DNA from: an uncultured Spirochaetaceae bacterium
GTDB taxonomy: Bacteria > Spirochaetota > Spirochaetia > Sphaerochaetales > Sphaerochaetaceae
Direction: 5' to 3'
NCBI GenBank assembly: GCA_944389065.1
Contig: CALXKZ010000008.1
Location: 1-64,000, forward strand
Length of the DNA: 64,000 nt
Shown: positions 1 to 64,000 of the stretch, one piece after another
How the letters are laid out: each line of letters opens with the position of its first letter
How positions within the stretch are numbered: position 1 is the stretch's first letter
The notes under the pieces: model-generated
Told to the model about the DNA's origin: nothing
Seen by the model: only the letters and a program-made list of their open reading frames with translations
The model's database searches: none
Made by a program: the position numbers and the translations under genes

Positions 1-158
1 AGGACTTTATAAGATTCCAGATTATGCTTATTATTGGAAATCAATCGAGATTGATAATAAAATCGGCAAAAGTTTATAATAAGGAGTGCTCTTATTAATG
101 GAAAAGATGGAAAATCATAAATAAGAGCCTCGCTTGTTTATGGATTTCCTATATTTTT

Positions 159-962
159 CTAAATCCCAAGCTTACGCAGTGCCTTATCTATCCCGTCTTC
201 GTTATTGGAAGCTGTGATCATATCCGCCGCCTCCTTGGCAGAGGGAGATCCGTTTGCCATGCATATGCCCATCCCCGCGCTTCTGAGCATCTCTTTATCA
301 TTGTCCCAGTCTCCGAATGCAATCATCTGAGCAAGCGGTATTCCAAGAAGCCCTGATACAGCTTCCAGAGCTCCGCCTTTATCTATTCCTGTCGGTATTA
401 TCTCGATGTTGTTAGGATAGGAGCTGAATACCTCAGCCTCGCCTGCAAGTAGATTGTCGAGTTCAGCCTTCAGCCTAGCTATCTTATTGTGGTCATTATC
501 CTTTGCAAGAAGCTTGCATGGCGCATCTCCTGCCGCTTCACACACCCTCTCATGATCGGAGAGATCCATCTCGATTCCGTATTCCCCGAGTATGCGGTAC
601 TGCTCATTGACCCAGAAGCTGTCTGCCATGATCGCATAGCTGGATGGAGTGAATGCGATAAGGGCATCTGTCTTTCCCTTCAGGAAGCTAGCTGCTTTCT
701 CAAATGCTTCTTCTGATATCCTTATGTCCCGGATAAGCTTTCCATCATGCTCTATCAGAGCACCATTGAATGCGATCTTCATCATCTTCAGACCGATCAT
801 TCTTTCGATTCTGTCCAATGATTTCATATATCGCCCGGAGCAAAGAGCCGTGATGATTCCTTTCTCTGTTGCCCTAGTAAGCGCTGAAATGGTATCTTTC
901 CCGATTGTGAGGTCGTCATGAAGAAGCGTTCCGTCAATGTCAGTGAAAATGATGGAGTACAT
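159..962 (-). CDS. Cof-type HAD-IIB family sugar/nucleotide phosphatase
   Basis: A 267-residue cytosolic haloacid dehalogenase-fold phosphatase. The N-terminus carries motif I, FTDIDGTLL, with the nucleophile and acid Asp pair. Motif II is the Ser/Thr in ALCSGR, and the C-terminal motif IV is AFGDWDNDKEML with the Mg-binding Asps. The large alpha/beta cap between motifs II and IV is typical of the Cof (type IIB) subfamily. Members dephosphorylate sugar phosphates, FMN/PLP or similar small molecules; the substrate here cannot be read from sequence. The length is normal. The ATG is preceded by TAGAAT and six bases with no Shine-Dalgarno, so the mRNA may be leaderless. The gene is divergent from the ApbE-like gene. 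Confidence 0.9.
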   Translation of the reverse strand: MYSIIFTDIDGTLLHDDLTIGKDTISALTRATEKGIITALCSGRYMKSLDRIERMIGLKMMKIAFNGALIEHDGKLIRDIRISEEAFEKAASFLKGKTDALIAFTPSSYAIMADSFWVNEQYRILGEYGIEMDLSDHERVCEAAGDAPCKLLAKDNDHNKIARLKAELDNLLAGEAEVFSSYPNNIEIIPTGIDKGGALEAVSGLLGIPLAQMIAFGDWDNDKEMLRSAGMGICMANGSPSAKEAADMITASNNEDGIDKALRKLGI

Positions 963-968
963 AATCCG

Positions 969-997
969 ATTCTATCAAAGCTGCGGTTAATCGTGAA
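969..997 (-). promoter_or_regulatory. Promoter of HAD phosphatase gene, start-proximal -10
   Basis: On the minus strand TTCACG (992-997), a 17-bp spacer and TAGAAT (969-974) end six bases before the ATG at 960-962. No Shine-Dalgarno fits between -10 and ATG, so transcription would begin at or next to the start codon. Confidence 0.5.
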
Positions 998-1958
998 TAT
1001 GCTTATCCTTCTCGTTCTCCTCGCATCATGCTCACAGCGCTATGTCTCTGACTCGCGGATTGCTCTTGGAACTGTCGTATATATCAGCATAAGCGGGGAT
1101 GATGAGGTTCTTGATGGAGCATTTGACGTTATATACAGCGCAGACAGAGCAATATCGCGCTTCACTGAGGGTTCCTGGGTATGGAAGATAAATGAGAATG
1201 CCGGCATCAAGCCTGTCAATGTTCCTGATGATATATATGAACTGATAAAGCGTTCATTCACAATGGCTTATGCTACAGATGGCGTCTTCAATCCCATGAT
1301 AGGCCCCTTATCATCATTATGGGGACTTGGAACAGATAATGCGAGGGTTCCTGAGCAGAGTGAGATAGACGCTGTTCTGCCTCTTCTTGATTTCCGGAAA
1401 GCCATTCTGGATGATGATGAGAGATCCGTGTTCCTTCCTGAGAGCGGTATGTCAATCGATCTTGGAGCAGTGGGAAAAGGATGGGCTTCGGATTCTGTAC
1501 GGGATTATCTTATCGAGGAAGGAGTGGAGAGTGCTCTTGTGAATCTTGGCGGGAATATCGTTGTGATAGGAAGCCATGATGGAAGACCATGGAAGATCGG
1601 CATCCAGCGGCCAGGAGCAGAAACTGGGGCATATTTCATGCTTGTAGAAGCTGTTGATACGGCAATCGTGACAAGCGGAGGGTATCAGCGGTATATAGAG
1701 AAGGATGGGATCATCTACCATCATATCCTCTCTTCCGCAACGGGATATCCCGCAGAGACAGATCTTGTTTCCGCAACGATAATCTCTCCGGATGGTACCC
1801 TCTGTGATATGCTCTCAACGACGTTGTTTGCCATGGGAAGCTCTGCTGCCAGCAGAATCGCCAATGAGTATGGAGTGAGGGCAATAGCGCTTACAGAGGA
1901 CTCATTGGTTATCGATACGGATAGCCCGGAAGGCGAGATAGCAGTCGTGAAGGAATGA
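993..1958 (+). CDS. ApbE-like FAD:protein FMN transferase lipoprotein
   Basis: An ApbE-family flavin transferase, which covalently attaches FMN from FAD to threonines of Rnf/Nqr-type membrane proteins on the outer face of the cytoplasmic membrane. The N-terminus has a hydrophobic stretch and lipobox LLASC, so the mature protein is probably lipid-anchored. The family motifs DLGAVGKGWASD and LVNLGGNI are present, and the C-terminal part has HHILSSATGYPA and a Mg-site-like SATIISPDGTLCDMLSTTL. I chose the GTG at 993 (ATG at 999 is equally possible) because it gives a normal lipoprotein signal. An upstream in-frame ATG at 918 lies inside the divergent gene and would add a long polar N-terminus. 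It overlaps the convergent methyltransferase gene by about 57 bp. No Rnf or Nqr genes lie nearby. Confidence 0.88.
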   Translation: MNMLILLVLLASCSQRYVSDSRIALGTVVYISISGDDEVLDGAFDVIYSADRAISRFTEGSWVWKINENAGIKPVNVPDDIYELIKRSFTMAYATDGVFNPMIGPLSSLWGLGTDNARVPEQSEIDAVLPLLDFRKAILDDDERSVFLPESGMSIDLGAVGKGWASDSVRDYLIEEGVESALVNLGGNIVVIGSHDGRPWKIGIQRPGAETGAYFMLVEAVDTAIVTSGGYQRYIEKDGIIYHHILSSATGYPAETDLVSATIISPDGTLCDMLSTTLFAMGSSAASRIANEYGVRAIALTEDSLVIDTDSPEGEIAVVKE

Positions 1959-2687
1959 ATCGATCGGTTCGAAATCCGAACCATCGGAGTAGAATCCATT
2001 GATCACGAACCCTTTTGCCGTCAAACCGCCGATTATGCTCTCAAGAGTATGGGAATACTCAATCGTATCTTTCCTTTTCAGTCTTTTCCTGAGTTCTTTC
2101 TTCGACAGGCTTACAGGATCGGCAAAGGGAAGCGTGTACTTCACCTTCATTTTCCCTTCAGCAAGCTTATCATCATCAAACATGTACAGGGCGGGGTTCG
2201 CAATTCCGAATATGAAAGTCCCGTTGGGCTTCAGTATTCTGGATACCTCGCCGAAAACAATGGATACATCTTCTATGAAATTCATTGAGACCGGGGATAT
2301 CACAGCATCAAAGGATTTTTCAGGAAATTCAGAAAGGTCATTCATGTCCATGATATGGGTTCTAGCTTCAAGTCCATAGCATCGAAGAGCTTCATTATCC
2401 CTTTCTATCATCACGTGGCTTATATCCGCAGATTCCGTATCGCATCCAAAGGCAGCAAGGGTAGGGGTCTGCTGTCCTCCGCCTCCGCCAAGGGAGAGCA
2501 CGTGTCTTCCTTTGAGTGGCAGCAGCCATGCTTCAGGGACTGTCTTATTCACTGTCACACAGATTTCAGGGTGGCCGTCCTTTGCCTTCCTGATCTTTTC
2601 TTCATCGACAATCTTCGCCCATCCGCTTCCATGCTCTGCTTCCCAGTCCCATGCTTTGCTGTTTGCCTTTGCATACTTCATGCTCAT
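1902..2687 (-). CDS. Class I SAM-dependent methyltransferase
   Basis: About 261 residues with a Rossmann-type methyltransferase core. Motif I is VLSLGGGGGQQTPTLAAFG, which binds S-adenosylmethionine. An acidic loop (DISHVMIE) follows, then FDAVISPVSMNFIED and the post-core segment ISRILKPNGTFIFGI. The N-terminal AWDWEAEHG segment resembles small-molecule or ubiquinone-type methyltransferases. The substrate is unknown. The start is uncertain: the reading frame opens at a GTG near 2762, but homologous proteins usually begin just before the AWDW motif, so the ATG at 2687 (or 2681) is preferred although no clear Shine-Dalgarno is seen. It is convergent with and overlaps the ApbE-like gene. Confidence 0.8.
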   Translation of the reverse strand: MSMKYAKANSKAWDWEAEHGSGWAKIVDEEKIRKAKDGHPEICVTVNKTVPEAWLLPLKGRHVLSLGGGGGQQTPTLAAFGCDTESADISHVMIERDNEALRCYGLEARTHIMDMNDLSEFPEKSFDAVISPVSMNFIEDVSIVFGEVSRILKPNGTFIFGIANPALYMFDDDKLAEGKMKVKYTLPFADPVSLSKKELRKRLKRKDTIEYSHTLESIIGGLTAKGFVINGFYSDGSDFEPIDSFLHDCYLAFRAIRIDNQ

Positions 2688-2749
2688 GATGATAGCACAG
2701 CTGGAGGAAGAGATGTTCTCCTTGATTTTATTCATTTGATTAATTTTTG

Positions 2750-2778
2750 TTGACAAGGTCACCTGCCATGGATTTAAT
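2750..2778 (+). promoter_or_regulatory. Promoter of the LacI-type regulator gene
   Basis: TTGACA at 2750-2755, a 17-bp spacer and TTTAAT at 2773-2778 lie upstream of the regulator gene. The -35 is perfect and the -10 is weak. The twin operator lies just downstream of this promoter, as expected for autoregulation. Confidence 0.5.
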
Positions 2779-2799
2779 AGATATTAGGAAGGATGTGAT

Positions 2800-2846
2800 A
2801 AACGTTTGCATATCATAGAGATGTTTTTCTGAATATGCAAACGTTT
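2800..2846 (+). promoter_or_regulatory. Twin inverted operator upstream of LacI-type gene
   Basis: AAACGTTTGCATAT (2800-2813) and its exact inverse ATATGCAAACGTTT (2833-2846) are 14-bp arms separated by 19 bp. Each arm contains the central palindrome AAACGTTT, the CG-centred core typical of LacI-family operators. The two sites flank the region just before the regulator's ribosome binding site (GGAGG at 2858-2862), so the tetramer or two dimers could autoregulate. Confidence 0.65.
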
Positions 2847-2867
2847 GTCTATCTCCCGGAGGTCCTT

Positions 2868-3887
2868 ATGTCCCGTTTTGTGACGCTCAAAGATGTTGCA
2901 GAGAAAGCCGGTACGACTATCGGTACTGTCAGCTATGTGCTCAATGACAAGAAGGACCGGTATATCAGGAATGAACTCCGGCAGAAGGTTCTTGATGCCG
3001 CTTCTGACCTGAATTATATAAAATGCAATGGGGCATCTTCCCTGAAGGGAATGGATAGAAAGCTCATCGGTATTCTCATTCCTCAGTTCGAGAACCAGTT
3101 CTTCACAAGGATCTGCCTTGCCGCAGAGAATGTCTTCGTAAAGTGTGGCTATGATCTCATAATCTGCGATACATTCGATGATCCTGATCGTGAGAAGGAA
3201 ATAATCCACCGTCTGCTGTCCCAGCGTGTTGATGGGATAATAATCACTCCGACAGCAAAAGGCGCGGAGAATACAAGAATAGTCCGGGATGTAGGTATCA
3301 ATATGGTTGTTGTCGACAGGCTTCTTGAGGGAATGGATGGGTATCATTGTGTGACGACAGATAACTACGGCTGTGGCTTTTCCGGTGGAGAGTATCTGGA
3401 AAGGTGCGGACATAGGAAAATCATATATATCGGATGGAAATCCGGTATTGCCGATCTTGATGCCCGGGAGACAGGCCTCAGAGCAGCTTTGCCTCATTAT
3501 TCCGAGGTCTATTCATATTATGCCGCTTTCTCTCCTGAGGCGGGCTTTGAGATAACATGGAAGGCTCTTGATGAGCACCCCGATGCTACAGCTGTCTTCT
3601 TTGGTTTCAATATCCAGGCAAAAGGCGGTGTGAACGTATTCAGGAAGAAAGGACTGGATATAGGCAAGGACATCTCTGTCATGCTCATCGGCTCTCCGGA
3701 ATGGGCATATACAGGAAACAATGATTTTGTCTATCTCGATATGGAAGAACTTGAGCTTGGACGGAAAGCAGCTACGCTCCTTCTTGATCTCATCAGAAAT
3801 GGTTCACATGAACCGAAGAGGGAAATCCAGGACTGCGTTCTCGTGGAAGGATCGTCAGTCAGGAAAATACAGATGACGGAAAGATAA
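2868..3887 (+). CDS. LacI-family transcriptional regulator
   Basis: A 339-residue repressor or activator. The N-terminal LacI helix-turn-helix and hinge are clear: VTLKDVAEKAGTTIGTVSYV, followed by RQKVLDAASDLNY. The C-terminal part is a periplasmic-binding-protein-like effector domain (LIGILIPQFENQFFTRI, VDGIIITPTAKG, CVTTDNYGCG), which normally binds a sugar or nucleoside. The ATG at 2868 is fixed by GGAGG six bases upstream; an earlier in-frame ATG at 2835 lies inside the operator and lacks a ribosome binding site. No transporter or enzyme gene follows, and a 343-bp gene-poor stretch separates it from the next gene, so its target regulon is not visible here. Confidence 0.93.
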   Translation: MSRFVTLKDVAEKAGTTIGTVSYVLNDKKDRYIRNELRQKVLDAASDLNYIKCNGASSLKGMDRKLIGILIPQFENQFFTRICLAAENVFVKCGYDLIICDTFDDPDREKEIIHRLLSQRVDGIIITPTAKGAENTRIVRDVGINMVVVDRLLEGMDGYHCVTTDNYGCGFSGGEYLERCGHRKIIYIGWKSGIADLDARETGLRAALPHYSEVYSYYAAFSPEAGFEITWKALDEHPDATAVFFGFNIQAKGGVNVFRKKGLDIGKDISVMLIGSPEWAYTGNNDFVYLDMEELELGRKAATLLLDLIRNGSHEPKREIQDCVLVEGSSVRKIQMTER

Positions 3888-4230
3888 TGCATTGCAGCAG
3901 AAGTATCCGGAAAAGAACATCAGCATGACTTTTCTTCATGGACTGGAGTTATCAGGAGGAGAGTGATGTCATCTCGCTCTCTTCGTGGTTCTTATCTCCT
4001 GTGATATGCAATCCTATTCCCAGAGGGATTTTCTTTTTATTCAGATAAAAAGCATGATTGCTTCAATTGCAGGAGACAATGGGAACTGGGTATTCATCAA
4101 ACCTTTGCCGCATGATATGAGACACAAGGAGTAAAAGGTAACAGCGATTCATGAAACATCGTTTGGAAGTCTTTAGAAGCAAGGCTGTCCTTGGGGGTGC
4201 TGAATAACCTTGCTATGCCTGGAGTCCCAA
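3888..4230. other. Gene-poor stretch after the LacI-type gene
   Basis: No convincing gene is visible in these 343 bases. A 42-codon frame (4006-4134, beginning MQSYSQRDF and ending in PHDMRHKE) lacks a ribosome binding site. A 12-codon frame at 3967 does have an AGGAGGAG ahead of it. Both look like chance or the remnant of a lost gene, possibly the former target of the LacI-type regulator. No strong terminator with a T-run was found. Confidence 0.4.
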
Positions 4231-5619
4231 TTAGATTATTTTGCCTGGATTCAGGATATTCTTTGGATCAAAAACCTTCTTTATACCTTTCATCAGGTTT
4301 ATCTGCACTTCTCCAAGGCTTGAAGCAAGATAGCTTTTCTTATCGAGCCCGATCCCGTGCTCTCCGCTGACTTGACCTCCGTATTTTCCTGCTTCCGAAT
4401 ATAAGGCTGAGAAAACAGCTTGTTTTTTCTCTAGCCATAAATCCTCATCCATTCCATCTCTGCATAGGTATATATGAAGATTTCCATCCCCGGCATGGCC
4501 GAAATACCTTATCCGCAATTCGGTTTTCCTTGATATTCCATCAGTGAAATCAAGGAATTCAGCGATTTGGCTTCTAGGCAGAACCACATCGCATTCGTCC
4601 ATAAGATCGGTCGAGGATTTTATAGCCTCCAGAAAAGCACTGCGGGCAGACCATACGCTGTTGCTTCTTTCTTCTGTATCAACGATAAGAACATCAATTG
4701 CTCCAAGTTCAAGGCAAAGATCGGAAATCGTTTCCTGATCATGAAGCATTGCATCTTTGTTGTTATCATCAAAGGTCAGAAGAAGATAGGCATCAGAATC
4801 ATGGGAAGGAAATTTTTTCCCAAGGTATTCTTCCGAGTATATAATGACATCATTTGTCATGAATTCAATCGCAACTGGAGTGATATTGGATCCAATAATC
4901 CTTGGGACTGCAGAAATAGCCTTTGAAATAGTTGGAAATGGTACCAGGATACTTAAAGTATATTCTGGTTTAGGGATTATCTTCAAAGTTGCTTCTGTAA
5001 CTATGGCAAGTGTTCCTTCACTGCCGATTATCAGATCTTTGATTGAGTATCCGCTTGAATTTTTAACGACTTTGCTTCCGGTAACGATTATCTCTCCATC
5101 TGGAAGGACTGCTGTGAGGCTCCTTACAGCATCTCTTGTCACACCGTATTTTACTGCTCTCATTCCTCCGGCATTTGTAGAAATATTTCCGCCGATTGTC
5201 GCGCTTTTCTCTCCTGGATCAGGGCAATACTGATATCCATGGTCATTGCAGAATTGGGCTAATTCCATTAAGAGAACTCCGCTCTGTACAGTTACAGTAA
5301 GGTTTTCCTCATCAAGTTCTATTATCTTGTTCATCAGGGTTGTTTCAATCATTATGCCTTCGTGGATGGCGACAGCCCCGCCTACTAATCCCGTACCGCT
5401 TCCGCGGACAACAACCGGGAAATTGTTGGCATAAGCAAATTGCATAATGCGGGAAACTTCTTGGGTTGATTTAACCCTGACAAGAGCATCAGGTTTTCCG
5501 AATGCCGTTCCCAGTTCATCATGAAAATAGTCCTCATTTATCTCATCTCTGGAGAGGACAGGTTCTGAAACCATTTCCCTCAGCGCTACTAGATCTTTTT
5601 CCGTGATTCTGTTGTACAT
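4231..5619 (-). CDS. lctD: FAD-binding 2-hydroxyacid (lactate-type) dehydrogenase, GlcD/LctD family
   Basis: A 462-residue flavoprotein of the vanillyl-alcohol-oxidase fold. The N-terminal PCMH FAD domain shows VVVRGSGTGLVGGA and SATIGGNISTNAGG. The C-terminal FAD-oxidase domain shows FGHAGDGNLHIYL and VSGEHGIGLDKK, the His-rich substrate and metal region of D-lactate/glycolate dehydrogenases. It is the last gene of an etfB-etfA-dehydrogenase operon, two bases after etfA. This order matches LctBCD of acetogens, where lactate oxidation with NAD+ is driven by simultaneous flavin-based bifurcation with ferredoxin. Function as lactate dehydrogenase is inferred from architecture; another 2-hydroxyacid derived from the neighbouring pathway is possible. 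Confidence 0.87.
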   Translation of the reverse strand: MYNRITEKDLVALREMVSEPVLSRDEINEDYFHDELGTAFGKPDALVRVKSTQEVSRIMQFAYANNFPVVVRGSGTGLVGGAVAIHEGIMIETTLMNKIIELDEENLTVTVQSGVLLMELAQFCNDHGYQYCPDPGEKSATIGGNISTNAGGMRAVKYGVTRDAVRSLTAVLPDGEIIVTGSKVVKNSSGYSIKDLIIGSEGTLAIVTEATLKIIPKPEYTLSILVPFPTISKAISAVPRIIGSNITPVAIEFMTNDVIIYSEEYLGKKFPSHDSDAYLLLTFDDNNKDAMLHDQETISDLCLELGAIDVLIVDTEERSNSVWSARSAFLEAIKSSTDLMDECDVVLPRSQIAEFLDFTDGISRKTELRIRYFGHAGDGNLHIYLCRDGMDEDLWLEKKQAVFSALYSEAGKYGGQVSGEHGIGLDKKSYLASSLGEVQINLMKGIKKVFDPKNILNPGKII

Positions 5620-5621
5620 TC

Positions 5622-6806
5622 TTAATCTGCTTCCTTTATTTTCTTAAGCAATAATGGAATAATCTGATAGAGATCTCCGACAAACCCGTAATTGGCGACA
5701 TCGAATATAGAAGCATTTGGATCACTGTTTATAGCAATTATGCACTCACTTCCTTTCATGCCGGCTACAGTCTGGACAGCTCCGCTGACTCCGATGCAGA
5801 TGAGAAGTTTTGGTTTCACCGTGCGCCCTGATAATCCAATCTGTTTTCTGGAATCAAACCAGTGATTCTCTACCAAAGGTCTCGTACATGCAATCTGCCC
5901 ACCAATTGCGGTTGCCAGTTCCTGTACCATTTCAAGATCTTTCTGGCTCTTAACTCCTCTTCCGACCTGAACAATAATGTCTGCTTCAGATATATCTGCG
6001 ACTTCCGGCTTTCTTTCCGCAGTTAATATCTCTGCAGAACATGACAGCATTTTATCTGTGACTTCAATATTGTGGATCTGCGCCGCTGAATCTGTTCTGG
6101 GATGGATCTTTGAGAATATCTTATATCGTACAGTGCAGAATTGCGGACGGGTGTTGGGGGTGATTATCCTTGCCATGATATTTCCACCGAAAGCAGGTCG
6201 GATCTGAATCAGGTTATTGTTTTCATCCATTTCCAGAGCCGTGCAATCAGCAGTCAGTCCTGTTTTCAGCCTTGCTGCAATGCGAGGAGCCAATGAACGC
6301 CCTGCGCTTGTAGCTCCAATCAGCATTGCAGATGGTTTTGTCCTTGAAATAAAATCCTCAACTATATTCGTATATGGCTCTACCAGATAATTCTCCAGCG
6401 ATTGATGATCATATACAGAAATGCTGTCTGCACCGTATGCGGATAATACGGGAACAAGACTCTTTATTCCTGAGCCTATAGCAAGAGCATATACTGGCTG
6501 ATTTGCTGTTTTTGCCAGCTCTGAGGCTTTTCCAAGAAGCTCATAGCTGATTTCATGAATGGAATTTCCGCTTATTTCGCAGAATACTGCAATACCATTC
6601 CAATTATGGTTATCATTATTGCGCTTTTCCTCTTCATAGGTGATGCTTCCTTCCCCGGCCTTGATACAAGCTTTGCATAGCCTGCATTCAGGACCTATGG
6701 TTATTCCATTGTCCCCTGATGGATTTATTGCTCCAAAAGGGCAGCTCTCAACAAGTTTCCTGCATAAAGCCGGGGTGAGCTTATCATTGTTGATGCGAAG
6801 TCCCAT
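5622..6806 (-). CDS. lctC: Electron-transfer flavoprotein alpha subunit with N-terminal iron-sulfur domain
   Basis: A 394-residue EtfA. Residues 1-60 form a small ferredoxin-like extension with ESCPFGAI (C22) and CRLCKAC (C41, C44, C47), enough for one [4Fe-4S] cluster, as in the bifurcating EtfA proteins LctC and CarE. The remaining protein is a standard EtfA: the N-terminal domain I, then domain II FAD site with VGRGVKSQKDLEMVQELA, QIGLSGRTVKPKL and CIGVSGAVQTVAGM. It pairs with EtfB and passes electrons to the FAD dehydrogenase encoded downstream and probably to ferredoxin. The ATG overlaps the etfB stop (TAATG) and has AGGAGGT ahead of it, indicating translational coupling. Confidence 0.93.
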   Translation of the reverse strand: MGLRINNDKLTPALCRKLVESCPFGAINPSGDNGITIGPECRLCKACIKAGEGSITYEEEKRNNDNHNWNGIAVFCEISGNSIHEISYELLGKASELAKTANQPVYALAIGSGIKSLVPVLSAYGADSISVYDHQSLENYLVEPYTNIVEDFISRTKPSAMLIGATSAGRSLAPRIAARLKTGLTADCTALEMDENNNLIQIRPAFGGNIMARIITPNTRPQFCTVRYKIFSKIHPRTDSAAQIHNIEVTDKMLSCSAEILTAERKPEVADISEADIIVQVGRGVKSQKDLEMVQELATAIGGQIACTRPLVENHWFDSRKQIGLSGRTVKPKLLICIGVSGAVQTVAGMKGSECIIAINSDPNASIFDVANYGFVGDLYQIIPLLLKKIKEAD

Positions 6807-7606
6807 TATTGCACCTCCTTCAGGAATTTCTTTTCAATCAATATCCCGAGCATTTTATCTGCCAGCTTCTCGGGTGATTCCTGTAAGATTGTCCTTTCTT
6901 TGTTTTTTTCGGGAGGAAAGATTCTCTGGACTCTTGTTGCTGATCCTTCTAATCCATAGCTGGCAATGGATTTATCGCTGAAGTCTGCAAGTGATAGTGT
7001 ACTGATGTTCCCGCATCCTATAAGCTTTTTCCGTTTGTATGAAGGGAGCCTCGGGGTGTTTATATCAGAATCGAAACAGATTAAGCATGGCAGTGCAATG
7101 CGTTCTGTAATGATTATATTTTCCTGATTGGCTTTAACTGTAATGGATGATTCATTTAATTCTTTTATTTCTGCTGCATTTGATACATGAGGTATCCCGA
7201 GGTGTTCTGCTAATTCAGCTCCAACCTGAGCAGTATCGCCATCTGTTGTCTGCTTTCCGCAGAATATCAGATCAAACTTCCCGATACTCTTGATTGCCTG
7301 ATTCAATGTATAGCTTGTTGCCAGTACATCTGCTCCTCCAAATGCTTTATCTGAGACAAGATATCCTTTATCGCATCCCATCCATAAGCATTCACTGAGT
7401 GATTCTGCCGCCTGAGGAGGACCCATTGTGATTACATTGATCTCCGCATTCATACGATCTTTTATCTTCAGGCCTTCCTCCAATGCATAGAGGTCATATG
7501 GATTGAGTTTATTGCCAAGTCTTGACCGAATAAGCAATCCTGTCTTCTCATCAACTTTAACGTTAGTTGAGCCTGGAACCTGTTTTATGCAGATTAGGAT
7601 TCGCAT
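6806..7606 (-). CDS. lctB: Electron-transfer flavoprotein beta subunit
   Basis: About 266 residues. The N-terminus MRILICIKQVPGSTNVKVDE is typical of EtfB, as are LNPYDLYALEEGLK, VITMGPPQAAESL and the nucleotide-binding GKQTTDGDTAQVGAELA, which in bifurcating EtfBs holds FAD and contacts NAD. The ATG at 7606 follows GGAGG by nine bases; the frame can be read from a TTG at 7612, but that is too close to the site. It is the first gene of the leftward operon and is divergent from the lyase gene. The shared intergenic region contains two TTGTnnnACAA sites. Confidence 0.93.
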   Translation of the reverse strand: MRILICIKQVPGSTNVKVDEKTGLLIRSRLGNKLNPYDLYALEEGLKIKDRMNAEINVITMGPPQAAESLSECLWMGCDKGYLVSDKAFGGADVLATSYTLNQAIKSIGKFDLIFCGKQTTDGDTAQVGAELAEHLGIPHVSNAAEIKELNESSITVKANQENIIITERIALPCLICFDSDINTPRLPSYKRKKLIGCGNISTLSLADFSDKSIASYGLEGSATRVQRIFPPEKNKERTILQESPEKLADKMLGILIEKKFLKEVQ

Positions 7607-7715
7607 ATTCAATTTCCTCCTCGATCCTTTAATGATACCAGCGCTGCAAGCATCCAGAAATCTGAATTTTCTCTATATGTATTGTTTTTATAGCTTTTTC
7701 AATATGTCAACAAAA

Positions 7716-7726
7716 TTGTCTAACAA
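7716..7726. promoter_or_regulatory. GntR/FadR-type operator 1
   Basis: TTGTCTAACAA is an 11-bp imperfect palindrome of the form TTGTnnnACAA, a layout typical of FadR-subfamily GntR operators. It lies on the etfB side of the divergent promoter region, close to a reverse-strand TTGACA (7705-7710 read on the minus strand). Confidence 0.55.
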
Positions 7727-7746
7727 AAATAAAATTACAAGAAAAA

Positions 7747-7757
7747 TTGTTTGACAA
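7747..7757. promoter_or_regulatory. GntR/FadR-type operator 2
   Basis: TTGTTTGACAA repeats the TTGTnnnACAA pattern 31 bp (about three helical turns) from operator 1. It overlaps the rightward TTGACA box at 7751-7756, so a bound regulator would block transcription of the lyase-TRAP operon. Confidence 0.6.
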
Positions 7758-7779
7758 TTTATTTTTTTCATTGGATTCT
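7751..7779 (+). promoter_or_regulatory. Promoter of the lyase-TRAP operon
   Basis: TTGACA (7751-7756), a 17-bp spacer and a weak -10 GATTCT (7774-7779), followed by the ribosome binding site GGAGG at 7801-7805. The weak -10 suggests dependence on regulation. Confidence 0.45.
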
Positions 7780-7811
7780 GACCTTAGAAAACAACACATA
7801 GGAGGTTGAGA

Positions 7812-8801
7812 ATGAGTGACATTAAAAAATTGAAAGCTCAGTGCAAAGGAATTTTCCATCTGCAGATGACTCCGTTTGATGCAGATGAGAATCTCGATCT
7901 TGATGCTCTTAGACTTGGTATACGTCATACCTGCAATAGTTCAAAAGGCAAGCCTCTTTGCTTCCTGGCAGGAGGAACCACGGCAGAGTTCTATGCTTTG
8001 AGTGATGACGAGTTCCTTAAATATGCAGAGACTTTCGTCAATGAAGTCAATGGCGAACATCCTGTATTTGTTGGAGTAGGAAAGGGTAGCACAAAAGCTT
8101 CGATAGATCTTGCGAAGAAGGCTAAGGCCATGGGCGCTGATGGTATTCTTGCAGTGCATCCATATTATATGTCAGCAACCGAGGAGAACATCATCCAGTA
8201 TTATCAGGATCTTTCTGATGCCGCAGATATTCCAATAATGCTGTACAACAATCCGACAACTACGAAGATGTGGCTGAATGTGGGTATGCTGGAAAAGCTT
8301 TCAAAGATACCTAATGTCATTGCAGATAAGGAAAACGTCGCAAGCGCTCAGACGTATTTCAGAATAACCAAGGCAATAAATCCTGATGATATGGTTGTTT
8401 ATACGGGTATGGGATATGAGCTTTATCAGTATCTGGCACCACTGTCTCCAGAGGGGCTTTGCGCAGGATATGCTTCTGAGCTTGTGAATTTTGTTCCTGA
8501 GATTGCTTTTGGAATATATGAAGCGGGACAGAAGGGAGATTATGAGGCTCTGAAGAAGTATGCGGATCAGCTGGAGCCCTATAGGATTTTCTATGACAAG
8601 GTAGCATCTAAGAGAAAGGTCCCGTATTCAGTAGGCCCTCTCGTAGCAGGAACAGGTCTGACAACATACCAGGCATGCATCAAAGAAATAATGAACATCA
8701 TGGGAATTCCTTGCGGCAAGTCCAGGAAACCTACGGGAAATCTTACTCCAGAGGAGATTAAAGAACTGGAAGAAGTAGTTCGTGTCATGAATTGTCATTA
8801 A
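7812..8801 (+). CDS. DapA/N-acetylneuraminate lyase family aldolase or dehydratase
   Basis: A 329-residue TIM-barrel class I lyase. The pyruvate-carboxylate loop is GGTTAEFYAL, close to the GTTGE motif of DHDPS and the GTGEF motif of ketodeoxyglucarate dehydratase. The shuttling Tyr is in IMLYNNPTTTKM and the Schiff-base Lys in VIADKENVAS. True lysine-pathway DapA is unlikely because the gene heads an operon with a TRAP transporter, a GntR regulator and an alcohol dehydrogenase, which suggests catabolism of a sugar acid or keto acid. It probably cleaves or dehydrates a 2-keto acid, yielding pyruvate or a semialdehyde. The exact substrate is unknown. The ATG at 7812 is set by GGAGG; a TTG at 7806 is less likely. 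Confidence 0.85.
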   Translation: MSDIKKLKAQCKGIFHLQMTPFDADENLDLDALRLGIRHTCNSSKGKPLCFLAGGTTAEFYALSDDEFLKYAETFVNEVNGEHPVFVGVGKGSTKASIDLAKKAKAMGADGILAVHPYYMSATEENIIQYYQDLSDAADIPIMLYNNPTTTKMWLNVGMLEKLSKIPNVIADKENVASAQTYFRITKAINPDDMVVYTGMGYELYQYLAPLSPEGLCAGYASELVNFVPEIAFGIYEAGQKGDYEALKKYADQLEPYRIFYDKVASKRKVPYSVGPLVAGTGLTTYQACIKEIMNIMGIPCGKSRKPTGNLTPEEIKELEEVVRVMNCH

Positions 8802-8825
8802 TATGCAAAAGGAGAGAAAAGCGTT

Positions 8826-9863
8826 ATGAAAAAAAGGAGATTATTGATTACCGCGATTCTGATTGTTTCAGCCCTCTCAAGTGTTTTCGCAGCAGCGGAG
8901 TATACAATCAGACTTCCTAGTATCAGTGTTGATTTCACTTCCTTGGGTGGAAGGACAATCATGAATTTCAATTATGCAGCCCAGCTTGCTTTCAAGAACT
9001 ATGTAGAGACGGAATCACAGGGAAGGATCGAGGTAGAGCTATATACTAATTCTTCACTAGGTACCGGGCCTGAAATCCTGCAGCAGTGCATGCTTGGCAT
9101 AATTGAGGCAACAACCACCGGTGAATCGGATCTGTCATCATATTATCCGGCTCTTCAGATGTTCTCGATTCCTTATGAGTTCTCAAACAGAACAGAATTC
9201 TATGCATTCCTTGACAGTGATTACATGGAAGCTATGTATGATGATATCGCAGCAAAGACGAATATCAGGATAATCGCTGATTTTGATAATGGAGGCTTCA
9301 GGAATTTTGCTAATAATGTCCGCCAGATAAAGACTGCTGATGATGTCAAAGGCCTTGCAATACGCAGTATGCAGAATTCTGCTCATGTCTTTGCTTTCAG
9401 AAGCCTTGGCGCTATTCCTACAGCTCTTGCATATAGTGAGCTTTATTCCGCTCTGCAGACTGGAGTTGTTGATGGACAGGAGAACTCTCCAATGGTTATG
9501 CTTGATGGATCCATGTATGAGGTCTGCAAGTATTATTCCCTCGATGGCCATATGATCAGTCCTGCATATATTGCGATTAATGAGTCTTGGCTGAATAGCC
9601 TTCCAGATGATCTGAAGAAGGTTGTGCTTGATGGTGGAAAGATGGCAGAGATTGCTGCAAGAGGAGCCATTGTTTCTGGAGAGGAGCTTGCGATGGAAAT
9701 CATCCGCAATTCCGGAACAGAGATTTATATCCCTACACCAGAAGAGAAAGCAACATTTGAAATTGCCCGCGAACCTGTTATCGAATGGCTTTACGATCAG
9801 CTCGGCGAGGATGTTGTTGATGAATTCATAGCAACCGCAGAAGAGATAAAAGCTCAGGTATAA
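8826..9863 (+). CDS. dctP: TRAP transporter solute-binding protein (DctP family)
   Basis: A 345-residue periplasmic receptor for a carboxylate substrate. A Sec signal peptide (KKRR followed by a hydrophobic run ending near VFAAA) starts the protein. The mature part shows DctP features: LAFKNYVETESQGRIEVELY, QMFSIPYEF, VKGLAIRSMQN with the Arg that salt-bridges the ligand carboxylate, and YSELYSALQTGVVDGQENSP. AAAGGAGA precedes the ATG. It is followed by a large stem-loop before dctQ, which fits the need for more receptor than membrane subunits. The presence of a binding protein and of an Na+-coupled TRAP system indicates a periplasmic space. Confidence 0.95.
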   Translation: MKKRRLLITAILIVSALSSVFAAAEYTIRLPSISVDFTSLGGRTIMNFNYAAQLAFKNYVETESQGRIEVELYTNSSLGTGPEILQQCMLGIIEATTTGESDLSSYYPALQMFSIPYEFSNRTEFYAFLDSDYMEAMYDDIAAKTNIRIIADFDNGGFRNFANNVRQIKTADDVKGLAIRSMQNSAHVFAFRSLGAIPTALAYSELYSALQTGVVDGQENSPMVMLDGSMYEVCKYYSLDGHMISPAYIAINESWLNSLPDDLKKVVLDGGKMAEIAARGAIVSGEELAMEIIRNSGTEIYIPTPEEKATFEIAREPVIEWLYDQLGEDVVDEFIATAEEIKAQV

Positions 9864-9882
9864 GAGAGTCCAGCTACAGGTT

Positions 9883-9940
9883 GTTATGCTAGTGTAAAGC
9901 AAGAATCGGTTTTCATATACGGTCTTGCTTTACACATAAC
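9883..9940 (+). repeat. Intercistronic stem-loop between dctP and dctQ
   Basis: TGTAAAGCAAGA (9893-9904) pairs perfectly with TCTTGCTTTACA (9923-9934), and GTTATG (9883-9888) extends the stem with CATAAC (9935-9940) after a four-base bulge. There is no T-run, so it is more likely an mRNA stabiliser or partial attenuator than a full terminator. Confidence 0.75.
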
Positions 9941-9986
9941 AGAGTTGATTTATCAAAAGGAAATCTATGCTTAAAAGGAGGGAATT

Positions 9987-10502
9987 ATGACGACCAGGGA
10001 AATCCTGACCAAAACATCCGAATATATTGAAAAAATAACGAGTCTGTTTTGTATGATTCTTGCTTTTATAATGTTTTTCTCTGTTCTGATCCAGGTACTT
10101 AATCGTTATCTTCTTCAAACAAGCGCATTCTACTGGACAGAAGAAGTCTCAAGATACTGCATGATTTATCTGGCATTTCTTGGAGCAAATATGCTGGTCA
10201 GAAGAAATACAATGACATCGGTCAGATTTATTGTGGATAGAATCAAGGGAAAGCCTCGGGTGTTCATTGAATTCCTGATTAAGTTCATGATTCTGGCATT
10301 CACGTTCTATGTTTTCATTGTTTCAGTCAGGGAATTGCCAAAATACTCAATAATGGAGAAATCCTCGGCCCTCATGATGAGTATGCTCATTCCAAAGTCG
10401 AGTGTCTTTGTCGGAATGTTCCTGGTGTCTGTCCAGATGGTTCTGGTAATGGCTGTCGATCTGATTGATTGTAAGGAAAAAGGAGGGATGATAAATGATT
10501 GA
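9987..10502 (+). CDS. dctQ: TRAP transporter small membrane subunit (DctQ family)
   Basis: A 171-residue membrane protein with four hydrophobic segments, matching the DctQ fold. The family segment RYLLQTSAFYWTEEVSRYCM (Trp-Thr-Glu-Glu) is present. It forms the small integral part of the transporter with DctM. A strong AAAAGGAGGG precedes the ATG, and the 3' end overlaps dctM by eight bases, so the two are translationally coupled. Confidence 0.93.
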   Translation: MTTREILTKTSEYIEKITSLFCMILAFIMFFSVLIQVLNRYLLQTSAFYWTEEVSRYCMIYLAFLGANMLVRRNTMTSVRFIVDRIKGKPRVFIEFLIKFMILAFTFYVFIVSVRELPKYSIMEKSSALMMSMLIPKSSVFVGMFLVSVQMVLVMAVDLIDCKEKGGMIND

Positions 10503-11787
10503 TTTTGCTATTGCAATGGCTGTGCTTATCGGAACAATATTGATAGGTATACCTATTTCCTATTCTATGGGAATCACTGGAGTATTCTATATTCTATTGG
10601 TAGAGCCACGTTTCATTGCAGTTGTTCCTAGCAGATTGTTCGCTGGAATAGATCAATTTCAGTTATTGGCTATTCCTTTCTTCCTCTTAGCAGCAGACGT
10701 AATGATCCATTCGGATATTTCCGGAAAACTATTTGATTTCGTCAGATTGTTCGTCGGCCGGTTCAGAGGTGGTCTTGCTTATGTGAATGTTCTTGCTTCA
10801 ACGCTTTTCGGAAGTATATCAGGAACAGCTTTAGGCGATATCGCTTCTCTCGGGCAGGTTGAGATGAAGGAAATGAGCAAAAGGGGATATAATCCGGATT
10901 TTGCCTGTGCGCTTACGGCAGCTTCGTCTTTGCAGTCTCCTCTTGTCCCTCCTTCAAATATAGCAGTTCTTTATGCCAGCGTAATGGGATTATCCGTAGG
11001 TGCATTGTTTCTTGGTGGTGCTCTTCCTGGATTGATGATGGGATTGAGCCAGGTCCTTTACATATTCGCTATAAGAAAAAAGAAGAATTTCCCGCGTGAT
11101 ACAGAGAAGAGGACAAGAAAGGAAATACTGGCGATTATCGGCCATGGTCTGATAACAATGGGTATGCCTTTTATAATTGTCGGCGGTATTCTCGGTGGAT
11201 TCTTCACAGCAACAGAGGCTGCGAATGTAGCATGTGTTTATGCGCTTATCCTGGGCTTCATAGTTTATAGGAATTATCATGTGAATGATTTCTTCAAGTC
11301 CTTGCGTGAACTCTCAAGGCAGATGGCAGATGTATTCATGATCATCTCATTTGCATCGGTGTTCGCATGGATAATGGGAATGGAGAAGATCCCTGATCAG
11401 ATTGCGACTATCATGCTTAGTATGAGCGATAACAAGTATTTGCTTCTGCTTATAGTGAATATATTCCTGCTTATTGTAGGAATGTGGATGGATACAGGAG
11501 CAGCTATCATACTATTTGCACCGATTTTAGGTCCGATTTTCTACCAGATAGGTATTCACCCTGTTCATTTTGCTGTTTTAATGTTAGTAAATCTGACAGT
11601 AGGTCTTGTAACACCTCCTGTAGGAGTTGTTCTTTACGCTGCGTGCTCGGTAGGAAAAAGGAAGTTTGAGAATGTTGTTCGGGAATTGGTGCCATTCTTT
11701 ATTCTGTCTGGTATCTGCTTATTGCTCGTTACTTATATTCCATTCTTCTCTATCTGGCTTCCACAGGTGCTGGGATTTATCGATTAG
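10495..11787 (+). CDS. dctM: TRAP transporter large permease (DctM family)
   Basis: A 430-residue polytopic permease that moves the substrate with Na+. Characteristic stretches are LLAIPFFLLAADVM, ASTLFGSISGTALGDIASLG and LQSPLVPPSNIAVLYASVMG, followed by the second-half repeat with MWMDTGAAIILFAPILGP and NLTVGLVTPPVGVVLYAACS. The length is usual for a standalone DctM. It starts inside the end of dctQ and is followed 14 bases later by the regulator gene. Confidence 0.95.
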   Translation: MIDFAIAMAVLIGTILIGIPISYSMGITGVFYILLVEPRFIAVVPSRLFAGIDQFQLLAIPFFLLAADVMIHSDISGKLFDFVRLFVGRFRGGLAYVNVLASTLFGSISGTALGDIASLGQVEMKEMSKRGYNPDFACALTAASSLQSPLVPPSNIAVLYASVMGLSVGALFLGGALPGLMMGLSQVLYIFAIRKKKNFPRDTEKRTRKEILAIIGHGLITMGMPFIIVGGILGGFFTATEAANVACVYALILGFIVYRNYHVNDFFKSLRELSRQMADVFMIISFASVFAWIMGMEKIPDQIATIMLSMSDNKYLLLLIVNIFLLIVGMWMDTGAAIILFAPILGPIFYQIGIHPVHFAVLMLVNLTVGLVTPPVGVVLYAACSVGKRKFENVVRELVPFFILSGICLLLVTYIPFFSIWLPQVLGFID

Positions 11788-11801
11788 AGTAGTTGGTGAT
11801 T

Positions 11802-12509
11802 ATGAATAATGGTAGAAACAATGTACTTGATGAAGTAGTTGATAAACTGAGAATCCTTATTCTGTCTGATGAGTGTGAGGAAAATGAGAAGATTCCTGCA
11901 GAGACGAAGCTTGCAGATCGGTTCGGGGTCGCAAGACCCACGATCCGTGAAGCGTGCCGGATATTGGAGGCTAAGGGCTATGTCCAGCGTGTTCCGGACA
12001 GGGGTGTCTTTGTAGTAAGCAAGAATCCAAGTGGAAAAGGGGAGCAGGAGAATACAGTCTATTGGTTTGAAGAGCATAAGATTGAGCAGGAGAATATATT
12101 AAAGGTAAGGCTGGTTCTGGAGTCGCTTGCGATTGAAGAGGTTGTAAGGAATAAAACCTGGAATTCTACATATTCCGCTTTGTCTGAGAATTATAAAAGA
12201 TTTCTAGGTGATGGATTTGTTCCATCGAATGCTGAATACTATACATGGCTTGATGAAGAGTTCCACAGGATCATATGGAATGCTTCAAGGAATGAATTCC
12301 TGATACATACTTGCAATTCGGTCCTGATTCCCGTCCTCAGGGATATGCGATTGAATTCTTTAAAGGAAGAGGTCAACTGGCAAAGTGCAGCCCATGCTCA
12401 TGAAAAGATACTCTACACGATAAAAAAAGGTAATCCTACTCAGATTATAAAGGAGTTCTCGGATCATATCAGGCAGGTAAGTGCATTGTTCTATCAGATA
12501 ACAAAATAG
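11802..12509 (+). CDS. GntR-family regulator, FadR (FCD) subfamily
   Basis: A 235-residue regulator. The N-terminal winged helix shows IPAETKLADRFGVARPTIRE and LEAKGYVQRVPDRGVFVV. The C-terminal all-helical FCD ligand domain has metal-type residues in LDEEFHRIIWNASRNEFLI and AAHAHEKILYTI. Such proteins usually repress carboxylate catabolic genes until an acid ligand binds. It lies within the operon it probably controls, and the TTGTnnnACAA sites between the two divergent operons are its likely targets. The ATG at 11802 is preferred over an in-frame TTG at 11793. Confidence 0.9.
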   Translation: MNNGRNNVLDEVVDKLRILILSDECEENEKIPAETKLADRFGVARPTIREACRILEAKGYVQRVPDRGVFVVSKNPSGKGEQENTVYWFEEHKIEQENILKVRLVLESLAIEEVVRNKTWNSTYSALSENYKRFLGDGFVPSNAEYYTWLDEEFHRIIWNASRNEFLIHTCNSVLIPVLRDMRLNSLKEEVNWQSAAHAHEKILYTIKKGNPTQIIKEFSDHIRQVSALFYQITK

Positions 12510-12525
12510 TTTATCTGGAGGATTT

Positions 12526-13593
12526 ATGTTTGAATATGACAGTCTGCGTGTAGGCGCAGGAAAATTCATATATGGTTCTGGTAGCATAAAAGCATTGACC
12601 AGAGAGATTATCTCTCTTGGTAGCAGACCATTGATCATAATAGGTAGCATAGCTAAAGCGGTTATCGATAAGTTCGTGGATTTCTCGGATTTTCCTTCTT
12701 TGGGGATTTTCCCGGAGATAATCATCCATGATGGAGTCTGTTCTAAAGAATTCGCCCATCAATATGCTTCGATTGCGCTTGCTGCAAGGTGCACTTGCAT
12801 TGTTGGAATCGGAGGTGGAAAGAATCTGGATCTGGCAAAGTGCACAAGCGTGTTCTCTGATCTGCCGGTGATAACAGTTCCGACTTCGATAGCAACCTGC
12901 GTTGCTTCTTCGACGATCTGCGTTATGTATGATGAGAACGGAAGAAGCGATGGGTCGGTATCAATGCATAAGGAATGTGATACGGTTATCGCTGATACTG
13001 ATGTAATTGCAACTCAGCCGAAGCGCCTGCTGGCTTCTGGAATTCTTGATTCTATGGCTAAATATCCAGAGGTACAGCATGGGCAGAAGATCGAGAGTTA
13101 TGCGGATTGCGATCTGGAGAAATACATTTCATATGTCAATTCCAAAGCGCTGCATGAATTCATATTCAATGAAGCTAAAACAGTCTATGACGGTAAAGGC
13201 AAACTGGATGAGTTCATACTTTCCCTTCTGCTGCATACATCTTTGATAAGCGGTTTCGCAAGAGGATCAAATCAGCAGAAATTGGCTCATGGCATTTATT
13301 ATTATGCTAGGACAGTCTTCACCGATGAATGCCGGAAATTCCTTCATGGGGAAATCGTTGCAGTAGGAATCCCTTTGCAGCTTTATTTCAATGGTGCTTC
13401 CAGCGAGGAAATCTCTGAAGTCAGAAGTCTTATGGAGTATATGAATATGCCATTGTCATTAACAGAGATAGGCTTTGATGTTTCCAGCAAGGAGAGCCGG
13501 AAAGCCTTAGTGGACTATCTGATTGACAGTACAGTTGATGTAAATGAAGAGGATCGCGGCAAATTGGAGAAAGGTTTGGATCTGATAGTCTGA
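12526..13593 (+). CDS. Iron-containing alcohol dehydrogenase, GldA-like
   Basis: A 355-residue NAD-dependent dehydrogenase of the glycerol dehydrogenase branch. The dinucleotide motif is GIGGGKNLDLAK and the loop VPTSIATCVASST follows. Metal ligands are recognisable as the Asp in GILDSMAKYPE and the His residues in QKLAHGIYY and KFLHGEIVAVG. GldA relatives include glycerol dehydrogenase and hydroxycarboxylate dehydrogenases such as HcxA (YbdH) of E. coli. In this operon it probably reduces or oxidises a short hydroxyacid or aldehyde made by the lyase. It is 16 bases after the regulator gene and has a GGAGG ribosome binding site. A hairpin follows. Confidence 0.88.
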   Translation: MFEYDSLRVGAGKFIYGSGSIKALTREIISLGSRPLIIIGSIAKAVIDKFVDFSDFPSLGIFPEIIIHDGVCSKEFAHQYASIALAARCTCIVGIGGGKNLDLAKCTSVFSDLPVITVPTSIATCVASSTICVMYDENGRSDGSVSMHKECDTVIADTDVIATQPKRLLASGILDSMAKYPEVQHGQKIESYADCDLEKYISYVNSKALHEFIFNEAKTVYDGKGKLDEFILSLLLHTSLISGFARGSNQQKLAHGIYYYARTVFTDECRKFLHGEIVAVGIPLQLYFNGASSEEISEVRSLMEYMNMPLSLTEIGFDVSSKESRKALVDYLIDSTVDVNEEDRGKLEKGLDLIV

Positions 13594-13621
13594 TTATTCT
13601 GAGGATTGCAGCTTGAAAGCT

Positions 13622-13657
13622 ATGGGCCGGTATGAGTTCAGATATACCGACCCATTT
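13622..13657 (+). terminator. Terminator of the lyase-TRAP operon
   Basis: ATGGG-C-CGGTAT pairs with ATACCG-A-CCCAT around a short loop, followed by a TTTTC tract. One mismatch in the stem and a short T-run make it moderate in strength. Confidence 0.6.
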
Positions 13658-13688
13658 TCATGGAGGATGGAATCAGCATTTAAATGAT

Positions 13689-13717
13689 AAAAACAGGGAA
13701 CCTTCTCAAGTTCCCTG
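13689..13717 (-). terminator. Terminator of ackA
   Basis: On the minus strand CAGGGAAC, an eight-base loop and GTTCCCTG form a perfect stem followed by TTTTT. It lies 20 bases after the ackA stop. Confidence 0.85.
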
Positions 13718-13737
13718 CAATAGCCTCTGTCTGCTGA

Positions 13738-15102
13738 TCAGCACCCTGATACTGAGCAGGATGACTTTCCTGGAGGAAGCGCTATGATCCTCTCAAGTTC
13801 CGGCTTCTTCTTCAGGTTCTCTTTAAGACCTCTGGCTCTTGCCTTGTTGACATAGTCCGGGCTTTCGAATGTGTAGTGGAAGTTTGTATGGACGTCATAT
13901 GTGCCGTTCATCAGCGCATATGCATCCTCTGTGATTACAAGCTCCTCATCTGTCGGGATGACGAAGATCTTCACAGGGCTCTCATCCTTTGAAATGCATG
14001 TCTCTGCGTTGCGGCAGTGAGAGAGGTTGTTCTTTTCCTCATCAAGCATGATTCCAAGACCTTCAAGTCCTTCGCAGGCTCCTTTCCTGATATGCTCGCC
14101 CATCTCTCCTACACCTGCTGTGAATACGATTGCATCGACACGTCCTAGAAGTGCGGCATATGCTCCGATATACTTCTTGATCCTGTGTGTCTCCATTGCA
14201 ACACCGAGAGCAGCTTTCTTATCTCCATTGTCAGCAGCCTGATGCACATCACGTCTGTCAGACATGCCGCAGATGCCTACGAGGCCTGACTTCTTGTTGA
14301 GATATGTATCCATATCCTTGGCTGTAAGACCAGTATTGTTGCAGATATATGGGATGATCGCAGGATCGATATCCCCTGATCTTGTTCCCATGACGAGACC
14401 TTCAAGCGGAGTCAGTCCCATTGATGTCTCAATGCATACACCGTTCTTTACAGCACATGCTGATGCACCATTTCCGATATGGAGGACAATCACATTTGTA
14501 TCCTTGCTTTCCTTGCCGAGAAGGAGAGCCGCTCTCTTGGAGCAGTAGAGATGGCTTGTTCCATGGAATCCATAGCGGCGTACATTGTATTTCTCATACC
14601 ACTCATATGGGACAGCATACATGAAAGCTTCCTCTGGCATCGTCTGATGGAATGCCGTATCCATGACAATAGCGTTTGGAACACCTGGCATAAGCTTTCT
14701 TGCAGCTTCAATGCCCATGATGTTGGCTGGCATATGAAGAGGACCGAGCGGAATAAGGGTCTTGAGCTGCTCGACAACCTCATCTGTTACAAGAGTCGAC
14801 TTCTTGAAAAGCTCACCTCCATGGAGGACTCTGTGTCCTACAGCCCCGATTTCATCGAGGGACTTGATGCATCCATATTCCGGATCGACAAGCATCTTGA
14901 GAATCAGCTCAATAGCCTCTTTATGGGTAGGAGAAGTGAAACGGGCCTCATATACGGGCTTACCCGCGGATTTCTGCTCAATAGTAGAGTAGTCAAGTCC
15001 GATGCGTTCCACTACACCAACAGATAGAACGTCCTTTTCCTCCCAGTCATAAACCTGGTATTTGGCAGACGAGCTGCCACAGTTCAGCGTTAGAATAACC
15101 AT
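13738..15102 (-). CDS. ackA: Acetate kinase with C-terminal extension
   Basis: Acetate kinase makes ATP and acetate from acetyl phosphate, ending mixed-acid or acetogenic fermentation. The N-terminal [16 protein letters not shown], the acetokinase signature [36 protein letters not shown] and the adenine-site region [12 protein letters not shown] are all present. At about 454 residues it is roughly 50 longer than usual. The extra C-terminal tail (after VITEDAYAL) is charged and ends in KSSCSVSGC. The ATG at 15102 is chosen for its AGGAG site and for fit to the family; an upstream in-frame start would add 16 unrelated residues. No phosphotransacetylase gene is adjacent. Confidence 0.96.
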
Positions 15103-15220
15103 GCTGTTTTCTCCTGTAACAGAAATTAATGCAGGTCTAAAGGTTATCACTAATAATCTGAAAAGTACATATTATTGCCTGAAACATGTCAGAAAAGACT
15201 ATCTACTGCGTATAATATAT

Positions 15221-16258
15221 ATGCGAGGATTTATTTTTGCCGCTTTCTTGATTCTGTGTCTTTCATTTCAGGTTCATGCTGCAAAGCTGTCAGCGTATGG
15301 CAGCCGGTTCTCATTTTCCGGAGAAGAGTATTCCGTCTCTTTCTCCTCCGGGAATATTTCAATCAGAAGCAAGTATTTCAGTACTGGTGAGATAGGTAGA
15401 TTCGGACTTCTGAGAACGATCTCCGATCCTTATTCATCTGTTTTCAGTCTCCGTCCTGAAGTCTCGGTGCATCAGAGGAATGTACGGCAGAGCGGAGTTG
15501 CGATCGGTATGGATGCTCTGACAGCAGGATTCTCGCTTGATGAGCGTCCGCTTGTATTCGTATATTCAGGGAATGAATACATAGAAGGAGCGCTCCTGTT
15601 CGCTTTTCCAGGAATGGCTGACGATGAAAGCTATCTGGAAAACGGTCTTTCATCTTCCCATTTCCCAATTCTGTATGCGGGAATCGGGGGTGGCTGGAAG
15701 TTCTTCCGGGCAGTAGGCATAGCATCATTTTCGCCGGAGATGGGAGTGGAGCTTTTTGGTGCAGCCGGACTGTACTGGGGAAAGTATTCAATCTACATAC
15801 TCGGCGGGGATACGATACCGATATATGGAAGAAGGGATGGCCGGACATGGGGGCTTAAGGTTTCAATAGGAGAGGCCGGTTTCAGATCGGATTTCTCCGT
15901 TGTATTCGGCCGGGCCCCAGTCTATTCCTCTGATTTCCTTCCTGTCCGTGCGTCAATCCGGTCAGAGCTTGAGATCCATGGTCTGATGATATATTCATCA
16001 ATGGAATATTCCTTCTCGGCAAAAGGAAAAGTCCATAAAAGGGACAGAATCATATTCCGCTATCAGGGATTTTCCATTGGATATGACACAGAAGGGGGCG
16101 CGATTATCTCATATGAGCACGATGTCCTCGAGATAGGGTATGAGGATAGGAAAGTTTATGCAGAGATCACAATCGATCTAGGAAGCGACATGGTGGCAGC
16201 GGAAATCAGGCTTTCCTCAGATGGCTCTGCTGAGACAGCTCTTTCCATCTCTCTCTGA
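15221..16258 (+). CDS. Secreted beta-rich protein of unknown function
   Basis: A 345-residue protein I do not recognise. It begins with a signal peptide (MRGFIFAAFLILCLSFQ followed by VHAA). The mature part is rich in alternating polar and aromatic residues, with many short strands ending in aromatic residues and frequent GG and SYG-type turns. This pattern would suit a beta-barrel or beta-sandwich envelope protein. A TATAAT sits four bases before the ATG and no Shine-Dalgarno is seen. The last 53 bases overlap the convergent murB gene. Confidence 0.7.
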   Translation: MRGFIFAAFLILCLSFQVHAAKLSAYGSRFSFSGEEYSVSFSSGNISIRSKYFSTGEIGRFGLLRTISDPYSSVFSLRPEVSVHQRNVRQSGVAIGMDALTAGFSLDERPLVFVYSGNEYIEGALLFAFPGMADDESYLENGLSSSHFPILYAGIGGGWKFFRAVGIASFSPEMGVELFGAAGLYWGKYSIYILGGDTIPIYGRRDGRTWGLKVSIGEAGFRSDFSVVFGRAPVYSSDFLPVRASIRSELEIHGLMIYSSMEYSFSAKGKVHKRDRIIFRYQGFSIGYDTEGGAIISYEHDVLEIGYEDRKVYAEITIDLGSDMVAAEIRLSSDGSAETALSISL

Positions 16259-17195
16259 ATGATCCTAAGAGCGTGATTGATGGCTCCAGCATGATCCCTG
16301 TTTCTTCATATACCCTCTCTGCTGTTTTCAATATCAGGGAGAATATCTCATCTGATGTGCATCCTTCATATGTGAAGATGCAGTTGCTCTGATAATCGGA
16401 GAACTCAGCCCTTATTCCCGGGTCTCTTATGAATCCTGCCTGGCGTATAAGGTCCGCGGCTTTCATGTCTGCCAGATCACGGAAAACCTCACCTGCGCAT
16501 CTCCTGCATGGAGGTATGAACATCAGCTCTACGAATTTCTCTTTCCGCAGCCTTGCTTCAGCCGTGGCTTTTGAATGCTTGAGTCTGAGAGCGACATTCA
16601 CGATGATCTCATCTTCCGAGAAGGCTGAATCCTGCAGTGAGAATGTATCTGGATAGAATGTCCTTCTGTGTATTCTTCCATCAGTTGTCACATAGTCCGC
16701 ATAGAAGAAAGCATTGGATATTGATCTGTTGTTTGCAGATGCGTTTATCGAAAGAGCTCCTGCTATGGTTCCTGGGATTCCGCCCAGCTCCTCAAGCCCT
16801 ATGAGATTATGGTCGATTGCTATGTTGATTATCCCGTCAAGCATTTCTCCGGGGCCTGCGGTCAGCAGATCTCCTCGTATTGTTATGCCTTTCATGCTCC
16901 TTGTTGATATCAGCAGCCCTGATATCCCGCTTTCAGGGGCAAGTATGTGAGAGCCTGCTCCGATGACTTCAATATGGAGCCCGCGTTCTGATGCAAGGTG
17001 CAGCACCGACAGAAGCTCATCCGTTGTCCGGGGCTCCGCATAGAATTCAGCATTCCCTCCGGCTCTGAAGAGACTTATCTCCTTTATGCTGAAATCCTCT
17101 GCGAGGGTAATGCCCCCTCCCTTCATGCTCTGCATGGAAAAATGATACACGAGATTCTGCATATGCAACAGGCCTCTGGTCTTTGACTTGATCAT
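16206..17195 (-). CDS. murB: Divergent UDP-N-acetylenolpyruvoylglucosamine reductase-like protein
   Basis: MurB reduces the enolpyruvyl group to make UDP-N-acetylmuramate. This 329-residue protein keeps the FAD-domain frame: SLFRAGGNAEFYAEP, VIGAGSHILAPESGISG and GLEELGGIPGTIAGAL. The C-terminal region follows the family pattern (AADLIRQAGF, GIMLEPSITLLG). Two catalytic positions look altered: the usual aGSvFkNP is AGEVFRDL, so the proton-donor Ser aligns with Glu, and the terminal LEPEv motif is LEPSI, so the catalytic Glu aligns with Ser. It may be a diverged or repurposed reductase. The ATG at 17195 has a TATTAT six bases upstream and no ribosome binding site; Met residues further in are possible starts. 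Confidence 0.8.
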   Translation of the reverse strand: MIKSKTRGLLHMQNLVYHFSMQSMKGGGITLAEDFSIKEISLFRAGGNAEFYAEPRTTDELLSVLHLASERGLHIEVIGAGSHILAPESGISGLLISTRSMKGITIRGDLLTAGPGEMLDGIINIAIDHNLIGLEELGGIPGTIAGALSINASANNRSISNAFFYADYVTTDGRIHRRTFYPDTFSLQDSAFSEDEIIVNVALRLKHSKATAEARLRKEKFVELMFIPPCRRCAGEVFRDLADMKAADLIRQAGFIRDPGIRAEFSDYQSNCIFTYEGCTSDEIFSLILKTAERVYEETGIMLEPSITLLGSFRERWKELSQQSHLRKA

Positions 17196-17201
17196 TTGGC
17201 T

Positions 17202-17230
17202 ATAATATCTTTAAAGGGTATTCCGATCAG
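17202..17230 (-). promoter_or_regulatory. murB promoter with start-proximal -10
   Basis: On the minus strand CTGATC, 17 bp and TATTAT (17202-17207) end six bases before the murB ATG. On the plus strand the overlapping TATAAT at 17201-17206 could serve cysS, so the divergent pair may share this AT core. Confidence 0.4.
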
Positions 17231-17262
17231 GAATCCTATGCTTTCCCTGTTAGGAGGGGATT

Positions 17263-18663
17263 ATGAAGCTTTACAATACAATGACCAGAAGTGTTGAGGA
17301 GTTTGTTCCGATAGTGCCGGGCAAGGTTTCCATGTATTGCTGTGGTCCAACGGTATACAACTATGCGCATATAGGAAACCTCCGCACATATATATTCGAA
17401 GATCTTCTTCATCGCACTCTCCTTCGTGCCGGCTATGAGCTCTGCCATGTAATGAATATAACCGATGTCGGTCATCTTACCGGAGATGGAGACGATGGCG
17501 AGGATAAACTTGGAAAGAGGTCCAGGGAGACAGGCAGATCCGTATGGGAGATAGCAGATTTCTATACAAAAGCGTTCTTTGCCGATGAGAAGGACCTGGA
17601 TATCATACGTCCCGATATCGTATGCAAAGCCACTGATCACATCCAGGATATGATAGATCTCATCAAGAGACTTGAGGAAAAAGGCCACACATATCTAGCT
17701 GGTGGAAATGTCTATTTCTCAATTGATACCATCGATGACTATGGGAAACTGGCGCGCCTGAATCTTGATGACCTGAGAAGCGGGGCAAGAATCGAAGTCG
17801 ATTCGAACAAGAGGAATCCAAAGGATTTTGTGCTCTGGTTCACGAATTCCAAGTTCAAGGATCAGGCAATGACCTGGGATTCTCCATGGGGAAGAGGATA
17901 TCCGGGCTGGCATATCGAATGCTCTGCAATGTCCATGAAGTATCTTGGCGAGCATTTTGATATCCATTGCGGCGGAATCGATGCGATCCCTGTCCATCAT
18001 ACGAATGAGATCGCGCAGTCTGAGGCTGCGACGGGGCATACCTGGGTCAATTACTGGTGCCATGGGGAATTCCTTGTGAATGATAAGGGTAAAATGAGCA
18101 AGTCCACAGGTGAATTCCTGACGCTCTCCCTTCTCAAGGAGAAAGGGTATGATCCGCTTGATTACAGGTATTTCTGCCTTTCCGGTCATTACAGAAGCCA
18201 GCTGATGTTCTCTTATGAGGCTCTGGATCATGCGCGTGCTGCCAGAAAAGGCATTGTCCAGAAAGTTTCGGAGATGAAGGCTACGGCAGCGCCTGCTGTG
18301 CAGCCATCTGATGAGGCTCTGAAGTATATGGATGATTTTGACAACGCTATGGAGAATGATCTTTCTGCTCCGCAGGCGCTTTCTGTCCTGCATCTGCTTC
18401 TCAAGTCATCTTTATCTCCTTCTGATAAGCTTGCCGCTATCTATCATATGGATGGTATACTTGGACTTGATCTGGAAAATGTAGAGCCATACAAGGAAGA
18501 GAAGATCGGCGGAGAAGAGGAATGGGCTCTCGTTGAAGAGCGGGCAACGGCAAAGAAGGAAAAGAATTATCAGCGTGCTGATGAGATCAGGGCTGAGCTG
18601 CTGAGCCGTGGATTTGCGGTGAAGGATACTCCGGCAGGTCCTGTTCTTGAGAAAATTGTGTAA
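17263..18663 (+). CDS. cysS: Cysteinyl-tRNA synthetase
   Basis: Charges tRNA-Cys with cysteine. The class I HIGH motif is CCGPTVYNYAHIGNLRTY and the KMSKS loop is GKMSKSTGEFL (around residue 277). Zinc ligands are the first Cys pair, the Cys of HIECSAMS and the HxxH/E region VHHTNEIAQSE. The C-terminal DALR-like domain and the small anticodon region (RADEIRAELLSRGFAVKDT) complete the protein. The 466-residue length is normal. TAGGAGGGG precedes the ATG. The gene is divergent from murB with a 67-bp intergenic region. Confidence 0.98.
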   Translation: MKLYNTMTRSVEEFVPIVPGKVSMYCCGPTVYNYAHIGNLRTYIFEDLLHRTLLRAGYELCHVMNITDVGHLTGDGDDGEDKLGKRSRETGRSVWEIADFYTKAFFADEKDLDIIRPDIVCKATDHIQDMIDLIKRLEEKGHTYLAGGNVYFSIDTIDDYGKLARLNLDDLRSGARIEVDSNKRNPKDFVLWFTNSKFKDQAMTWDSPWGRGYPGWHIECSAMSMKYLGEHFDIHCGGIDAIPVHHTNEIAQSEAATGHTWVNYWCHGEFLVNDKGKMSKSTGEFLTLSLLKEKGYDPLDYRYFCLSGHYRSQLMFSYEALDHARAARKGIVQKVSEMKATAAPAVQPSDEALKYMDDFDNAMENDLSAPQALSVLHLLLKSSLSPSDKLAAIYHMDGILGLDLENVEPYKEEKIGGEEEWALVEERATAKKEKNYQRADEIRAELLSRGFAVKDTPAGPVLEKIV

Positions 18664-18691
18664 CCTTCAGTATAGGTGATGTGTTAAAGAG

Positions 18692-19225
18692 ATGGAGATA
18701 AAGAGCACTGACCGTGATGATTTCAGGCGTGTATATGATGCGGACTATCATCTGCTTGTCCAGGTGATTATGCACATTGTATATAACCTTGAGATTGCGG
18801 AAGATCTTACCCAGGAGGCTTTTGAAAGGTTCTATGTCAAGAACATGACCTTTCCCTCCGAGGATGATGCCAGGTACTGGCTTATCAGAGTAGCGAAGAA
18901 TCTCGCACTCAATCATATCAGGCGCAATAAGCGTGAGATTGAGATGGTCGAGAAAGTGAAGAGAATGCCTTCTGCTGCATCTGATGAGAGGGATGGCGCG
19001 AGTGAGGCTATCGATAGGGAGAACAGAGAGGAAGTCCGACGGGCTATCGATGCTCTTCCTGAGAATCTCAGGCTTGTGATACAGCTGAAGGAGTTCTCCG
19101 GGCTTGATTACAAGTCCATCGCTAAGGTGCTTGGCATCTCAGAGACTAATGTGAAGGTCAGGGTTTTCAGAGCCAGGAAAAAGCTTGAGGAAACCCTAAG
19201 AGGAGATGATAGAGATGTGTATTGA
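18692..19225 (+). CDS. ECF-type RNA polymerase sigma factor
   Basis: A 177-residue extracytoplasmic-function sigma factor. Region 2 contains AEDLTQEAFERFYVKN and YWLIRVAKNLALNHIRRN (-10 recognition and core binding). Region 4 contains the helix-turn-helix LDYKSIAKVLGISETNVKVR for -35 recognition, preceded by IDALPENLRLVIQLKE. It is followed by an overlapping anti-sigma gene, the usual arrangement. The downstream regulon is not visible. The ATG follows a weak AAAGAG site, 28 bases after cysS, so read-through from cysS is possible. Confidence 0.95.
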   Translation: MEIKSTDRDDFRRVYDADYHLLVQVIMHIVYNLEIAEDLTQEAFERFYVKNMTFPSEDDARYWLIRVAKNLALNHIRRNKREIEMVEKVKRMPSAASDERDGASEAIDRENREEVRRAIDALPENLRLVIQLKEFSGLDYKSIAKVLGISETNVKVRVFRARKKLEETLRGDDRDVY

Positions 19226-19772
19226 TGCCCAGATGCTCTCAGCTTATCTAGATGGTGAGCTTGCAGAGCCATACAGAACACAGGTAAAGGAGCATCTGGA
19301 ACACTGTCCAGCCTGCCGCCATCATCTTGAGGATATGAAGGATCTTGGTGATAGGATCAGGAGCACTGAATATCCGGAAGAGCTGTTTGACAGGAACAAG
19401 GACAGGATTCTATCCATGCTCGATGCAAAATACTTCCAGAATGGGAGGAAGATCGGATTCTTCCGTCGCCGCCTAGAAGTCTCTCTGCCTTCTCTTGTCA
19501 CAGCAGCTGCCGCTGTTGTGTTCATATTCATCGGCAGCTTTATGTTCTTCGGGACATCTGATGAGCAGACTGGGGAGATCCTGCCGTCTTTTGCGGTGCA
19601 GGCAGGAAGCGGAAGCGTAAGGTATGTATCCGATGTGGCTTCCCTTGATAATTTCACACTTGAGGAGATACTCCATTACCTTGATAGCAAGGGATACAAT
19701 GTGGATATTTCCATAAAAGGTCTTCAGCCGCTGGATGCAGCCATATCTGCTGAAAGCGTAGATGCTGAATGA
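19215..19772 (+). CDS. Membrane anti-sigma factor with zinc-binding ZAS motif
   Basis: About 185 residues. The N-terminal cytoplasmic domain has the zinc-finger anti-sigma motif in EHLEHCPACRHHL (His-x3-Cys-x2-Cys), which binds and holds the sigma factor encoded just upstream. A single transmembrane helix (SLVTAAAAVVFIFIGSFMFF) separates it from a periplasmic tail of about 75 residues that has no domain I recognise. The start at 19215 (MCID) is chosen because AGGAG lies nine bases ahead; the ATG at 19206 abuts that site. It overlaps the sigma gene by 11 bases and ends before a strong terminator. Confidence 0.92.
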   Translation: MCIDAQMLSAYLDGELAEPYRTQVKEHLEHCPACRHHLEDMKDLGDRIRSTEYPEELFDRNKDRILSMLDAKYFQNGRKIGFFRRRLEVSLPSLVTAAAAVVFIFIGSFMFFGTSDEQTGEILPSFAVQAGSGSVRYVSDVASLDNFTLEEILHYLDSKGYNVDISIKGLQPLDAAISAESVDAE

Positions 19773-19791
19773 CATTGGGGATGAGAGAACC

Positions 19792-19821
19792 GGGGCTGTT
19801 CAACGCAGCCCCATCTTTTTT
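19792..19821 (+). terminator. Terminator of the sigma/anti-sigma operon
   Basis: GGGGCTG and CAGCCCC form a perfect stem around a seven-base loop, followed by ATCTTTTTT. It lies between the anti-sigma gene and the convergent DUF6506-like gene. Confidence 0.9.
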
Positions 19822-19835
19822 GTCCTGCTATGTCC

Positions 19836-20120
19836 TCAGTTTCCGAAAGCTTTCCGGAAAAGCTCATCATCCTCTGGAAAATGCGTGACAAACCCGATTG
19901 CGATACCATGACCGGTGGCCTCGATTATGCGCCTTGCACCATCTTCTCCGAAAGCACCGCAAAGCTCGATAGCTTTGTAGCCCTGAGATCTGAGCTCTGC
20001 TGCTATGCGCTCTGCTGTTCCGATATCCGGAACTCCGATCATTCTTGTCGACCCATCCTGGAATAATACATCATCCTTTGTAGGATCATAGGGCCCCATA
20101 AGCATGAATGCGAATTTCAT
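19836..20120 (-). CDS. Small DUF6506-like protein coupled to glgA
   Basis: A 94-residue cytosolic protein beginning MKFAFMLMGPYDP, with a central VPDIGTAERIAAELRSQGYK and AIELCGAFGEDGARRIIEA. This matches my recollection of the DUF6506 family, whose function is unknown. It starts two bases after the glgA stop and uses an AAGGATG inside the end of glgA as its ribosome binding site, so it is co-translated with glycogen synthase. An upstream in-frame ATG at 20213 lies inside glgA and is rejected. A link to glycogen metabolism is only suggested by position. Confidence 0.85.
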   Translation of the reverse strand: MKFAFMLMGPYDPTKDDVLFQDGSTRMIGVPDIGTAERIAAELRSQGYKAIELCGAFGEDGARRIIEATGHGIAIGFVTHFPEDDELFRKAFGN

Positions 20121-20122
20121 CG

Positions 20123-21580
20123 CTACATCCTTGAATAGAGATCCTTGTAGATCTCCATGGATTTCTTCCACGACCAGTCTTCTGCCATTCCGCGCTTCTG
20201 CATATGCTTCCACAGATCGCTTCTTTCATAGAAAATCCACTCTGCATGCTTGATCCTGTCAATCAGATCTGATGATGAATAGTTATAGAACGAAAAACCT
20301 GTCCCTTCATCCTCAAATTCATTGAACGGCTTTACAGTATCCTTCAGGCCTCCGATTTCATGCACAATCGGTACCATCCCATAGCGCAATGCAATCAGCT
20401 GGGTCAATCCGCAAGGTTCAAATGCGGATGGTACGAGGATTGCATCGCATGATGAGTAGATCTTATGCGCAAGATCATCGGAGTAGCAGATGCAGGCAGC
20501 GACTTTATCAGGATACTTCCCCTGATAGTATCTGAACATATTCTCATAATGCTCTGCACCCGTTCCAAGCACGACCATGCAGACATTCATAGAACAGATT
20601 CTGTCCATGACCTGATCAACCAGATCAAGGCCTTTCTGATCTGTGAGACGCGAAACGATTGCGATCATGAACTTCTTGTCATCAGCTGGAAGTCCGAGCT
20701 CTTTCTGGAGCGAGACTTTATTCTTCTTCCGCATTGAGACAAAGTTGTTGATTCCGTAGTTGTTCGCTATTTTCTTATCTGTCTTAGGATCCCAGACCTT
20801 ATAGTCGATTCCGTTGATGATTCCCCACAGCCTTTCGTGTCTCCATTTCAGGATATCATCCAGGCCTTCTCCGAATGCAGGCGTCTGTATTTCCCATGCA
20901 TAGCTGTTGCTTACAGTTGTTATATAGTCGGAATATACAAGACCACCTCTCATCATAGTGCAGTTCCAGTCATTCCGTGGAATCGATCTGTTCTGATAAG
21001 GACTGACAAGGAGGCCGGGCTCGAAGCATTCATCAGGTAGTCCTGATACCCATTTGATATGTCCTACATCCCATTCGCCTTTGAATCTTATATTATGGAT
21101 CGTGAATACAGTCCTTATGCCGCGGAAGAACGGATCTCCCTGGAATACAGTGTTGAGATATACGGGAATAAGAGAAGTCTGCCAGTCATGGCAGTGTATT
21201 ACATCAGGGCGGAAACCAATCAGCGGAAGAGCTGATAGCACAGCTTTCGAGAAGTACGCGAATCTTTCAAGATCCTGGAACATATCATAGTACGGAACGA
21301 TTCCCGAGAAATACTGCTCATTATCAATGAAATAGTATGTGATCCCATCGTGGACAAGTCTCTTCACACCTACATAGATCCTGTTATCCATCTGGAAATA
21401 GTAGATGGTCTCCATCTTTTCTCTCCAGTCAGGCCTGATTGCATGGTAGCAAGGGATGATGACACGTACATCGAACTCTTCTTTATCAAAAGCCTGAGGC
21501 AGACTTCCTACGACATCTGCCAGTCCCCCGGTTTTAACAAATGGCACGCACTCAGATGCCGCAAAAAGGATTTTCTTCAT
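20123..21580 (-). CDS. glgA: Glycogen synthase (ADP-glucose, GT5 family)
   Basis: Transfers glucose from ADP-glucose to growing alpha-1,4-glucan. The N-terminal ADP-glucose loop is FVKTGGLADVVGSLP (Lys near residue 16). The C-terminal GT-B half has IVSRLTDQKGLDL and the catalytic region VPSAFEPCGLTQLIALRYG followed by HEIGGLKDTV. The length of 485 residues is normal. No other glg gene is nearby, but a small DUF6506-like gene follows directly. AGAGGT precedes the ATG. It is divergent from the 56-residue protein gene. Confidence 0.97.
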   Translation of the reverse strand: MKKILFAASECVPFVKTGGLADVVGSLPQAFDKEEFDVRVIIPCYHAIRPDWREKMETIYYFQMDNRIYVGVKRLVHDGITYYFIDNEQYFSGIVPYYDMFQDLERFAYFSKAVLSALPLIGFRPDVIHCHDWQTSLIPVYLNTVFQGDPFFRGIRTVFTIHNIRFKGEWDVGHIKWVSGLPDECFEPGLLVSPYQNRSIPRNDWNCTMMRGGLVYSDYITTVSNSYAWEIQTPAFGEGLDDILKWRHERLWGIINGIDYKVWDPKTDKKIANNYGINNFVSMRKKNKVSLQKELGLPADDKKFMIAIVSRLTDQKGLDLVDQVMDRICSMNVCMVVLGTGAEHYENMFRYYQGKYPDKVAACICYSDDLAHKIYSSCDAILVPSAFEPCGLTQLIALRYGMVPIVHEIGGLKDTVKPFNEFEDEGTGFSFYNYSSSDLIDRIKHAEWIFYERSDLWKHMQKRGMAEDWSWKKSMEIYKDLYSRM

Positions 21581-21698
21581 AAATCTGTGACCTCTTCTCC
21601 CAAAATTGATTATAATATGATTATATTAGCGTTTCGGGTGATAATCATCCTTTTTTTGATTTTAGTGGATGATAGCATTGACTCGGCATAGATGTCAT

Positions 21699-21727
21699 TT
21701 GACAATGAATCTGATGATGAGTATCAT
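21699..21727 (+). promoter_or_regulatory. Strong promoter of the 56-residue protein gene
   Basis: TTGACA (21699-21704), exactly 17 bp, then TATCAT (21722-21727). The ribosome binding site GGAGGA follows at 21753-21758. This is one of the best sigma-70 matches in the window. Confidence 0.75.
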
Positions 21728-21765
21728 CATGCAGTAAACGAAATCGAAATCTGGAGGATATAGAT

Positions 21766-21936
21766 ATGGCAGGCAATGTTTCAAAGAACGCTCATCGTGA
21801 AGGTGCTAAGGTTCTCACAAGCAGATGGGGCGGAGCAATCAAGATGAAGAGCGTCTTCGAGAATGGTAAGCTCAGGCATATTGCTTACTGTGAGAAGACT
21901 GGCAACACAGCAAGAAAGCCAAAGGATCTTATGTAA
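21766..21936 (+). CDS. Small basic protein, 56 residues, unknown function
   Basis: The frame starts at an ATG with GGAGGA seven bases ahead and a TTGACA-17-TATCAT promoter, and ends just before a strong terminator, so it is a complete single-gene unit. The product begins MAGNVSKNAHREGAKVL and continues with SRWGGAIKMKSVF and CEKTGNTARKPKDLM. It is lysine/arginine rich with one Cys and no signal peptide, and could be a nucleic-acid or ribosome-associated protein. I do not recognise a family. Its strong signals suggest high expression. Confidence 0.8.
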   Translation: MAGNVSKNAHREGAKVLTSRWGGAIKMKSVFENGKLRHIAYCEKTGNTARKPKDLM

Positions 21937-21955
21937 GATCAGCACAGCGGCATAG

Positions 21956-21983
21956 AGCTCATGCAAGGCATGGGCTTTTTTTT
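21956..21983 (+). terminator. Terminator of the 56-residue protein gene
   Basis: AGCTCATGC and GCATGGGCT pair (one G-U) around AAG, followed by a run of eight T. Confidence 0.9.
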
Positions 21984-22061
21984 ATCACATGGTGATTATT
22001 CATCTACTTGAAAGCCATTCTCTGTGCTATATTACATAAGTAATTAATCAGGAGGTATCCA

Positions 22062-22856
22062 GTGAAAGGTTATTCAAGGATTGTCATTATGCTTATCGCT
22101 GCTCTTGCTGTTCTTGCAGGGTGCCAGAGCAATGCTTCTGTATCCAGCACAGAGATCATCGCGCCCGCCCCTGTTGCAGTAATCCCGGCATCTCCGGTTC
22201 CGGCCCCGGCCCCGGCTCCAGCACCTGAGACAGCTCCTGCTGAGGCAGCAGCTCCTTCCGGACCTGCCGTAGTAAGCAATGTCGTATCATCGTATGAGTA
22301 TGCAGGATATTCAATGGCTGTTGAAGCGTATGATGGATATGCGATTGTTTCTCTTCCGTCCATCGTGATCAAGGCTGATGTCGATGCATTCATGGCAAAT
22401 GAAGCAGCGGTCTATGGAAGCATGATTGAAGGTGTTACATATTCATTCGAGGATGGTACACTCAGAATCAATTATCCTGAAGGAGTGAGCGAAGCGGAGA
22501 GAAGGGCATATGTGAACATGTTTGCATGTGATGTAATCAAGATGGCATCTGCAGTATTCTCCATCCCTGCATCGATGCCAGTCTCCGTGACTTATTCATA
22601 TATGGGATACGAGCTGACAGCTGATATCAATGTCGGCAGCGCTTCTCTTATCTATCCTGATTTCATAACAAGCGCAGAAGCAGAAGGGTTCTTTGCCGTT
22701 GAGAATGCAGCTTACGGCGATGTCCTTGGTTCTGTCCATTATTCGATCGAGGGAGCAGGGAATGCAGTCTTCACATATCCTGAAACTGTATCGATCAGCG
22801 ATGTGCTGACATATACAAGTCTTTTCGTTACAGATCTTATCGCATACATAGGTTAA
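22062..22856 (+). CDS. Lipoprotein with two copies of a novel repeat domain
   Basis: A 264-residue lipoprotein with GTG start (AGGAGGT ahead) and lipobox LAGC (Cys 21). Residues 30-70 are a Pro/Ala-rich linker, which would hold the rest away from the membrane. Two related domains follow, about residues 76-161 and 176-264. Each opens with an aromatic-rich Y-x-GY strand, then LPSIVI or IYPDFIT, an acidic helix with F...E...YG, a second YS strand and a short YPE-V-S turn before a terminal helix. One more copy occurs in the next gene, upstream of a 5'-nucleotidase. I do not recognise the domain. Function is unknown; a shared binding role with the nucleotidase is possible. Confidence 0.85.
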   Translation: MKGYSRIVIMLIAALAVLAGCQSNASVSSTEIIAPAPVAVIPASPVPAPAPAPAPETAPAEAAAPSGPAVVSNVVSSYEYAGYSMAVEAYDGYAIVSLPSIVIKADVDAFMANEAAVYGSMIEGVTYSFEDGTLRINYPEGVSEAERRAYVNMFACDVIKMASAVFSIPASMPVSVTYSYMGYELTADINVGSASLIYPDFITSAEAEGFFAVENAAYGDVLGSVHYSIEGAGNAVFTYPETVSISDVLTYTSLFVTDLIAYIG

Positions 22857-22888
22857 TAATCTGTTACGGAAGGTTTAACAACATGCCG

Positions 22889-22914
22889 GCGGACTGGAGA
22901 CAGTCCGCTTTTTT
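22889..22914 (+). terminator. Terminator after the repeat-domain lipoprotein gene
   Basis: GCGGACTG, GAGA, CAGTCCGC and six T. It ends the lipoprotein transcript, so the following nucleotidase gene probably has its own promoter. Confidence 0.92.
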
Positions 22915-23008
22915 GGCATAGAACGGATCCAGTTCTGTATCCTTCTGCAATATCGCGTGTTATTCTTTTAAAGGCTTGTCCTTAAAAACTCTTTTTCAGG
23001 AGGAAAAT

Positions 23009-25060
23009 GTGAAACGCATAATCAGGATTCTTCCATCCATCCTTTTGGTCCTCATCCTTTCTTTCGGCCTGGCCGGGTGCCAGGGTACAGCATCTGCTGA
23101 TGTCCAGACTGTTCCTGAGATAGTCCAGCCGGAAACCCCTTCGTTACAGCAGACGCAACCGGAAGCCTCTGTCTCAGAACCAGCGGAAACCGCTCCTGAG
23201 TACATTACATATAAGCTCGCAGGCTATGAGCTTACATTCGTGGTTGCTGACGGCTATGTTGATCTCCTCTATCCTTCAATCGTTACAGACAGTGATGCCG
23301 CTTCATTCTTTGCATATGAAGTGGAGAAGTACGGATCGATGCTTGACGGCATCACATACAGCTTCATTGACGGCGGAGCGAGGATAAATCTTCCTGCATC
23401 TGTAGACAGGGCTACAGCAAAGTCCTACGTCCAGCCGATGTTCCAGGATATAACTGCATACGTGATGATGCTCTCTGCCCCCGAGAAGACAGAACCTATA
23501 GCAGAACCTGTGGCTGTTGAGGAAGAGGCTGTAGCTGAATCTGTTTCCTATCCGTTCGGTATTGAACCGATCATAAAGAATGCACAAGGGGATGATGAGT
23601 TCGATCTTTTCATTGTCCATACAAATGATGTGCATGGAAGGATTGCAGAAGGCGAGGATGGAAGCATGGGCTATTCCAGGCTTTCAACGCTGATCGGAAT
23701 GGCCCGTTCAATAACAGACAATATCCTTCTTCTTGATGCAGGCGATGTGTTCCATGGAACGAATCTTGCGAATATTTTCCAGGGAGAGACTGTTGCTGAA
23801 ATCCTCAGCATGCTTGGATATGATGCAGTTGCACCTGGCAACCATGATTTCAATTATGGTGCTGAAAGGCTCGAGGAGATTGCATCCTGGGCTGAGGATA
23901 ATGCCTCCTACCGGATTCTTTCTGCCAACATAACAGATGAGGATGGGTATCTTATCTTCCAGCCATATCAGATCTATGACTTCAATGGTTTCAAGGTGTG
24001 CGTCATTGGACTCACAACTCCAGATACGAAGACAAAATCACATCCAAACAACACTATCGGCATCGATTTCATGAACAAAGTGGTAATCGATAATGCCCAG
24101 TATGCAATTGACCTTGCCAATGAAATCTCGGACTTTGTTATAGTTCTTGGACATCTGGGTGTTGTTCCTGATGGTGAGAGCGGGATAACAAGTGAGTATG
24201 TCTGCCAGAATCTCAACGGTATTGACCTGTTCATAGATGGCCACAGCCACACTGTAATGGATGGTGGTGAAGTTGTGAATGGCACAGTCATAACATCAAC
24301 AGGAAACTATCTTCAGAACCTTGGTGTTGTACAGATCCATGTCAGAGGGAATGAGGCAGAAATCACTGATGTCTTCCTTATTCCTGCAGAGGCTGTCATT
24401 GATCCCTCTTCCAGCGAGCTCTTCACGGCTCTTGGCATAAATTCCATTCCGTCAGATCGCAATGTCGATGCATATGTTTCGGAGAAGCAGGCTAAGCTTG
24501 ATGAGAGATTCGGAGCAGTCATTGCGGATATTCCAATGGATCTCAACGGTGAAAGAGCTGATGTGAGGACAAAGAAGACGAATCTGTCAAAGCTCATCTG
24601 TGAAGCTATGACAGCAGAGTCCGGTGCTGATTTCACAATCATAAATGGAGGCGGTATAAGAGCTTCATTGGCTGCAGGTCCTGTGACAATAGGCAATGTT
24701 AACGATGTCCTGCCATTTACGAATATAATCACAGTATGCTCAATCACTCCATCGGATGTATATGCTGCTCTTGAGCACGGTTACTCAATGCTGCCTGAGC
24801 AGAACGGAGCTTTCAGCCAGACCGATCTGAGCGTCATCTATTCTGAGTCTGCACCAGCTGGGAACAGGATTGATAAAGTCATGCTCAATGGTATGGAATT
24901 GGATAGGGATGATCAGACAACCGAATACAAGGTTGCGACAAATGATTTCATGGCCGCAGGCGGTGATGGATATACGATGTTCGGCAAAGTCCTTTCCGAA
25001 GGATCAATGCTCAATGAGGTATTCATGGCATATCTTGCAGAGAAGTATCCTGCAAGGTAA
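23009..25060 (+). CDS. Lipoprotein 5'-nucleotidase (UshA/CpdB-type) with N-terminal novel domain
   Basis: A 683-residue surface or periplasmic lipoprotein with GTG start behind CAGGAGG and lipobox LAGC. Residues of about 64-150 form one copy of the repeat domain found twice in the upstream lipoprotein. The calcineurin-like phosphoesterase domain begins near residue 200 with all metal motifs: HTNDVHGR, LLDAGDVFHG, GNHDFNYG, VLGHLG and DGHSHT. The C-terminal 5'-nucleotidase domain has NGGGIRA, LPFTNIITV and the substrate-stacking region ending KVATNDFMAAGGDGYTMF. It should release nucleosides and phosphate from external nucleotides, which could feed the purine catabolic genes elsewhere in the window. 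Confidence 0.94.
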   Translation: MKRIIRILPSILLVLILSFGLAGCQGTASADVQTVPEIVQPETPSLQQTQPEASVSEPAETAPEYITYKLAGYELTFVVADGYVDLLYPSIVTDSDAASFFAYEVEKYGSMLDGITYSFIDGGARINLPASVDRATAKSYVQPMFQDITAYVMMLSAPEKTEPIAEPVAVEEEAVAESVSYPFGIEPIIKNAQGDDEFDLFIVHTNDVHGRIAEGEDGSMGYSRLSTLIGMARSITDNILLLDAGDVFHGTNLANIFQGETVAEILSMLGYDAVAPGNHDFNYGAERLEEIASWAEDNASYRILSANITDEDGYLIFQPYQIYDFNGFKVCVIGLTTPDTKTKSHPNNTIGIDFMNKVVIDNAQYAIDLANEISDFVIVLGHLGVVPDGESGITSEYVCQNLNGIDLFIDGHSHTVMDGGEVVNGTVITSTGNYLQNLGVVQIHVRGNEAEITDVFLIPAEAVIDPSSSELFTALGINSIPSDRNVDAYVSEKQAKLDERFGAVIADIPMDLNGERADVRTKKTNLSKLICEAMTAESGADFTIINGGGIRASLAAGPVTIGNVNDVLPFTNIITVCSITPSDVYAALEHGYSMLPEQNGAFSQTDLSVIYSESAPAGNRIDKVMLNGMELDRDDQTTEYKVATNDFMAAGGDGYTMFGKVLSEGSMLNEVFMAYLAEKYPAR

Positions 25061-25071
25061 TCCTGCAGAGA

Positions 25072-26442
25072 TCAGGGAGCGGCTCCGGCCGCTCTTTTGT
25101 TTGAGATGCTTGCTTTCATTAGAGACGTAAACATCAGGATGGCAATCAGAAGGGCTGTCCAGTCAGCTAGCGGAGTTGCCCATGCGATTCCGTCAAGAGC
25201 GAAGAAGAAGCTCAGAGGAATCATCATAAGCACATCAAGACTTCCTTTCCGAAGGAATGATAGGATGAATGGCTGTATCTTCTTTCCCATAGCCTGGAAG
25301 ATTGAGATGATCATGAAGTTCATCATTGTCGAGGGACATGCCAATGCGATTATCTTCAGGAACTTGGTGCCATAGAGAGCCGTTTCTCTGTCCTCTATGA
25401 ATAGTCTTGATACCGGGCCTGCTATAGTAAGCAGGATAACTGTACAGACACATGCGATTGAAATGCTCAGTATGAATGCTGTCTTTATCGCCTCTTTCAT
25501 GCGCTGTCTGTTGCCTGATGAGTAGTTGTATCCGATCAGCGGAACAATTCCCTGGGATATTCCCTGTCCGATTGCATATGCAAGCGAATCAATCTTCTTC
25601 GCGATGCCCATTCCTGCGATTGCGTTGTTTGAATAGCCTGCGACGATATGGTTCAGCACTGTATTCGATATAGTGCCCATCATGGTCATTATGAATCCGG
25701 GAAGTCCTACTGTGATCAGTTCGCCGGGTATTCCATTCCTGAAGGAATATGCTGCAGGAGACAATGAAATGGAAGATCTGCTTCTTATCGAATAGATGAA
25801 ATAGATGAAATACAAAGAAGCTATGAGATTTGATAGCATTGTGGCTATCGCTGCGCCTTTTATCGCGAGATCGAAGCCGAAGATGAATATCGGATCAAGT
25901 ATGATATTAAGCACTCCGCCTGCTGCCATTCCGGCTCCTGCCTGCTTTGAATATCCTTCCGCCCTTATCAGATGGGCAAGCTCGGCATTCATCACAGTTG
26001 GAAGTGCTCCTATGCCAATAGTCCAGAATACATACTGATGACAGTACTCCCATGTTTCCTCATCCGCCCCGAGTATTGGGAATATGAATGGCTCAGAAAG
26101 CATTATGATAATTCCATAGATGATTGATACAGCAGCCCCTGTCCATACCGCGAATGATGCAGCCTGTCTTGCTGATTGCCTGTCTCCCCGGCCAAGGCTT
26201 CTGGAAATCAGGCTTGAGCCGCCGATGCCGAAGAGGTTGGCGAAAGCTGTGAGGAAAACGAATACAGGCATTGCTATTGTCGCTGCTGCAACCTGAAGCG
26301 GATCATTCAGCTGCCCGATGAAGAATGTGTCAGCCATGTTGTATATGACTGTGATAAGCTGGCTTATGACAGTGGGAACCGCGAGCGTAAGCACAGCACG
26401 GGTCATAGGCGCATTTGAGAATATATCCGTTTCCTTGCTCAT
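25072..26442 (-). CDS. MATE-family multidrug/Na+ efflux protein
   Basis: A 456-residue polytopic protein of the MatE family (DinF/NorM relatives). The N-terminal MTRAVLTLAVPTVISQLITV and NMADTFFIGQLNDPLQVAA are characteristic, as are GGSSLISRSLGRGDRQSA and the second-half repeat with IGQGISQGIVPLIGYNYSSG. It probably exports cationic or other toxic compounds using H+ or Na+. Its ATG has no clear Shine-Dalgarno. The 3' end contains the terminator of the convergent nucleotidase gene. A second MATE gene of the same type lies at 37.3 kb. Confidence 0.94.
   Translation of the reverse strand: MSKETDIFSNAPMTRAVLTLAVPTVISQLITVIYNMADTFFIGQLNDPLQVAAATIAMPVFVFLTAFANLFGIGGSSLISRSLGRGDRQSARQAASFAVWTGAAVSIIYGIIIMLSEPFIFPILGADEETWEYCHQYVFWTIGIGALPTVMNAELAHLIRAEGYSKQAGAGMAAGGVLNIILDPIFIFGFDLAIKGAAIATMLSNLIASLYFIYFIYSIRSRSSISLSPAAYSFRNGIPGELITVGLPGFIMTMMGTISNTVLNHIVAGYSNNAIAGMGIAKKIDSLAYAIGQGISQGIVPLIGYNYSSGNRQRMKEAIKTAFILSISIACVCTVILLTIAGPVSRLFIEDRETALYGTKFLKIIALACPSTMMNFMIISIFQAMGKKIQPFILSFLRKGSLDVLMMIPLSFFFALDGIAWATPLADWTALLIAILMFTSLMKASISNKRAAGAAP
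25077..25099 (+). terminator. Terminator of the 5'-nucleotidase gene
   Basis: GAGCGGC, TCCG, GCCGCTC and TTTTG. The hairpin lies inside the last codons of the convergent MATE gene and encodes its Ala/Gly-rich C-terminus. Confidence 0.8.
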
Positions 26443-26540
26443 CGCTTTACATAGTAGTGCGTATGGCGCTCAATTGCCATACGCATCCTCTCTTCAGATA
26501 GTGATAAGCATCAAGGCATGCAATGCTTTGCTCATTGTCC

Positions 26541-26570
26541 TTGCCAAGCAGGAATGAAACCAACTATCCT
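26541..26570 (+). promoter_or_regulatory. tyrA-like gene promoter with start-proximal -10
   Basis: TTGCCA (26541-26546), 18 bp and TATCCT (26565-26570) end six bases before the ATG at 26577. No Shine-Dalgarno fits in between. Confidence 0.5.
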
Positions 26571-26576
26571 TTCAGC

Positions 26577-27314
26577 ATGGACGTAGGAGTTTATGGCCTT
26601 GGACGTTTCGGAACGTTCTGGGCAGCGTGCCTTGCTGCGGCAGGGTGCCATGTCAAGGCATATTCGAGAAGCGAGCATCCGCTTCCAGAGGGAGTGGAAA
26701 GGGGCTCAGAGGATGAGGTCCTTTCATCTCCGTATCTTTTCTTTGCTGTCTCGATATCTTCATTTGAGGGTGTCTTGAAGAAGGTGGGAAGCAGAATCGG
26801 AAAGAATACAGTGGTTATGGATACATGTTCTGTGAAGATCCTTCCCCGCCGCTGGATGAAAGAGAATATTCCAGCTGACAGATTCATGATTGCGACCCAT
26901 CCGATGTTCGGTCCCGATTCCGGCCGGAATGGGATCAAAGGCCTTCCTATTGTAATGTGCCCAATATCATCTGCAGAGGATGAACGATACCGTGATGTGA
27001 AGGATCTGTTCCTGCAGATGGAGCTTGATGTGCTTGAGATGAGCGCAGAGGAGCATGATGAGGAAGCAGCATATTCCCAGGGTGTCACTCATTTTGTCGG
27101 AAGGACGCTTTCTGCGATGGGAATGAAGCCTACGCCCATCGCAACACAGGGCTATAGATCCCTGATGACGATCGTGGAGCAGACCTGCAATGATCCGATA
27201 CAGCTTTTCTATGATCTGCAGCGCTTCAATCCATATGCAAAAGAAATGAGGCTTTCTCTGCAGGTCGCAGTCGAGAAGGTTCTGAATGCGCTCCGCCGGG
27301 AGGAAGAGGATTGA
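26577..27314 (+). CDS. tyrA: Prephenate/arogenate dehydrogenase-like protein
   Basis: About 245 residues. An N-terminal Rossmann motif (VGVYGLGRFGTFWAACLAAAG) binds NAD(P), and the prephenate dehydrogenase motifs ATHPMFGPDSG and AEEHDEEAAYSQGVTHFVGR follow, with the catalytic His in THPMFGP. The enzyme would oxidatively decarboxylate prephenate or arogenate in tyrosine synthesis. The C-terminal half is short and no ACT domain is present. The upstream frame extends to 26523 but no ribosome binding site supports that. Its stop overlaps the TTG start of mtaB (TTGA), so the two form an operon. Confidence 0.85.
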   Translation: MDVGVYGLGRFGTFWAACLAAAGCHVKAYSRSEHPLPEGVERGSEDEVLSSPYLFFAVSISSFEGVLKKVGSRIGKNTVVMDTCSVKILPRRWMKENIPADRFMIATHPMFGPDSGRNGIKGLPIVMCPISSAEDERYRDVKDLFLQMELDVLEMSAEEHDEEAAYSQGVTHFVGRTLSAMGMKPTPIATQGYRSLMTIVEQTCNDPIQLFYDLQRFNPYAKEMRLSLQVAVEKVLNALRREEED

Positions 27315-28585
27315 ACGTATATATCTATACGCTTGGATGCAGGCTGAACCAGGCAGAGAGCGAGGCTATCGCAGAACGGTTCCAGCAGGAAGGCTTCAGG
27401 CTCTCTCCATGGGATGAAGCTGATCTTGTTATTGTCAATTCCTGCACGGTGACTGCAAAGGCTGAGCAGAAAGCCCGCAGGATGATCCGTCGATTTTCAG
27501 AGCATTCCGAGGTTGTTGTCACAGGCTGCTATGCAGAGCTTGAGAGCTCGGAGGTCAATGCTCTTTCCAGAAAAGTCACTGTATTCTCTCTAAAGGAGAA
27601 GGCTTCGCTGCTGTCATTGCCTGAGCATATCGTCTCAGCTCTGTCATCGGGGTTGACACTGCATGATGCAATACTGTCATTCACCAGGCGCAGCACCGAT
27701 CTCTTTGCCTTCGATGCGTCATCATTCCAATATCATTCCCGTGCGTATCTGAAGATACAGGATGGGTGCGATAACAGCTGCGGATACTGCAGGACAACGA
27801 TTGCCAGAGGTCCTTCTGTCTCGCTTCCTGCCGAGGAGGCTGTCAGACGGGCTCTTGAGATAGAAGCAAAGGGGTTCCATGAGATCATGCTTACAGGTGT
27901 GAATCTTACGATGTATGACCATGACGGTGATGGGCTTGGTGGCCTGATAGAGAAGCTTCTGGCATCGCTTGGAGGAGGGATGAGGCTAAGGCTTTCATCA
28001 ATGGAGCCCGATCATGTTGATGACCGCCTTCTTGATACTCTTTCCGATTCCCGCATGCAGCCCCATTTCCATATCCCGATCCAGTCTGCTTCTGAGAAGG
28101 TGCTTACGATTGCCTCAAGGCGTTACTCGATCTCGCATGTCGAACATATCATCAAGAGGATGCGAGCGGCCAAGGACGATCCTTTCATCGCATGTGATGT
28201 GATTGCAGGCCTTCCCGGGGAGGGGGAGAAAGAGTTTGAGGAGACATATGACTTCCTCGATAGAAATGACTTTTCCGCAATGCACGTCTTTCCATATTCT
28301 CCAAGGCCGGGTACACCTCTTTATGGAATGAAGAACAGAGCCGAGGAGAGAGTCAGGGATGAAAGGGCTGAAAGGCTGAGAGAGCTATCGGCACTGCATA
28401 GCAGGCGGTATCTTGAACGCCAGAAAGGGAAAAGGCTTGAAATCCTTGTTGAAAATGGATGCGAGGGGACAACAGGGAACTACCTTAAAGGCTCTGTGGC
28501 ATTGCCAGAAGGCCGAGTCCCTGTCCGTGGAATGATTTACGAAGGTATTCTTTCCAGCATTGATCCGGTGGTCATAGAGGTCTGA
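27311..28585 (+). CDS. mtaB: tRNA t6A37 methylthiotransferase MtaB
   Basis: A radical SAM enzyme that adds a methylthio group to N6-threonylcarbamoyladenosine at tRNA position 37. The N-terminal UPF0004 domain has TLGCRLNQAESEA, NSCTVTAKAEQKARR and VTGCYAE, providing three Cys for the auxiliary cluster. The radical SAM motif is DGCDNSCGYCRT. The C-terminal TRAM-like segment follows (KRLEILVENGCEG). Length 424. The start is TTG, overlapping the stop of the tyrA-like gene, with AGGAAGAGG as ribosome binding site. It overlaps the convergent serine acetyltransferase gene by 14 bases. Confidence 0.95.
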   Translation: MNVYIYTLGCRLNQAESEAIAERFQQEGFRLSPWDEADLVIVNSCTVTAKAEQKARRMIRRFSEHSEVVVTGCYAELESSEVNALSRKVTVFSLKEKASLLSLPEHIVSALSSGLTLHDAILSFTRRSTDLFAFDASSFQYHSRAYLKIQDGCDNSCGYCRTTIARGPSVSLPAEEAVRRALEIEAKGFHEIMLTGVNLTMYDHDGDGLGGLIEKLLASLGGGMRLRLSSMEPDHVDDRLLDTLSDSRMQPHFHIPIQSASEKVLTIASRRYSISHVEHIIKRMRAAKDDPFIACDVIAGLPGEGEKEFEETYDFLDRNDFSAMHVFPYSPRPGTPLYGMKNRAEERVRDERAERLRELSALHSRRYLERQKGKRLEILVENGCEGTTGNYLKGSVALPEGRVPVRGMIYEGILSSIDPVVIEV

Positions 28586-29441
28586 TTGATATTCCTGTCT
28601 CTGATGGCATGACAATGCTCTTTTCGGGAATATCCTCCGTGACAAGCGTATTGGATACGATCACGGAGCCGCTTCCGACCTTTATATTGCCAAGTATCGA
28701 GGCGTTAGGGTAGATGATCACATCATCCCCGATTGTCGGATGGCGTTTTGTCTTCCCTTTGATCCTGCTTGCTTCTGAGAATGCTCCGATTGCAACTCCC
28801 TGGTATATCCTGACCCTGTTACCGATTACCGCTGTCTCTCCGATTGAGGCCCCTGTGCCATGATCGATGAAGAAGCTCTCTCCGATTGAAGCTCCGGGAT
28901 GTATATCGATTCCTGTCTTCTGGTGTATGGCCTCTGTCATGAGCCTTGGAATAAGAGGAACATGCCGGTTGTATAGAAAGTGTGCTGTCCGGCTTACCGC
29001 TATTGCTTTTATTCCTGGATATGCCAGTATGATCTCATGGATGCTGTCTGCGGCAGGATCCCCTTCGAATCCCGCCCTGGCATCCAGTTTCAGCATATTC
29101 CTTATATTGCCGAGCTCTGCAGCGAGTGCATCTGTATGCTCTTCGGCCTCTCCTCCTGCAAGGGAATCAGAGATCTCTGGCGTTTCATATTTGATCGCAA
29201 GCTTTATCGAATCACATAAAAGCCTGGTGAATATCTGCATGCTGTATCCAACGACAGATCTGAGCGATCTCATATTCTCTGTTCCCTGATGCCCTGGGAA
29301 GAAAAGAGTCAGAAGCTGCTCATTCAGGGTCTTTATATCCCTCAGCTTCGGGAGAGGCGATTCTCCTCTTGAAAACTTCTGTCTATGCGTTCTCGCAAAC
29401 GAATCAAGGTATTGGTCTATGAATCTCTCTGCGCTGTACAT
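28572..29441 (-). CDS. epsC: Serine O-acetyltransferase
   Basis: A 289-residue left-handed beta-helix acyltransferase that makes O-acetylserine for cysteine synthesis. The hexapeptide region is clear: GIDIHPGASIGESFFIDHGT with the catalytic Asp-His, then IGETAVIGNRVRIYQGVAIG, KRHPTIGDDVIIYPNASILG and IKVGSGSVIVSN. The long helical N-terminal half and the MTEAIHQKTG linker fit the EpsC/CysE-like subgroup. The ATG is near an AT-rich TATTATTATAC stretch; no strong ribosome binding site is visible. Confidence 0.95.
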   Translation of the reverse strand: MYSAERFIDQYLDSFARTHRQKFSRGESPLPKLRDIKTLNEQLLTLFFPGHQGTENMRSLRSVVGYSMQIFTRLLCDSIKLAIKYETPEISDSLAGGEAEEHTDALAAELGNIRNMLKLDARAGFEGDPAADSIHEIILAYPGIKAIAVSRTAHFLYNRHVPLIPRLMTEAIHQKTGIDIHPGASIGESFFIDHGTGASIGETAVIGNRVRIYQGVAIGAFSEASRIKGKTKRHPTIGDDVIIYPNASILGNIKVGSGSVIVSNTLVTEDIPEKSIVMPSETGISIRPL

Positions 29442-29511
29442 GCTTCAATCGTATAATAATATCTTCCATTCTCCAACACAGCTTTCAGTGTTTTTGCTGT
29501 ATGCTATAGCC

Positions 29512-29772
29512 ATGAAGAAGGATGCTATGCACCGGATGCTTTCCATGCTTTCCAAGGGAAAACATCCGGATTGCTCCGATCTTGGCATTTCCAGAGAGGA
29601 GTATGTATTGCTTGTAAGCGATGCTGTGGAAAAAGGATATGTATCAGGAGTATATGTCTCTTTCTGCGATAATGCCAATGATGGTAATCTTCTGGTCCAG
29701 GCAGCGCTGACTGAGAAGGGGCAGGCAGAAGCAGGTGCTACGTCTTTGCTGAAAAGGATTTTCCATAGATAG
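29512..29772 (+). CDS. YjcQ-like small winged-helix protein
   Basis: An 86-residue cytosolic protein. The pattern of an N-terminal helix (MHRMLSMLSKGKHPD), DLGISREEYVLLVSDAVEKG, YVSGVYV and a terminal LTEKGQAEA is that of small winged-helix proteins such as YjcQ. Its DNA target or partner is unknown. The ATG at 29512 follows a TATGCT and six bases, with no ribosome binding site. The frame extends upstream but starts inside the divergent epsC region. Confidence 0.75.
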   Translation: MKKDAMHRMLSMLSKGKHPDCSDLGISREEYVLLVSDAVEKGYVSGVYVSFCDNANDGNLLVQAALTEKGQAEAGATSLLKRIFHR

Positions 29773-29802
29773 CTTTTCCTGGTTTTCTGCGGCATATGCT
29801 GT

Positions 29803-29831
29803 TTGTATGAATCCTTTTCTATGGGTATAAT
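29803..29831 (+). promoter_or_regulatory. birA promoter with start-proximal -10
   Basis: TTGTAT (29803-29808), exactly 17 bp, then TATAAT (29826-29831) ending six bases before the ATG at 29838. This is the clearest leaderless-type start in the window. Confidence 0.65.
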
Positions 29832-29837
29832 CCACAT

Positions 29838-30782
29838 ATGTCTGTTAAGGATTCAGTGCTGTCATTGCTGCTTGAGAGCAATGGCGAGGTGGTATCGGGG
29901 CAGAGTATGGCAGACGCGCTATCCTGCTCGAGAATGGCAGTATCAAAGAGTGTGCAGGCCTTGATTGCAGAGGGGTATGATATAAAGAGCTCTAAGCATA
30001 ATGGTTATATCCTGGACCCGTCGTCGGATGTCCTTTCCGATGCAGTTCTGAGAAAGGAGTTCTCGATCCCTGTCCATTATGTTCCTGAATGCAGAAGCAC
30101 CTTCTATGAGTCAAGGGCCTTGATCGCAGATGGCGTCAAAGCGCCTTTTGCGCTTATTGCTGGAAAGCAGAATGGTGGGAAGGGCAGGCTTGGACGTTCA
30201 TTCTTCTCACCCCCGGGAGGGATTTATCTATCCGTTGTCCTCAGCAGCAGTGATATACCGGATCCTGATCTCCTTACCATCTCCGCATCAATAGCTGCTG
30301 CCGATGCGATTGAGAAGCTGACCGGCGCGGAATGTCTGATCAAATGGGTCAATGATATATATTCCCGCGGCAGGAAGGTTGTCGGCATTCTGACTGAAGG
30401 AATCGTGAATATGGAGCTGGGCGGACTTGATGAGGCAATCATAGGAATCGGAATCAATCTCTCTGGCAATGATGATGATATCCCTGCTGAGCTGAAAGGC
30501 AAGATGGGATTCCTGTTTCCAGAAGGCAGATCTCCTGTATCCAGAGCAAAGCTTGCAGCTGCTGTTACGGATAATCTTATTGCAATTCAGGGAAAGGATT
30601 TCATTGACGAGTACAGGAAGCGCTGCTTCATCATCGGCCATGATGTCACTGTCGTGAAGCCTGGGAAGGGGGAATGGCCTGCTTTTGCCTATGATGTCGA
30701 CAGCTCTGGACATCTTCTCGTGGAATACGGCGATGGCAGGAGGGAATCTCTCTCCTCAGGAGAGGTGACTTTACGCTTCTAG
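29838..30782 (+). CDS. birA: Biotin-[acetyl-CoA-carboxylase] ligase / biotin repressor
   Basis: A 314-residue bifunctional BirA. An N-terminal winged helix (residues 1-60, with SGQSMADALSCSRMAVSKSV) can repress biotin genes. The ligase core shows GKQNGGKGRLGRSFFSPPGG, in which the Gly/Arg loop binds biotinyl-AMP, and IKWVNDIYSRGRKVVGIL, with the Lys contacting biotin. A small SH3-like C-terminal domain follows (DVTVVKPGKGEWPAFAYDV). It would biotinylate the carrier of a carboxylase or of the Na+-pumping decarboxylase whose beta subunit lies at 41.4 kb. Confidence 0.95.
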   Translation: MSVKDSVLSLLLESNGEVVSGQSMADALSCSRMAVSKSVQALIAEGYDIKSSKHNGYILDPSSDVLSDAVLRKEFSIPVHYVPECRSTFYESRALIADGVKAPFALIAGKQNGGKGRLGRSFFSPPGGIYLSVVLSSSDIPDPDLLTISASIAAADAIEKLTGAECLIKWVNDIYSRGRKVVGILTEGIVNMELGGLDEAIIGIGINLSGNDDDIPAELKGKMGFLFPEGRSPVSRAKLAAAVTDNLIAIQGKDFIDEYRKRCFIIGHDVTVVKPGKGEWPAFAYDVDSSGHLLVEYGDGRRESLSSGEVTLRF

Positions 30783-30818
30783 CCTATTTATATTAAAGTT
30801 TCTGAAACGGAGAATCAT

Positions 30819-32603
30819 ATGCTTAATGAGCTTAAGAATGCCTGGAAAACGGCTATAGAATCTGTACTGCATGATATGGCTGCTGGTGCTGATATCCCAG
30901 CGCTTTCAATGGGATTGCCCCCGAAGAGTGAGATGGGCGATGTGGCTTTCCCAATGTTCCCTTATGCAAAGACATTGCATAAATCACCGGCTGCGATAGC
31001 TGAAGCCGTCATGGCAGGACTTGGGGAAAACCATCCGGATGGAGAGATGTCTGCTTCCGGTCCATATCTCAATGTCCGTTTCGATATTCCGGAGCTTGCA
31101 GACAGGATCCTGGAAAAAGCAGAGAAAGAAGGTGATGGCTATGGGCACTCAGAAGACGGGAAAGGCCGCCGTGTAATGGTTGAGTTCTCGTGCCCGAATA
31201 CCAATAAGCCGCTTCATCTTGGTCATATGCGCAATGATTCTCTCGGGGAAGCTGTCTCTGCTCTTATAAAGGCAACAGGGGCAGAGGTCATGAAGGTCAA
31301 CCTTATCAATAACCGCGGTGTCCATATCTCGAAATCGATGCTGGCATACAAGCTTTTCGGAAACGGCGAGACACCGGAATCAACAGGAGAGAAAGGTGAC
31401 CACTTCGTAGGAAGATATTATGTCAGGTTCGCCGAATGGGAGAAGGAAGCAGAGGAAGCAAAGAAGAACAATCCTGATATAATCAATGATCCTTCATTCA
31501 TCGATCCTGATGCAGAGGCTCAGGCAATGCTCCGTGATTGGGAGAAAGGGGATCCAGAGGTCCGTGCTCTATGGGAGAAGATGAACAAATGGACTCTGGA
31601 TGGACTTTTCGAGAGCTACAGGAATATGGGCATATCATTCGATAAGCTCTATTTCGAGAGCGATACCTACAAGCTTGGCCGCGATCAGGTGATGCGTGGT
31701 CTCGATATGGGCGTGTTCCAGAGGGAAGAGGATGGGTCGGTGCAGATCGATCTTGCTCCGATAGGACTGGATAAGAAGGTCCTTCTCCGCCGTGATGGCA
31801 CTACTCTTTACATGACACAGGATATAGGAACTGCGGTAAAGCGGCATGAGGACTGGCCATTTGACAGTCTGATCTATGTGGTTGCCTCTGAGCAGAACTA
31901 CCATTTCAGAGTTCTCTTCTATGTATTGAAGATGCTTGGATACAAGTGGGCGGATGAGCTTCATCACCTTTCATATGGCATGGTCAATCTGCCAGAGGGG
32001 AAGATGAAGTCCAGAGAGGGAACGGTAGTGGATGCAGATGATCTGCTTGAAGAGCTTTCGCATCTTGCTGAGAATGAGATAATAGAGAAAGGCCGTGAAA
32101 AAGAGGTTGGGGATGTGAAGGAGACTGCCAGAAAGATAGCCCTTGGCGCTCTCAACTACTATCTTCTGCAGGTCCAGCCTCAGCGTGATATGGTCTTCAA
32201 TCCGAAAGAATCGATTGCCTTCAGCGGGAATACAGGCCCATACCTCCAGTATACCTGTGCGCGTATCTCGTCAATACTCAGGAAGTTCGATGCTTCTGCC
32301 TTCGAAGGCATCAGAGCCGATGGAAAGCTTCTGACAATTGATGATGAGAAGATCCTGATTAAGGCAATTGCCGAATTCCCGGAGGATGTCAGAAGGGCAG
32401 CTTTGTCATTCGATCCTTCGGTCATAGCAGTCTCGCTGTACGAGATCGCAAAGACATTCAGCCATTACTATCATGACAACCAGATCCTCAAGGCGGAGAC
32501 TAAGGAGCTTGTTGTAAGCCGTATCAGGCTTATTTCCTCTGTTCTGACTGTAATGAAGAATGGTTTCCGGCTTATCGGCATTCCATTCCTTGGGTCGATG
32601 TGA
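30819..32603 (+). CDS. argS: Arginyl-tRNA synthetase
   Basis: Charges tRNA-Arg. The N-terminal additional domain leads to VEFSCPNTNKPLHLGHMRND, which holds the class I HIGH motif as HLGH (around residue 131). The loop equivalent to KMSKS is GKMKSREGTVV (about residue 395), a substituted form common in ArgRS. The C-terminal DALR anticodon domain has TGPYLQYTCARISSILRKF and FSHYYHDNQIL. The length of 594 is normal. ACGGAG precedes the ATG. The gene is 36 bases after birA. Confidence 0.98.
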   Translation: MLNELKNAWKTAIESVLHDMAAGADIPALSMGLPPKSEMGDVAFPMFPYAKTLHKSPAAIAEAVMAGLGENHPDGEMSASGPYLNVRFDIPELADRILEKAEKEGDGYGHSEDGKGRRVMVEFSCPNTNKPLHLGHMRNDSLGEAVSALIKATGAEVMKVNLINNRGVHISKSMLAYKLFGNGETPESTGEKGDHFVGRYYVRFAEWEKEAEEAKKNNPDIINDPSFIDPDAEAQAMLRDWEKGDPEVRALWEKMNKWTLDGLFESYRNMGISFDKLYFESDTYKLGRDQVMRGLDMGVFQREEDGSVQIDLAPIGLDKKVLLRRDGTTLYMTQDIGTAVKRHEDWPFDSLIYVVASEQNYHFRVLFYVLKMLGYKWADELHHLSYGMVNLPEGKMKSREGTVVDADDLLEELSHLAENEIIEKGREKEVGDVKETARKIALGALNYYLLQVQPQRDMVFNPKESIAFSGNTGPYLQYTCARISSILRKFDASAFEGIRADGKLLTIDDEKILIKAIAEFPEDVRRAALSFDPSVIAVSLYEIAKTFSHYYHDNQILKAETKELVVSRIRLISSVLTVMKNGFRLIGIPFLGSM

Positions 32604-32610
32604 GAAAAGT

Positions 32611-32684
32611 AGAAGGCGTAGCACTGGAAGATGATGCCACGCCTTCTAAGGAATGCCTGAGCCGCCTGAAGAGGGCGGCATTTA
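32611..32684 (+). terminator. Two hairpins after argS
   Basis: AGAAGGCGT (32611-32619) pairs with ACGCCTTCT (32639-32647) across a 19-base loop. GCCGCC (32661-32666) then pairs with GGCGGC (32674-32679), followed by ATTTATAT. The second is the likelier terminator for argS, though the T-run is broken. Confidence 0.6.
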
Positions 32685-32708
32685 TATCACCTATAACAAG
32701 CGATACAC

Positions 32709-32720
32709 TGTAACGTTACA
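32709..32720. promoter_or_regulatory. Perfect 12-bp palindrome TGTAACGTTACA
   Basis: TGTAACGTTACA is a perfect dyad in the argS/tetR convergent gap. It resembles an operator or a nicking/recombination site but there is no promoter immediately beside it. Confidence 0.3.
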
Positions 32721-32796
32721 CTCTTTTCCGTTATAAATCCAGATGAAAATTATATAAGTTCATCGCAATAGAAGAAAATACATGGATTTCATCGCA

Positions 32797-33363
32797 TCAA
32801 GGGCTTCTGCGTTGGCTTCTTTCTTCAGTATCTGAAAGGAAGCTGGCAAATTCCTTGGCATACTCTTCAATATCCTCATGATTCTCCTCAAGCTCGTTTT
32901 CAAGCTTCTGCAGCAGCAGTGATGAGAACAGTATTGAAAGGAATCTGTCAGAGTATCCAAGCGATGAGATGATCACATCAATCTGGCTTTCTATCATCAG
33001 CTTTATCGCTCTCGCTTCCTCTTTAGCCCTCGGGTCGGAGAATTTCATTGAGAAGATCACCCTCAGGTATGGCAGTATTCCGTCATCAGTGAAAATACTC
33101 TGCCATCTGGATGCTGCTTCAGACAGGATATCTCCAGCGCTTCCTTCAAGTGTCAGTCTGAAGCCTTTAGCCATGAGCTTTCTGTGCCCTTCCCTGAATA
33201 TCATATCGACGATCTCATCTTTTGATCTGAACCAGTGATAAAGACTTGATTTATTCATCCCGAGTCTTTCAGCAAGGGACTGCATGGAGAGTCTATCCGG
33301 CCCATCGAATGCAAGTATATCGAGTGCCGCATCCAGTATTTCTTCTTTTCCTCTTATCTTCAT
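32797..33363 (-). CDS. TetR/AcrR-family transcriptional regulator
   Basis: A 188-residue repressor. The N-terminal helix-turn-helix is clear: LSMQSLAERLGMNKSSLYHW followed by FRSKDEIVDMI. The C-terminal effector domain is helical with no recognisable subgroup signature. The target is unknown; no efflux gene adjoins it. An 18-bp perfect palindrome fills the spacer of its own promoter, so autorepression is likely. Its TATAAT ends eight bases before the ATG and no clear ribosome binding site is present. Confidence 0.92.
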   Translation of the reverse strand: MKIRGKEEILDAALDILAFDGPDRLSMQSLAERLGMNKSSLYHWFRSKDEIVDMIFREGHRKLMAKGFRLTLEGSAGDILSEAASRWQSIFTDDGILPYLRVIFSMKFSDPRAKEEARAIKLMIESQIDVIISSLGYSDRFLSILFSSLLLQKLENELEENHEDIEEYAKEFASFLSDTEERSQRRSP

Positions 33364-33371
33364 AGGAATAT

Positions 33372-33394
33372 ATTATAAAACAAACGTTTGTTTT
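33372..33394 (-). promoter_or_regulatory. tetR operator and -10
   Basis: AAAACAAACGTTTGTTTT (33377-33394) is a perfect 18-bp dyad. Read on the minus strand it runs straight into TATAAT (33372-33377), eight bases before the tetR ATG, so a dimer bound here would cover the promoter spacer. Confidence 0.7.
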
Positions 33395-33510
33395 TAAACC
33401 GTATATTTTGCTCTTTAAGCCTGCTTTTCCGTTTATATCTATTCCCATTGATCCGTTTTGCAGTTATAACCATCAAGGTTGAAAAACCAATACTGAATAA
33501 AGGAAGAAAC

Positions 33511-33822
33511 ATGTACGCACTAGTTGAAATCCTCGGAAGGCAGTATAAGGCTGAAGAGGGAAAAGAGCTTACGGTTGACAGGCTGAACATGGAAGAAGGT
33601 TCTACCTACGAGATCGAGAAGGTTCTGGCTGTTGTGGATGGTGAGAATGCAAAGTTCGGCACGCCTTATGTTGAAGGTGCCAAGGTCACTGCCACTGTCG
33701 GTCCAGAGTTCAGAGGCGAGAAGGTAAAGGTCTATAAGTTCCGCAGAAGAAAGGGTTATAGAAGGACTCAGGGACACAGAGAGACCTATACGACTATCAC
33801 AGTCAATACGATTGTAGGCTAA
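33511..33822 (+). CDS. rplU: 50S ribosomal protein bL21
   Basis: A 103-residue ribosomal protein. The N-terminus MYALVEILGRQYKAEEGKEL and the C-terminal signature VYKFRRRKGYRRTQGHRETY are diagnostic. AAAGGAAG precedes the ATG. It heads the conserved rplU-rpmA-obg operon. The frame extends upstream to 33388 but without a ribosome binding site and with no homology. Confidence 0.97.
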   Translation: MYALVEILGRQYKAEEGKELTVDRLNMEEGSTYEIEKVLAVVDGENAKFGTPYVEGAKVTATVGPEFRGEKVKVYKFRRRKGYRRTQGHRETYTTITVNTIVG

Positions 33823-33834
33823 GGAGGAAGAGAG

Positions 33835-34101
33835 ATGGCACATAAGAAAGGTGGCGGATCTTCCCGCAATGGACGCGATTCGAACGCACAGCGCCTTGGC
33901 GTAAAGAGATTTGGTGGTCAGCTTGTAAAGGCTGGTGAGGTTATTGTCCGCCAGCGTGGAACAAAGATCCATCCGGGATACAACTGCGGATGTGGCAAGG
34001 ACTATACTCTTTTTGCTCTTACAGCAGGAACAGTCAGGTTCCATGAGAGAAAGAACAGGAAGTACTGCTCAATCGTTCCTGTAGAGGCTGCAGCCGAGTA
34101 A
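33835..34101 (+). CDS. rpmA: 50S ribosomal protein bL27
   Basis: An 88-residue ribosomal protein with N-terminus [20 protein letters not shown], which reaches into the peptidyl-transferase centre, and [20 protein letters not shown]. The segment usually GxGxDHTLFAL is [13 protein letters not shown], so this bL27 has two Cys in a place where most have Val/Arg. No N-terminal cleavage extension is present. AGGAGGAAG precedes the ATG; it lies 12 bases after rplU. Confidence 0.98.
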
Positions 34102-34104
34102 GAG

Positions 34105-35160
34105 ATGTTCGGCTTTTCAGACGAAACATATATTGATGTGGCTTCCGGCAATGGAGGATCTGGATGTGTATCCTTCCGCCGGGAGAAATTCGTCCCTAAA
34201 GGAGGTCCTGACGGTGGTGACGGGGGCCGCGGCGGGGACGTTGTTTTCGTTGTCAAGGATAATCTCCGTACGCTTGGCCATCTTAAGCTTATACGCAGTT
34301 TCCGTGCAGAGAATGGCAGACCCGGGCAGGGAGCACGCTGTGCAGGACGCCGTGGAAATGATGTTGAGATCCCGGTGCCTCCTGGAACGGTTGTAAAGAA
34401 TGCTCAGACCGGGGAGGTGATAAAGGATCTTACCGGTTGTGACAGGTTCGTGTTCCTTGAAGGCGGTAGGGGTGGTCTTGGCAACTGGCATTTCCGTACA
34501 GCTGTCAGGCAGACTCCTCGTTTTGCCCAGCCTGGCGAGAAGGGTGAGGAGATGCGTGTAGGGCTTGAGCTCCAGATCATCGCTGATATAGGGCTCGTAG
34601 GTTTTCCCAATGCCGGGAAGTCATCGCTTATCAATCTGTTCACCAATGCCAGATCGAAGGTTGCTGGCTATCCATTCACGACGAAGATCCCTGTACTCGG
34701 GGTCCTCAGGGAAGGGGATCAGGATGTTGTGATTGCAGATATCCCCGGAATAATCGAAGGAGCATCGGAAGGGGCAGGTATGGGATACAAGTTCCTCAGG
34801 CATATCTCAAGGACCAAGGGATTATGCTACATGGTGGATCTTTCCGATGATAACTATCTCACAGCTTATGATATCCTGTCTGAAGAACTGAGAAAGTACA
34901 GCAATGAGCTGGCGGAGAAGAAAAGGATACTCATCGGTTCGAAGATCGACGAAGATGGAACGGAGGAGCGCTTTGAGAAGCTGCGGAGAAAGTACAGCAA
35001 TATGACAGTCCTCCCGTTGTCGATCTACCGTGATGATCTTGTTGAGAGCGTAAAGCATGAACTGCTTGGACTTGCGCTCATTGATGAGAAGGAGAAGGGA
35101 AGCGGATTCACATCCTGTCCCGATAACGATGCCTATTACAGAGAGAGCGACGAAGAATAG
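34105..35160 (+). CDS. obg: GTPase Obg/CgtA
   Basis: A ribosome-assembly and stress GTPase. The glycine-rich Obg domain (residues 1-158) has YIDVASGNGGSGCVSFRREK and GPDGGDGGRGGDVVFV. The G domain starts at GLVGFPNAGKSSLINLF (G1), with ADIPGIIEGASEGAGMGYKF (G2-G3, switch II) and a later IGSKIDE (G4). The 351-residue protein stops soon after the G domain and lacks a long C-terminal OCT domain. It starts three bases after the rpmA stop. Confidence 0.97.
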   Translation: MFGFSDETYIDVASGNGGSGCVSFRREKFVPKGGPDGGDGGRGGDVVFVVKDNLRTLGHLKLIRSFRAENGRPGQGARCAGRRGNDVEIPVPPGTVVKNAQTGEVIKDLTGCDRFVFLEGGRGGLGNWHFRTAVRQTPRFAQPGEKGEEMRVGLELQIIADIGLVGFPNAGKSSLINLFTNARSKVAGYPFTTKIPVLGVLREGDQDVVIADIPGIIEGASEGAGMGYKFLRHISRTKGLCYMVDLSDDNYLTAYDILSEELRKYSNELAEKKRILIGSKIDEDGTEERFEKLRRKYSNMTVLPLSIYRDDLVESVKHELLGLALIDEKEKGSGFTSCPDNDAYYRESDEE

Positions 35161-35734
35161 GACTGCGGTTTTCGGTGGTACGTTCGATCCTCCGCATATC
35201 GGCCACATGCATATATTCCATGAAGTGGCTGCGCTCACTCCATTTGACAGCCTTCTTGTGATTCCTGCAAGAATCTCAAATTTCAAGCAGGATAGCATGC
35301 CTGCATCATTTCCAGACAGACTTGAGATGGTGAGGCTTCTTGCTGTGGATTATAGAAAACGATATCCCGATGATGGTCTTGGGATCAGTGTCTCTGACTG
35401 GGAAGGAAGGAGATCTGATATAAGCTATACTTCCGATACCATAAGGCATTTCTTCGATGAACTGGAGTATGGAGGCAAGGTTGATTTCATAATCGGAGAT
35501 GATCATCTTGCCAAGCTTGGAAAGTGGCATGATTTTGAATTCCTTGCTTCGCATGTACGCTTCTGGTGCTTTTCAAGAGATGGAAGTGCCCGGAATGATA
35601 CGAAAGCCGAGGTGATATTCATCCATAGCGATAAAGTACATGCATCAAGCACTGAGATAAGAATGGGGAATCTGGATATGCTGACACCGTCAGTCAGGAG
35701 TTATATTGATGAGCATAAGCTATACAGAGCTTGA
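35129..35734 (+). CDS. nadD: Nicotinate-nucleotide adenylyltransferase
   Basis: Makes nicotinate adenine dinucleotide from NaMN and ATP in NAD synthesis. The nucleotidyltransferase motif is AVFGGTFDPPHIGHMHI with the H-x-G-H pair, and the second signature is HASSTEIRMG (ISSTxIR class). DISYTSDTIRHF and IIGDDHLAKLGKWH are also typical. The ATG at 35129 overlaps the end of obg by 32 bases; it is chosen as the nearest Met to the conserved core, as longer N-termini would lie inside obg. The site is weak. Confidence 0.93.
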   Translation: MPITERATKNRTAVFGGTFDPPHIGHMHIFHEVAALTPFDSLLVIPARISNFKQDSMPASFPDRLEMVRLLAVDYRKRYPDDGLGISVSDWEGRRSDISYTSDTIRHFFDELEYGGKVDFIIGDDHLAKLGKWHDFEFLASHVRFWCFSRDGSARNDTKAEVIFIHSDKVHASSTEIRMGNLDMLTPSVRSYIDEHKLYRA

Positions 35735-36290
35735 AGCAAAAGTGAAATCAATGATCAAGCCTAAGCGCTTCATCCATTCTGAAGGTGTTGCTTCTGTCTC
35801 TGCAGAGCTTGCTTTGCGTTTTGACCTGAATGCATCTGATGCAGCGTATATCGGTATTTACCATGATGCATACAGATATTCAGCAGATAGCTCATCTCCA
35901 GGATTCTGCAGATCGCACGGTCTGGAGGTCTTCCCCGAAGAGGATGCTGATCCGATGCTTCTTCATGGAGCTCTTGCTGCTATCCATTTCGACGAGGATG
36001 CCCAGGGGCGTGTGCCTGATTATTTCAAGACAGCTGTAAGGCATCATACATTAGGATCACCGGATATGGGGCCGTACGGAGCAGTTGTATATATTGCAGA
36101 CTACATTGAACCGGGAAGGAAGCATCTTACAGATCTGGACAGGAAGCATATCCTGTCTGCAGATACCTTGGAAGGGATGATAATAAGGATCATGGATATG
36201 CAGCGCTCATATTTCCAGAAGGAAGGAATAAAAGAGGCCGGAATATCCAGAAAGCTTTATGATTTCATCAAAGCAGGAGGAAAGCTTTGA
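35709..36290 (+). CDS. yqeK: YqeK-type HD-domain dinucleoside tetraphosphatase
   Basis: A 193-residue metal-dependent HD hydrolase. The HD motif appears as FIHSEGVASVS, YIGIYHDAYRY, LLHGALAA and TAVRHHTLGS, and the YqeK-type VVYIADYIEPGR follows. YqeK cleaves Ap4A to two ADP, lowering alarmone levels. It follows nadD, as in many bacteria, and overlaps it by 26 bases. The ATG at 35709 is preferred over the TTG at 35706. Confidence 0.92.
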   Translation: MSISYTELEAKVKSMIKPKRFIHSEGVASVSAELALRFDLNASDAAYIGIYHDAYRYSADSSSPGFCRSHGLEVFPEEDADPMLLHGALAAIHFDEDAQGRVPDYFKTAVRHHTLGSPDMGPYGAVVYIADYIEPGRKHLTDLDRKHILSADTLEGMIIRIMDMQRSYFQKEGIKEAGISRKLYDFIKAGGKL

Positions 36291-36838
36291 GAAGACTTCT
36301 CATCATCATATCTCTTGCTATCATCCTCGCATCATGCAGTGTAGAGGAGAAAACAATCGCCCTGTACTCCGATGGCGGATGCACTGTGTACAGAAGCCTG
36401 GGTGATAACACTGTGATGATCAGAGTGTCCTACAGTGATCTGATACGGCTTGAGCAGCTTTCCGGGATGGATGGAAGGGATGCTCTGTCAATTCTCTTCA
36501 GCATCCCGGATGAAGCGATCTCGGTGGTTGAATGGGATGATTATTTCGAAAGGAGGAATCTTCTTATGCTTCTTGCAAAGGAGACACATTCCTCTTCGCC
36601 GGAGATGGCATTGTGGAAGAATGCGGAGGACTTGGAGAATACTGCATTTCTCGATACTATAAACGAGCTTTCATCCTCATTTGACGAGTCGCTCATTGCC
36701 TCGTTCGCATTGAATGGAGGAGGATACAGTGAGTACAGGCTCGGAGATATCCTTTTCCCATCTTCATCATGGGAAAAAGCAGGGGAATTCATCAGAAGAT
36801 GGATGGAGGCAGCATTGGAGATTGACTATGAAGGATAA
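36287..36838 (+). CDS. Small lipoprotein between yqeK and rsfS
   Basis: A 183-residue lipoprotein I do not recognise. It has a TTG start overlapping the yqeK stop (TTGA) with AGGAGG ahead, a short signal peptide and lipobox ILASC (Cys 17). The mature protein is mixed alpha/beta with a VVEWDDYFERRNLLMLLAKE helix and acidic tail. In many bacteria this slot is held by an LCP (LytR-CpsA-Psr) protein, but no LCP motifs are visible here. Co-transcription with rsfS suggests an envelope role, nothing more. Confidence 0.82.
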   Translation: MRRLLIIISLAIILASCSVEEKTIALYSDGGCTVYRSLGDNTVMIRVSYSDLIRLEQLSGMDGRDALSILFSIPDEAISVVEWDDYFERRNLLMLLAKETHSSSPEMALWKNAEDLENTAFLDTINELSSSFDESLIASFALNGGGYSEYRLGDILFPSSSWEKAGEFIRRWMEAALEIDYEG

Positions 36839-37172
36839 TATCAAGGATACAGCGGAAAAACTCAGGAGCTATCTTGAGGATCATAAGTGTACGGATGTTG
36901 TTGTCATCGATATGGAAAAGGAATGCTCCTGGACGGATGCATTCATAATTGCCACAGTCTCATCTGTCGGTCATCTCAGGGGTGTTGTGCATCAGCTCTG
37001 GGGAGAGATCAAGGATCTCGGGCTTGAAGTCAATAACAGACACAAGTCGCCTGGAACTGATGGCTGGGAGCTTATTGACTGCGGTGATATCGTAATACAC
37101 CTGATGAGCCAGGAGCTCAGGGAATTCTATAATCTCGAAAAGCTCTGGAAGGCCACAGAGAACATGGTGTGA
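36828..37172 (+). CDS. rsfS: Ribosomal silencing factor RsfS
   Basis: A 114-residue Iojap/RsfS protein that binds uL14 and blocks subunit joining. The family pattern TDVVVIDMEKECSWTDAFII, HLRGVVHQLW and the end DIVIHLMSQELREFYNLEKLW is clear. It overlaps the lipoprotein gene by 11 bases and has GGAG seven bases before the ATG. It closes the rplU-to-rsfS cluster and is followed by a terminator. Confidence 0.96.
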   Translation: MKDNIKDTAEKLRSYLEDHKCTDVVVIDMEKECSWTDAFIIATVSSVGHLRGVVHQLWGEIKDLGLEVNNRHKSPGTDGWELIDCGDIVIHLMSQELREFYNLEKLWKATENMV

Positions 37173-37180
37173 GATTAAAT

Positions 37181-37216
37181 AAGCTTCGGATGCATATCTC
37201 CGAAGCTTGCTATTTT
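37181..37216 (+). terminator. Terminator of the rplU-rsfS operon
   Basis: AAGCTTCGGA and TCCGAAGCTT form a perfect 10-bp stem around eight bases, followed by GCTATTTTT. Confidence 0.88.
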
Positions 37217-37320
37217 TCAGAGAGCTTCATTGTGTTATTTTACGGATTTCGTTTGCCATAAGTTCTGCAATGATTCTGTGATTGTCTGAATCAAAATGGA
37301 TTCACCTTCATTATCTATGA

Positions 37321-38679
37321 TCAGACAACAGTCTTTGTCTTCCATTTTCCATTCATGAACCTGACAGTGAACAGAATCCCCCGGCAGTACCAGTCTATGA
37401 ACATACCCCAGCATACGCCAAGGAATCCCAGTCCGAAATAAACACCTAGTATAACTGATAGCACAACGCGGAATATCCACATGGAAGCAATAGAGACAAG
37501 CATTGTGAATTTCGCATCCCCAGCAGCTCTCAGAAAATTCGGTATTGTGAATGCCGGAGGCCAGAAGAAGACGGACTGGATCATGTTGAGCTGTATTGTC
37601 TCCACTGCAAGATTATATGCTGTGTCCGAAAGATTGTAGAGCTTTGCAAGTTCAGGGGTAAGCATGTAGATGATGAAGCATGTTGCTCCCATCATAAGGA
37701 ATGTGAGTCCGAGGAGCTTCTTGCCATAGTACGAAGCCTGGTCATATTCACGTGCTCCGCAGCATTGGCCAATGACGGTCACGGAGGCCATTCCGATTGC
37801 AGATCCGGGGATATTGGCAAATGTCGACAGGGCATTGAATACAGCGTTCGCGGCAATGGAAGCTGTTCCGAATGAAGCGACAGTTGAGCTTACGAGAATC
37901 TTGCCGATGTGGAATACGCTGTTCTCTATTCCCGATGGCAGTGCTATCTTCAGGATTCTTCTGATCATGGGGATATCGAGTTCAAACCTGAGAGGATCCG
38001 CGACATGTATCTGCTCTTCAGGTCTTGTGACCTTGTACACCATGTAGAAGCAGGCAATCATTCTGGACAGGAGAGATGCAAGCCCCGCTCCGAATGTTTC
38101 CATATCGAATACATAAATGAAGATCGCATTGCCTGATACATTTATCAGGTTCATTATGATGGCTACTATCATCGTGATCCTGCTTTTACCCATGGATCTG
38201 AAGAGGGCATTGCAGCTGTTGAGGACCGCCAGGAATGGAAAAGATATCAGAATAGGTGTGAAGTAGGAGAGCGCCGCATCCATGACACTGGATTCAATAT
38301 GCCCATAGATGACTCCAAGCACCTGCTGCCGGAGAAAAAGCATCAGAACGGATACTGCAAGCGAGAATGCGAGGGAAAGATACATCAGCTGCTTTGCTGA
38401 GTAGCATGCGTTCCTGTCATCTTTTCTGCCAAGGTACTGTGATGCTATTACAGCCCCTCCTGTTGCGAATGCGGAAAAGAGGAATATGAGGAGGTTTGCG
38501 ATGCTGTCTATCAGTGATACGCCTGAGACAGCGTGTTCGCCGACTCTTGCAACCATGATCGTATCCATCATACCGATAGTCACGCTGAGAAGCGTTTCAA
38601 TCAGAAGCGGTATGATGAGCGCTCTTAGATATCTGTTGTCAAAAAGCAGTGGCCCTTTGTCTTTGCGGAGCATAGGCAT
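37321..38679 (-). CDS. MATE-family efflux protein, second copy
   Basis: A 452-residue polytopic transporter. The N-terminal ALIIPLLIETLLSVTIGMMD and TIMVARVGEHAVSGVSLIDS, then GGAVIASQYLGRKDD, place it in the MatE family, and the second half repeats the fold with GSAIGMASVTVIGQCCGARE. It is only distantly similar to the MATE at 25.1 kb, so not a recent duplication. The N-terminus MPMLRKDKG offers two Met starts, and neither has a strong ribosome binding site; a GATAAA lies seven bases before the second. Confidence 0.93.
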   Translation of the reverse strand: MPMLRKDKGPLLFDNRYLRALIIPLLIETLLSVTIGMMDTIMVARVGEHAVSGVSLIDSIANLLIFLFSAFATGGAVIASQYLGRKDDRNACYSAKQLMYLSLAFSLAVSVLMLFLRQQVLGVIYGHIESSVMDAALSYFTPILISFPFLAVLNSCNALFRSMGKSRITMIVAIIMNLINVSGNAIFIYVFDMETFGAGLASLLSRMIACFYMVYKVTRPEEQIHVADPLRFELDIPMIRRILKIALPSGIENSVFHIGKILVSSTVASFGTASIAANAVFNALSTFANIPGSAIGMASVTVIGQCCGAREYDQASYYGKKLLGLTFLMMGATCFIIYMLTPELAKLYNLSDTAYNLAVETIQLNMIQSVFFWPPAFTIPNFLRAAGDAKFTMLVSIASMWIFRVVLSVILGVYFGLGFLGVCWGMFIDWYCRGILFTVRFMNGKWKTKTVV

Positions 38680-38713
38680 TTTTATCAGCAGGATGAATCA
38701 GACATGTGCTGGT

Positions 38714-39028
38714 TCACTGGTCGGTTTTTCCGTCAGTTCCGGTTTCTTTCTCTCCAAGCTTTGCCTCAATGCGCTTGAGTGTCTCTGCCGCAGCATACAT
38801 GTTCTGTGAGATCACATCGATCTGCTGCTTCATGCTGCTTTCATTCCTGCTGGAAACAAGATTCAGGACAAGTGCGGATGTAGCAGGGGACAGACAGATT
38901 CCGCTGAGAAGGTAGAGCGCAAAGCTCTCTCCTCTTTCCTTTGCGATGTTCGCGACTTTCACTGCGAGCATGATCCACAGCACGATGATGAGAACTATGA
39001 AGGCAAAAGCAAGTAAACCCAAAAACAT
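38714..39028 (-). CDS. Small membrane-anchored coiled-coil protein
   Basis: A 104-residue protein of unknown function. An N-terminal membrane helix (FLGLLAFAFIVLIIVLWIML) is followed by a short second hydrophobic stretch (LYLLSGICLSPATSALVLNL) and a polar helix MKQQIDVISQNMYAAAETLK that looks like a coiled coil. GGAGG precedes the ATG. It is divergent from the Gfo/Idh gene and on the same strand as, and upstream of, the MATE gene, with which it may be transcribed. Confidence 0.75.
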   Translation of the reverse strand: MFLGLLAFAFIVLIIVLWIMLAVKVANIAKERGESFALYLLSGICLSPATSALVLNLVSSRNESSMKQQIDVISQNMYAAAETLKRIEAKLGEKETGTDGKTDQ

Positions 39029-39098
39029 GATTTCCTCCGCCTATATTGTACTTACTCTGGAGGAAAACGGCTATAATAAGAGAAGGAGAAAACACATA

Positions 39099-40085
39099 AT
39101 GCTCAGAATTGGAATTCTTGGATGCGGCAACATAGCAGGAACGCTTGCCGGGACTATGGTGAGGATGCCTGATACACTGAAGATCACAGCGTGTGCAAGC
39201 AGGGATAGGGAGAAAGCAGTGGAGTTCGCTTCCCGCTTTGATATACAGAAGGCTTATGGTTCGTATGAAGAGCTGTATGAGGATCCTGATGTGGATCTTA
39301 TCTATATCGCAACTCCGCACAGCCATCATAAGCAGCAGATGCTTGATGCTCTTTCAAATGGAAAGAATGTTCTGTCAGAGAAGGCCTTCACTGTCAATGA
39401 GAAGGAAGCTATGGAAGTATTCGAGCTAGCAAAGGCAGAAAAGCTCTTCGCTGGAGAAGCTATCTGGACAAGATATATGCCATCGCGCCGTATGATTGAC
39501 GGGATAATCGCCTCAGGAAGGATCGGAAAGGTTGTCTCTATTTCCGCCAATCTTGGATACAAGATATTCCACAAGGAAAGAATACGTGACCCGCATCTTG
39601 CAGGAGGTGCGCTCCTTGATGTTGGCATATACCCTTTGAACTTCGCATTGATGGCAGCTGGAAATGATTCCATAAAGAGCCTGACAGGGCTTGCTGTTGA
39701 AGAAGGGGGTGTGGATGTCCGTTCATCCTTCTCGCTTGTCTTCTCATCCGGCGTCGCAGCTTCTGTCTACTCTGATTCGCAGACTGTGACGGATAGGCGT
39801 GGCATAATCTATGGAACCGAGGGAGTCATCGAGGTGAAGAATGTCAATAATCCCGAGGAAATAAGGATATATTCAGGAGACCGCAATCCAGAGCTTCTGG
39901 AGACGATTCCTATCACCCATGAGATCAATGGCTATGAATATGAGCTCAAGGAAGCCGCTGATTGCATTGCAAATGGTGCTCTTGAACCAGAATCGATGCC
40001 ATGGAATGAGACTCTGCGTGTCATGCGCATCATGGATAGCCTGAGGAGCATATGGGGTATAAAGCTCGCTTCTGAGCTTGAATAG
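39099..40085 (+). CDS. Gfo/Idh/MocA-family NAD(P)-dependent oxidoreductase
   Basis: A 328-residue sugar or polyol dehydrogenase-type protein. The Rossmann motif RIGILGCGNIAGTL is followed by DLIYIATPHSHHKQQM and the NVLSEKAFTVNEKEA segment, where the Lys of the usual EKP motif is present (EKA). The C-terminal half has GGALLDVGIYPLNFALM, with the conserved Asp and His-equivalent positions. The substrate is unknown. The ATG at 39099 follows AGAAGGAG; a TATAAT lies at 39072-39077. It is 41 bases before the MFS gene and may share a transcript. Confidence 0.93.
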   Translation: MLRIGILGCGNIAGTLAGTMVRMPDTLKITACASRDREKAVEFASRFDIQKAYGSYEELYEDPDVDLIYIATPHSHHKQQMLDALSNGKNVLSEKAFTVNEKEAMEVFELAKAEKLFAGEAIWTRYMPSRRMIDGIIASGRIGKVVSISANLGYKIFHKERIRDPHLAGGALLDVGIYPLNFALMAAGNDSIKSLTGLAVEEGGVDVRSSFSLVFSSGVAASVYSDSQTVTDRRGIIYGTEGVIEVKNVNNPEEIRIYSGDRNPELLETIPITHEINGYEYELKEAADCIANGALEPESMPWNETLRVMRIMDSLRSIWGIKLASELE

Positions 40086-40126
40086 CTTACTGCTTTGTGA
40101 CATCATCTGCCCTCTAGGGGGCAGTG

Positions 40127-41278
40127 ATGTTCAGTATCGCGAATCTGCTTGATGTCAAGAAGGAGAATATCTCCCTCCTTGTCAGGATTTACTTCATTTT
40201 CTTTGTTTTCGGAATGATGAGTACCGTGCTGGGGGCCATACTCCCATCCCTCGGGGATGAATACGGGCTTTCCCAGACTGTGCGCGGCTCGCTGCTGTCT
40301 GCCCATCAGCTTGGCAATTTAATCGCGGTATTCGCTTCAGGTGTGCTCCCATATGCAATCGGAAGAAAGCTGAATACGGTGCTCCTCGGATCCTTTGCGG
40401 CCATAGGCCTTATAACAATCACGCTGACTGGGAATCCTATGATACTTCTTCCTGCATTCCTCCTTACCGGAATCGGGCGTGGAACGATGTCCAATATAAC
40501 GAATGTCGTGGTTGGAGAGAATGCAGGCAACAAAGCTGCGGGCCTAAATCTGCTTCATGCTGTATTCGCCATAGGTGCATTCCTTTCCCCGTTCATGGTC
40601 ATTGCTTTCATGCCTGCCGGATGGAGGACTGAGCCGATTGTGATTGTTGCGGTGATGGCCATAGCACTTATCCTGATCGCGGCATCAAAGCTTTCAAGCC
40701 ACAGGGCGGCAAGGGTGAAAGGTGAGTCTGCGGTCCCTTCGACTTTCACATTCTGGATCAATACATTCATCATGTTCTTCTATCTCTGCTGTGAGGCTTC
40801 GATGATGGGCTGGCTTGTGACATATTTCGGTTCTCTGGGATACAGTCCGGCATTCTCAACTGCAATGCAGTCGCTTTTGTGGATAATGATGCTTCTGGGT
40901 CGTCTTGTCTGTGCAGTCATTGCAGGAAAAGTGAATAAAAGCCGCCTGATACTTCTGCTTGGGACAATGCTGCTGTTCTTCTTTGCCTTGTTGATATCCC
41001 CTGTGAATACTGTCCTGAAGGTCATAGCAGTGCTTGGTGCGGGGCTTTCAATGAGCGGAATATATCCGACGACGCTCTCAACTATGGATAAATCATATAA
41101 CAGCTCGACATCTGCAACCGGAATATGCATTGGAACAGCATCGATCGGGGCGATCATAATGCCTGTGATCATAGGCCATGCGGCAGACAGCATCGGTGTC
41201 CCCGCAGGATTCGCATCAATAGGAGCTCCGGTCATGATAATGGTGCTGCTCATGATCTGGAAAACCAGAAGAGGATAG
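40127..41278 (+). CDS. MFS transporter
   Basis: A 383-residue major facilitator with about twelve hydrophobic segments. Typical loop motifs include SLLSAHQLGNLIAVFASGVL and AIGRKLNTVLLGS in the first half and GRLVCAVIAGKVNKSRLILL in the second. It is probably a sugar or organic-acid carrier; the neighbouring Gfo/Idh enzyme suggests a sugar-like substrate. The ATG at 40127 has GGGGG upstream and is preferred over the GTG at 40124. Confidence 0.9.
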   Translation: MFSIANLLDVKKENISLLVRIYFIFFVFGMMSTVLGAILPSLGDEYGLSQTVRGSLLSAHQLGNLIAVFASGVLPYAIGRKLNTVLLGSFAAIGLITITLTGNPMILLPAFLLTGIGRGTMSNITNVVVGENAGNKAAGLNLLHAVFAIGAFLSPFMVIAFMPAGWRTEPIVIVAVMAIALILIAASKLSSHRAARVKGESAVPSTFTFWINTFIMFFYLCCEASMMGWLVTYFGSLGYSPAFSTAMQSLLWIMMLLGRLVCAVIAGKVNKSRLILLLGTMLLFFFALLISPVNTVLKVIAVLGAGLSMSGIYPTTLSTMDKSYNSSTSATGICIGTASIGAIIMPVIIGHAADSIGVPAGFASIGAPVMIMVLLMIWKTRRG

Positions 41279-41365
41279 CATTTTCACACTATCGGACAGC
41301 TGTATAGCAATTGATGCTACAATGTGTTCGTTTTCCTTTGTTTCGTTAGGTTAAAGCTTCTGGTA

Positions 41366-41395
41366 GTGACAAAATATAAAAGATACAGTTAAAAT
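41366..41395 (+). promoter_or_regulatory. oadB promoter with start-proximal -10
   Basis: GTGACA (41366-41371), 18 bp and TAAAAT (41390-41395) end seven bases before the ATG at 41403. The bases between are CCACAGT, with no ribosome binding site. Confidence 0.55.
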
Positions 41396-41402
41396 CCACA
41401 GT

Positions 41403-42503
41403 ATGAACACCGACTTGGTATATAACCTTATTATGATCGTCGTCGGAATGATCCTGATCTACCTTGCAATCCGCAAGGAGATGGAGCCGACGCTTCTTCT
41501 GCCAATGGGCTTCGGTGCGATTCTCGTCAACCTCCCTGGGTCTGTTATGCTCGAGGAGCATGCTATTCTCCAGTGGCTTTACAGTGTTGGTATCGAGAGC
41601 GCAGAGGCATTCCCGCTTCTTCTGTTCATCGGAATCGGAGCGATGATAGACTTTGGTCCACTCATCTCAAAGCCATGGCTGATCTTCATCGGAGCTGCCG
41701 GACAGGGCGGTATTTTCATCTCAATGATCATCGCATCGCTTATGGGCTTCCCGCTCAATGATGCAGCATCAATCGGAATCATCGGAGCTGCAGATGGCCC
41801 GACAGCCATCCTTGTCTCACAGCGCCTCAATTCCAACTATGTTGCTGCAATCCTTGTTGTAGCGTACTGCTATATGGCTCTCGTGCCAATGATCCAGCCG
41901 GTTGTCCTTAAGGCAACGACAACAAAGAAGGAAAGAGCTATCAGGATGCACTACACAGCAGCGTCTGTATCAAAGACAACAAGGATCATTTTCCCGATTG
42001 TCACAACAATCGTCTGCGGTATCCTTGCCCCGGATTCAGCTGCTCTTGTCGGTATGCTCATGTTCGGAAACCTTCTTCGCGAGTGCGGAGTGCTTGACCT
42101 CCTTTCACGCGCAGCTCAGGATATGCTTTCACCGCTTATCACACTGCTTCTTGGTCTTGCAATCTCACCGATGATGTCAGGTCCGGATCTTCTTCAGGGC
42201 GCAACTCTTATGATCATGGCATTCGGCCTTGTCGCATTCATCTTCGACACAGCCTGTGGTGTCATATTCCTCAAGATAGTCAACATCTTCCTTCCAAAGG
42301 ACAAGAAGATCAATCCGCTTATCGGAGGAGCAGGAATCTCTGCATTCCCGATGTCATCGCGTGTTGTACAGAAGGTGGGTATCGAGGCTGATAAGCAGAA
42401 CCATCTGCTTCCATTCGCTCTTGGCGCAAACGTCTCCGGTCAGATCGCATCCGTTCTTGCTGGTGGACTTCTGATGTCAGAGCTTATCCCAATATTCGGT
42501 TAA
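41403..42503 (+). CDS. oadB: Na+-translocating decarboxylase beta subunit
   Basis: A 366-residue membrane protein of the OadB/GcdB/MmdB family. The beta subunit decarboxylates the biotin carried by its partner and couples this to Na+ export. Hallmarks are LLLPMGFGAILVNLPG, IGIIGAADGPTAILVSQRL with the buried Asp, GNLLRECGVLDLL, ISPMMSGPDL and GGAGISAFPMSSRVVQKVG. No alpha subunit or biotin carrier gene is adjacent; only a 42-residue membrane protein follows. Whether it belongs to oxaloacetate, methylmalonyl-CoA or glutaconyl-CoA decarboxylase cannot be told. The start has no ribosome binding site but a start-proximal promoter. Confidence 0.94.
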   Translation: MNTDLVYNLIMIVVGMILIYLAIRKEMEPTLLLPMGFGAILVNLPGSVMLEEHAILQWLYSVGIESAEAFPLLLFIGIGAMIDFGPLISKPWLIFIGAAGQGGIFISMIIASLMGFPLNDAASIGIIGAADGPTAILVSQRLNSNYVAAILVVAYCYMALVPMIQPVVLKATTTKKERAIRMHYTAASVSKTTRIIFPIVTTIVCGILAPDSAALVGMLMFGNLLRECGVLDLLSRAAQDMLSPLITLLLGLAISPMMSGPDLLQGATLMIMAFGLVAFIFDTACGVIFLKIVNIFLPKDKKINPLIGGAGISAFPMSSRVVQKVGIEADKQNHLLPFALGANVSGQIASVLAGGLLMSELIPIFG

Positions 42504-42515
42504 GGAGGTTTCAAT

Positions 42516-42644
42516 ATGGATGTACCTAATGTTTTCGTAGTAGCATTCTCAAGCTGGGGCCTTCTTGCAGGTGCCCTCGGAATTCTCTTTGTAGCTCTTG
42601 TTATTCTCAACAAGATCACAAAGAAGAATAATGACGATAAATAA
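42516..42644 (+). CDS. 42-residue single-span membrane protein, likely OadG/MmdD-like partner of OadB
   Basis: A frame of 42 codons starting 13 bases after the oadB stop, with TAAGGAGGT ahead of the ATG. The product starts MDVPNVFVVAFSSWGLLAG, continues with a hydrophobic helix to VALVILNKI and ends in a charged tail (TKKNNDDK). Gamma subunits of these pumps (OadG) have one N-terminal membrane helix and a longer cytosolic tail; this is far shorter but has the right position and layout. It would help assemble alpha and beta subunits. A terminator follows. Confidence 0.8.
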   Translation: MDVPNVFVVAFSSWGLLAGALGILFVALVILNKITKKNNDDK

Positions 42645-42671
42645 CAACTGTTGCTGAAAAGCACCCATCTG

Positions 42672-42700
42672 CTCCCCTGTTCAGTCAGGGGAGTTCTTTA
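42672..42700 (+). terminator. Terminator of the oadB operon
   Basis: CTCCCCTG and CAGGGGAG form a perfect stem around TTCAGT, followed by TTCTTTA. It directly precedes the GNAT gene's promoter. Confidence 0.85.
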
Positions 42701-42712
42701 TATCATGTGGCT

Positions 42713-43198
42713 ATGGAAATCCTGAAAGCTGAAGATAGAGATATTGATAGGATAATGGCGATATACGATGAAGGAAGATCTTTCATGCGGAAGAGCGGGA
42801 ATCTCAGGCAGTGGACTGGGGGATATCCTTCAGAATCCCTTATCGCTGATGATATAGCTTCTGGATACCTTTACAAGGCTGTGGAAGATGGTACGGTACT
42901 TGGCGCATTCTTCTTTGCTGTCATGGATGATCCGACTTATCATGTGATCCGTGGTTCCTGGTCCAGTGACAGGCCCTATGGGGTGATCCATCGTATAGCA
43001 AGATCTTCTTCATATAAAGGCAGCTTCCTCCACGATGCAGTCGCTTTTGCCTCTGCCCGCTGTGGTTACATCCGTGTCGATACCCATCAGGATAACGCTC
43101 CTATGCAGATGGCTCTTGAGCGTGAGGGATTCAGAAAGTGCGGAATCATATGGATCCATGATGGATCGGAGCGGGTTGCATTCGATAAGATTATCTGA
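42713..43198 (+). CDS. GNAT-family N-acetyltransferase
   Basis: A 161-residue acyl-CoA transferase-fold protein. ILKAEDRDIDRIMAIYDEGR begins the GNAT fold, VEDGTVLGAFFFAVM is the beta4 region, and the later DTHQDNAPMQMALEREGFRK is the C-terminal GNAT helix with the NxxM pattern of small-molecule acetyltransferases. The substrate is unknown. I chose the ATG at 42713 over the GTG at 42707: a TATCAT ends six bases before it, and no ribosome binding site is present for either. Confidence 0.87.
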   Translation: MEILKAEDRDIDRIMAIYDEGRSFMRKSGNLRQWTGGYPSESLIADDIASGYLYKAVEDGTVLGAFFFAVMDDPTYHVIRGSWSSDRPYGVIHRIARSSSYKGSFLHDAVAFASARCGYIRVDTHQDNAPMQMALEREGFRKCGIIWIHDGSERVAFDKII

Positions 43199-43392
43199 AA
43201 TATGTATTTTGAATGGAGCTGATTGACCATGTCTGACACGGGAACTATCATCCGATTAGTCAGTTAGCTTATCTATAGCAGGCTATTGGTCTGAATGATT
43301 GCGTTCTTCAAGCTATTCAGATCCATGATAATCATTTATACAGTAATTGAAGCCAGTCTTGTCCAGAAGGTTCTGCCGGAGCAGGAGGAAAG

Positions 43393-45120
43393 ATGATAGG
43401 AATATTGCTCAAACGGGTAAGAGAATATAAGAAGTATGCATTCATCACTCCGCTTTTCATGATCGGAGAAGTCGCGATGGAGGTGCTTATCCCTACGCTT
43501 ATGGCACTTATCATCGACAATGGTGTTGCCTATAACGATATGGATTACATCGTGCGCGTAAGCATTATGCTGGTCTTCGCTGCTATGCTTTCCCTCTCAT
43601 TCGGAATGCTGGGTGCATGGAGCGCTTCAAAGGCCTCAGCAGGATTCGCGTCGAACATAAGGGAAGATGAATACAGGAAGATCATGGGCTTCTCATTCGC
43701 TGATGTCGATAAGTTCTCGACTCCATCCCTCATCACAAGAATGACAACCGATGTCCAGAATGTGCAGCAGTCTTTCCAGATGCTTATACGTATCTGCGTC
43801 AGATCTCCCATAATGTTCATATTCGCGATCATCATGGTCTATCATAATGGTGGTTCACTGTCCCTTGTATTCGCTATTGCCATTCCAGTTGTCATTGTTG
43901 CTATCGCTATACTTTTCACGAAATCCCATGAAGCCTTTACGAATGCATTCAAGGGATATGATGTATTCAATCGCGTAGTGCAGGAGAACCTCAATGGAAT
44001 CCGGACTGTGAAGGCATATGTCAGAGAGGAGTCGGAGATAGAGAGATTCGATGAGGCGAGCGAGATCATAAAGCGGAACTTCACTATCGGACAGAAGATA
44101 ATGGCATTAATGGGACCGGTGATGATGTCAGTCACATATGTTGTCATGATCGTCCTTTCATACATCGGTGCAAAGCTGATAAACATCGGTAATATGGAGA
44201 CTGGCGAGCTGATGTCCATATATACATATACCGGGCAGATTCTCTCTTCTCTTGTGATGACTGGCATGGTGATAGTCATGCTTGCAGTCTCCCGGGCATC
44301 GATGCAGCGTATTGCAGAGGTTCTTTCAACAGAGCCGTCTATGGATGTGAATGAGAATGGCCTGTCAGAAGTCTCTGATGGTTCTGTTAGGTTTTCCCAT
44401 GTCTCCTTCGGTTATGGAAAGGATTCGACGGTGCTTTCAGATATCGATTTCTCAATCAAGAGCGGTGACATGGTCGGAATACTCGGGACAACTGGATCCG
44501 GAAAGACAACGCTCATATCATTGATAGCCCGGCTCTATGATGTCTCCTCAGGATCTGTTGAGGTCGGTGGCCATGATGTGAGGGAATACAATCTTAAGCA
44601 TCTCAGGGAACAGGTTTCGGTCGTACTTCAGAAGAACACTCTTTTCTCCGGTACTGTAGAGAGCAATCTGCGGTGGGGAAATCCTGATGCAACGCCTGAG
44701 GATATAAAGTGGGCGATGGATGTATCTGCTGTCTCTTCATTCATAACACCTGATGCGGAAGGCTTATCTGGCAGGGTGGAGCAGGGAGGAACGAACTTCT
44801 CCGGCGGACAGCGGCAGAGACTGTGCATAGCAAGGGCGCTTCTGAAGAGGCCGAAGATACTTATAATGGATGACTCCACATCAGCTGTGGATACAGCCAC
44901 CGATGCTTCAATCAGGAAAGCATTGAGGGAAGATGTCAAAGGGCTGACGAAGATAATCATCAGCCAGCGCCTTTCATCTGTGATGGATGCGGATCTCATC
45001 ATAATGATGGATAATGGCCGCATTGCAGATTCGGGCACGCATGAAGAGCTTCTTTCGCGCAATGAGGCTTATCGTGATCTGTATCAGACGCAGACAAGAG
45101 GAGGTGAGGATAATGCCTAG
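43393..45120 (+). CDS. ABC exporter subunit, degenerate ATP-site half
   Basis: A 575-residue transmembrane-plus-ATPase half transporter (LmrC/TM287 type). The Walker A is GTTGSGKTTLISL (about residue 364), signature FSGGQRQRLCIARALL and Walker B KILIMDDSTSAVD. The catalytic Glu after Walker B is Asp (MDDS) and the H-loop His is replaced (ISQRLSS), so one of the two ATP sites of the heterodimer would be inactive. The partner is the next gene, overlapping by eight bases. The transported compound is unknown; drugs, lipids or peptides are options. AGGAGGAAAG precedes the ATG. Confidence 0.95.
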   Translation: MIGILLKRVREYKKYAFITPLFMIGEVAMEVLIPTLMALIIDNGVAYNDMDYIVRVSIMLVFAAMLSLSFGMLGAWSASKASAGFASNIREDEYRKIMGFSFADVDKFSTPSLITRMTTDVQNVQQSFQMLIRICVRSPIMFIFAIIMVYHNGGSLSLVFAIAIPVVIVAIAILFTKSHEAFTNAFKGYDVFNRVVQENLNGIRTVKAYVREESEIERFDEASEIIKRNFTIGQKIMALMGPVMMSVTYVVMIVLSYIGAKLINIGNMETGELMSIYTYTGQILSSLVMTGMVIVMLAVSRASMQRIAEVLSTEPSMDVNENGLSEVSDGSVRFSHVSFGYGKDSTVLSDIDFSIKSGDMVGILGTTGSGKTTLISLIARLYDVSSGSVEVGGHDVREYNLKHLREQVSVVLQKNTLFSGTVESNLRWGNPDATPEDIKWAMDVSAVSSFITPDAEGLSGRVEQGGTNFSGGQRQRLCIARALLKRPKILIMDDSTSAVDTATDASIRKALREDVKGLTKIIISQRLSSVMDADLIIMMDNGRIADSGTHEELLSRNEAYRDLYQTQTRGGEDNA

Positions 45121-47023
45121 AATGCCAAGAATGTCCGGCGGAAGGACAACTGCCAAAGATCCTGTAAAGACATTCAAGCGTGTTGTCTCCATCGTCTTCG
45201 GAGAGCATAAGCGCAGATTCGCCTTCATAGTTTTCTGCATAATCATATCAGCATTCTCCATTGTATATTCCTCAGCATTCCTCGGGGCATTCATCGATGA
45301 CTATGTCATCCCTATAATCGGAGTGGAGAATCCTGACTGGGAACCTGTCATCATGGCTCTCCTTCGATTCGGATTGATCGTGTCTGTTTCCGTGGTATTC
45401 AATTATGTGCTTTCTAGGACGATGGTGACGCTTAGCCAGGATACGCTCTATGACATCAGAGACAAGATGTTCCGTAAGCTTGAGTCTCTCCCTATCTCCT
45501 ATTTTGACCAGAATGCGCATGGCATGATAATGTCCAGGTTCTCCAATGATACCGATACACTCAATCAGCTGATCTCGCATTCGCTTGTACAGCTGATGCA
45601 GGCTATCATCACCCTTGCCATGGTATTCATTACAATGGTTCTTAATAGCATACCTCTTACTTTCGTGGTTCTGGCATTTGCATTCATCACAATGGCTGTT
45701 ACGAAGTCCATAAGCAGGAGATCCCAGAAGCAGTTCGGACTGCAGCAGTCTGTTCTCGGTGATGTCAATGGCTACATCGAGGAGATGATGAACGGACAGC
45801 GCGTGATCAAGGTATTCTGCCATGAAGAGGCATCTATAGATGAGTTCTGCACTATCAACGGCAGACTGAGAAAGTCCATGACAAAGGCAAATACGCTTGC
45901 TAATATCATGGGGCCTGTGACAATGAACCTGGGAAATCTGCAGTATGTCGCTGTAGTAATTGCAGGTGCTGTGATTGTTATACTCTCCGGTGGCCGTGCC
46001 GCAGGGTATACTGTCGGAGCTCTTGCGGCTTTTCTGCAGCTTTCCAGATCTTTTTCCAATAATGTCAATCAGATATCCCAGCAGATGAATGTCGTGCTTC
46101 TTGCTCTGGCTGGTGCTGAGAGGATATTCGAGCTGATGGATGAGAAGAGCGAGACAGATAATGGCTATGTCACTCTGGTGAATGCTGTGAAGGACGAGGA
46201 TGGCAATGTGACTGAGAGTGACAAGCGTACTGGAATGTGGGCATGGAGGCATCCTCATCAGGATGGCAGTCCAGTGACATATACGCCTCTTGAAGGGGAT
46301 ATAGTGATGCAGGATGTTGATTTCGGCTATGTTGCTGACAAGATGGTCCTCCATGATATATCGCTCTATGCAAGACCAGGGCAGAAGATTGCGTTCGTTG
46401 GATCGACAGGAGCAGGGAAGACTACGATCACCAACCTTCTCAACCGTTTCTATGATATACAGGATGGAAAGATCAGATTCGATGGAATCAACATCAACAA
46501 GATAAAGAAGGACGATCTGCGTCATTCGCTTGGAATGATACTGCAGGATACCAATCTTTTCACAGGGACGATAAAGGAGAACATAAAATTCGGAAAGCTC
46601 GATGCGACCGATGAGGAAGTCATAGCAGCTGCAAAGCTTGCCAATGCCCATGATTTCATAATGATGATGCCAGATGGCTACGACACGATGATCACGAACA
46701 ATGGAGAAAGCCTTTCCCAGGGACAGCGGCAGCTTCTTTCAATTGCAAGAGCAGCCATTGCTGATCCTCCTGTCCTTGTCATGGATGAGGCGACAAGCAG
46801 TATCGATACCCACACCGAAGCACTCGTGCAGAGCGGAATGGATAAGCTTATGGCCAACCGTACTGTATTCGTGATTGCCCACAGGCTTTCGACTGTACGT
46901 AATTCCGATGCCATAATGGTTCTCGATCATGGCCGCATAATAGAACGGGGAACCCATGAGCAGCTTCTGGCATTGAAGGGAACATATTACAGATTATATA
47001 CAGGCTCACTTGAGCTTGACTGA
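45113..47023 (+). CDS. ABC exporter subunit, catalytic half
   Basis: A 636-residue partner of the preceding gene (LmrD/TM288 type). An Arg/Met/Pro-rich N-terminal tail (MPRMPRMSGGRTTAK) precedes the six-helix domain. The ATPase has Walker A FVGSTGAGKTTITNLLNRF, signature LSQGQRQLLSIARA, Walker B LVMDEATSSID and H-loop VIAHRLSTV, all canonical, including the catalytic Glu. A polar linker of some 50 residues between the membrane part and ATPase (with GMWAWRHPHQDGSP) is unusual. It starts within the last codons of the first subunit at an AGGAGGTGAGG site. Confidence 0.95.
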   Translation: MPRMPRMSGGRTTAKDPVKTFKRVVSIVFGEHKRRFAFIVFCIIISAFSIVYSSAFLGAFIDDYVIPIIGVENPDWEPVIMALLRFGLIVSVSVVFNYVLSRTMVTLSQDTLYDIRDKMFRKLESLPISYFDQNAHGMIMSRFSNDTDTLNQLISHSLVQLMQAIITLAMVFITMVLNSIPLTFVVLAFAFITMAVTKSISRRSQKQFGLQQSVLGDVNGYIEEMMNGQRVIKVFCHEEASIDEFCTINGRLRKSMTKANTLANIMGPVTMNLGNLQYVAVVIAGAVIVILSGGRAAGYTVGALAAFLQLSRSFSNNVNQISQQMNVVLLALAGAERIFELMDEKSETDNGYVTLVNAVKDEDGNVTESDKRTGMWAWRHPHQDGSPVTYTPLEGDIVMQDVDFGYVADKMVLHDISLYARPGQKIAFVGSTGAGKTTITNLLNRFYDIQDGKIRFDGININKIKKDDLRHSLGMILQDTNLFTGTIKENIKFGKLDATDEEVIAAAKLANAHDFIMMMPDGYDTMITNNGESLSQGQRQLLSIARAAIADPPVLVMDEATSSIDTHTEALVQSGMDKLMANRTVFVIAHRLSTVRNSDAIMVLDHGRIIERGTHEQLLALKGTYYRLYTGSLELD

Positions 47024-47097
47024 GAGATACCCGCACTGCAGTTCTTTGGATTGTTGTACTTGTGGAGAAATGCACTGCCGAATGTCAATGTATGAGA

Positions 47098-47122
47098 AAG
47101 GGCCTCAGATCCAGAGGCCCTT
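47098..47122. terminator. Hairpin between convergent ABC and lipoprotein genes
   Basis: AAGGGCCTC and GAGGCCCTT form a perfect 9-bp stem around AGATCCA. The T-run is weak in both directions, so it may act on either transcript. Confidence 0.6.
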
Positions 47123-47142
47123 ATGTGTGATCTTTGCTGCTA

Positions 47143-48060
47143 TCAGGACTGCGACTCAGGTCCGTATGCTACGCTGAACGTATCAGATACTCTGGTCTCA
47201 TTGATGACCGTCTGGGCCTCGAATTTGTAATAGAATGTATCGCCTGCTTTCTTGAAATTCATGGATCCTGTTCCTGGAGCATAGCTTTCATCACTCTCAA
47301 GTCCACCGAATGTTATGATGGCAGAATCTGCTGTATAGATATATGCCACACTCTCCTCATCGATTGTAAGGCCAGTAAGTCCACCTCCGAGAGTCTTGTT
47401 CACATACTCAGCAACACCTGCTGGAGCAGTGACTTCAACACCATCGACAATTATTGAGCCTTCTGCAATTGTGATGACAGTATCGTATTTGTATGTTCCA
47501 TACAAGGCCTCCTGGACTTCGGTGAATTCGGATTCAACCGGTTCCTCTGGCTCTTCCGGAGGGATAGGAGCATCTTCAGATGGGATATCATAGTGGAATG
47601 CATCAGCGACTCTGTAGTCATTGAGAACTGTCTCTGCTGCAAAGGTGTAGTGGAAGCCTTCTGCATCCTTTTCGAATGTCAGAGTTCCTGTTCCAGGCTC
47701 ATATCCTTCATCGCTTTCAAGACCGCCGAAGCTGATCACGATCGAGCTGTCATCAGTTTCATAGGAAACAGTGTCTTCCTTGATGGTGAGGCCTGCAAGA
47801 GCGCTATTTCTTTCTGCAAGGACGCCGTTGACGTATTCGACAACACCGGAAGCCTTAGCAAGCTCTGTTTCATTCATCTTGATTGACATCTCACCGAGTA
47901 CGAGTGTGACATCATCCAATCTGTATTCTCCATAGAGGTCTGCGGGTACTTTATCAAGAGGTTTGGTCTCTGGATCTGCTGGACCTGGGGTATTGCCGTT
48001 GCAGGCTGCGAGCATTATGATCATAGCAATCAATGCCAGGATAAGATTTTTCCTTTTCAT
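47143..48060 (-). CDS. Lipoprotein with an internally duplicated domain
   Basis: A 305-residue lipoprotein (lipobox MLAAC) with AAAGGAG ahead of the ATG at 48060. The mature chain carries two copies of one domain, about residues 40-160 and 185-300, joined by a Pro/Glu linker (IPPEEPEEPVESEF). Each copy opens with ALYG-x-Y, then a GVxEYVN helix, AGLTI or TGLTI, then ITFGGLESDE-YxPGTG and finally a TV-N-RV-D pattern. The shared GGLESDE and PGTG blocks leave no doubt about duplication. The domain is not one I recognise; the lipid anchor and beta-rich pattern suggest a surface-binding or adhesion role. Confidence 0.86.
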   Translation of the reverse strand: MKRKNLILALIAMIIMLAACNGNTPGPADPETKPLDKVPADLYGEYRLDDVTLVLGEMSIKMNETELAKASGVVEYVNGVLAERNSALAGLTIKEDTVSYETDDSSIVISFGGLESDEGYEPGTGTLTFEKDAEGFHYTFAAETVLNDYRVADAFHYDIPSEDAPIPPEEPEEPVESEFTEVQEALYGTYKYDTVITIAEGSIIVDGVEVTAPAGVAEYVNKTLGGGLTGLTIDEESVAYIYTADSAIITFGGLESDESYAPGTGSMNFKKAGDTFYYKFEAQTVINETRVSDTFSVAYGPESQS

Positions 48061-48295
48061 GAAACACTCCTTTATCGTTTTCAAGATTATTCCATCATAT
48101 CAGACAGATTTGAGTAAAGAGCAAAAACAAATCCTGCGTTATAAATTCATATATACGGACTTATTCTGTGTCAGATTCAGTCATTTTCAGTCCATGAGGA
48201 TACTTGATTTCATATGATAGAGCCTTGTGCTTTCTCAGAGCTATCACGGGCTTATGCACCTGAATGGAAAACCGCATTGATGGAAATTGCGGAGG

Positions 48296-48324
48296 AAAGC
48301 TCCCAGCGCTTATGTCCTGGGAGC
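48296..48324 (-). terminator. Terminator of the aldo/keto reductase gene
   Basis: On the minus strand GCTCCCAG, a ten-base loop and CTGGGAGC form a perfect stem followed by TTTCC. It lies 12 bases after the stop at 48336. Confidence 0.78.
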
Positions 48325-48335
48325 CCCGTGCCTGA

Positions 48336-49439
48336 TCAGGCTTTTGCCCCATCATCAAGGATTGCCGAGCATTCTTTCAGAAGATCTGTGATGGGAAGAT
48401 GCTGCGGGCATGCGGCTTCGCATTTCCTGCATTTTATGCACTCTGACGCTCTGCCGATCCTTCCAGCCTCGACAAGATCCAGATAGTAATTCCTCGGTCT
48501 TCCGTGTTCTCCTATTGCCCGGAGATCATTGACTGCCCTGAATACCAGAGGGATGTCGATGTGCTTCGGACAGCCTGATGTACAGTAGCGGCATGCTGTG
48601 CACTGGATCATACTGCCTTCTCTGTAGAACTTCCTGATAGCCTCGATTGCCTTCATATCTTCATCTGTAAGAACTTGTGCTGAAGAGAAGGTCTTTATAT
48701 TCTCCTTCACCTGCTCAAGATTGCTCATTCCAGAAAGAACAACCTTCACCCCGTCAAGCGATGCAGCATAGCGCAGTGCAAGATCCGGCGCGGAAACTCC
48801 GGGAGGAAGAAGGGTGCTGCTTACCGATGATAGAAGTCCTCCTTTGACCGGTTCCATAACTATAACAGGCTTTCCGAACTCCTTTGCGATCCTGAGATTC
48901 TCATCAGCTCTGACAAAAGGGCTGTCCATATCAAGGTAATTGACCTGCAGCTGGATGAACTCAACTTCATCGTGCTCTTCCAGTATCCTCCTTAAAAGAG
49001 GTGGATCTCCATGGAATGAGAAGCCAAGATGCCTTATCTTCCCTTCAGCTTTGAGTTCGTGCACCACATCCCAGCAGCCATATTTTCCGCACTGTGCAAG
49101 ATGAGTATCCTGAAGGTTGTGGAGAAGGTAATAATCAAAATACTCCAGTCCAGTCCTTTCCAGGCTTTCATTGAACATATCGAGAGCCGAGAATGATGAC
49201 GAGAGCTTCCACGGCGCCATCTTGCTTGCAGCGGTGAATCTGTCACGTGGATAGCGCTCTGTTATCGCCTTTTTCATGATCTCTTCAGATCCGGCGTACA
49301 CATATGCAGTGTCGAAATATGTAAAGCCTGATGCCATGAACTCATCTACCAGCTCAATCGTTTCATCAAGAAGTATCCTATCATCCTTCTTCGGCAGTCT
49401 CATCAGTCCGAAGCCAAGCTTCTTTTCCGGGAAATCCAT
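48336..49439 (-). CDS. Aldo/keto reductase with C-terminal ferredoxin domain
   Basis: About 367 residues. The N-terminal aldo/keto reductase barrel has LGFGLMRLPKKDD, YFDTAYVYAGSEE, DYYLLHNL and VIVMEPVKGGL. The C-terminal end has a ferredoxin-type segment with CTACRYCTSGCPKHIDIP and ECIKCRKCEAACPQHLPI, i.e. Cys motifs for two [4Fe-4S] clusters. These AKRs with a ferredoxin tail are common in anaerobes. The substrate is unknown. The ATG at 49439 has GGAGG six bases ahead; the Met at 49445 abuts the site. Confidence 0.93.
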   Translation of the reverse strand: MDFPEKKLGFGLMRLPKKDDRILLDETIELVDEFMASGFTYFDTAYVYAGSEEIMKKAITERYPRDRFTAASKMAPWKLSSSFSALDMFNESLERTGLEYFDYYLLHNLQDTHLAQCGKYGCWDVVHELKAEGKIRHLGFSFHGDPPLLRRILEEHDEVEFIQLQVNYLDMDSPFVRADENLRIAKEFGKPVIVMEPVKGGLLSSVSSTLLPPGVSAPDLALRYAASLDGVKVVLSGMSNLEQVKENIKTFSSAQVLTDEDMKAIEAIRKFYREGSMIQCTACRYCTSGCPKHIDIPLVFRAVNDLRAIGEHGRPRNYYLDLVEAGRIGRASECIKCRKCEAACPQHLPITDLLKECSAILDDGAKA

Positions 49440-49492
49440 AATCATCCTCCATTATCTACACATCATACAACTGTATCAGCCATAAGTGTGCA

Positions 49493-50575
49493 TTACTTGG
49501 AAAGTTTTGCTCTGAGAAGCACGATTTCATCCTCTGTAAGGCCCAGTGTGTTGATTGCATATATCTCTGCGGCTTTTCCGACTGCATTCCATGGAAATGG
49601 CCTGCCATTCATTGTCTGGAAGAAGTCCGTGACAGTCTTCGATATGCTCTCATACTGTTTCGTGCCAGCCTGGACACCATAGTAATTTGTGAAGCTTTCC
49701 ATGTAGTCAGAGACGATATCATCGATATTCATGCCGCACAGGGCTTCAATGAAAGCGCACATGAGTCCTGCTCTGTTCTGGCCTTCGATGCAGTGTATCA
49801 GGTATGGAGCATCGTGCGAGATCATGAAGCGTATTGCCTCTGCAGTCTTTTTCTGGGAATCCTCTGTGAAGAAATCCGCTGTCATATCCAGGAAGATCGC
49901 ATTCCCGCTGTCGGATATCTCCTTATAGTATGGTACATTCTCCATCTCCCCGGATGCGCTTTCCAGGCTGTCTGCAAGATTGATTATTGTCTTTATCCCC
50001 GCATCTTCCATAAGAGTTTCAGCATAAGGAGCCCTGGCATCCCCGTTTATGGGAGAGCAGCTTCTGTAAAGCCTTCCCGGAGCAATTCCTGCTGCAGTGA
50101 CATCCCTGAAGTTGGCGAATATCTCATCGGAAAAGAATTCCTCTCTGCTATCTGACCGGATAAGATTCCTGAGGTTGAACTCATCAAGGTACCCGGCTTT
50201 TTCCTTCATTGTCAGTGTTATGGCAGTTCCTTCTGCCAGCTTTGATTTCTCAGCAAAGCTCTGGTAATTGATAGCAAGCACAACGCCTCCATCTCCCATC
50301 AATACAATCGTCTCTCCTGTATCAACATCGCTGAAGGCTGTGCCTATTGGAGCATCTGCTGTGTAGTTCTCTGCTGTTATTGCCACGATATCTCCATAGT
50401 CAAAGCCGTTTCTCACAGCTTCCTCCATGGTTATATCGGTAATCGCATTGCCATTCTTCGTGATTGATACTATCACGCCATCTATTGGATGCGAGCTCTC
50501 TGTTTCTTCTGTGATACATGAAGAGAGCGCTAGCATCGCAAATACAAGAATCGATATGACGATAGTCCTTCTCAT
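49493..50575 (-). CDS. Lipoprotein tyrosine/dual-specificity phosphatase
   Basis: A 360-residue lipoprotein with lipobox LSSC (about Cys 20). The C-terminal half holds a cysteine-based phosphatase with the P-loop IHCIEGQNRAGLM (C-x5-R), and family parts GRLYRSCSPI and TIINLADSLES. The N-terminal half (GVIVSITKNGNAITDITMEE, GTAFSDVDTGETIVLMGDGG) resembles the C-terminal beta-barrel of SAM hydrolases of the DUF62 kind without its N-terminal catalytic part. An extracytoplasmic phosphatase may act on host or own phospho-compounds. AGAGG precedes the ATG. It is divergent from the next gene. Confidence 0.87.
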   Translation of the reverse strand: MRRTIVISILVFAMLALSSCITEETESSHPIDGVIVSITKNGNAITDITMEEAVRNGFDYGDIVAITAENYTADAPIGTAFSDVDTGETIVLMGDGGVVLAINYQSFAEKSKLAEGTAITLTMKEKAGYLDEFNLRNLIRSDSREEFFSDEIFANFRDVTAAGIAPGRLYRSCSPINGDARAPYAETLMEDAGIKTIINLADSLESASGEMENVPYYKEISDSGNAIFLDMTADFFTEDSQKKTAEAIRFMISHDAPYLIHCIEGQNRAGLMCAFIEALCGMNIDDIVSDYMESFTNYYGVQAGTKQYESISKTVTDFFQTMNGRPFPWNAVGKAAEIYAINTLGLTEDEIVLLRAKLSK

Positions 50576-50641
50576 GCAAAGTCCTCTGTATAATTTGCTT
50601 TAATCCTTTTTCCATAATATCCTTTAAGAAAGGAGTTTTCC

Positions 50642-51046
50642 ATGAGGAGAAAATGTATATTCATAGCTGTTTCTGCAATGCTGATCCTTTTGTCATCATG
50701 CGCTTTCCGTTCATATAATGATCATCTCGAATATGTTCCTTCATGGCTGATTGGTGACTGGGAGTCTTCTGAGAAGGAATTTGACAGATTGTATATTTCC
50801 TCCGGTGATATACGTGGGTGGATAGGAAGCCGTGAAGTATCTGTCCGGGATGATCTCCGCTATAACTGCGGAGTAGAAGATGAATACGTCCAAAGCGATC
50901 TGTACTATCTGGAGCTTTACTATGGCGGAGGGCGCAGGAAATCCTTCCAGTTCATACTGGGAGATAATGGGAACACGCTGTCCGTCTTGTATACTGAAAA
51001 AGGCTATGGGTCATTGACGATTACAGAAACATTCATCCGCCAGTGA
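50642..51046 (+). CDS. Small lipoprotein, unknown function
   Basis: A 134-residue lipoprotein with lipobox LLSSC and AAGGAG ahead of the ATG. The mature part (YVPSWLIGDWESSEKEFDRL, a W-x-x-D-W strand) has the look of a small lipocalin-like or beta-sandwich fold with ISSGDIRGWIGSREVSV and a final TITETFIRQ. I recognise no family. It is followed by a moderate terminator. Confidence 0.78.
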   Translation: MRRKCIFIAVSAMLILLSSCAFRSYNDHLEYVPSWLIGDWESSEKEFDRLYISSGDIRGWIGSREVSVRDDLRYNCGVEDEYVQSDLYYLELYYGGGRRKSFQFILGDNGNTLSVLYTEKGYGSLTITETFIRQ

Positions 51047-51054
51047 TGTCTGAT

Positions 51055-51077
51055 CCCTGGCACATGCCATGGGTTTT
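51055..51077 (+). terminator. Terminator after the small lipoprotein gene
   Basis: CCCTGGCA pairs with TGCCATGGG with one bulged T, followed by TTTT. Confidence 0.55.
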
Positions 51078-51183
51078 CCCTGTTTTTCTGAATATATATT
51101 CCAAATCATCAAATATTCTACACATAAGCAACCTGCACATTTCACAGGCAATATTGTAAATTAGACGGTGTGGAGGTAAGGAA

Positions 51184-52341
51184 ATGAAAAGAATCATAAG
51201 TCTGTTTGCTGTGCTCGCTGTATCTCTTTCGATTGTAGCTGCGGCAGATGCTTCTGAGATGTATCAGCTTTTCTCCAATGCTGTCGATGATGGAGATGCT
51301 GCGGCTGCTATGGATCTCTATAGCAATCTGCAGGATATGATCAGCAAGGATTACCAGAAAGCTCAGAGAAGCTATGAGAAGGCTCTGAAGGCAGGAAATA
51401 TAAGGAAGGCCAGAGAGGCCTATTCAGATATGCTTGGCGTATCTGATTATTCCATTACACGGGAGCAGTCCGATGCACTGCTTTCCGCTATTCTCAAAGA
51501 GGATGAGGGAAAGCGCGCAGAAGATGCTGCATGGCTGTATGAGAACAGCCCGTATTATTCTCCATCCGTGACATATGACTGGTCTGCGTCAGGGGAGAAT
51601 TTCAGCTATAGCTTCAGAAGAAGCATTTCAGTGACACCGGGAAGTGAGATAACGCTTCCTACATCAGAGGATATAGGCGCGGATACCTCAGCATCTGGCG
51701 TGCTTGTAGGCTGGGGAATTACTCCGGATGAAGTGACGTACCAGCCTGGAGAAGTCATTGCTGCTCCATATACGAATCAGACATATTATGCAGTCTGGAA
51801 GACGGCTGTCGCATTCTCTGACTCAGTGACAGGTGCTGAAACCACAGTCGATGGAACAGTGCCTGGTGAGAGCATCGATGTTCCGCAGCTGGCAGCTCCC
51901 GATGAGAGCTATGTGTTCACTGGCTGGGTTGATAAGACCACGGGAGAGTATATTGCTCCTGATGATACCAGCTATGAGCTGGAGGGCAATGGAGCTTCCT
52001 TCACCGCACTCTGGAAGAAGGTCGATTTCCAGAACCTCTCTTCAAGGCATTATGATCCAGAAGCTCTTCCTGTGGCTACTCAGGTCGATCTCTCCTTCGA
52101 TATCGCGAACAGCGGTACAGAGGATATACGCAATGCGGAAATCAGCGTTGTGTCAGAAGATCCGGGATTGACTGTTCTCAACGGAGAAGGGCATGTGAGA
52201 TTCATTGCAGCAGGACGTACCCTTACAATGAACGGGCTGCGTGTCGTAGCGACTGAGCCCGGCACATACACGCTCTCCGCTTCTATTGAAGACAGGGACG
52301 GCGATGTATGGACCGGAAGCTTTACAGTGGCTGCTGAGTAA
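51184..52341 (+). CDS. Secreted protein with two InlB-type B-repeats
   Basis: A 385-residue secreted protein with a signal peptide (KRIISLFAVLAVSLSIVAAA). The first third is helical (SNAVDDGDAAAAMDLYSNLQ and a coiled YQKAQRSYEKALKAGN). Two Listeria-Bacteroides B-repeat motifs follow, ending TYYAVWK and SFTALWKK, each with a GW before (VLVGWGITP and YVFTGWVDK). The C-terminal third is a CARDB-like beta domain with NSGTEDIRNAEISVV. The B-repeats and CARDB suggest a surface or periplasmic adhesin or scaffold. GGAGGTAAGG precedes the ATG. The stop abuts the convergent threonine synthase stop with no gap. Confidence 0.86.
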   Translation: MKRIISLFAVLAVSLSIVAAADASEMYQLFSNAVDDGDAAAAMDLYSNLQDMISKDYQKAQRSYEKALKAGNIRKAREAYSDMLGVSDYSITREQSDALLSAILKEDEGKRAEDAAWLYENSPYYSPSVTYDWSASGENFSYSFRRSISVTPGSEITLPTSEDIGADTSASGVLVGWGITPDEVTYQPGEVIAAPYTNQTYYAVWKTAVAFSDSVTGAETTVDGTVPGESIDVPQLAAPDESYVFTGWVDKTTGEYIAPDDTSYELEGNGASFTALWKKVDFQNLSSRHYDPEALPVATQVDLSFDIANSGTEDIRNAEISVVSEDPGLTVLNGEGHVRFIAAGRTLTMNGLRVVATEPGTYTLSASIEDRDGDVWTGSFTVAAE

Positions 52342-53562
52342 TCAGAACCTCAGCTTCTTCACAGCCTCTACCGAGTTCTCAATAGGCTCGGGGAGGCTTA
52401 TCCTATTGTCGAATACCTTCATATCCTTGAAGCCTGTGCCTGTAAGAAGTACAACAACGGATGCGTTTTCGCCAAATTCACTGACAAGGTGATCCCTGTC
52501 CTTCTCAAGAGCTGCGAATGCTGTTGCTGCAGCCGGTTCGGCAAGCACTCCGCTTTCCCTTGTCAGTTCAAGCTGGCTTTCAAGTATCCGCTCATCGCTT
52601 ACCGTAACGGCCCATCCCCCTGTTTCCTTCACATATGAAGCAGCCATCCTTCCATTGGCAGGAAGATCCACGGATATTGAATCTGCCCGTGTTGTTGCGG
52701 TTACAGGGGAGAAGTCATCATTCAGTATTGCCCTTGATATAGCATCAGAGGACTCAGACTGCGCAGCAATGATGCAAGGCATTCTGTCAATAAGACCGGC
52801 TTTCTTCAGATCCCTGAATCCCTTTGCCACTCCTGCGATTATGCATCCGTCTCCAACTGGTACGTATACAGCATCGGGAACGGTCCGGCCCATCTGCTCA
52901 AAGAGCTCAATGGATATTGATTTCTTGCCTTCGATGGTCATAGGGTTGTAAGCCGTATTCCTGTTGATTCCTCCGAAGAGCTTTGTGTACTCGATTGAAA
53001 GAGCAAAGGCGTCATCATAGCTGCCTTTCACCGGAACGACATGCGCTCCATACAGTACCGACTGCATAAGCTTGTTGATCGGGGCCGTTGCTGGAACGAA
53101 CAGTATGATATCCAGGCCCATAGCAGCTCCGACTGCTGACATCGCAGCTCCTGCATTCCCTGTTGATGCAAGCACGATCTTCTTCTCTCCAAGGGCTTTT
53201 GCCTGCAATGCTACCTCATAGCTTGCCCTGTCCTTGAAGGATCCGGAGATAAGCTGGCTGTCAAGCTTGAAACGCAGATTAGGCAGCGATAGTCTTTCCG
53301 CTATTCTTTCAGGTCTCATCAGCGGGGTTATGCCAATCGGGAATATTTCCTTATCCTCTGAAGGGTAGGGATAGAAATCATCGGCAGTCACATGCTCCTT
53401 GTTCTTTGCTTTCTCAAGTACCTCATCCTCAAGCTCAACGATAAGATTGCCTCTTGGAAATGAAGTGCCATCATTCTTGCTGCTGCATTCCGGACATTGA
53501 TACATAAGCTCTTCAGTCATGAAGATCTTGCCGCAATCTGAGCAGACATAGTGGAATCTCAT
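52342..53562 (-). CDS. thrC: Threonine synthase with N-terminal zinc-ribbon
   Basis: Converts phosphohomoserine to threonine. A zinc-ribbon-like N-terminus is present (VCSDCGKIF and YQCPECSS, two C-x2-C pairs) as in the shorter class II threonine synthases. The PLP lysine is in LISGSFKDRASYE, and the phosphate-binding motif is VLASTGNAGAAMSAVGAA. Further signatures are NRNTAYNPMTIEGKKS and VPVGDGCIIAGVAKGF. Length 406. No ribosome binding site stronger than AAGGA lies before the ATG. It follows a terminator after the PLP enzyme gene, so it may be transcribed separately. Confidence 0.88.
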   Translation of the reverse strand: MRFHYVCSDCGKIFMTEELMYQCPECSSKNDGTSFPRGNLIVELEDEVLEKAKNKEHVTADDFYPYPSEDKEIFPIGITPLMRPERIAERLSLPNLRFKLDSQLISGSFKDRASYEVALQAKALGEKKIVLASTGNAGAAMSAVGAAMGLDIILFVPATAPINKLMQSVLYGAHVVPVKGSYDDAFALSIEYTKLFGGINRNTAYNPMTIEGKKSISIELFEQMGRTVPDAVYVPVGDGCIIAGVAKGFRDLKKAGLIDRMPCIIAAQSESSDAISRAILNDDFSPVTATTRADSISVDLPANGRMAASYVKETGGWAVTVSDERILESQLELTRESGVLAEPAAATAFAALEKDRDHLVSEFGENASVVVLLTGTGFKDMKVFDNRISLPEPIENSVEAVKKLRF

Positions 53563-53582
53563 AGTATTAATCCTTATATAAA

Positions 53583-53598
53583 GCCGCCCGTAGGCGGC
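53583..53598 (-). terminator. Terminator between the PLP enzyme and thrC genes
   Basis: On the minus strand GCCGCC, TACG, GGCGGC and TTTATAT. It follows the PLP enzyme stop by about 20 bases and so separates it from thrC. Confidence 0.75.
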
Positions 53599-53619
53599 CT
53601 GTCTGAATGCTTCAGGCTA

Positions 53620-55083
53620 TCAGCCTGTGATCATTTTATTGAACTCTGTGATAAGCTCATCGATGCGCTTTGTCATCTTCGGAAGGGCTGTCCAGTAGTT
53701 CCTGTCATACCATTGCCTATTGAGCTCTTCGTAGGTCTTGCCCTGCTGTTCAACCCATGTGTAATACTTCAGGTTATGGATTCTCAGCCTGTCATAGTAT
53801 CCAAGCTCAAGGGCATTATCGATTCCCTGATGCATGAGGCTCGATGCATGGACCTTCGCGGCTTCAGTCTCTGTGAATGCACCCTGCTGATCCGTAAGCT
53901 CTCCAAGCCTTGATGTGTACATCGAGGAGCTGTCTGTGAGGATGGTGAATACGACATCGTCCTCCTCAAGCTCATAGTATTTTGCCATCTTGATAGCCCC
54001 AAGAAGGTTTCCTATGCCGGAGATTCCGAATAGCTGGAGGTTCGCGATATCGCCATCGCTGATACCGATTGATGAAAGATACTGCTTTCCTGTCTCCTCG
54101 TTGAAGAGCCTGTAGATATCCATGCAGTCCTGATCATCGATTGAAAGAACCATATCGGTATTGCGGACGTTATGGATCCATGGAACATGCTTGTCTCCGA
54201 TACCTTCGATTCTGTGGGCACCGAAACCGTTTCTGAGAAGAGTAGGGCACTGGAGGGCTTCACCTGCACCGATCTTGATATTCGGATATCTTGCCTTGAG
54301 GTGATCTCCAGCAGCGAGCGTTCCTCCGGATCCTGTGGAAGAGACATAGCCTTTGACATTATCTCTCTTTACACCAAGCTCCTTAAGAACCTCGAGGATT
54401 GCAGATCCTGTCACTTCATAGTGCCAGAGATAGTTCTCGAACTGCTCGAACTGATTGAAGATGACGATATGCGCACCTCTTTCCTCATCAAGCTCATGGC
54501 ACTTGTCGAAGATTTCCTTGACATTTGATTCGCATCCCGGTGTAGCGATGATCTCCCCCGCGACAGTCTTGAGCCAGTTGAATCTCTCCTGGGACATGTC
54601 TTCCGGAAGGATCGCTATTGATTTGCATCCGAGAAGCGCGCTGTTGTATGCGCCTCCTCTGCAGTAGTTGCCCGTTGACGGCCATACTGCCTGCTGCTCA
54701 ACAGCATCGAAGTTCCCTGTCACAAGAGCTGGCGCAAGACAGGCATATGTTGCACCTACCTTATGCACTCCGCATGGGAACCACTTTCCGGCAAGAGCCA
54801 GGATCCTGGCCTTCGTTCCTGTGATTTCCCTAGGAATCTCAATGAAGTTGACTTTGCCATATCCACCGCCGAATTCCTTGGGCTCATTATGCCAGTTGAT
54901 GCGGTAGAGGTTCAGAGGATTGACATCCCAGAGCCCCACGCTGCTGAGTTTCTGTTTGATATCATCCGGGATAAGCGCCGGATTCTTCATCTGGGCGAAT
55001 GTGGGCAGTGTTATTCCCTTCTCACGGCATCTTGCAGCATTGCTCTGCGCTATCTTGTTTTTCTTCCTGAGATTGATAAGCAT
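53620..55083 (-). CDS. Fold-type II PLP enzyme, cysteine-synthase-like family
   Basis: A 487-residue PLP enzyme. A Lys in FPCGVHKVGATYACL takes the Schiff-base position, and the phosphate loop is SSTGSGGTLAAGDHL. STGNYCRGGAYNSALLGCKS resembles the substrate loop of cysteine synthases, and GISGIGNLLGAIKMAKYYEL follows. It has unusual N- and C-terminal extensions (about 80 residues at each end) relative to cysteine synthase. The reaction is unknown; amino-acid beta-elimination or replacement is likely. It is not the diaminopropionate ammonia-lyase of the purine gene set, judging by motifs. A TTTACA-16-TATAAT promoter and AAGGAG precede it. Confidence 0.82.
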   Translation of the reverse strand: MLINLRKKNKIAQSNAARCREKGITLPTFAQMKNPALIPDDIKQKLSSVGLWDVNPLNLYRINWHNEPKEFGGGYGKVNFIEIPREITGTKARILALAGKWFPCGVHKVGATYACLAPALVTGNFDAVEQQAVWPSTGNYCRGGAYNSALLGCKSIAILPEDMSQERFNWLKTVAGEIIATPGCESNVKEIFDKCHELDEERGAHIVIFNQFEQFENYLWHYEVTGSAILEVLKELGVKRDNVKGYVSSTGSGGTLAAGDHLKARYPNIKIGAGEALQCPTLLRNGFGAHRIEGIGDKHVPWIHNVRNTDMVLSIDDQDCMDIYRLFNEETGKQYLSSIGISDGDIANLQLFGISGIGNLLGAIKMAKYYELEEDDVVFTILTDSSSMYTSRLGELTDQQGAFTETEAAKVHASSLMHQGIDNALELGYYDRLRIHNLKYYTWVEQQGKTYEELNRQWYDRNYWTALPKMTKRIDELITEFNKMITG

Positions 55084-55103
55084 TTGCAGTCTCCTTATAG
55101 GAA

Positions 55104-55131
55104 ATTATAGAATCACTTAAAAAATTGTAAA
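55104..55131 (-). promoter_or_regulatory. Promoter of the PLP enzyme gene
   Basis: On the minus strand TTTACA (55126-55131), 16 bp and TATAAT (55104-55109). AAGGAG follows before the ATG at 55083. Confidence 0.65.
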
Positions 55132-55199
55132 GAAAAAAGCGGATTATTCTGAAAAGAAAGCCAGAACTGCGGGAAAGATAAAGAAATGCATTGGAAATC

Positions 55200-55745
55200 T
55201 CAGTATTCCACCGGCTTGTACCGGCCATTTCCATAGCGCTCAATCTCTGCAGATGAGGCTGCTTTAGTGAACAGAATGTCAACCTGGGATCCCATTCTTT
55301 CATATCCAAGCTCATCACGGAACCGGTTCCCCAGTTCTTTCTTTGTCATGGAATGCGCTGTTTTTGAGATGATGTACTGCAGGCATTTCACCGCTTCGGA
55401 AATAGGAATCTGGTAAGAGTATCTGTCACTGTTCTCTGCAGTCCTGAAGAAATTCTCATCCTTGCCATTGTGGAATACGCAGCTTCCATCTTCTGTTGTC
55501 ATCGTACAGCTTAAAGAAGATGCAATACGCCGGAATACAGGCTCTATTCTCGATCCGACCTTCTTCAATGACATCGAGTTTATGACCCTCTTGAAGAGCA
55601 GAGGCTCTAGGATAGGCCCTTCAGTCTCAATGGTTATCATCATCCTGTTTCTGATTTCCTCGTCCATTGCCCCTGAAATGATGGCTTCAGGATCCGTCTT
55701 GATTTCAGTTAGCTCTGCAATCCTGTACTTTCTTTTCTCTATCAT
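55200..55745 (-). CDS. DUF3320-like protein
   Basis: A 181-residue cytosolic protein. The segment TIETEGPILEPLLFKRVINS and GSRIEPVFRRI matches the DUF3320 pattern found at the C-terminus of some large helicase-nucleases. Here it stands alone, so it may be a fragment or a regulatory protein. The remainder (ISEAVKCLQYIISKTAHS, GYERMGSQVDILFTKA) is a second winged-helix-like block. Function unknown. A TAGAAT six bases before the ATG and no ribosome binding site suggest a leaderless mRNA. Confidence 0.7.
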   Translation of the reverse strand: MIEKRKYRIAELTEIKTDPEAIISGAMDEEIRNRMMITIETEGPILEPLLFKRVINSMSLKKVGSRIEPVFRRIASSLSCTMTTEDGSCVFHNGKDENFFRTAENSDRYSYQIPISEAVKCLQYIISKTAHSMTKKELGNRFRDELGYERMGSQVDILFTKAASSAEIERYGNGRYKPVEY

Positions 55746-55751
55746 AGTCCG

Positions 55752-55780
55752 ATTCTACAACCCAATTCTGCACGGCACAA
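55752..55780 (-). promoter_or_regulatory. Promoter of the DUF3320-like gene
   Basis: On the minus strand TTGTGC (55775-55780), 17 bp and TAGAAT (55752-55757), then six bases to the ATG. Confidence 0.6.
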
Positions 55781-55838
55781 TGGAATAATCATTCAGATCT
55801 GGATCCGTAAATATGGTACAATATAGGAGGAGGTATGG

Positions 55839-56147
55839 ATGTACTCGACGCGTGAACCGTACACTGAAAAACCTGGAAGAGAACAGAAGAGAACATCTTT
55901 GTCATTCATCCTTGGAATTCTTTCTCTCATCTTCCTCATTGTCTCACCTCAGGTCATAAGCCTCGTTCTATCAATCATAGGTCTTGTTATTGGAGCAAAG
56001 GATAGAAAGAATGACGCAGAGTGCATATATGGTGAAGCGGGATGGATAATGTCGCTGATCGGAGTCGTGCTCTCATCCCTTATGATCATCTTAGGTCTTA
56101 TCATCATTGTTGTTTTGATTGCGGCGAGTGTACCATATATGCATTGA
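55839..56147 (+). CDS. DUF4190-like small membrane protein
   Basis: A 102-residue protein. A polar N-terminus (MYSTREPYTEKPGREQKRTS) is followed by two membrane helices, roughly LSFILGILSLIFLIVSPQVI and IMSLIGVVLSSLMIILGLII, around a charged loop (GAKDRKNDAECIYGEAGWI). This is the two-helix layout of the DUF4190 family. Its role is unknown. The ATG at 55839 follows GGAGGAGG; an ATG at 55834 gives only six codons. Confidence 0.78.
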   Translation: MYSTREPYTEKPGREQKRTSLSFILGILSLIFLIVSPQVISLVLSIIGLVIGAKDRKNDAECIYGEAGWIMSLIGVVLSSLMIILGLIIIVVLIAASVPYMH

Positions 56148-56150
56148 ATA

Positions 56151-56170
56151 TTGTTGCATTTTGTTGCGAA
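56151..56170. promoter_or_regulatory. Paired 10-bp direct repeat upstream of ygfK
   Basis: TTGTTGCATT followed directly by TTGTTGCGAA, ending five bases before the -35 of the ygfK promoter. The same paired element occurs at 63593-63612 upstream of the xdh gene. Confidence 0.5.
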
Positions 56171-56175
56171 ATTTA

Positions 56176-56203
56176 TTGACAGTGGTTCGGGGTGGTTTAG
56201 AAT
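56176..56203 (+). promoter_or_regulatory. ygfK operon promoter
   Basis: TTGACA (56176-56181), 16 bp and TAGAAT (56198-56203), then AGGAG (56215-56219) five bases before the ATG at 56225. Confidence 0.65.
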
Positions 56204-56224
56204 CATAATCAGATAGGAGTGTTT

Positions 56225-59200
56225 ATGGCGGATTGCATGAGGCCTGTTCCTTTTCAGGAACTACTTGAAAGAATAGCGGGAGAATACAGGAACCATGGTT
56301 CTGTATTCGGTATCGATAACAGTCTTTTCTATGAGGATAAGGGAAAGAAGAGAATGAAGATTCTCTCCTCTTCCTGCACAATGCCGTTAGGGCCTGCCGC
56401 CGGTCCTCATACGCAGCTTGCCCAGAATATTGTAGCTTCCTATCTTTCCGGAGCAAGGTTCATCGAGCTCAAGACTGTGCAGATAAATGACAGGCTTGAG
56501 ATAGCAAAGCCCTGCATCGATGCCCGTGATGAGGTCTATAATGCGGAGTGGTCCACGGAGTTCACGCTGGAAAAGGCATATGATGAGTATCTGAAGGCGT
56601 GGATCATACTTCATATAATTGAAGCTTGCATGAACGGAAAGTTCCCTGAGGAGCCTTCGTTTCTCTTCAATATGTCCGTCGGATATGATCTGAAAGGCAT
56701 AAAAGAAGAGAGAATGCAGATCTTCATAGACAATATGATTGAATGCAATAAGGATTCTTTCGATGATTATATTGCACAGGCTGCAGCAGCTCTTGAGGAT
56801 AATCTCTTTGAGGGAACAGACTGGGAAGGGCCTGCTCTGAAAGCAGCATCCCAGCTCGATGCTATATCGAAGAAGATTGCATCATCCGCAACTATTTCCA
56901 CAATGCATGGCTGCCCCCCGGATGAGATAGAGGCAATCTGCTCATATATGATCGAGACGAAGCATATCGATACATTCGTCAAGCTCAATCCAACGCTTCT
57001 TGGCTATGATAAGGTCCGTTCGATCCTGGATAGCTATGGATACTCCAATGTCGGCCTGAGGTGTGAATCCTTTGAGCACGATCTTCAGAAAGAGGATGCT
57101 TTCCCTATGCTTGAGCGGCTGGAGAAGAAAGCCGGATCTGCTGGAGTGGGCTTTGGTGTGAAGCTTACCAATACTCTTGCGTCCATAAGCGACGGCCGTG
57201 TGCTTCCTGGAAATGAGAAGTATATGTCCGGCAAAGCTCTTTTCCCTGTATCACTGGAAGTAGCGAGGCAGATTGCGGAGCATTTTGATGGACGGCTTCC
57301 TGTATCATTCTCTGGTGGTGTATCTGTTCTCAATGCTTCCATTCTCTTTGAAGCAGGTATCCATCCTATAACCCTTGCCAGTGATATGCTCCGTCCTGGC
57401 GGTTATCCGAGAATGCGCCAGATTGCTATTTCCTTTATGGATTCTGATGGCTGGACGAAGAATCTTGTGAATCCATCTGCATTGGTTTCAGCAGAGAAGA
57501 GAGCCGAGGAATCGGGTACATTCAGAAGGGCGAAGACAAGAGGCGAGAGCGTTAAGATCGGCACGCCGCTTCCGCTTACAGACTGCTTTGTGGCTCCTTG
57601 TGTGGAGGCCTGCCCGATACATCAGGATATTCCGGACTACATCGCTCTTGCAGGAGAAGGACGCTGGGCAGAGGCTCTTGGCCTGATATACCTGAAGAAT
57701 GCTCTTCCGAATATAACGGGGTGGATATGTGACCATCAATGCCAGAACCACTGCACGAGAATGGATTATGAAGGCCCAGTCGCAATCAGGGAAGTGAAGC
57801 GGCTTGCTGCTGAGAAAGGAAGGACGGAGTTTCTATCTGAGATCTGGGAAAAACCTGAGGAGCCCGCTGATGTGAAGGCGGCTGTCATAGGAGCCGGACC
57901 TGCAGGTCTTGCTGCTGCTTATTTCCTTGCAAGAGCAGGCTTTGATACATATCTTTATGAAAAAGATTCATGTGCAGGAGGTGTTGTCAGAAGCACTATT
58001 CCGGAGTTCAGGATCCCAGAGAAGGCTATCGATGATGATGTTGAGTTCATAAAGGAATGCGGCGTTGATTTCCATTTCTCTGAATCTGTCACTGTCAGCG
58101 ATCTCAGGAAGGCGGGCTTTGAGTATATCTTCATAGCTATCGGAGCTGAGAAGGAGAAATCCATGGATCTTCCAGGCAACGGGCCATCGGAAGGTGCTGT
58201 GGCATTCCTCAGAAGATGCAAGAGCGGTGAGAGCATCAATATCGGGGAGCATGTTGTTGTAGTCGGCGGAGGCAATACCGCCATGGATGCATCGCGCATG
58301 GCGAAGCGTATTCCAGGCGTGAAGGATGTCATCGTTGTCTATAGACGCTCTGAGGAGGAGATGCCTGCTGATGCAGAAGAGTATGAGGAGGCTCTCGGTG
58401 AGGGCATTGTATTTGAATTCCTCCATAATCCGGTATCGTTCCAGGATGGAGTTCTGGAACTGGCTGTGATGGAGTTGGGTGAAGAGGATGCTTCCGGGCG
58501 CCGACGTCCTGTCGATACCGGAAAGAGAGAGAGCATAAAAGCTGATTATATCATCTACGCAATCGGCGAAGCGGTCGACAAGACTGTTCTTGAAGATCTT
58601 GGTGCGGATTCTGCGACAGAGGATGATGGAATATTCATAATAGGAGATGCCGTCACAGGTCCTTCTACGGTCGTACGCTGTATCTCTTCTGCACGCGCTG
58701 CGGTCGACAAGGCAATCGACGCGGTCTATGATGCTCTTGCTGCTGAAGATGACGATGAGGAAGAGTGTACCTGCGGTCACCATCACGAGCATGGAGAAGA
58801 ATGCACCTGCGGTCACCATCATGATGAGGAAGATGATGATGAGGATGGGCTTTCGGAGAAGGAAGAGGCTGAGCTGAGAGAGGCAGAGGATAATTTCTTC
58901 CTGAATATCATCTCAAAGAAGAGCCATCTTGTTCCTCCAGGAGTCAATGGAGATGAGTTCTTCGCACTTTCTGAGGCGTCCCGCTGTGTTGAGTGTTCCT
59001 ATCTCTGTCTGAAGTGTGTTGAAGTCTGTCCGAACAGAGCCAATGTGGCTATCGATATGAGGGAGACCGGGCTTTTCGAGGATCCATTCCAGGTCGTGCA
59101 TCTTGATGCATACTGCAATGAATGCGGCAATTGCGCAACATTCTGTCCCCATTCAGGAAGGCCCTACAGGGATAAGCTCACGATATTCTCGCTCCGTGAG

Positions 59201-59395
59201 GATTTCGATGAAAGCGATGCAAGCGGATTCTATGCAGAGGGGGATACTGTCCTCATAAGGCTTGCTGGCAGCGTTCAGGAAGGGCGTATAGGAAGAGATG
59301 GCAATCTGGAGGCTGATGTTCCTGAGGAGATTGCGGCAATCATCGAGAAGATTTACCTGTCCTATTCATATCTGTTGGGACCTGTGGAGGAGTAA
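56225..59395 (+). CDS. ygfK: YgfK, putative selenate reductase-type flavo-iron-sulfur oxidoreductase
   Basis: About 1056 residues in three blocks. Residues 1-420 form a dihydroorotate dehydrogenase-like flavin barrel. From about 458 a glutamate-synthase-small-subunit-like block begins with PCVEACPIHQDIPDY and DHQCQNHCTRM, then the FAD motif VIGAGPAGLAAAYFLARAG (about 554) and NAD motif VVGGGNTAMDASRMAKR. A His/Cys/acidic insert with two CTCGHHH units follows (residues 846-870). The C-terminus has ferredoxin clusters (SYLCLKCVEVCPNRAN, CNECGNCATFCPHSG). YgfK is a marker of selenium-dependent molybdenum hydroxylase and gut purine-degradation clusters; its exact reaction is not settled. The overlap with ssnA shows one operon. 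Confidence 0.94.
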   Translation: MADCMRPVPFQELLERIAGEYRNHGSVFGIDNSLFYEDKGKKRMKILSSSCTMPLGPAAGPHTQLAQNIVASYLSGARFIELKTVQINDRLEIAKPCIDARDEVYNAEWSTEFTLEKAYDEYLKAWIILHIIEACMNGKFPEEPSFLFNMSVGYDLKGIKEERMQIFIDNMIECNKDSFDDYIAQAAAALEDNLFEGTDWEGPALKAASQLDAISKKIASSATISTMHGCPPDEIEAICSYMIETKHIDTFVKLNPTLLGYDKVRSILDSYGYSNVGLRCESFEHDLQKEDAFPMLERLEKKAGSAGVGFGVKLTNTLASISDGRVLPGNEKYMSGKALFPVSLEVARQIAEHFDGRLPVSFSGGVSVLNASILFEAGIHPITLASDMLRPGGYPRMRQIAISFMDSDGWTKNLVNPSALVSAEKRAEESGTFRRAKTRGESVKIGTPLPLTDCFVAPCVEACPIHQDIPDYIALAGEGRWAEALGLIYLKNALPNITGWICDHQCQNHCTRMDYEGPVAIREVKRLAAEKGRTEFLSEIWEKPEEPADVKAAVIGAGPAGLAAAYFLARAGFDTYLYEKDSCAGGVVRSTIPEFRIPEKAIDDDVEFIKECGVDFHFSESVTVSDLRKAGFEYIFIAIGAEKEKSMDLPGNGPSEGAVAFLRRCKSGESINIGEHVVVVGGGNTAMDASRMAKRIPGVKDVIVVYRRSEEEMPADAEEYEEALGEGIVFEFLHNPVSFQDGVLELAVMELGEEDASGRRRPVDTGKRESIKADYIIYAIGEAVDKTVLEDLGADSATEDDGIFIIGDAVTGPSTVVRCISSARAAVDKAIDAVYDALAAEDDDEEECTCGHHHEHGEECTCGHHHDEEDDDEDGLSEKEEAELREAEDNFFLNIISKKSHLVPPGVNGDEFFALSEASRCVECSYLCLKCVEVCPNRANVAIDMRETGLFEDPFQVVHLDAYCNECGNCATFCPHSGRPYRDKLTIFSLREDFDESDASGFYAEGDTVLIRLAGSVQEGRIGRDGNLEADVPEEIAAIIEKIYLSYSYLLGPVEE
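58760..58831 (+). repeat. Tandem 36-bp repeat within ygfK encoding CTCGHHH units
   Basis: Two 36-bp units (58760-58795 and 58796-58831) differ at few positions. Each encodes an acidic start, CTCGHHH and an acidic or His tail. The two Cys and three His per unit suggest metal binding. Confidence 0.75.
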
Positions 59396-60741
59396 TGGCA
59401 GATATAATCATCAGAAATGCAATGATAATGCAGACGGAGCCCCCGTTTGAGATAACAGAATGTGCTGATATCGTGATTGAAGGATCGATGATCACTGCAG
59501 CAGGGAAAGGAGCTGCTGCAGGGATTTCCGCACCTAAGGAGATTGACGGGACTGGACGGATCGTGATCCCTGGCAATGTCTGTGCCCATCATCATTACTA
59601 CTCCGGTCTTTCCAGGGGAATGCTTATATCCTCTGGTCCGCAGACTGACTTCATACAGGTTCTTAAGGAGTGGTGGTGGAGGCTTGACAGAGCTCTGGAC
59701 GAAGAGGCTGTATATTATTCCTCACTTATATGCTCGCTCGATGCGATTGCTGCTGGAACGACTACGTGCATCGATCATCATGCTTCTCCTTCGTTTATCG
59801 GGAATTCCCTTTCAGTGATAGCCAAAGGCATGGAGGATGCAGGGGTGCGTGGCGCAACCTGCTTTGAGATCACTGACAGGAACCGGGGAATGGATGAGAT
59901 CCGCGAAGGGTATGAAGAGAATGTCAGGTTTGCATCGGAAGTGGATGGAAGGAAGGCCCGGGGTGAGAATGTCCTTGTAGAGGCAATGATAGGAGGTCAT
60001 GCACCTTTCACAATCCCTGATGAAGGACTTGCTCTGATGGCGGATGCAGTGAAGTCGACAGGGCGTGGAATGCATCTTCATGTGGCTGAGGATAAATATG
60101 ATCAGGTGTGGTCTCACCATTTCCATGGCGATGATATCATCAAGAGGCTTGATAGATTCTCTCTCCTTGATGAGAAGACGCTTCTTGTGCATGGGGTACA
60201 CCTTTCATCTGAGGAAATCTCTCTCCTGAATGACCGAGGCTGCTTCCTTGCCCATAATGCCCGTTCGAATATGAATAACAATATCGGGTACAACCATCAT
60301 GTGCCTGATGTGAAAAAGCTCGTGATCGGCACCGATGGCTGCGGAGGAGACATGTTTGAGGAACTCAAGCTTGCTTTCTTCAAGCATAAGGATGAGGGAG
60401 GTCCGTTCTGGCCGTCGGATTTCGTTGCAGCTCTCAACCGTGGCAACAGGCTTGTCGAGTCTGTCTTCAATAATGGGTCGAGATGGGGCAAGGTCGAGAA
60501 AGGGTATAAAGCTGATATCGCTATACTTTCATACAATGCTCCGACTCCTGTGGTAAGTGCAAATGCCGCTACGCATTTTGTATGGGGCATGTCATCAGGC
60601 AATGTCGAGAGCACGATAATCGATGGGAAGCTTCTGTATGAGAACAGAAGGTTCACAGCAATCGATGCTGACAGAATCTATAAAGAGGCTCAGTGCGTTG
60701 CAAAGCGTGTCTGGGAGAGAACAGATAGAATAAAAGCATAA
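59395..60741 (+). CDS. ssnA: SsnA-type amidohydrolase
   Basis: A 448-residue TIM-barrel aminohydrolase. Metal-binding positions are visible as NVCAHHHYYSG (around residues 65-67), MHLHVAEDKYD, LVHGVHLSSEE and TDGCGGDMF with the Asp. SsnA is placed with ygfK and ygeY in purine clusters and probably deaminates or hydrolyses a ring nitrogen compound. Its start codon shares the last base of the ygfK stop (TAATG), with GGAGGAG inside the ygfK end as ribosome binding site, showing tight coupling. Confidence 0.94.
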   Translation: MADIIIRNAMIMQTEPPFEITECADIVIEGSMITAAGKGAAAGISAPKEIDGTGRIVIPGNVCAHHHYYSGLSRGMLISSGPQTDFIQVLKEWWWRLDRALDEEAVYYSSLICSLDAIAAGTTTCIDHHASPSFIGNSLSVIAKGMEDAGVRGATCFEITDRNRGMDEIREGYEENVRFASEVDGRKARGENVLVEAMIGGHAPFTIPDEGLALMADAVKSTGRGMHLHVAEDKYDQVWSHHFHGDDIIKRLDRFSLLDEKTLLVHGVHLSSEEISLLNDRGCFLAHNARSNMNNNIGYNHHVPDVKKLVIGTDGCGGDMFEELKLAFFKHKDEGGPFWPSDFVAALNRGNRLVESVFNNGSRWGKVEKGYKADIAILSYNAPTPVVSANAATHFVWGMSSGNVESTIIDGKLLYENRRFTAIDADRIYKEAQCVAKRVWERTDRIKA

Positions 60742-60753
60742 GGAGAGTGCTAT

Positions 60754-61977
60754 ATGGTTTCCGAAAGGATCAAAGAACTTGCTGAGAAGTACAGGGATTA
60801 CACTGCAGAGAATCTCTCAAAGCTTGTGAAGACAAAGAGCTACAGCTCCAAGGAGGAGGATGTATGCCGTCTCATCGTGAAGCTCTGCGAGGAGGCAGGA
60901 TTCGATGAGGCAAAGATAGAAGGACTTGGATCCGTTGTTGCCCGTGTTGGCAATGGGCCAAAGACTCTTGCCTTTGATGCTCATATCGATACAGTCGAGG
61001 TTGGAAATCTCAAGAACTGGGATTTCGATCCATTCTCAGGTGCTATCGAGGATGGATTAGTGAAGGGAAGGGGAGCTTCTGACCAGAAGGGAGGAGCTGC
61101 TTCCATGATTACTGCAGGCCGTATCCTCAAGGAGCTTGGATATGGTGGTGAGTACACCATCCTCTTTACATTCACTGTAATGGAGGAAGACTGTGACGGA
61201 ATGTGCTGGAAGTACATGATCGAGGAAGAGAAGATCAAGCCCGATCTTATCGTCTCCACTGAGCCTACAAGCTGCCGTCTTTACAGAGGACATAGAGGAA
61301 GAATGGAAATCCGCGTGATCCTCCGCGGTATCTCCTGCCACGGCTCTGCACCAGAGCGCGGGGTATCAGCAGCATATAAAGCCGCTCGTGCAGCTCTTGC
61401 GATTGAGCAGCTGAACAAGGATCTTCAGCCTGATGATGACAACTTCCTTGGAAAGGGAACGATCACGGTCTCCCAGATGGATGTAAAGGGTCCTTCACAG
61501 TGTGCTGTTCCTGATTATGCCATGCTTTACTGCGACCGCCGCCTTACATGGGGAGAGGATGCAGAGCTTGCGATGAATCAGGTCAGGGAGTACATATCGA
61601 AGGCAACCGGGGATAAGCCAGAGGACATAATCGTCGAAATGCCTGATTACGATAAAGTTGCCTGGACCGGTACAAAATACTCTCAGGAGCTTTATTTCCC
61701 GACATGGAAGCTTAATAAGGATCACCCGCTTGTTCAGGCAGGAATCAGGGACTATCAGGAGATGTTCGGCAAGGATCCTGTTGTTGATAAGTGGACATTC
61801 TCCACAAACCTTGTCGCCACAACGGGAAGGCATAAGATTCCTGCAATCGGCTTCGGCCCAGGAGATGAGGCTCAGGCACATGCCCCGAATGAGATCAACA
61901 GGGTAGAGGATCTCGTGATCTGCTCCAAATTCTATGCAATGCTCCCATATGCATTGGAGGGAAAGGAGAAGGACTGA
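60754..61977 (+). CDS. ygeY: YgeY-family M20 hydrolase
   Basis: A 407-residue M20-family deacylase or deacetylase. Zinc ligands appear as AFDAHIDTVEVG, GRGASDQKGG and FTVMEEDCDGM, and the dimerisation lid includes SCHGSAPERGVSAAY and later GFGPGDEAQAHAPNE with the last His. NCBI names this YgeY a selenium metabolism-linked hydrolase. In the purine-degradation gene set it acts on a ring-opened intermediate. AGGAGAG precedes the ATG. It follows ssnA by 12 bases and ends the operon at a hairpin. Confidence 0.94.
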   Translation: MVSERIKELAEKYRDYTAENLSKLVKTKSYSSKEEDVCRLIVKLCEEAGFDEAKIEGLGSVVARVGNGPKTLAFDAHIDTVEVGNLKNWDFDPFSGAIEDGLVKGRGASDQKGGAASMITAGRILKELGYGGEYTILFTFTVMEEDCDGMCWKYMIEEEKIKPDLIVSTEPTSCRLYRGHRGRMEIRVILRGISCHGSAPERGVSAAYKAARAALAIEQLNKDLQPDDDNFLGKGTITVSQMDVKGPSQCAVPDYAMLYCDRRLTWGEDAELAMNQVREYISKATGDKPEDIIVEMPDYDKVAWTGTKYSQELYFPTWKLNKDHPLVQAGIRDYQEMFGKDPVVDKWTFSTNLVATTGRHKIPAIGFGPGDEAQAHAPNEINRVEDLVICSKFYAMLPYALEGKEKD

Positions 61978-62008
61978 TCATCTGATTGGTTCAATCAATC
62001 GTATGATG

Positions 62009-62030
62009 CCGGGACTGGTTTCAGTCCCGG
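62009..62030. terminator. Hairpin at the end of the ygfK-ygeY operon
   Basis: CCGGGACT, GGTTTC and AGTCCCGG form a perfect 8-bp stem but no T-run follows. It overlaps the 3' end of the convergent nucleotidyltransferase gene. Confidence 0.6.
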
Positions 62031-62854
62031 TTGCTGACTATGAGCATGTGAAGCTTCTCTATGAGCTTTGCGGCTGCAGGAACAAGACTGTCCGTTCCGA
62101 TTGCATTCACCGCGTTGCAGATATCTTCCTCCATACCGGATGGAATGGATCTGCACAGCGCCGATGCATATGGAATAAGCCGCTTTTCTCCCGGATGGTA
62201 GACTCGATTGTATGCGAATAGCACATCGAAGTACGATGCAAGAATCGAAGACATTCTGTGGTTCTGGCTGACTATATCGCTACGCTTTGCTGCAAGTTCA
62301 AGCTGATGTATGAACGGAGAGCTGTAATCACCATCGATGACAGCAAGATTCTTTCTAATTATGTTCCTTCTCAGCTCTTCCGGGTATGGGCCTGATACCT
62401 CTTCTTTGATCCTCTCAAACCATCCTGAAGCGGAGCTGATGATCCTGGAATGAGTGATGTTATAGAGAATGCATGTTGTGTATCCAATACGCGCATTGCA
62501 TTTCCTGTATACATCATCGACCTGCCATTCAGTCCACTCCTTGGATCTGAACATTATGTCATAGATGTTTCCATAGGTATCTTCCGCCTCATCGCTCTCC
62601 TCAAAAAACGTCATGCCGACAACAGATGGTAAAGAAAGAGCTGAGTAGATATCCTTTCTTGCCTTTCTGTCGATTGGTGCTGATGAATATACATAGATAT
62701 CCCAGTCAGAGGCCTGATCATCCAGTATGCCAGAGCGTGAACCAGATAGAACAGCAGCCTCAGCTCCGATATTGAGGAATGAAGAGGCGAGTGTGTCCAG
62801 AATCGGTATCTCAAGGAGATCCCTGCAATCAGTTCTGTGGCTTATCCCAGGCAA
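62021..62854 (-). CDS. Nucleotidyltransferase-fold protein with DUF4037-like C-terminus
   Basis: About 277 residues. VLSGSRSGILDDQASDWDIY is the G-S-x-10-D-x-D motif of the nucleotidyltransferase superfamily (metal Asps in SDWDIY). The C-terminal two thirds are helical, as in DUF4037 proteins. Its substrate is unknown; tRNA- or antibiotic-type nucleotidylation is possible but not shown. A TTG at 62854 with AGGAAGG five bases ahead is the best start; an ATG at 62893 lacks a ribosome binding site. It overlaps the upstream small gene by 26 bases, so they are coupled. Confidence 0.8.
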   Translation of the reverse strand: MPGISHRTDCRDLLEIPILDTLASSFLNIGAEAAVLSGSRSGILDDQASDWDIYVYSSAPIDRKARKDIYSALSLPSVVGMTFFEESDEAEDTYGNIYDIMFRSKEWTEWQVDDVYRKCNARIGYTTCILYNITHSRIISSASGWFERIKEEVSGPYPEELRRNIIRKNLAVIDGDYSSPFIHQLELAAKRSDIVSQNHRMSSILASYFDVLFAYNRVYHPGEKRLIPYASALCRSIPSGMEEDICNAVNAIGTDSLVPAAAKLIEKLHMLIVSNRD

Positions 62855-63089
62855 GATTGCCTTCCTTGTCTGTGTATGTATAGGCAATCGCATAGTAGAT
62901 GATCGGATCCTTTTCCTTCCATCTCCTGTACGCTGCAGACACAGCAGATGCCATGCCTCGGTTGTTCACATAGTCCTTTCCCTTATCGAGCATGATTGCT
63001 CTCAGGGATCCTAGCGATATCTGTATCTTCTTGGAGTACAGTGCTATCGCAAGCTCGCCGATGAAGTCATAGATTTCGTCGTTTGTCAT
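62829..63089 (-). CDS. Small protein paired with the nucleotidyltransferase gene
   Basis: An 86-residue cytosolic protein I do not recognise. Motifs are MTNDEIYDFIGELAIALY, SLGSLRAIMLDKGKDYVN and AVSAAYRRWKEKDPIIYYAI. It looks like a small helical protein with a DNA- or RNA-binding style basic middle. Overlap with the next gene indicates a two-gene unit. A weak GATGAGAG precedes its ATG. Confidence 0.75.
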   Translation of the reverse strand: MTNDEIYDFIGELAIALYSKKIQISLGSLRAIMLDKGKDYVNNRGMASAVSAAYRRWKEKDPIIYYAIAYTYTDKEGNLAWDKPQN

Positions 63090-63414
63090 TTTTCTCTCAT
63101 CCTATGATTGAAATCGTAACAGCAGCATGTGGATAAAGCAAGGAAATAGGATGATTCCAACGTTGTTTCCATTATCTATCAGTGGATCAGATCTGCATGT
63201 ATCCGGGATATGTTTTCCTGTTTTCCATATCAAGACCACAATGCCTGAATTCTGGATATTCTTTTCCAGTCTGAGGAATCCTGATAGGCTTATCAAAGAA
63301 TAATCCTATGTAAGATATCGGCAGATATTCTGATGGATAGCATGCAGTCTGCGACGAGCGGTAAAACAAGCGCAAAACTGAATCAGGATCTGATGAAAGG
63401 TCAGAGGCTGTAAA
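63090..63414. other. Gene-poor stretch upstream of the xdh region
   Basis: No gene is convincing here. Short frames on both strands (for example a minus-strand frame at 63187-63375 with FDKPIRIPQTGKEYPEF) lack a ribosome binding site or clear family match. The stretch probably holds remnants of genes lost beside the purine cluster. Confidence 0.35.
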
Positions 63415-63576
63415 ATGAGGTCTGGCTTGCGTGGTGATTCAGGCTCTTCAGAGATTGCAGAATATTCAGGGCTGAGTCCTCAGCACACAAGAACATTGCT
63501 GAAGAGAATGTGCGATCTGGAGATGATATCCTCTTATGGAAATGATAAGACAAGGAGATATCGTCTTGAGAAATGA
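63415..63576 (+). CDS. Short winged-helix protein or remnant of a longer regulator
   Basis: A 53-residue frame from ATG at 63415. SSEIAEYSGLSPQHTRTLLK followed by ISSYGNDKTRRYRLEK is a clear winged-helix segment as found at the C-terminus of Fic/RecG-like or MarR-like proteins. There is no ribosome binding site beyond weak bases, and an in-frame stop lies just upstream, so it may be the tail of a broken gene. If expressed it could be a small DNA-binding protein for the neighbouring xdh operon. Confidence 0.45.
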   Translation: MRSGLRGDSGSSEIAEYSGLSPQHTRTLLKRMCDLEMISSYGNDKTRRYRLEK

Positions 63577-63592
63577 TATCTGCACCTTAAGC

Positions 63593-63612
63593 TTGTTGCA
63601 ATTTGATGCATC
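63593..63612. promoter_or_regulatory. Paired 10-bp direct repeat upstream of the xdh gene
   Basis: TTGTTGCAAT followed directly by TTGATGCATC. It matches the ygfK element at 15 of the first 17 positions and lies upstream of a TATAAT at 63630-63635. Confidence 0.5.
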
Positions 63613-63629
63613 TTTCTCTGAATCTGTTA

Positions 63630-63635
63630 TATAAT
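63630..63635 (+). promoter_or_regulatory. -10 box of the xdh gene
   Basis: TATAAT, 72 bases before the ATG. No good -35 is spaced 16-18 bp ahead; the paired direct repeat overlaps that position, suggesting activator dependence. Confidence 0.5.
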
Positions 63636-63706
63636 CGTAAATGGAAGAGGAATAGCAGAAGCTAATTCCACATTATGCAAAGAAAAATATAATGGAAGGA
63701 GGATGT

Positions 63707-64000
63707 ATGCCTATAAATTGCATTGATGACAAAGTTGTCAGGGTCGATGCAGAGGCCAAGGCGAGGGGAGAGGCGATGTATGTCTCTGATTATTCCTTCC
63801 CTGATATGCTCTATGCCAGGATGATCCGTTCGGATATTCCACGAGGAACCATAGACAGCATATCGGTGCCCCAGCTTCCTGATGGATATTACTTCATTTC
63901 CGCAAAGGATATACCTGAAGGCGGGAAGAATGAGCTCTGGATGATTGCAAAGGACTGGAGATGCTTTGCAGATGGTGATGTAAGGTATGTCGGTGAGACC
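63707..64000 (+). CDS. Xanthine dehydrogenase-type molybdenum-binding large subunit, partial
   Basis: The first 98 codons of a gene that runs past the window end. The product begins MPINCIDDKVVRVDAEAKAR and continues GEAMYVSDYSFPDMLYARMI and SDIPRGTIDSI, which is the start of the aldehyde oxidase/xanthine dehydrogenase molybdopterin-binding domain (YxxD...LYA...RS). In the YgfK/SsnA/YgeY context it is probably the selenium-dependent xanthine dehydrogenase or XdhD. AAGGAGGATG precedes the ATG. Confidence 0.85.
   Translation, partial: MPINCIDDKVVRVDAEAKARGEAMYVSDYSFPDMLYARMIRSDIPRGTIDSISVPQLPDGYYFISAKDIPEGGKNELWMIAKDWRCFADGDVRYVGET

Follow-up and report, generated by a model that had tools for sequence, protein, structure and literature searches.

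Genes and repeats in the window

The anaerobic breakdown of urate by gut bacteria is relevant to gout, and its control has been described for E. coli and clostridia. The window analyzed here, a stretch of 64,000 nucleotides from an uncultured Spirochaetaceae bacterium, carries a paired repeat upstream of two of its purine genes. The source genome (2.3 Mb in 92 contigs, 87% complete) has named close relatives among uncultured Spirochaetaceae and Spirochaetales, Ornithospirochaeta, and Bullifex porci.

On the forward strand, ygfK (56225..59395) is the first gene of ygfK-ssnA-ygeY and was identified by the NCBIfam equivalog TIGR03315 (1196.6 bits, cut-off 835.3). Its ATG start at 56225 was picked by the ribosome-binding site, where the ORF caller had GTG at 56219. 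The genes ssnA (59395..60741, TIGR03314) and ygeY (60754..61977, TIGR03526/NF009555) follow on the same strand. The 5' part of a gene for a xanthine-dehydrogenase-type molybdenum subunit (xdh; 63707..64000, forward strand) runs past the window end; its top NCBIfam matches were XDH models, and the partial protein fell below the whole-protein cut-offs because the scan covered 466 aa only. Divergent from ygfK lies a gene for a PALP enzyme (53623-55083, reverse strand), cysteine-synthase-like with scores below cut-offs, which in relatives has its operator region in common with ygfK. The xdh leader (63660-63707) contains a small hairpin, CATTAT at 63671-63676 with ATAATG at 63689-63694, just 5' of the ribosome-binding site; the leader of this genome folded at -10.8 kcal/mol, and many relatives show a CATTAT...ATAATGG-like stretch in their xdh leaders. 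Rfam gave nothing above cut-offs at this leader, the best matches being snoRNA and HOTAIR models far below them.

The repeat was located as TTGTTGCATTTTGTTGC at 56151-56167 upstream of ygfK and as TTGTTGCAATTTGATGC at 63593-63609 upstream of xdh. The two copies agreed at 15/17 positions, as the first-pass annotation had reported, and its distances from the second unit to the -10 element were also reproduced: 37 bp for ygfK (from 56161 to TAGAAT at 56198) and 27 bp for xdh (from 63603 to TATAAT at 63630). It had described each copy as two head-to-tail 10-bp units; the 10-bp period stands, and the unit itself had to be redefined, the conserved unit being TGTTGCA, not TTGNTGCANT, and the conserved element TGTTGCANNNTGTTGCA.

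The predicted tandem operator of ygfK (56152..56168, forward strand) has TGTTGCA-like units at 56152 and 56162 with a period of 10 bp. The predicted promoter on the same strand consists of a -35 element TTGACA at 56176..56181, found by sequence and promoter scoring 8 bp past the second TGTTGC, and a -10 element TAGAAT at 56198..56203, with a spacer of 16. The predicted operator of xdh (63594..63610, forward strand) lies over the -35 position and is degenerate: TGTTGCA at 63594 is followed, again with a 10-bp period, by a second unit TGATGC (TGATGCA at 63604, one mismatch). Its predicted -10 element is TATAAT at 63630..63635 (forward strand), and no recognizable -35 was found for this promoter by inspection of the window sequence. 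The -10 elements throughout were chosen by our own scoring scheme, which gives predicted rather than mapped starts.

When the whole window was searched for TTGNTGCANTTTGNTGC with up to two mismatches, three matches were obtained versus 0.82 expected, and 6/100 shuffles also reached three, so that, taken by itself, the window gives weak evidence. With no mismatches allowed, only the ygfK and xdh sites were recovered.

Conservation of the repeat

A search of the source genome for TGTTGCNNNNTGTTGC with up to one mismatch yielded eight matches, four of them exact, versus none for the backwards control. The exact copies precede ygfK, ygeW, a carbamate kinase gene, and purE, and the xdh site is one of the four one-mismatch matches; 3/8 of these sites (C18:3045, C41:4200, and C90:29400) are not 5' of purine genes. 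Among 24 genomes of the genus, 87 exact sites were found versus 0 for the backwards control, with at least one in 21/24 genomes (our sum). Of 168 distinct exact sites, 14 fit no gene family. Neither of the two outcomes that the first-pass annotation had named as refuting its reading was obtained: exact copies were rare, with 4/4 in the source genome standing before purine genes, and the site is conserved before ygfK, as described next.

Loci with ygfK were gathered by protein similarity. The exact site was present within 250 bp upstream in 67/83 ygfK loci with distinct upstream DNA, and in 69/83 with up to one mismatch; loci without it included non-spirochaetes and distant spirochaetes. The site occurred in 0/218 control upstream regions from the same loci (ssnA 83, xdhD 41, ygeY 62, and PALP gene 32), and the exact site in 0/19650 shuffled upstreams. 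It preceded ygeW in 9/11 loci. For xdh, 10/37 loci had a site with up to one mismatch (exact in 4), the close relatives L044 and L100 among them, so that conservation is strong before ygfK and weaker before xdh. None of the carbamate kinase upstreams close to ygfK loci contained the site (0/4); these genes are probably other copies. The PALP gene divergent from ygfK had it in 13/40, because the intergenic region is common with ygfK. The information content was 1.61 bits per position inside the site, a value inflated by preselection at up to one mismatch, versus 0.12 just upstream, which is essentially random.

A chance likeness of two unrelated promoters would be compatible with the modest count in the window alone, yet conservation, rarity, and placement of the site all speak against it; for ygfK the 67/83 loci refute it, and we give it almost no weight. 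A palindromic reading (ATGNNNCAANTTGNNNCAT at ygeW) was also rejected, as it fits ygeW only and the direct repeat fits every family aligned. An RNA element was dropped in view of sites that occur in either orientation and at or 5' of promoters, and of the Rfam result at the xdh leader.

Genes preceded by the operator

In relatives, sites were found 5' of ygfK, ygeW, carbamate kinase, diaminopropionate ammonia-lyase (ygeX), ygeY, and xdh-type genes, and also of genes for guanine deaminase, adenine deaminase, purine permeases, and BMP-type lipoproteins and of carA; some of these names were given by eye, from the first residues of the protein. Assignments above NCBIfam cut-offs were obtained for ygfK, ssnA, ygeY, ygeW, carbamate kinase, ygeX, adenine deaminase, and purE; guanine deaminase and the partial xdh scored below. 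The target enzymes correspond to the reductive urate pathway known from E. coli, in which carbamate kinase (YqeA) and a carbamoyltransferase (YgeW) process ureido groups (excerpts of PMC12507026). Judged from these sequence comparisons, an operator serving a reductive urate and purine-breakdown regulon is almost certainly real.

Several further sites were observed. In the source genome, a purE operon (L130, C1:13180) carries the same operator, with purC-like and purF-like frames following purE (by eye); purE was found in 2/8 relatives examined (L351 and L352), both with a site at one mismatch. At C7:79584 of the source genome (L003), a divergent promoter region between carA and an oxidoreductase gene (ferredoxin-NADP-reductase-like, named by eye) has at least three TGTTGCA units with an 11-bp period. 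Two genomes of family f25 have an exact site 5' of a similar unnamed gene with the start M[KR]..A.AI.WD.E.VTPS (L314 1122 and L317 1081), and the regulon may therefore include a protein of unknown role. DUF1015-like genes in two genomes (L284 and L339) and a serC-like gene (L291, genome G290), named by eye, carry the site as well, a hint of a link to serine metabolism.

A candidate regulator

The candidate regulator gene encodes a wHTH-WYL/WCX-type protein and lies outside the window (G000:C52:3936-4895). It was picked because in two genomes (G017 and G002) its promoter has the site, 53 bp upstream of a 318-aa HTH gene, and both are counted within the 63 promoters described below. The orthologue was single-copy in 36/36 genus genomes. 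Across 297 genomes of the class, exact sites occurred in 52/53 genomes with the candidate (214 matches versus 5 for the control; our counts) and in 43/244 without it (59 matches, seven of them in G290, versus 33 for the control; our sums). Presence was defined as a match with E up to 1e-50, and G039 and G101, whose matches were weaker (E about 1e-31 and 1e-33), were placed in the group lacking the candidate. This co-occurrence is confounded by kinship, and the test of the candidate's own promoter therefore weighs more. In 63 distinct upstreams of the gene, the exact site was found in 3 and a site with up to one mismatch in 28 (shuffle mean 0.075); when 10- or 11-bp spacing was allowed, 38/63 had it (shuffle mean 0.05). 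The first-pass annotation had proposed an undescribed regulator of purine degradation, and this proposal is supported by the operator, the regulon, the difference in site occurrence between genomes with and without the candidate, and the sites in 28/63 of the candidate's promoters.

There were exceptions. The candidate promoter of the source genome has no site, the best match having four mismatches; a response-regulator-like frame lies downstream of the gene there. In families f3, f4, and f17, a promoter site is absent from most of the orthologues sampled, and G014, which has the candidate, lacks both an exact site anywhere and a site at ygfK. The candidate was not found in G290 despite its seven exact sites; 2/4 genomes of that genus, two sister genomes, have the gene.

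The site and regulon could instead be served by another DNA-binding protein of the same clade, with the WYL gene as a mere target. The site-free promoter in the source genome would suit such an arrangement, as would the TetR-type genes near a few sites (L157, L169, L181, and L189; named by eye). We consider it improbable since sites at the WYL gene promoter recur in many genera and orientations, the presence of the gene tracks the sites over five families, and it is the only regulator gene seen to recur beside them. From these genomic patterns, the WYL protein is very probably the binder of the site.

Pfam detected HTH_11 in 27/27 orthologues, placing a winged helix-turn-helix at the N-terminus, and WCX (PF25583) in 25/27 at E up to 0.01 (25.8 bits in the protein of the source genome, cut-off 23.9); no Pfam WYL match was listed in the orthologues scanned. 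The protein of the source genome matched HTH_PafC weakly (29.6 bits, cut-off 32). A structure model (27 orthologues) had a mean pLDDT of 75 and a pTM of 0.40, with strands at 154-216. Foldseek matched the model to DriD (8tp8, E 9.6e-13), to PafBC (9fnd, E 9.1e-11), and more weakly to BrxR/CapW (7t8l and 7tb5, E 3.2e-05). The DriD and PafBC matches had full-length coverage but a TM of about 0.2-0.27 and an rmsd near 20 A, so the likeness holds domain by domain only. Sequence matches in the PDB were confined to the WCX and HTH parts, that of DriD falling in the WCX part (E 2.4e-05). Based on the Pfam, fold, and PDB results, the protein was called WYL/WCX-type, with a putative WYL barrel. The helix plus first strand region was nearly invariant in the 27 orthologues, and the near-invariance of the recognition helix region, GVHRSTISRYV, is what would be expected if they shared one conserved operator. 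An Sm-2-like stretch, G191-R-L-R-H, was also conserved, with R192, R194, and H195 in 27/27.

Repression or activation

We propose that the repeats would be the operators of a single dedicated transcription factor over the reductive urate and purine-breakdown regulon, most likely the wHTH-WYL/WCX protein. A dimer would set one winged helix on each of the two TGTTGCA units, which share a face of the DNA, and would repress by covering the -35, the spacer, or the start region. A purine- or nucleotide-related signal at the WYL/WCX half may release the factor, which would also limit its own synthesis in many relatives. As a whole, this explanation by a dedicated WYL/WCX repressor is probable on balance, with some reserve; repression rather than activation, given that the regulator assignment holds, appears fairly likely.

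Repression is favored by the near-consensus -35 of ygfK, by repeats that overlap the -35 of other genes, and by sites that follow the -10 in relatives. The ygfK promoters had a -35 of TTGACA in 50/75 and TTGACT in 21/75 (71/75 together) and a spacer of 16 in 73/75; their site is immediately 5' of the -35, a position that it also takes at ygeW. For carbamate kinase, adeC, and guaD, the -35 is made up of or covered by the repeat; these sites overlap the core promoter or start, as do those at ygeX (L338), where the -10 TATAAT is 6 bp upstream of the site, and at candidate promoters (L241-L247), where the site is downstream of TATACT. A permease gene (L336) has its -10 TATAAT 5 bp upstream of the site, and at L334 TAGAAT is upstream of it.

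The same regulator might instead activate the same regulon through a contact with RNA polymerase made at the tandem site, as DriD and PafBC would, and repress its own gene only. The first-pass annotation had judged the factor probably an activator; the missing -35 of the xdh promoter and the 10-bp shift between the two promoters, which it had pointed out, are both real. That missing -35 counts against repression, as do the nearest folds, DriD and PafBC, which are activators and to which the weak HTH_PafC match may be added. Distances from the site center to the -10 also cluster near 16, 26-30, 37-41, and 47-48 over families, and SiwR and PafBC act from -26 (excerpts of PMC10693628), near the position of the carbamate kinase sites. 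The near-consensus -35 of ygfK does not favor activation, being unlike that of DriD promoters, which match the -35 at 1-2 of 6 positions and keep a fixed site-to-(-10) distance (excerpts of PMC12340889); nor do sites that lie past the -10, as at ygeX and the permease gene in relatives. The same-face rule received weak support (p about 0.003-0.006, 14 gene families, period 10.5), which faded to p 0.05-0.11 at the same period once families whose -35 sits in the repeat were removed, and a strict helical-phase law was dropped on these weak statistics. Activation is thus the rather unlikely sign, and we retain the dedicated repressor.

A simple catabolic repressor leaves the site before purE, a synthesis gene, unexplained. 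It is possible, if somewhat doubtful, that the WYL regulator senses a purine or nucleotide metabolite via the Sm-like domain and sets purine and carbamoyl phosphate flow through its tandem operators; its targets would be ygfK, xdh, ygeW, carbamate kinase, and carA, with purE synthesis genes in one clade too.

Comparison with known regulators

WYL regulators have been described chiefly in DNA-damage responses and phage defence, and a dedicated purine regulator, if true, would extend the family to metabolic control with a tandem-repeat operator. No prior account of this operator or regulator for the purine regulon was found in the open-licence literature, and the pair is new as far as that literature shows. 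What results is a 17-bp operator of defined sequence together with a list of targets and a single candidate protein, all of which can be tested in a cultured relative.

In E. coli, UacR (YgeV) is a sigma-54 activator that controls the homologous urate cluster. To our knowledge, it is not sequence-related to the candidate regulator. DioR of Clostridiales, a sigma-54 activator and enhancer-binding protein, controls ygeW-ygfK-ssnA-ygeY, pbuX, and xdhC-linked genes according to excerpts of PMC6615313; this gene set is under its control in a different phylum, whereas the promoters here look sigma-70-type (TTGACA/TAGAAT) and a WYL-type protein is the candidate regulator. BrxR/CapW are, as proposed for the candidate, WYL repressors that bind near their own genes, but they control phage defence and are the weaker fold match. 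PafBC and SiwR of actinobacteria are likewise WYL regulators, PafBC with a fold match; both differ as ssDNA-sensing DNA-damage activators at -26 (excerpts of PMC6789036 and PMC10693628). DriD of Caulobacter (8tp8 and 9pfq), the best Foldseek match, has the wHTH-WYL-WCX layout predicted for the candidate; in excerpts of PMC12340889 it is a DNA-damage activator with a 20-bp pseudo-palindrome and a poor -35, whereas the element described here is a tandem direct repeat before purine genes. The poor -35 and fixed site-to-(-10) distance of the DriD/PafBC type contrast with the ygfK -35 elements and with distances of 16 to 57, also downstream of the -10, and in place of a palindrome, pseudo-palindrome, or single -26 site there is a tandem direct repeat with a period of 10.
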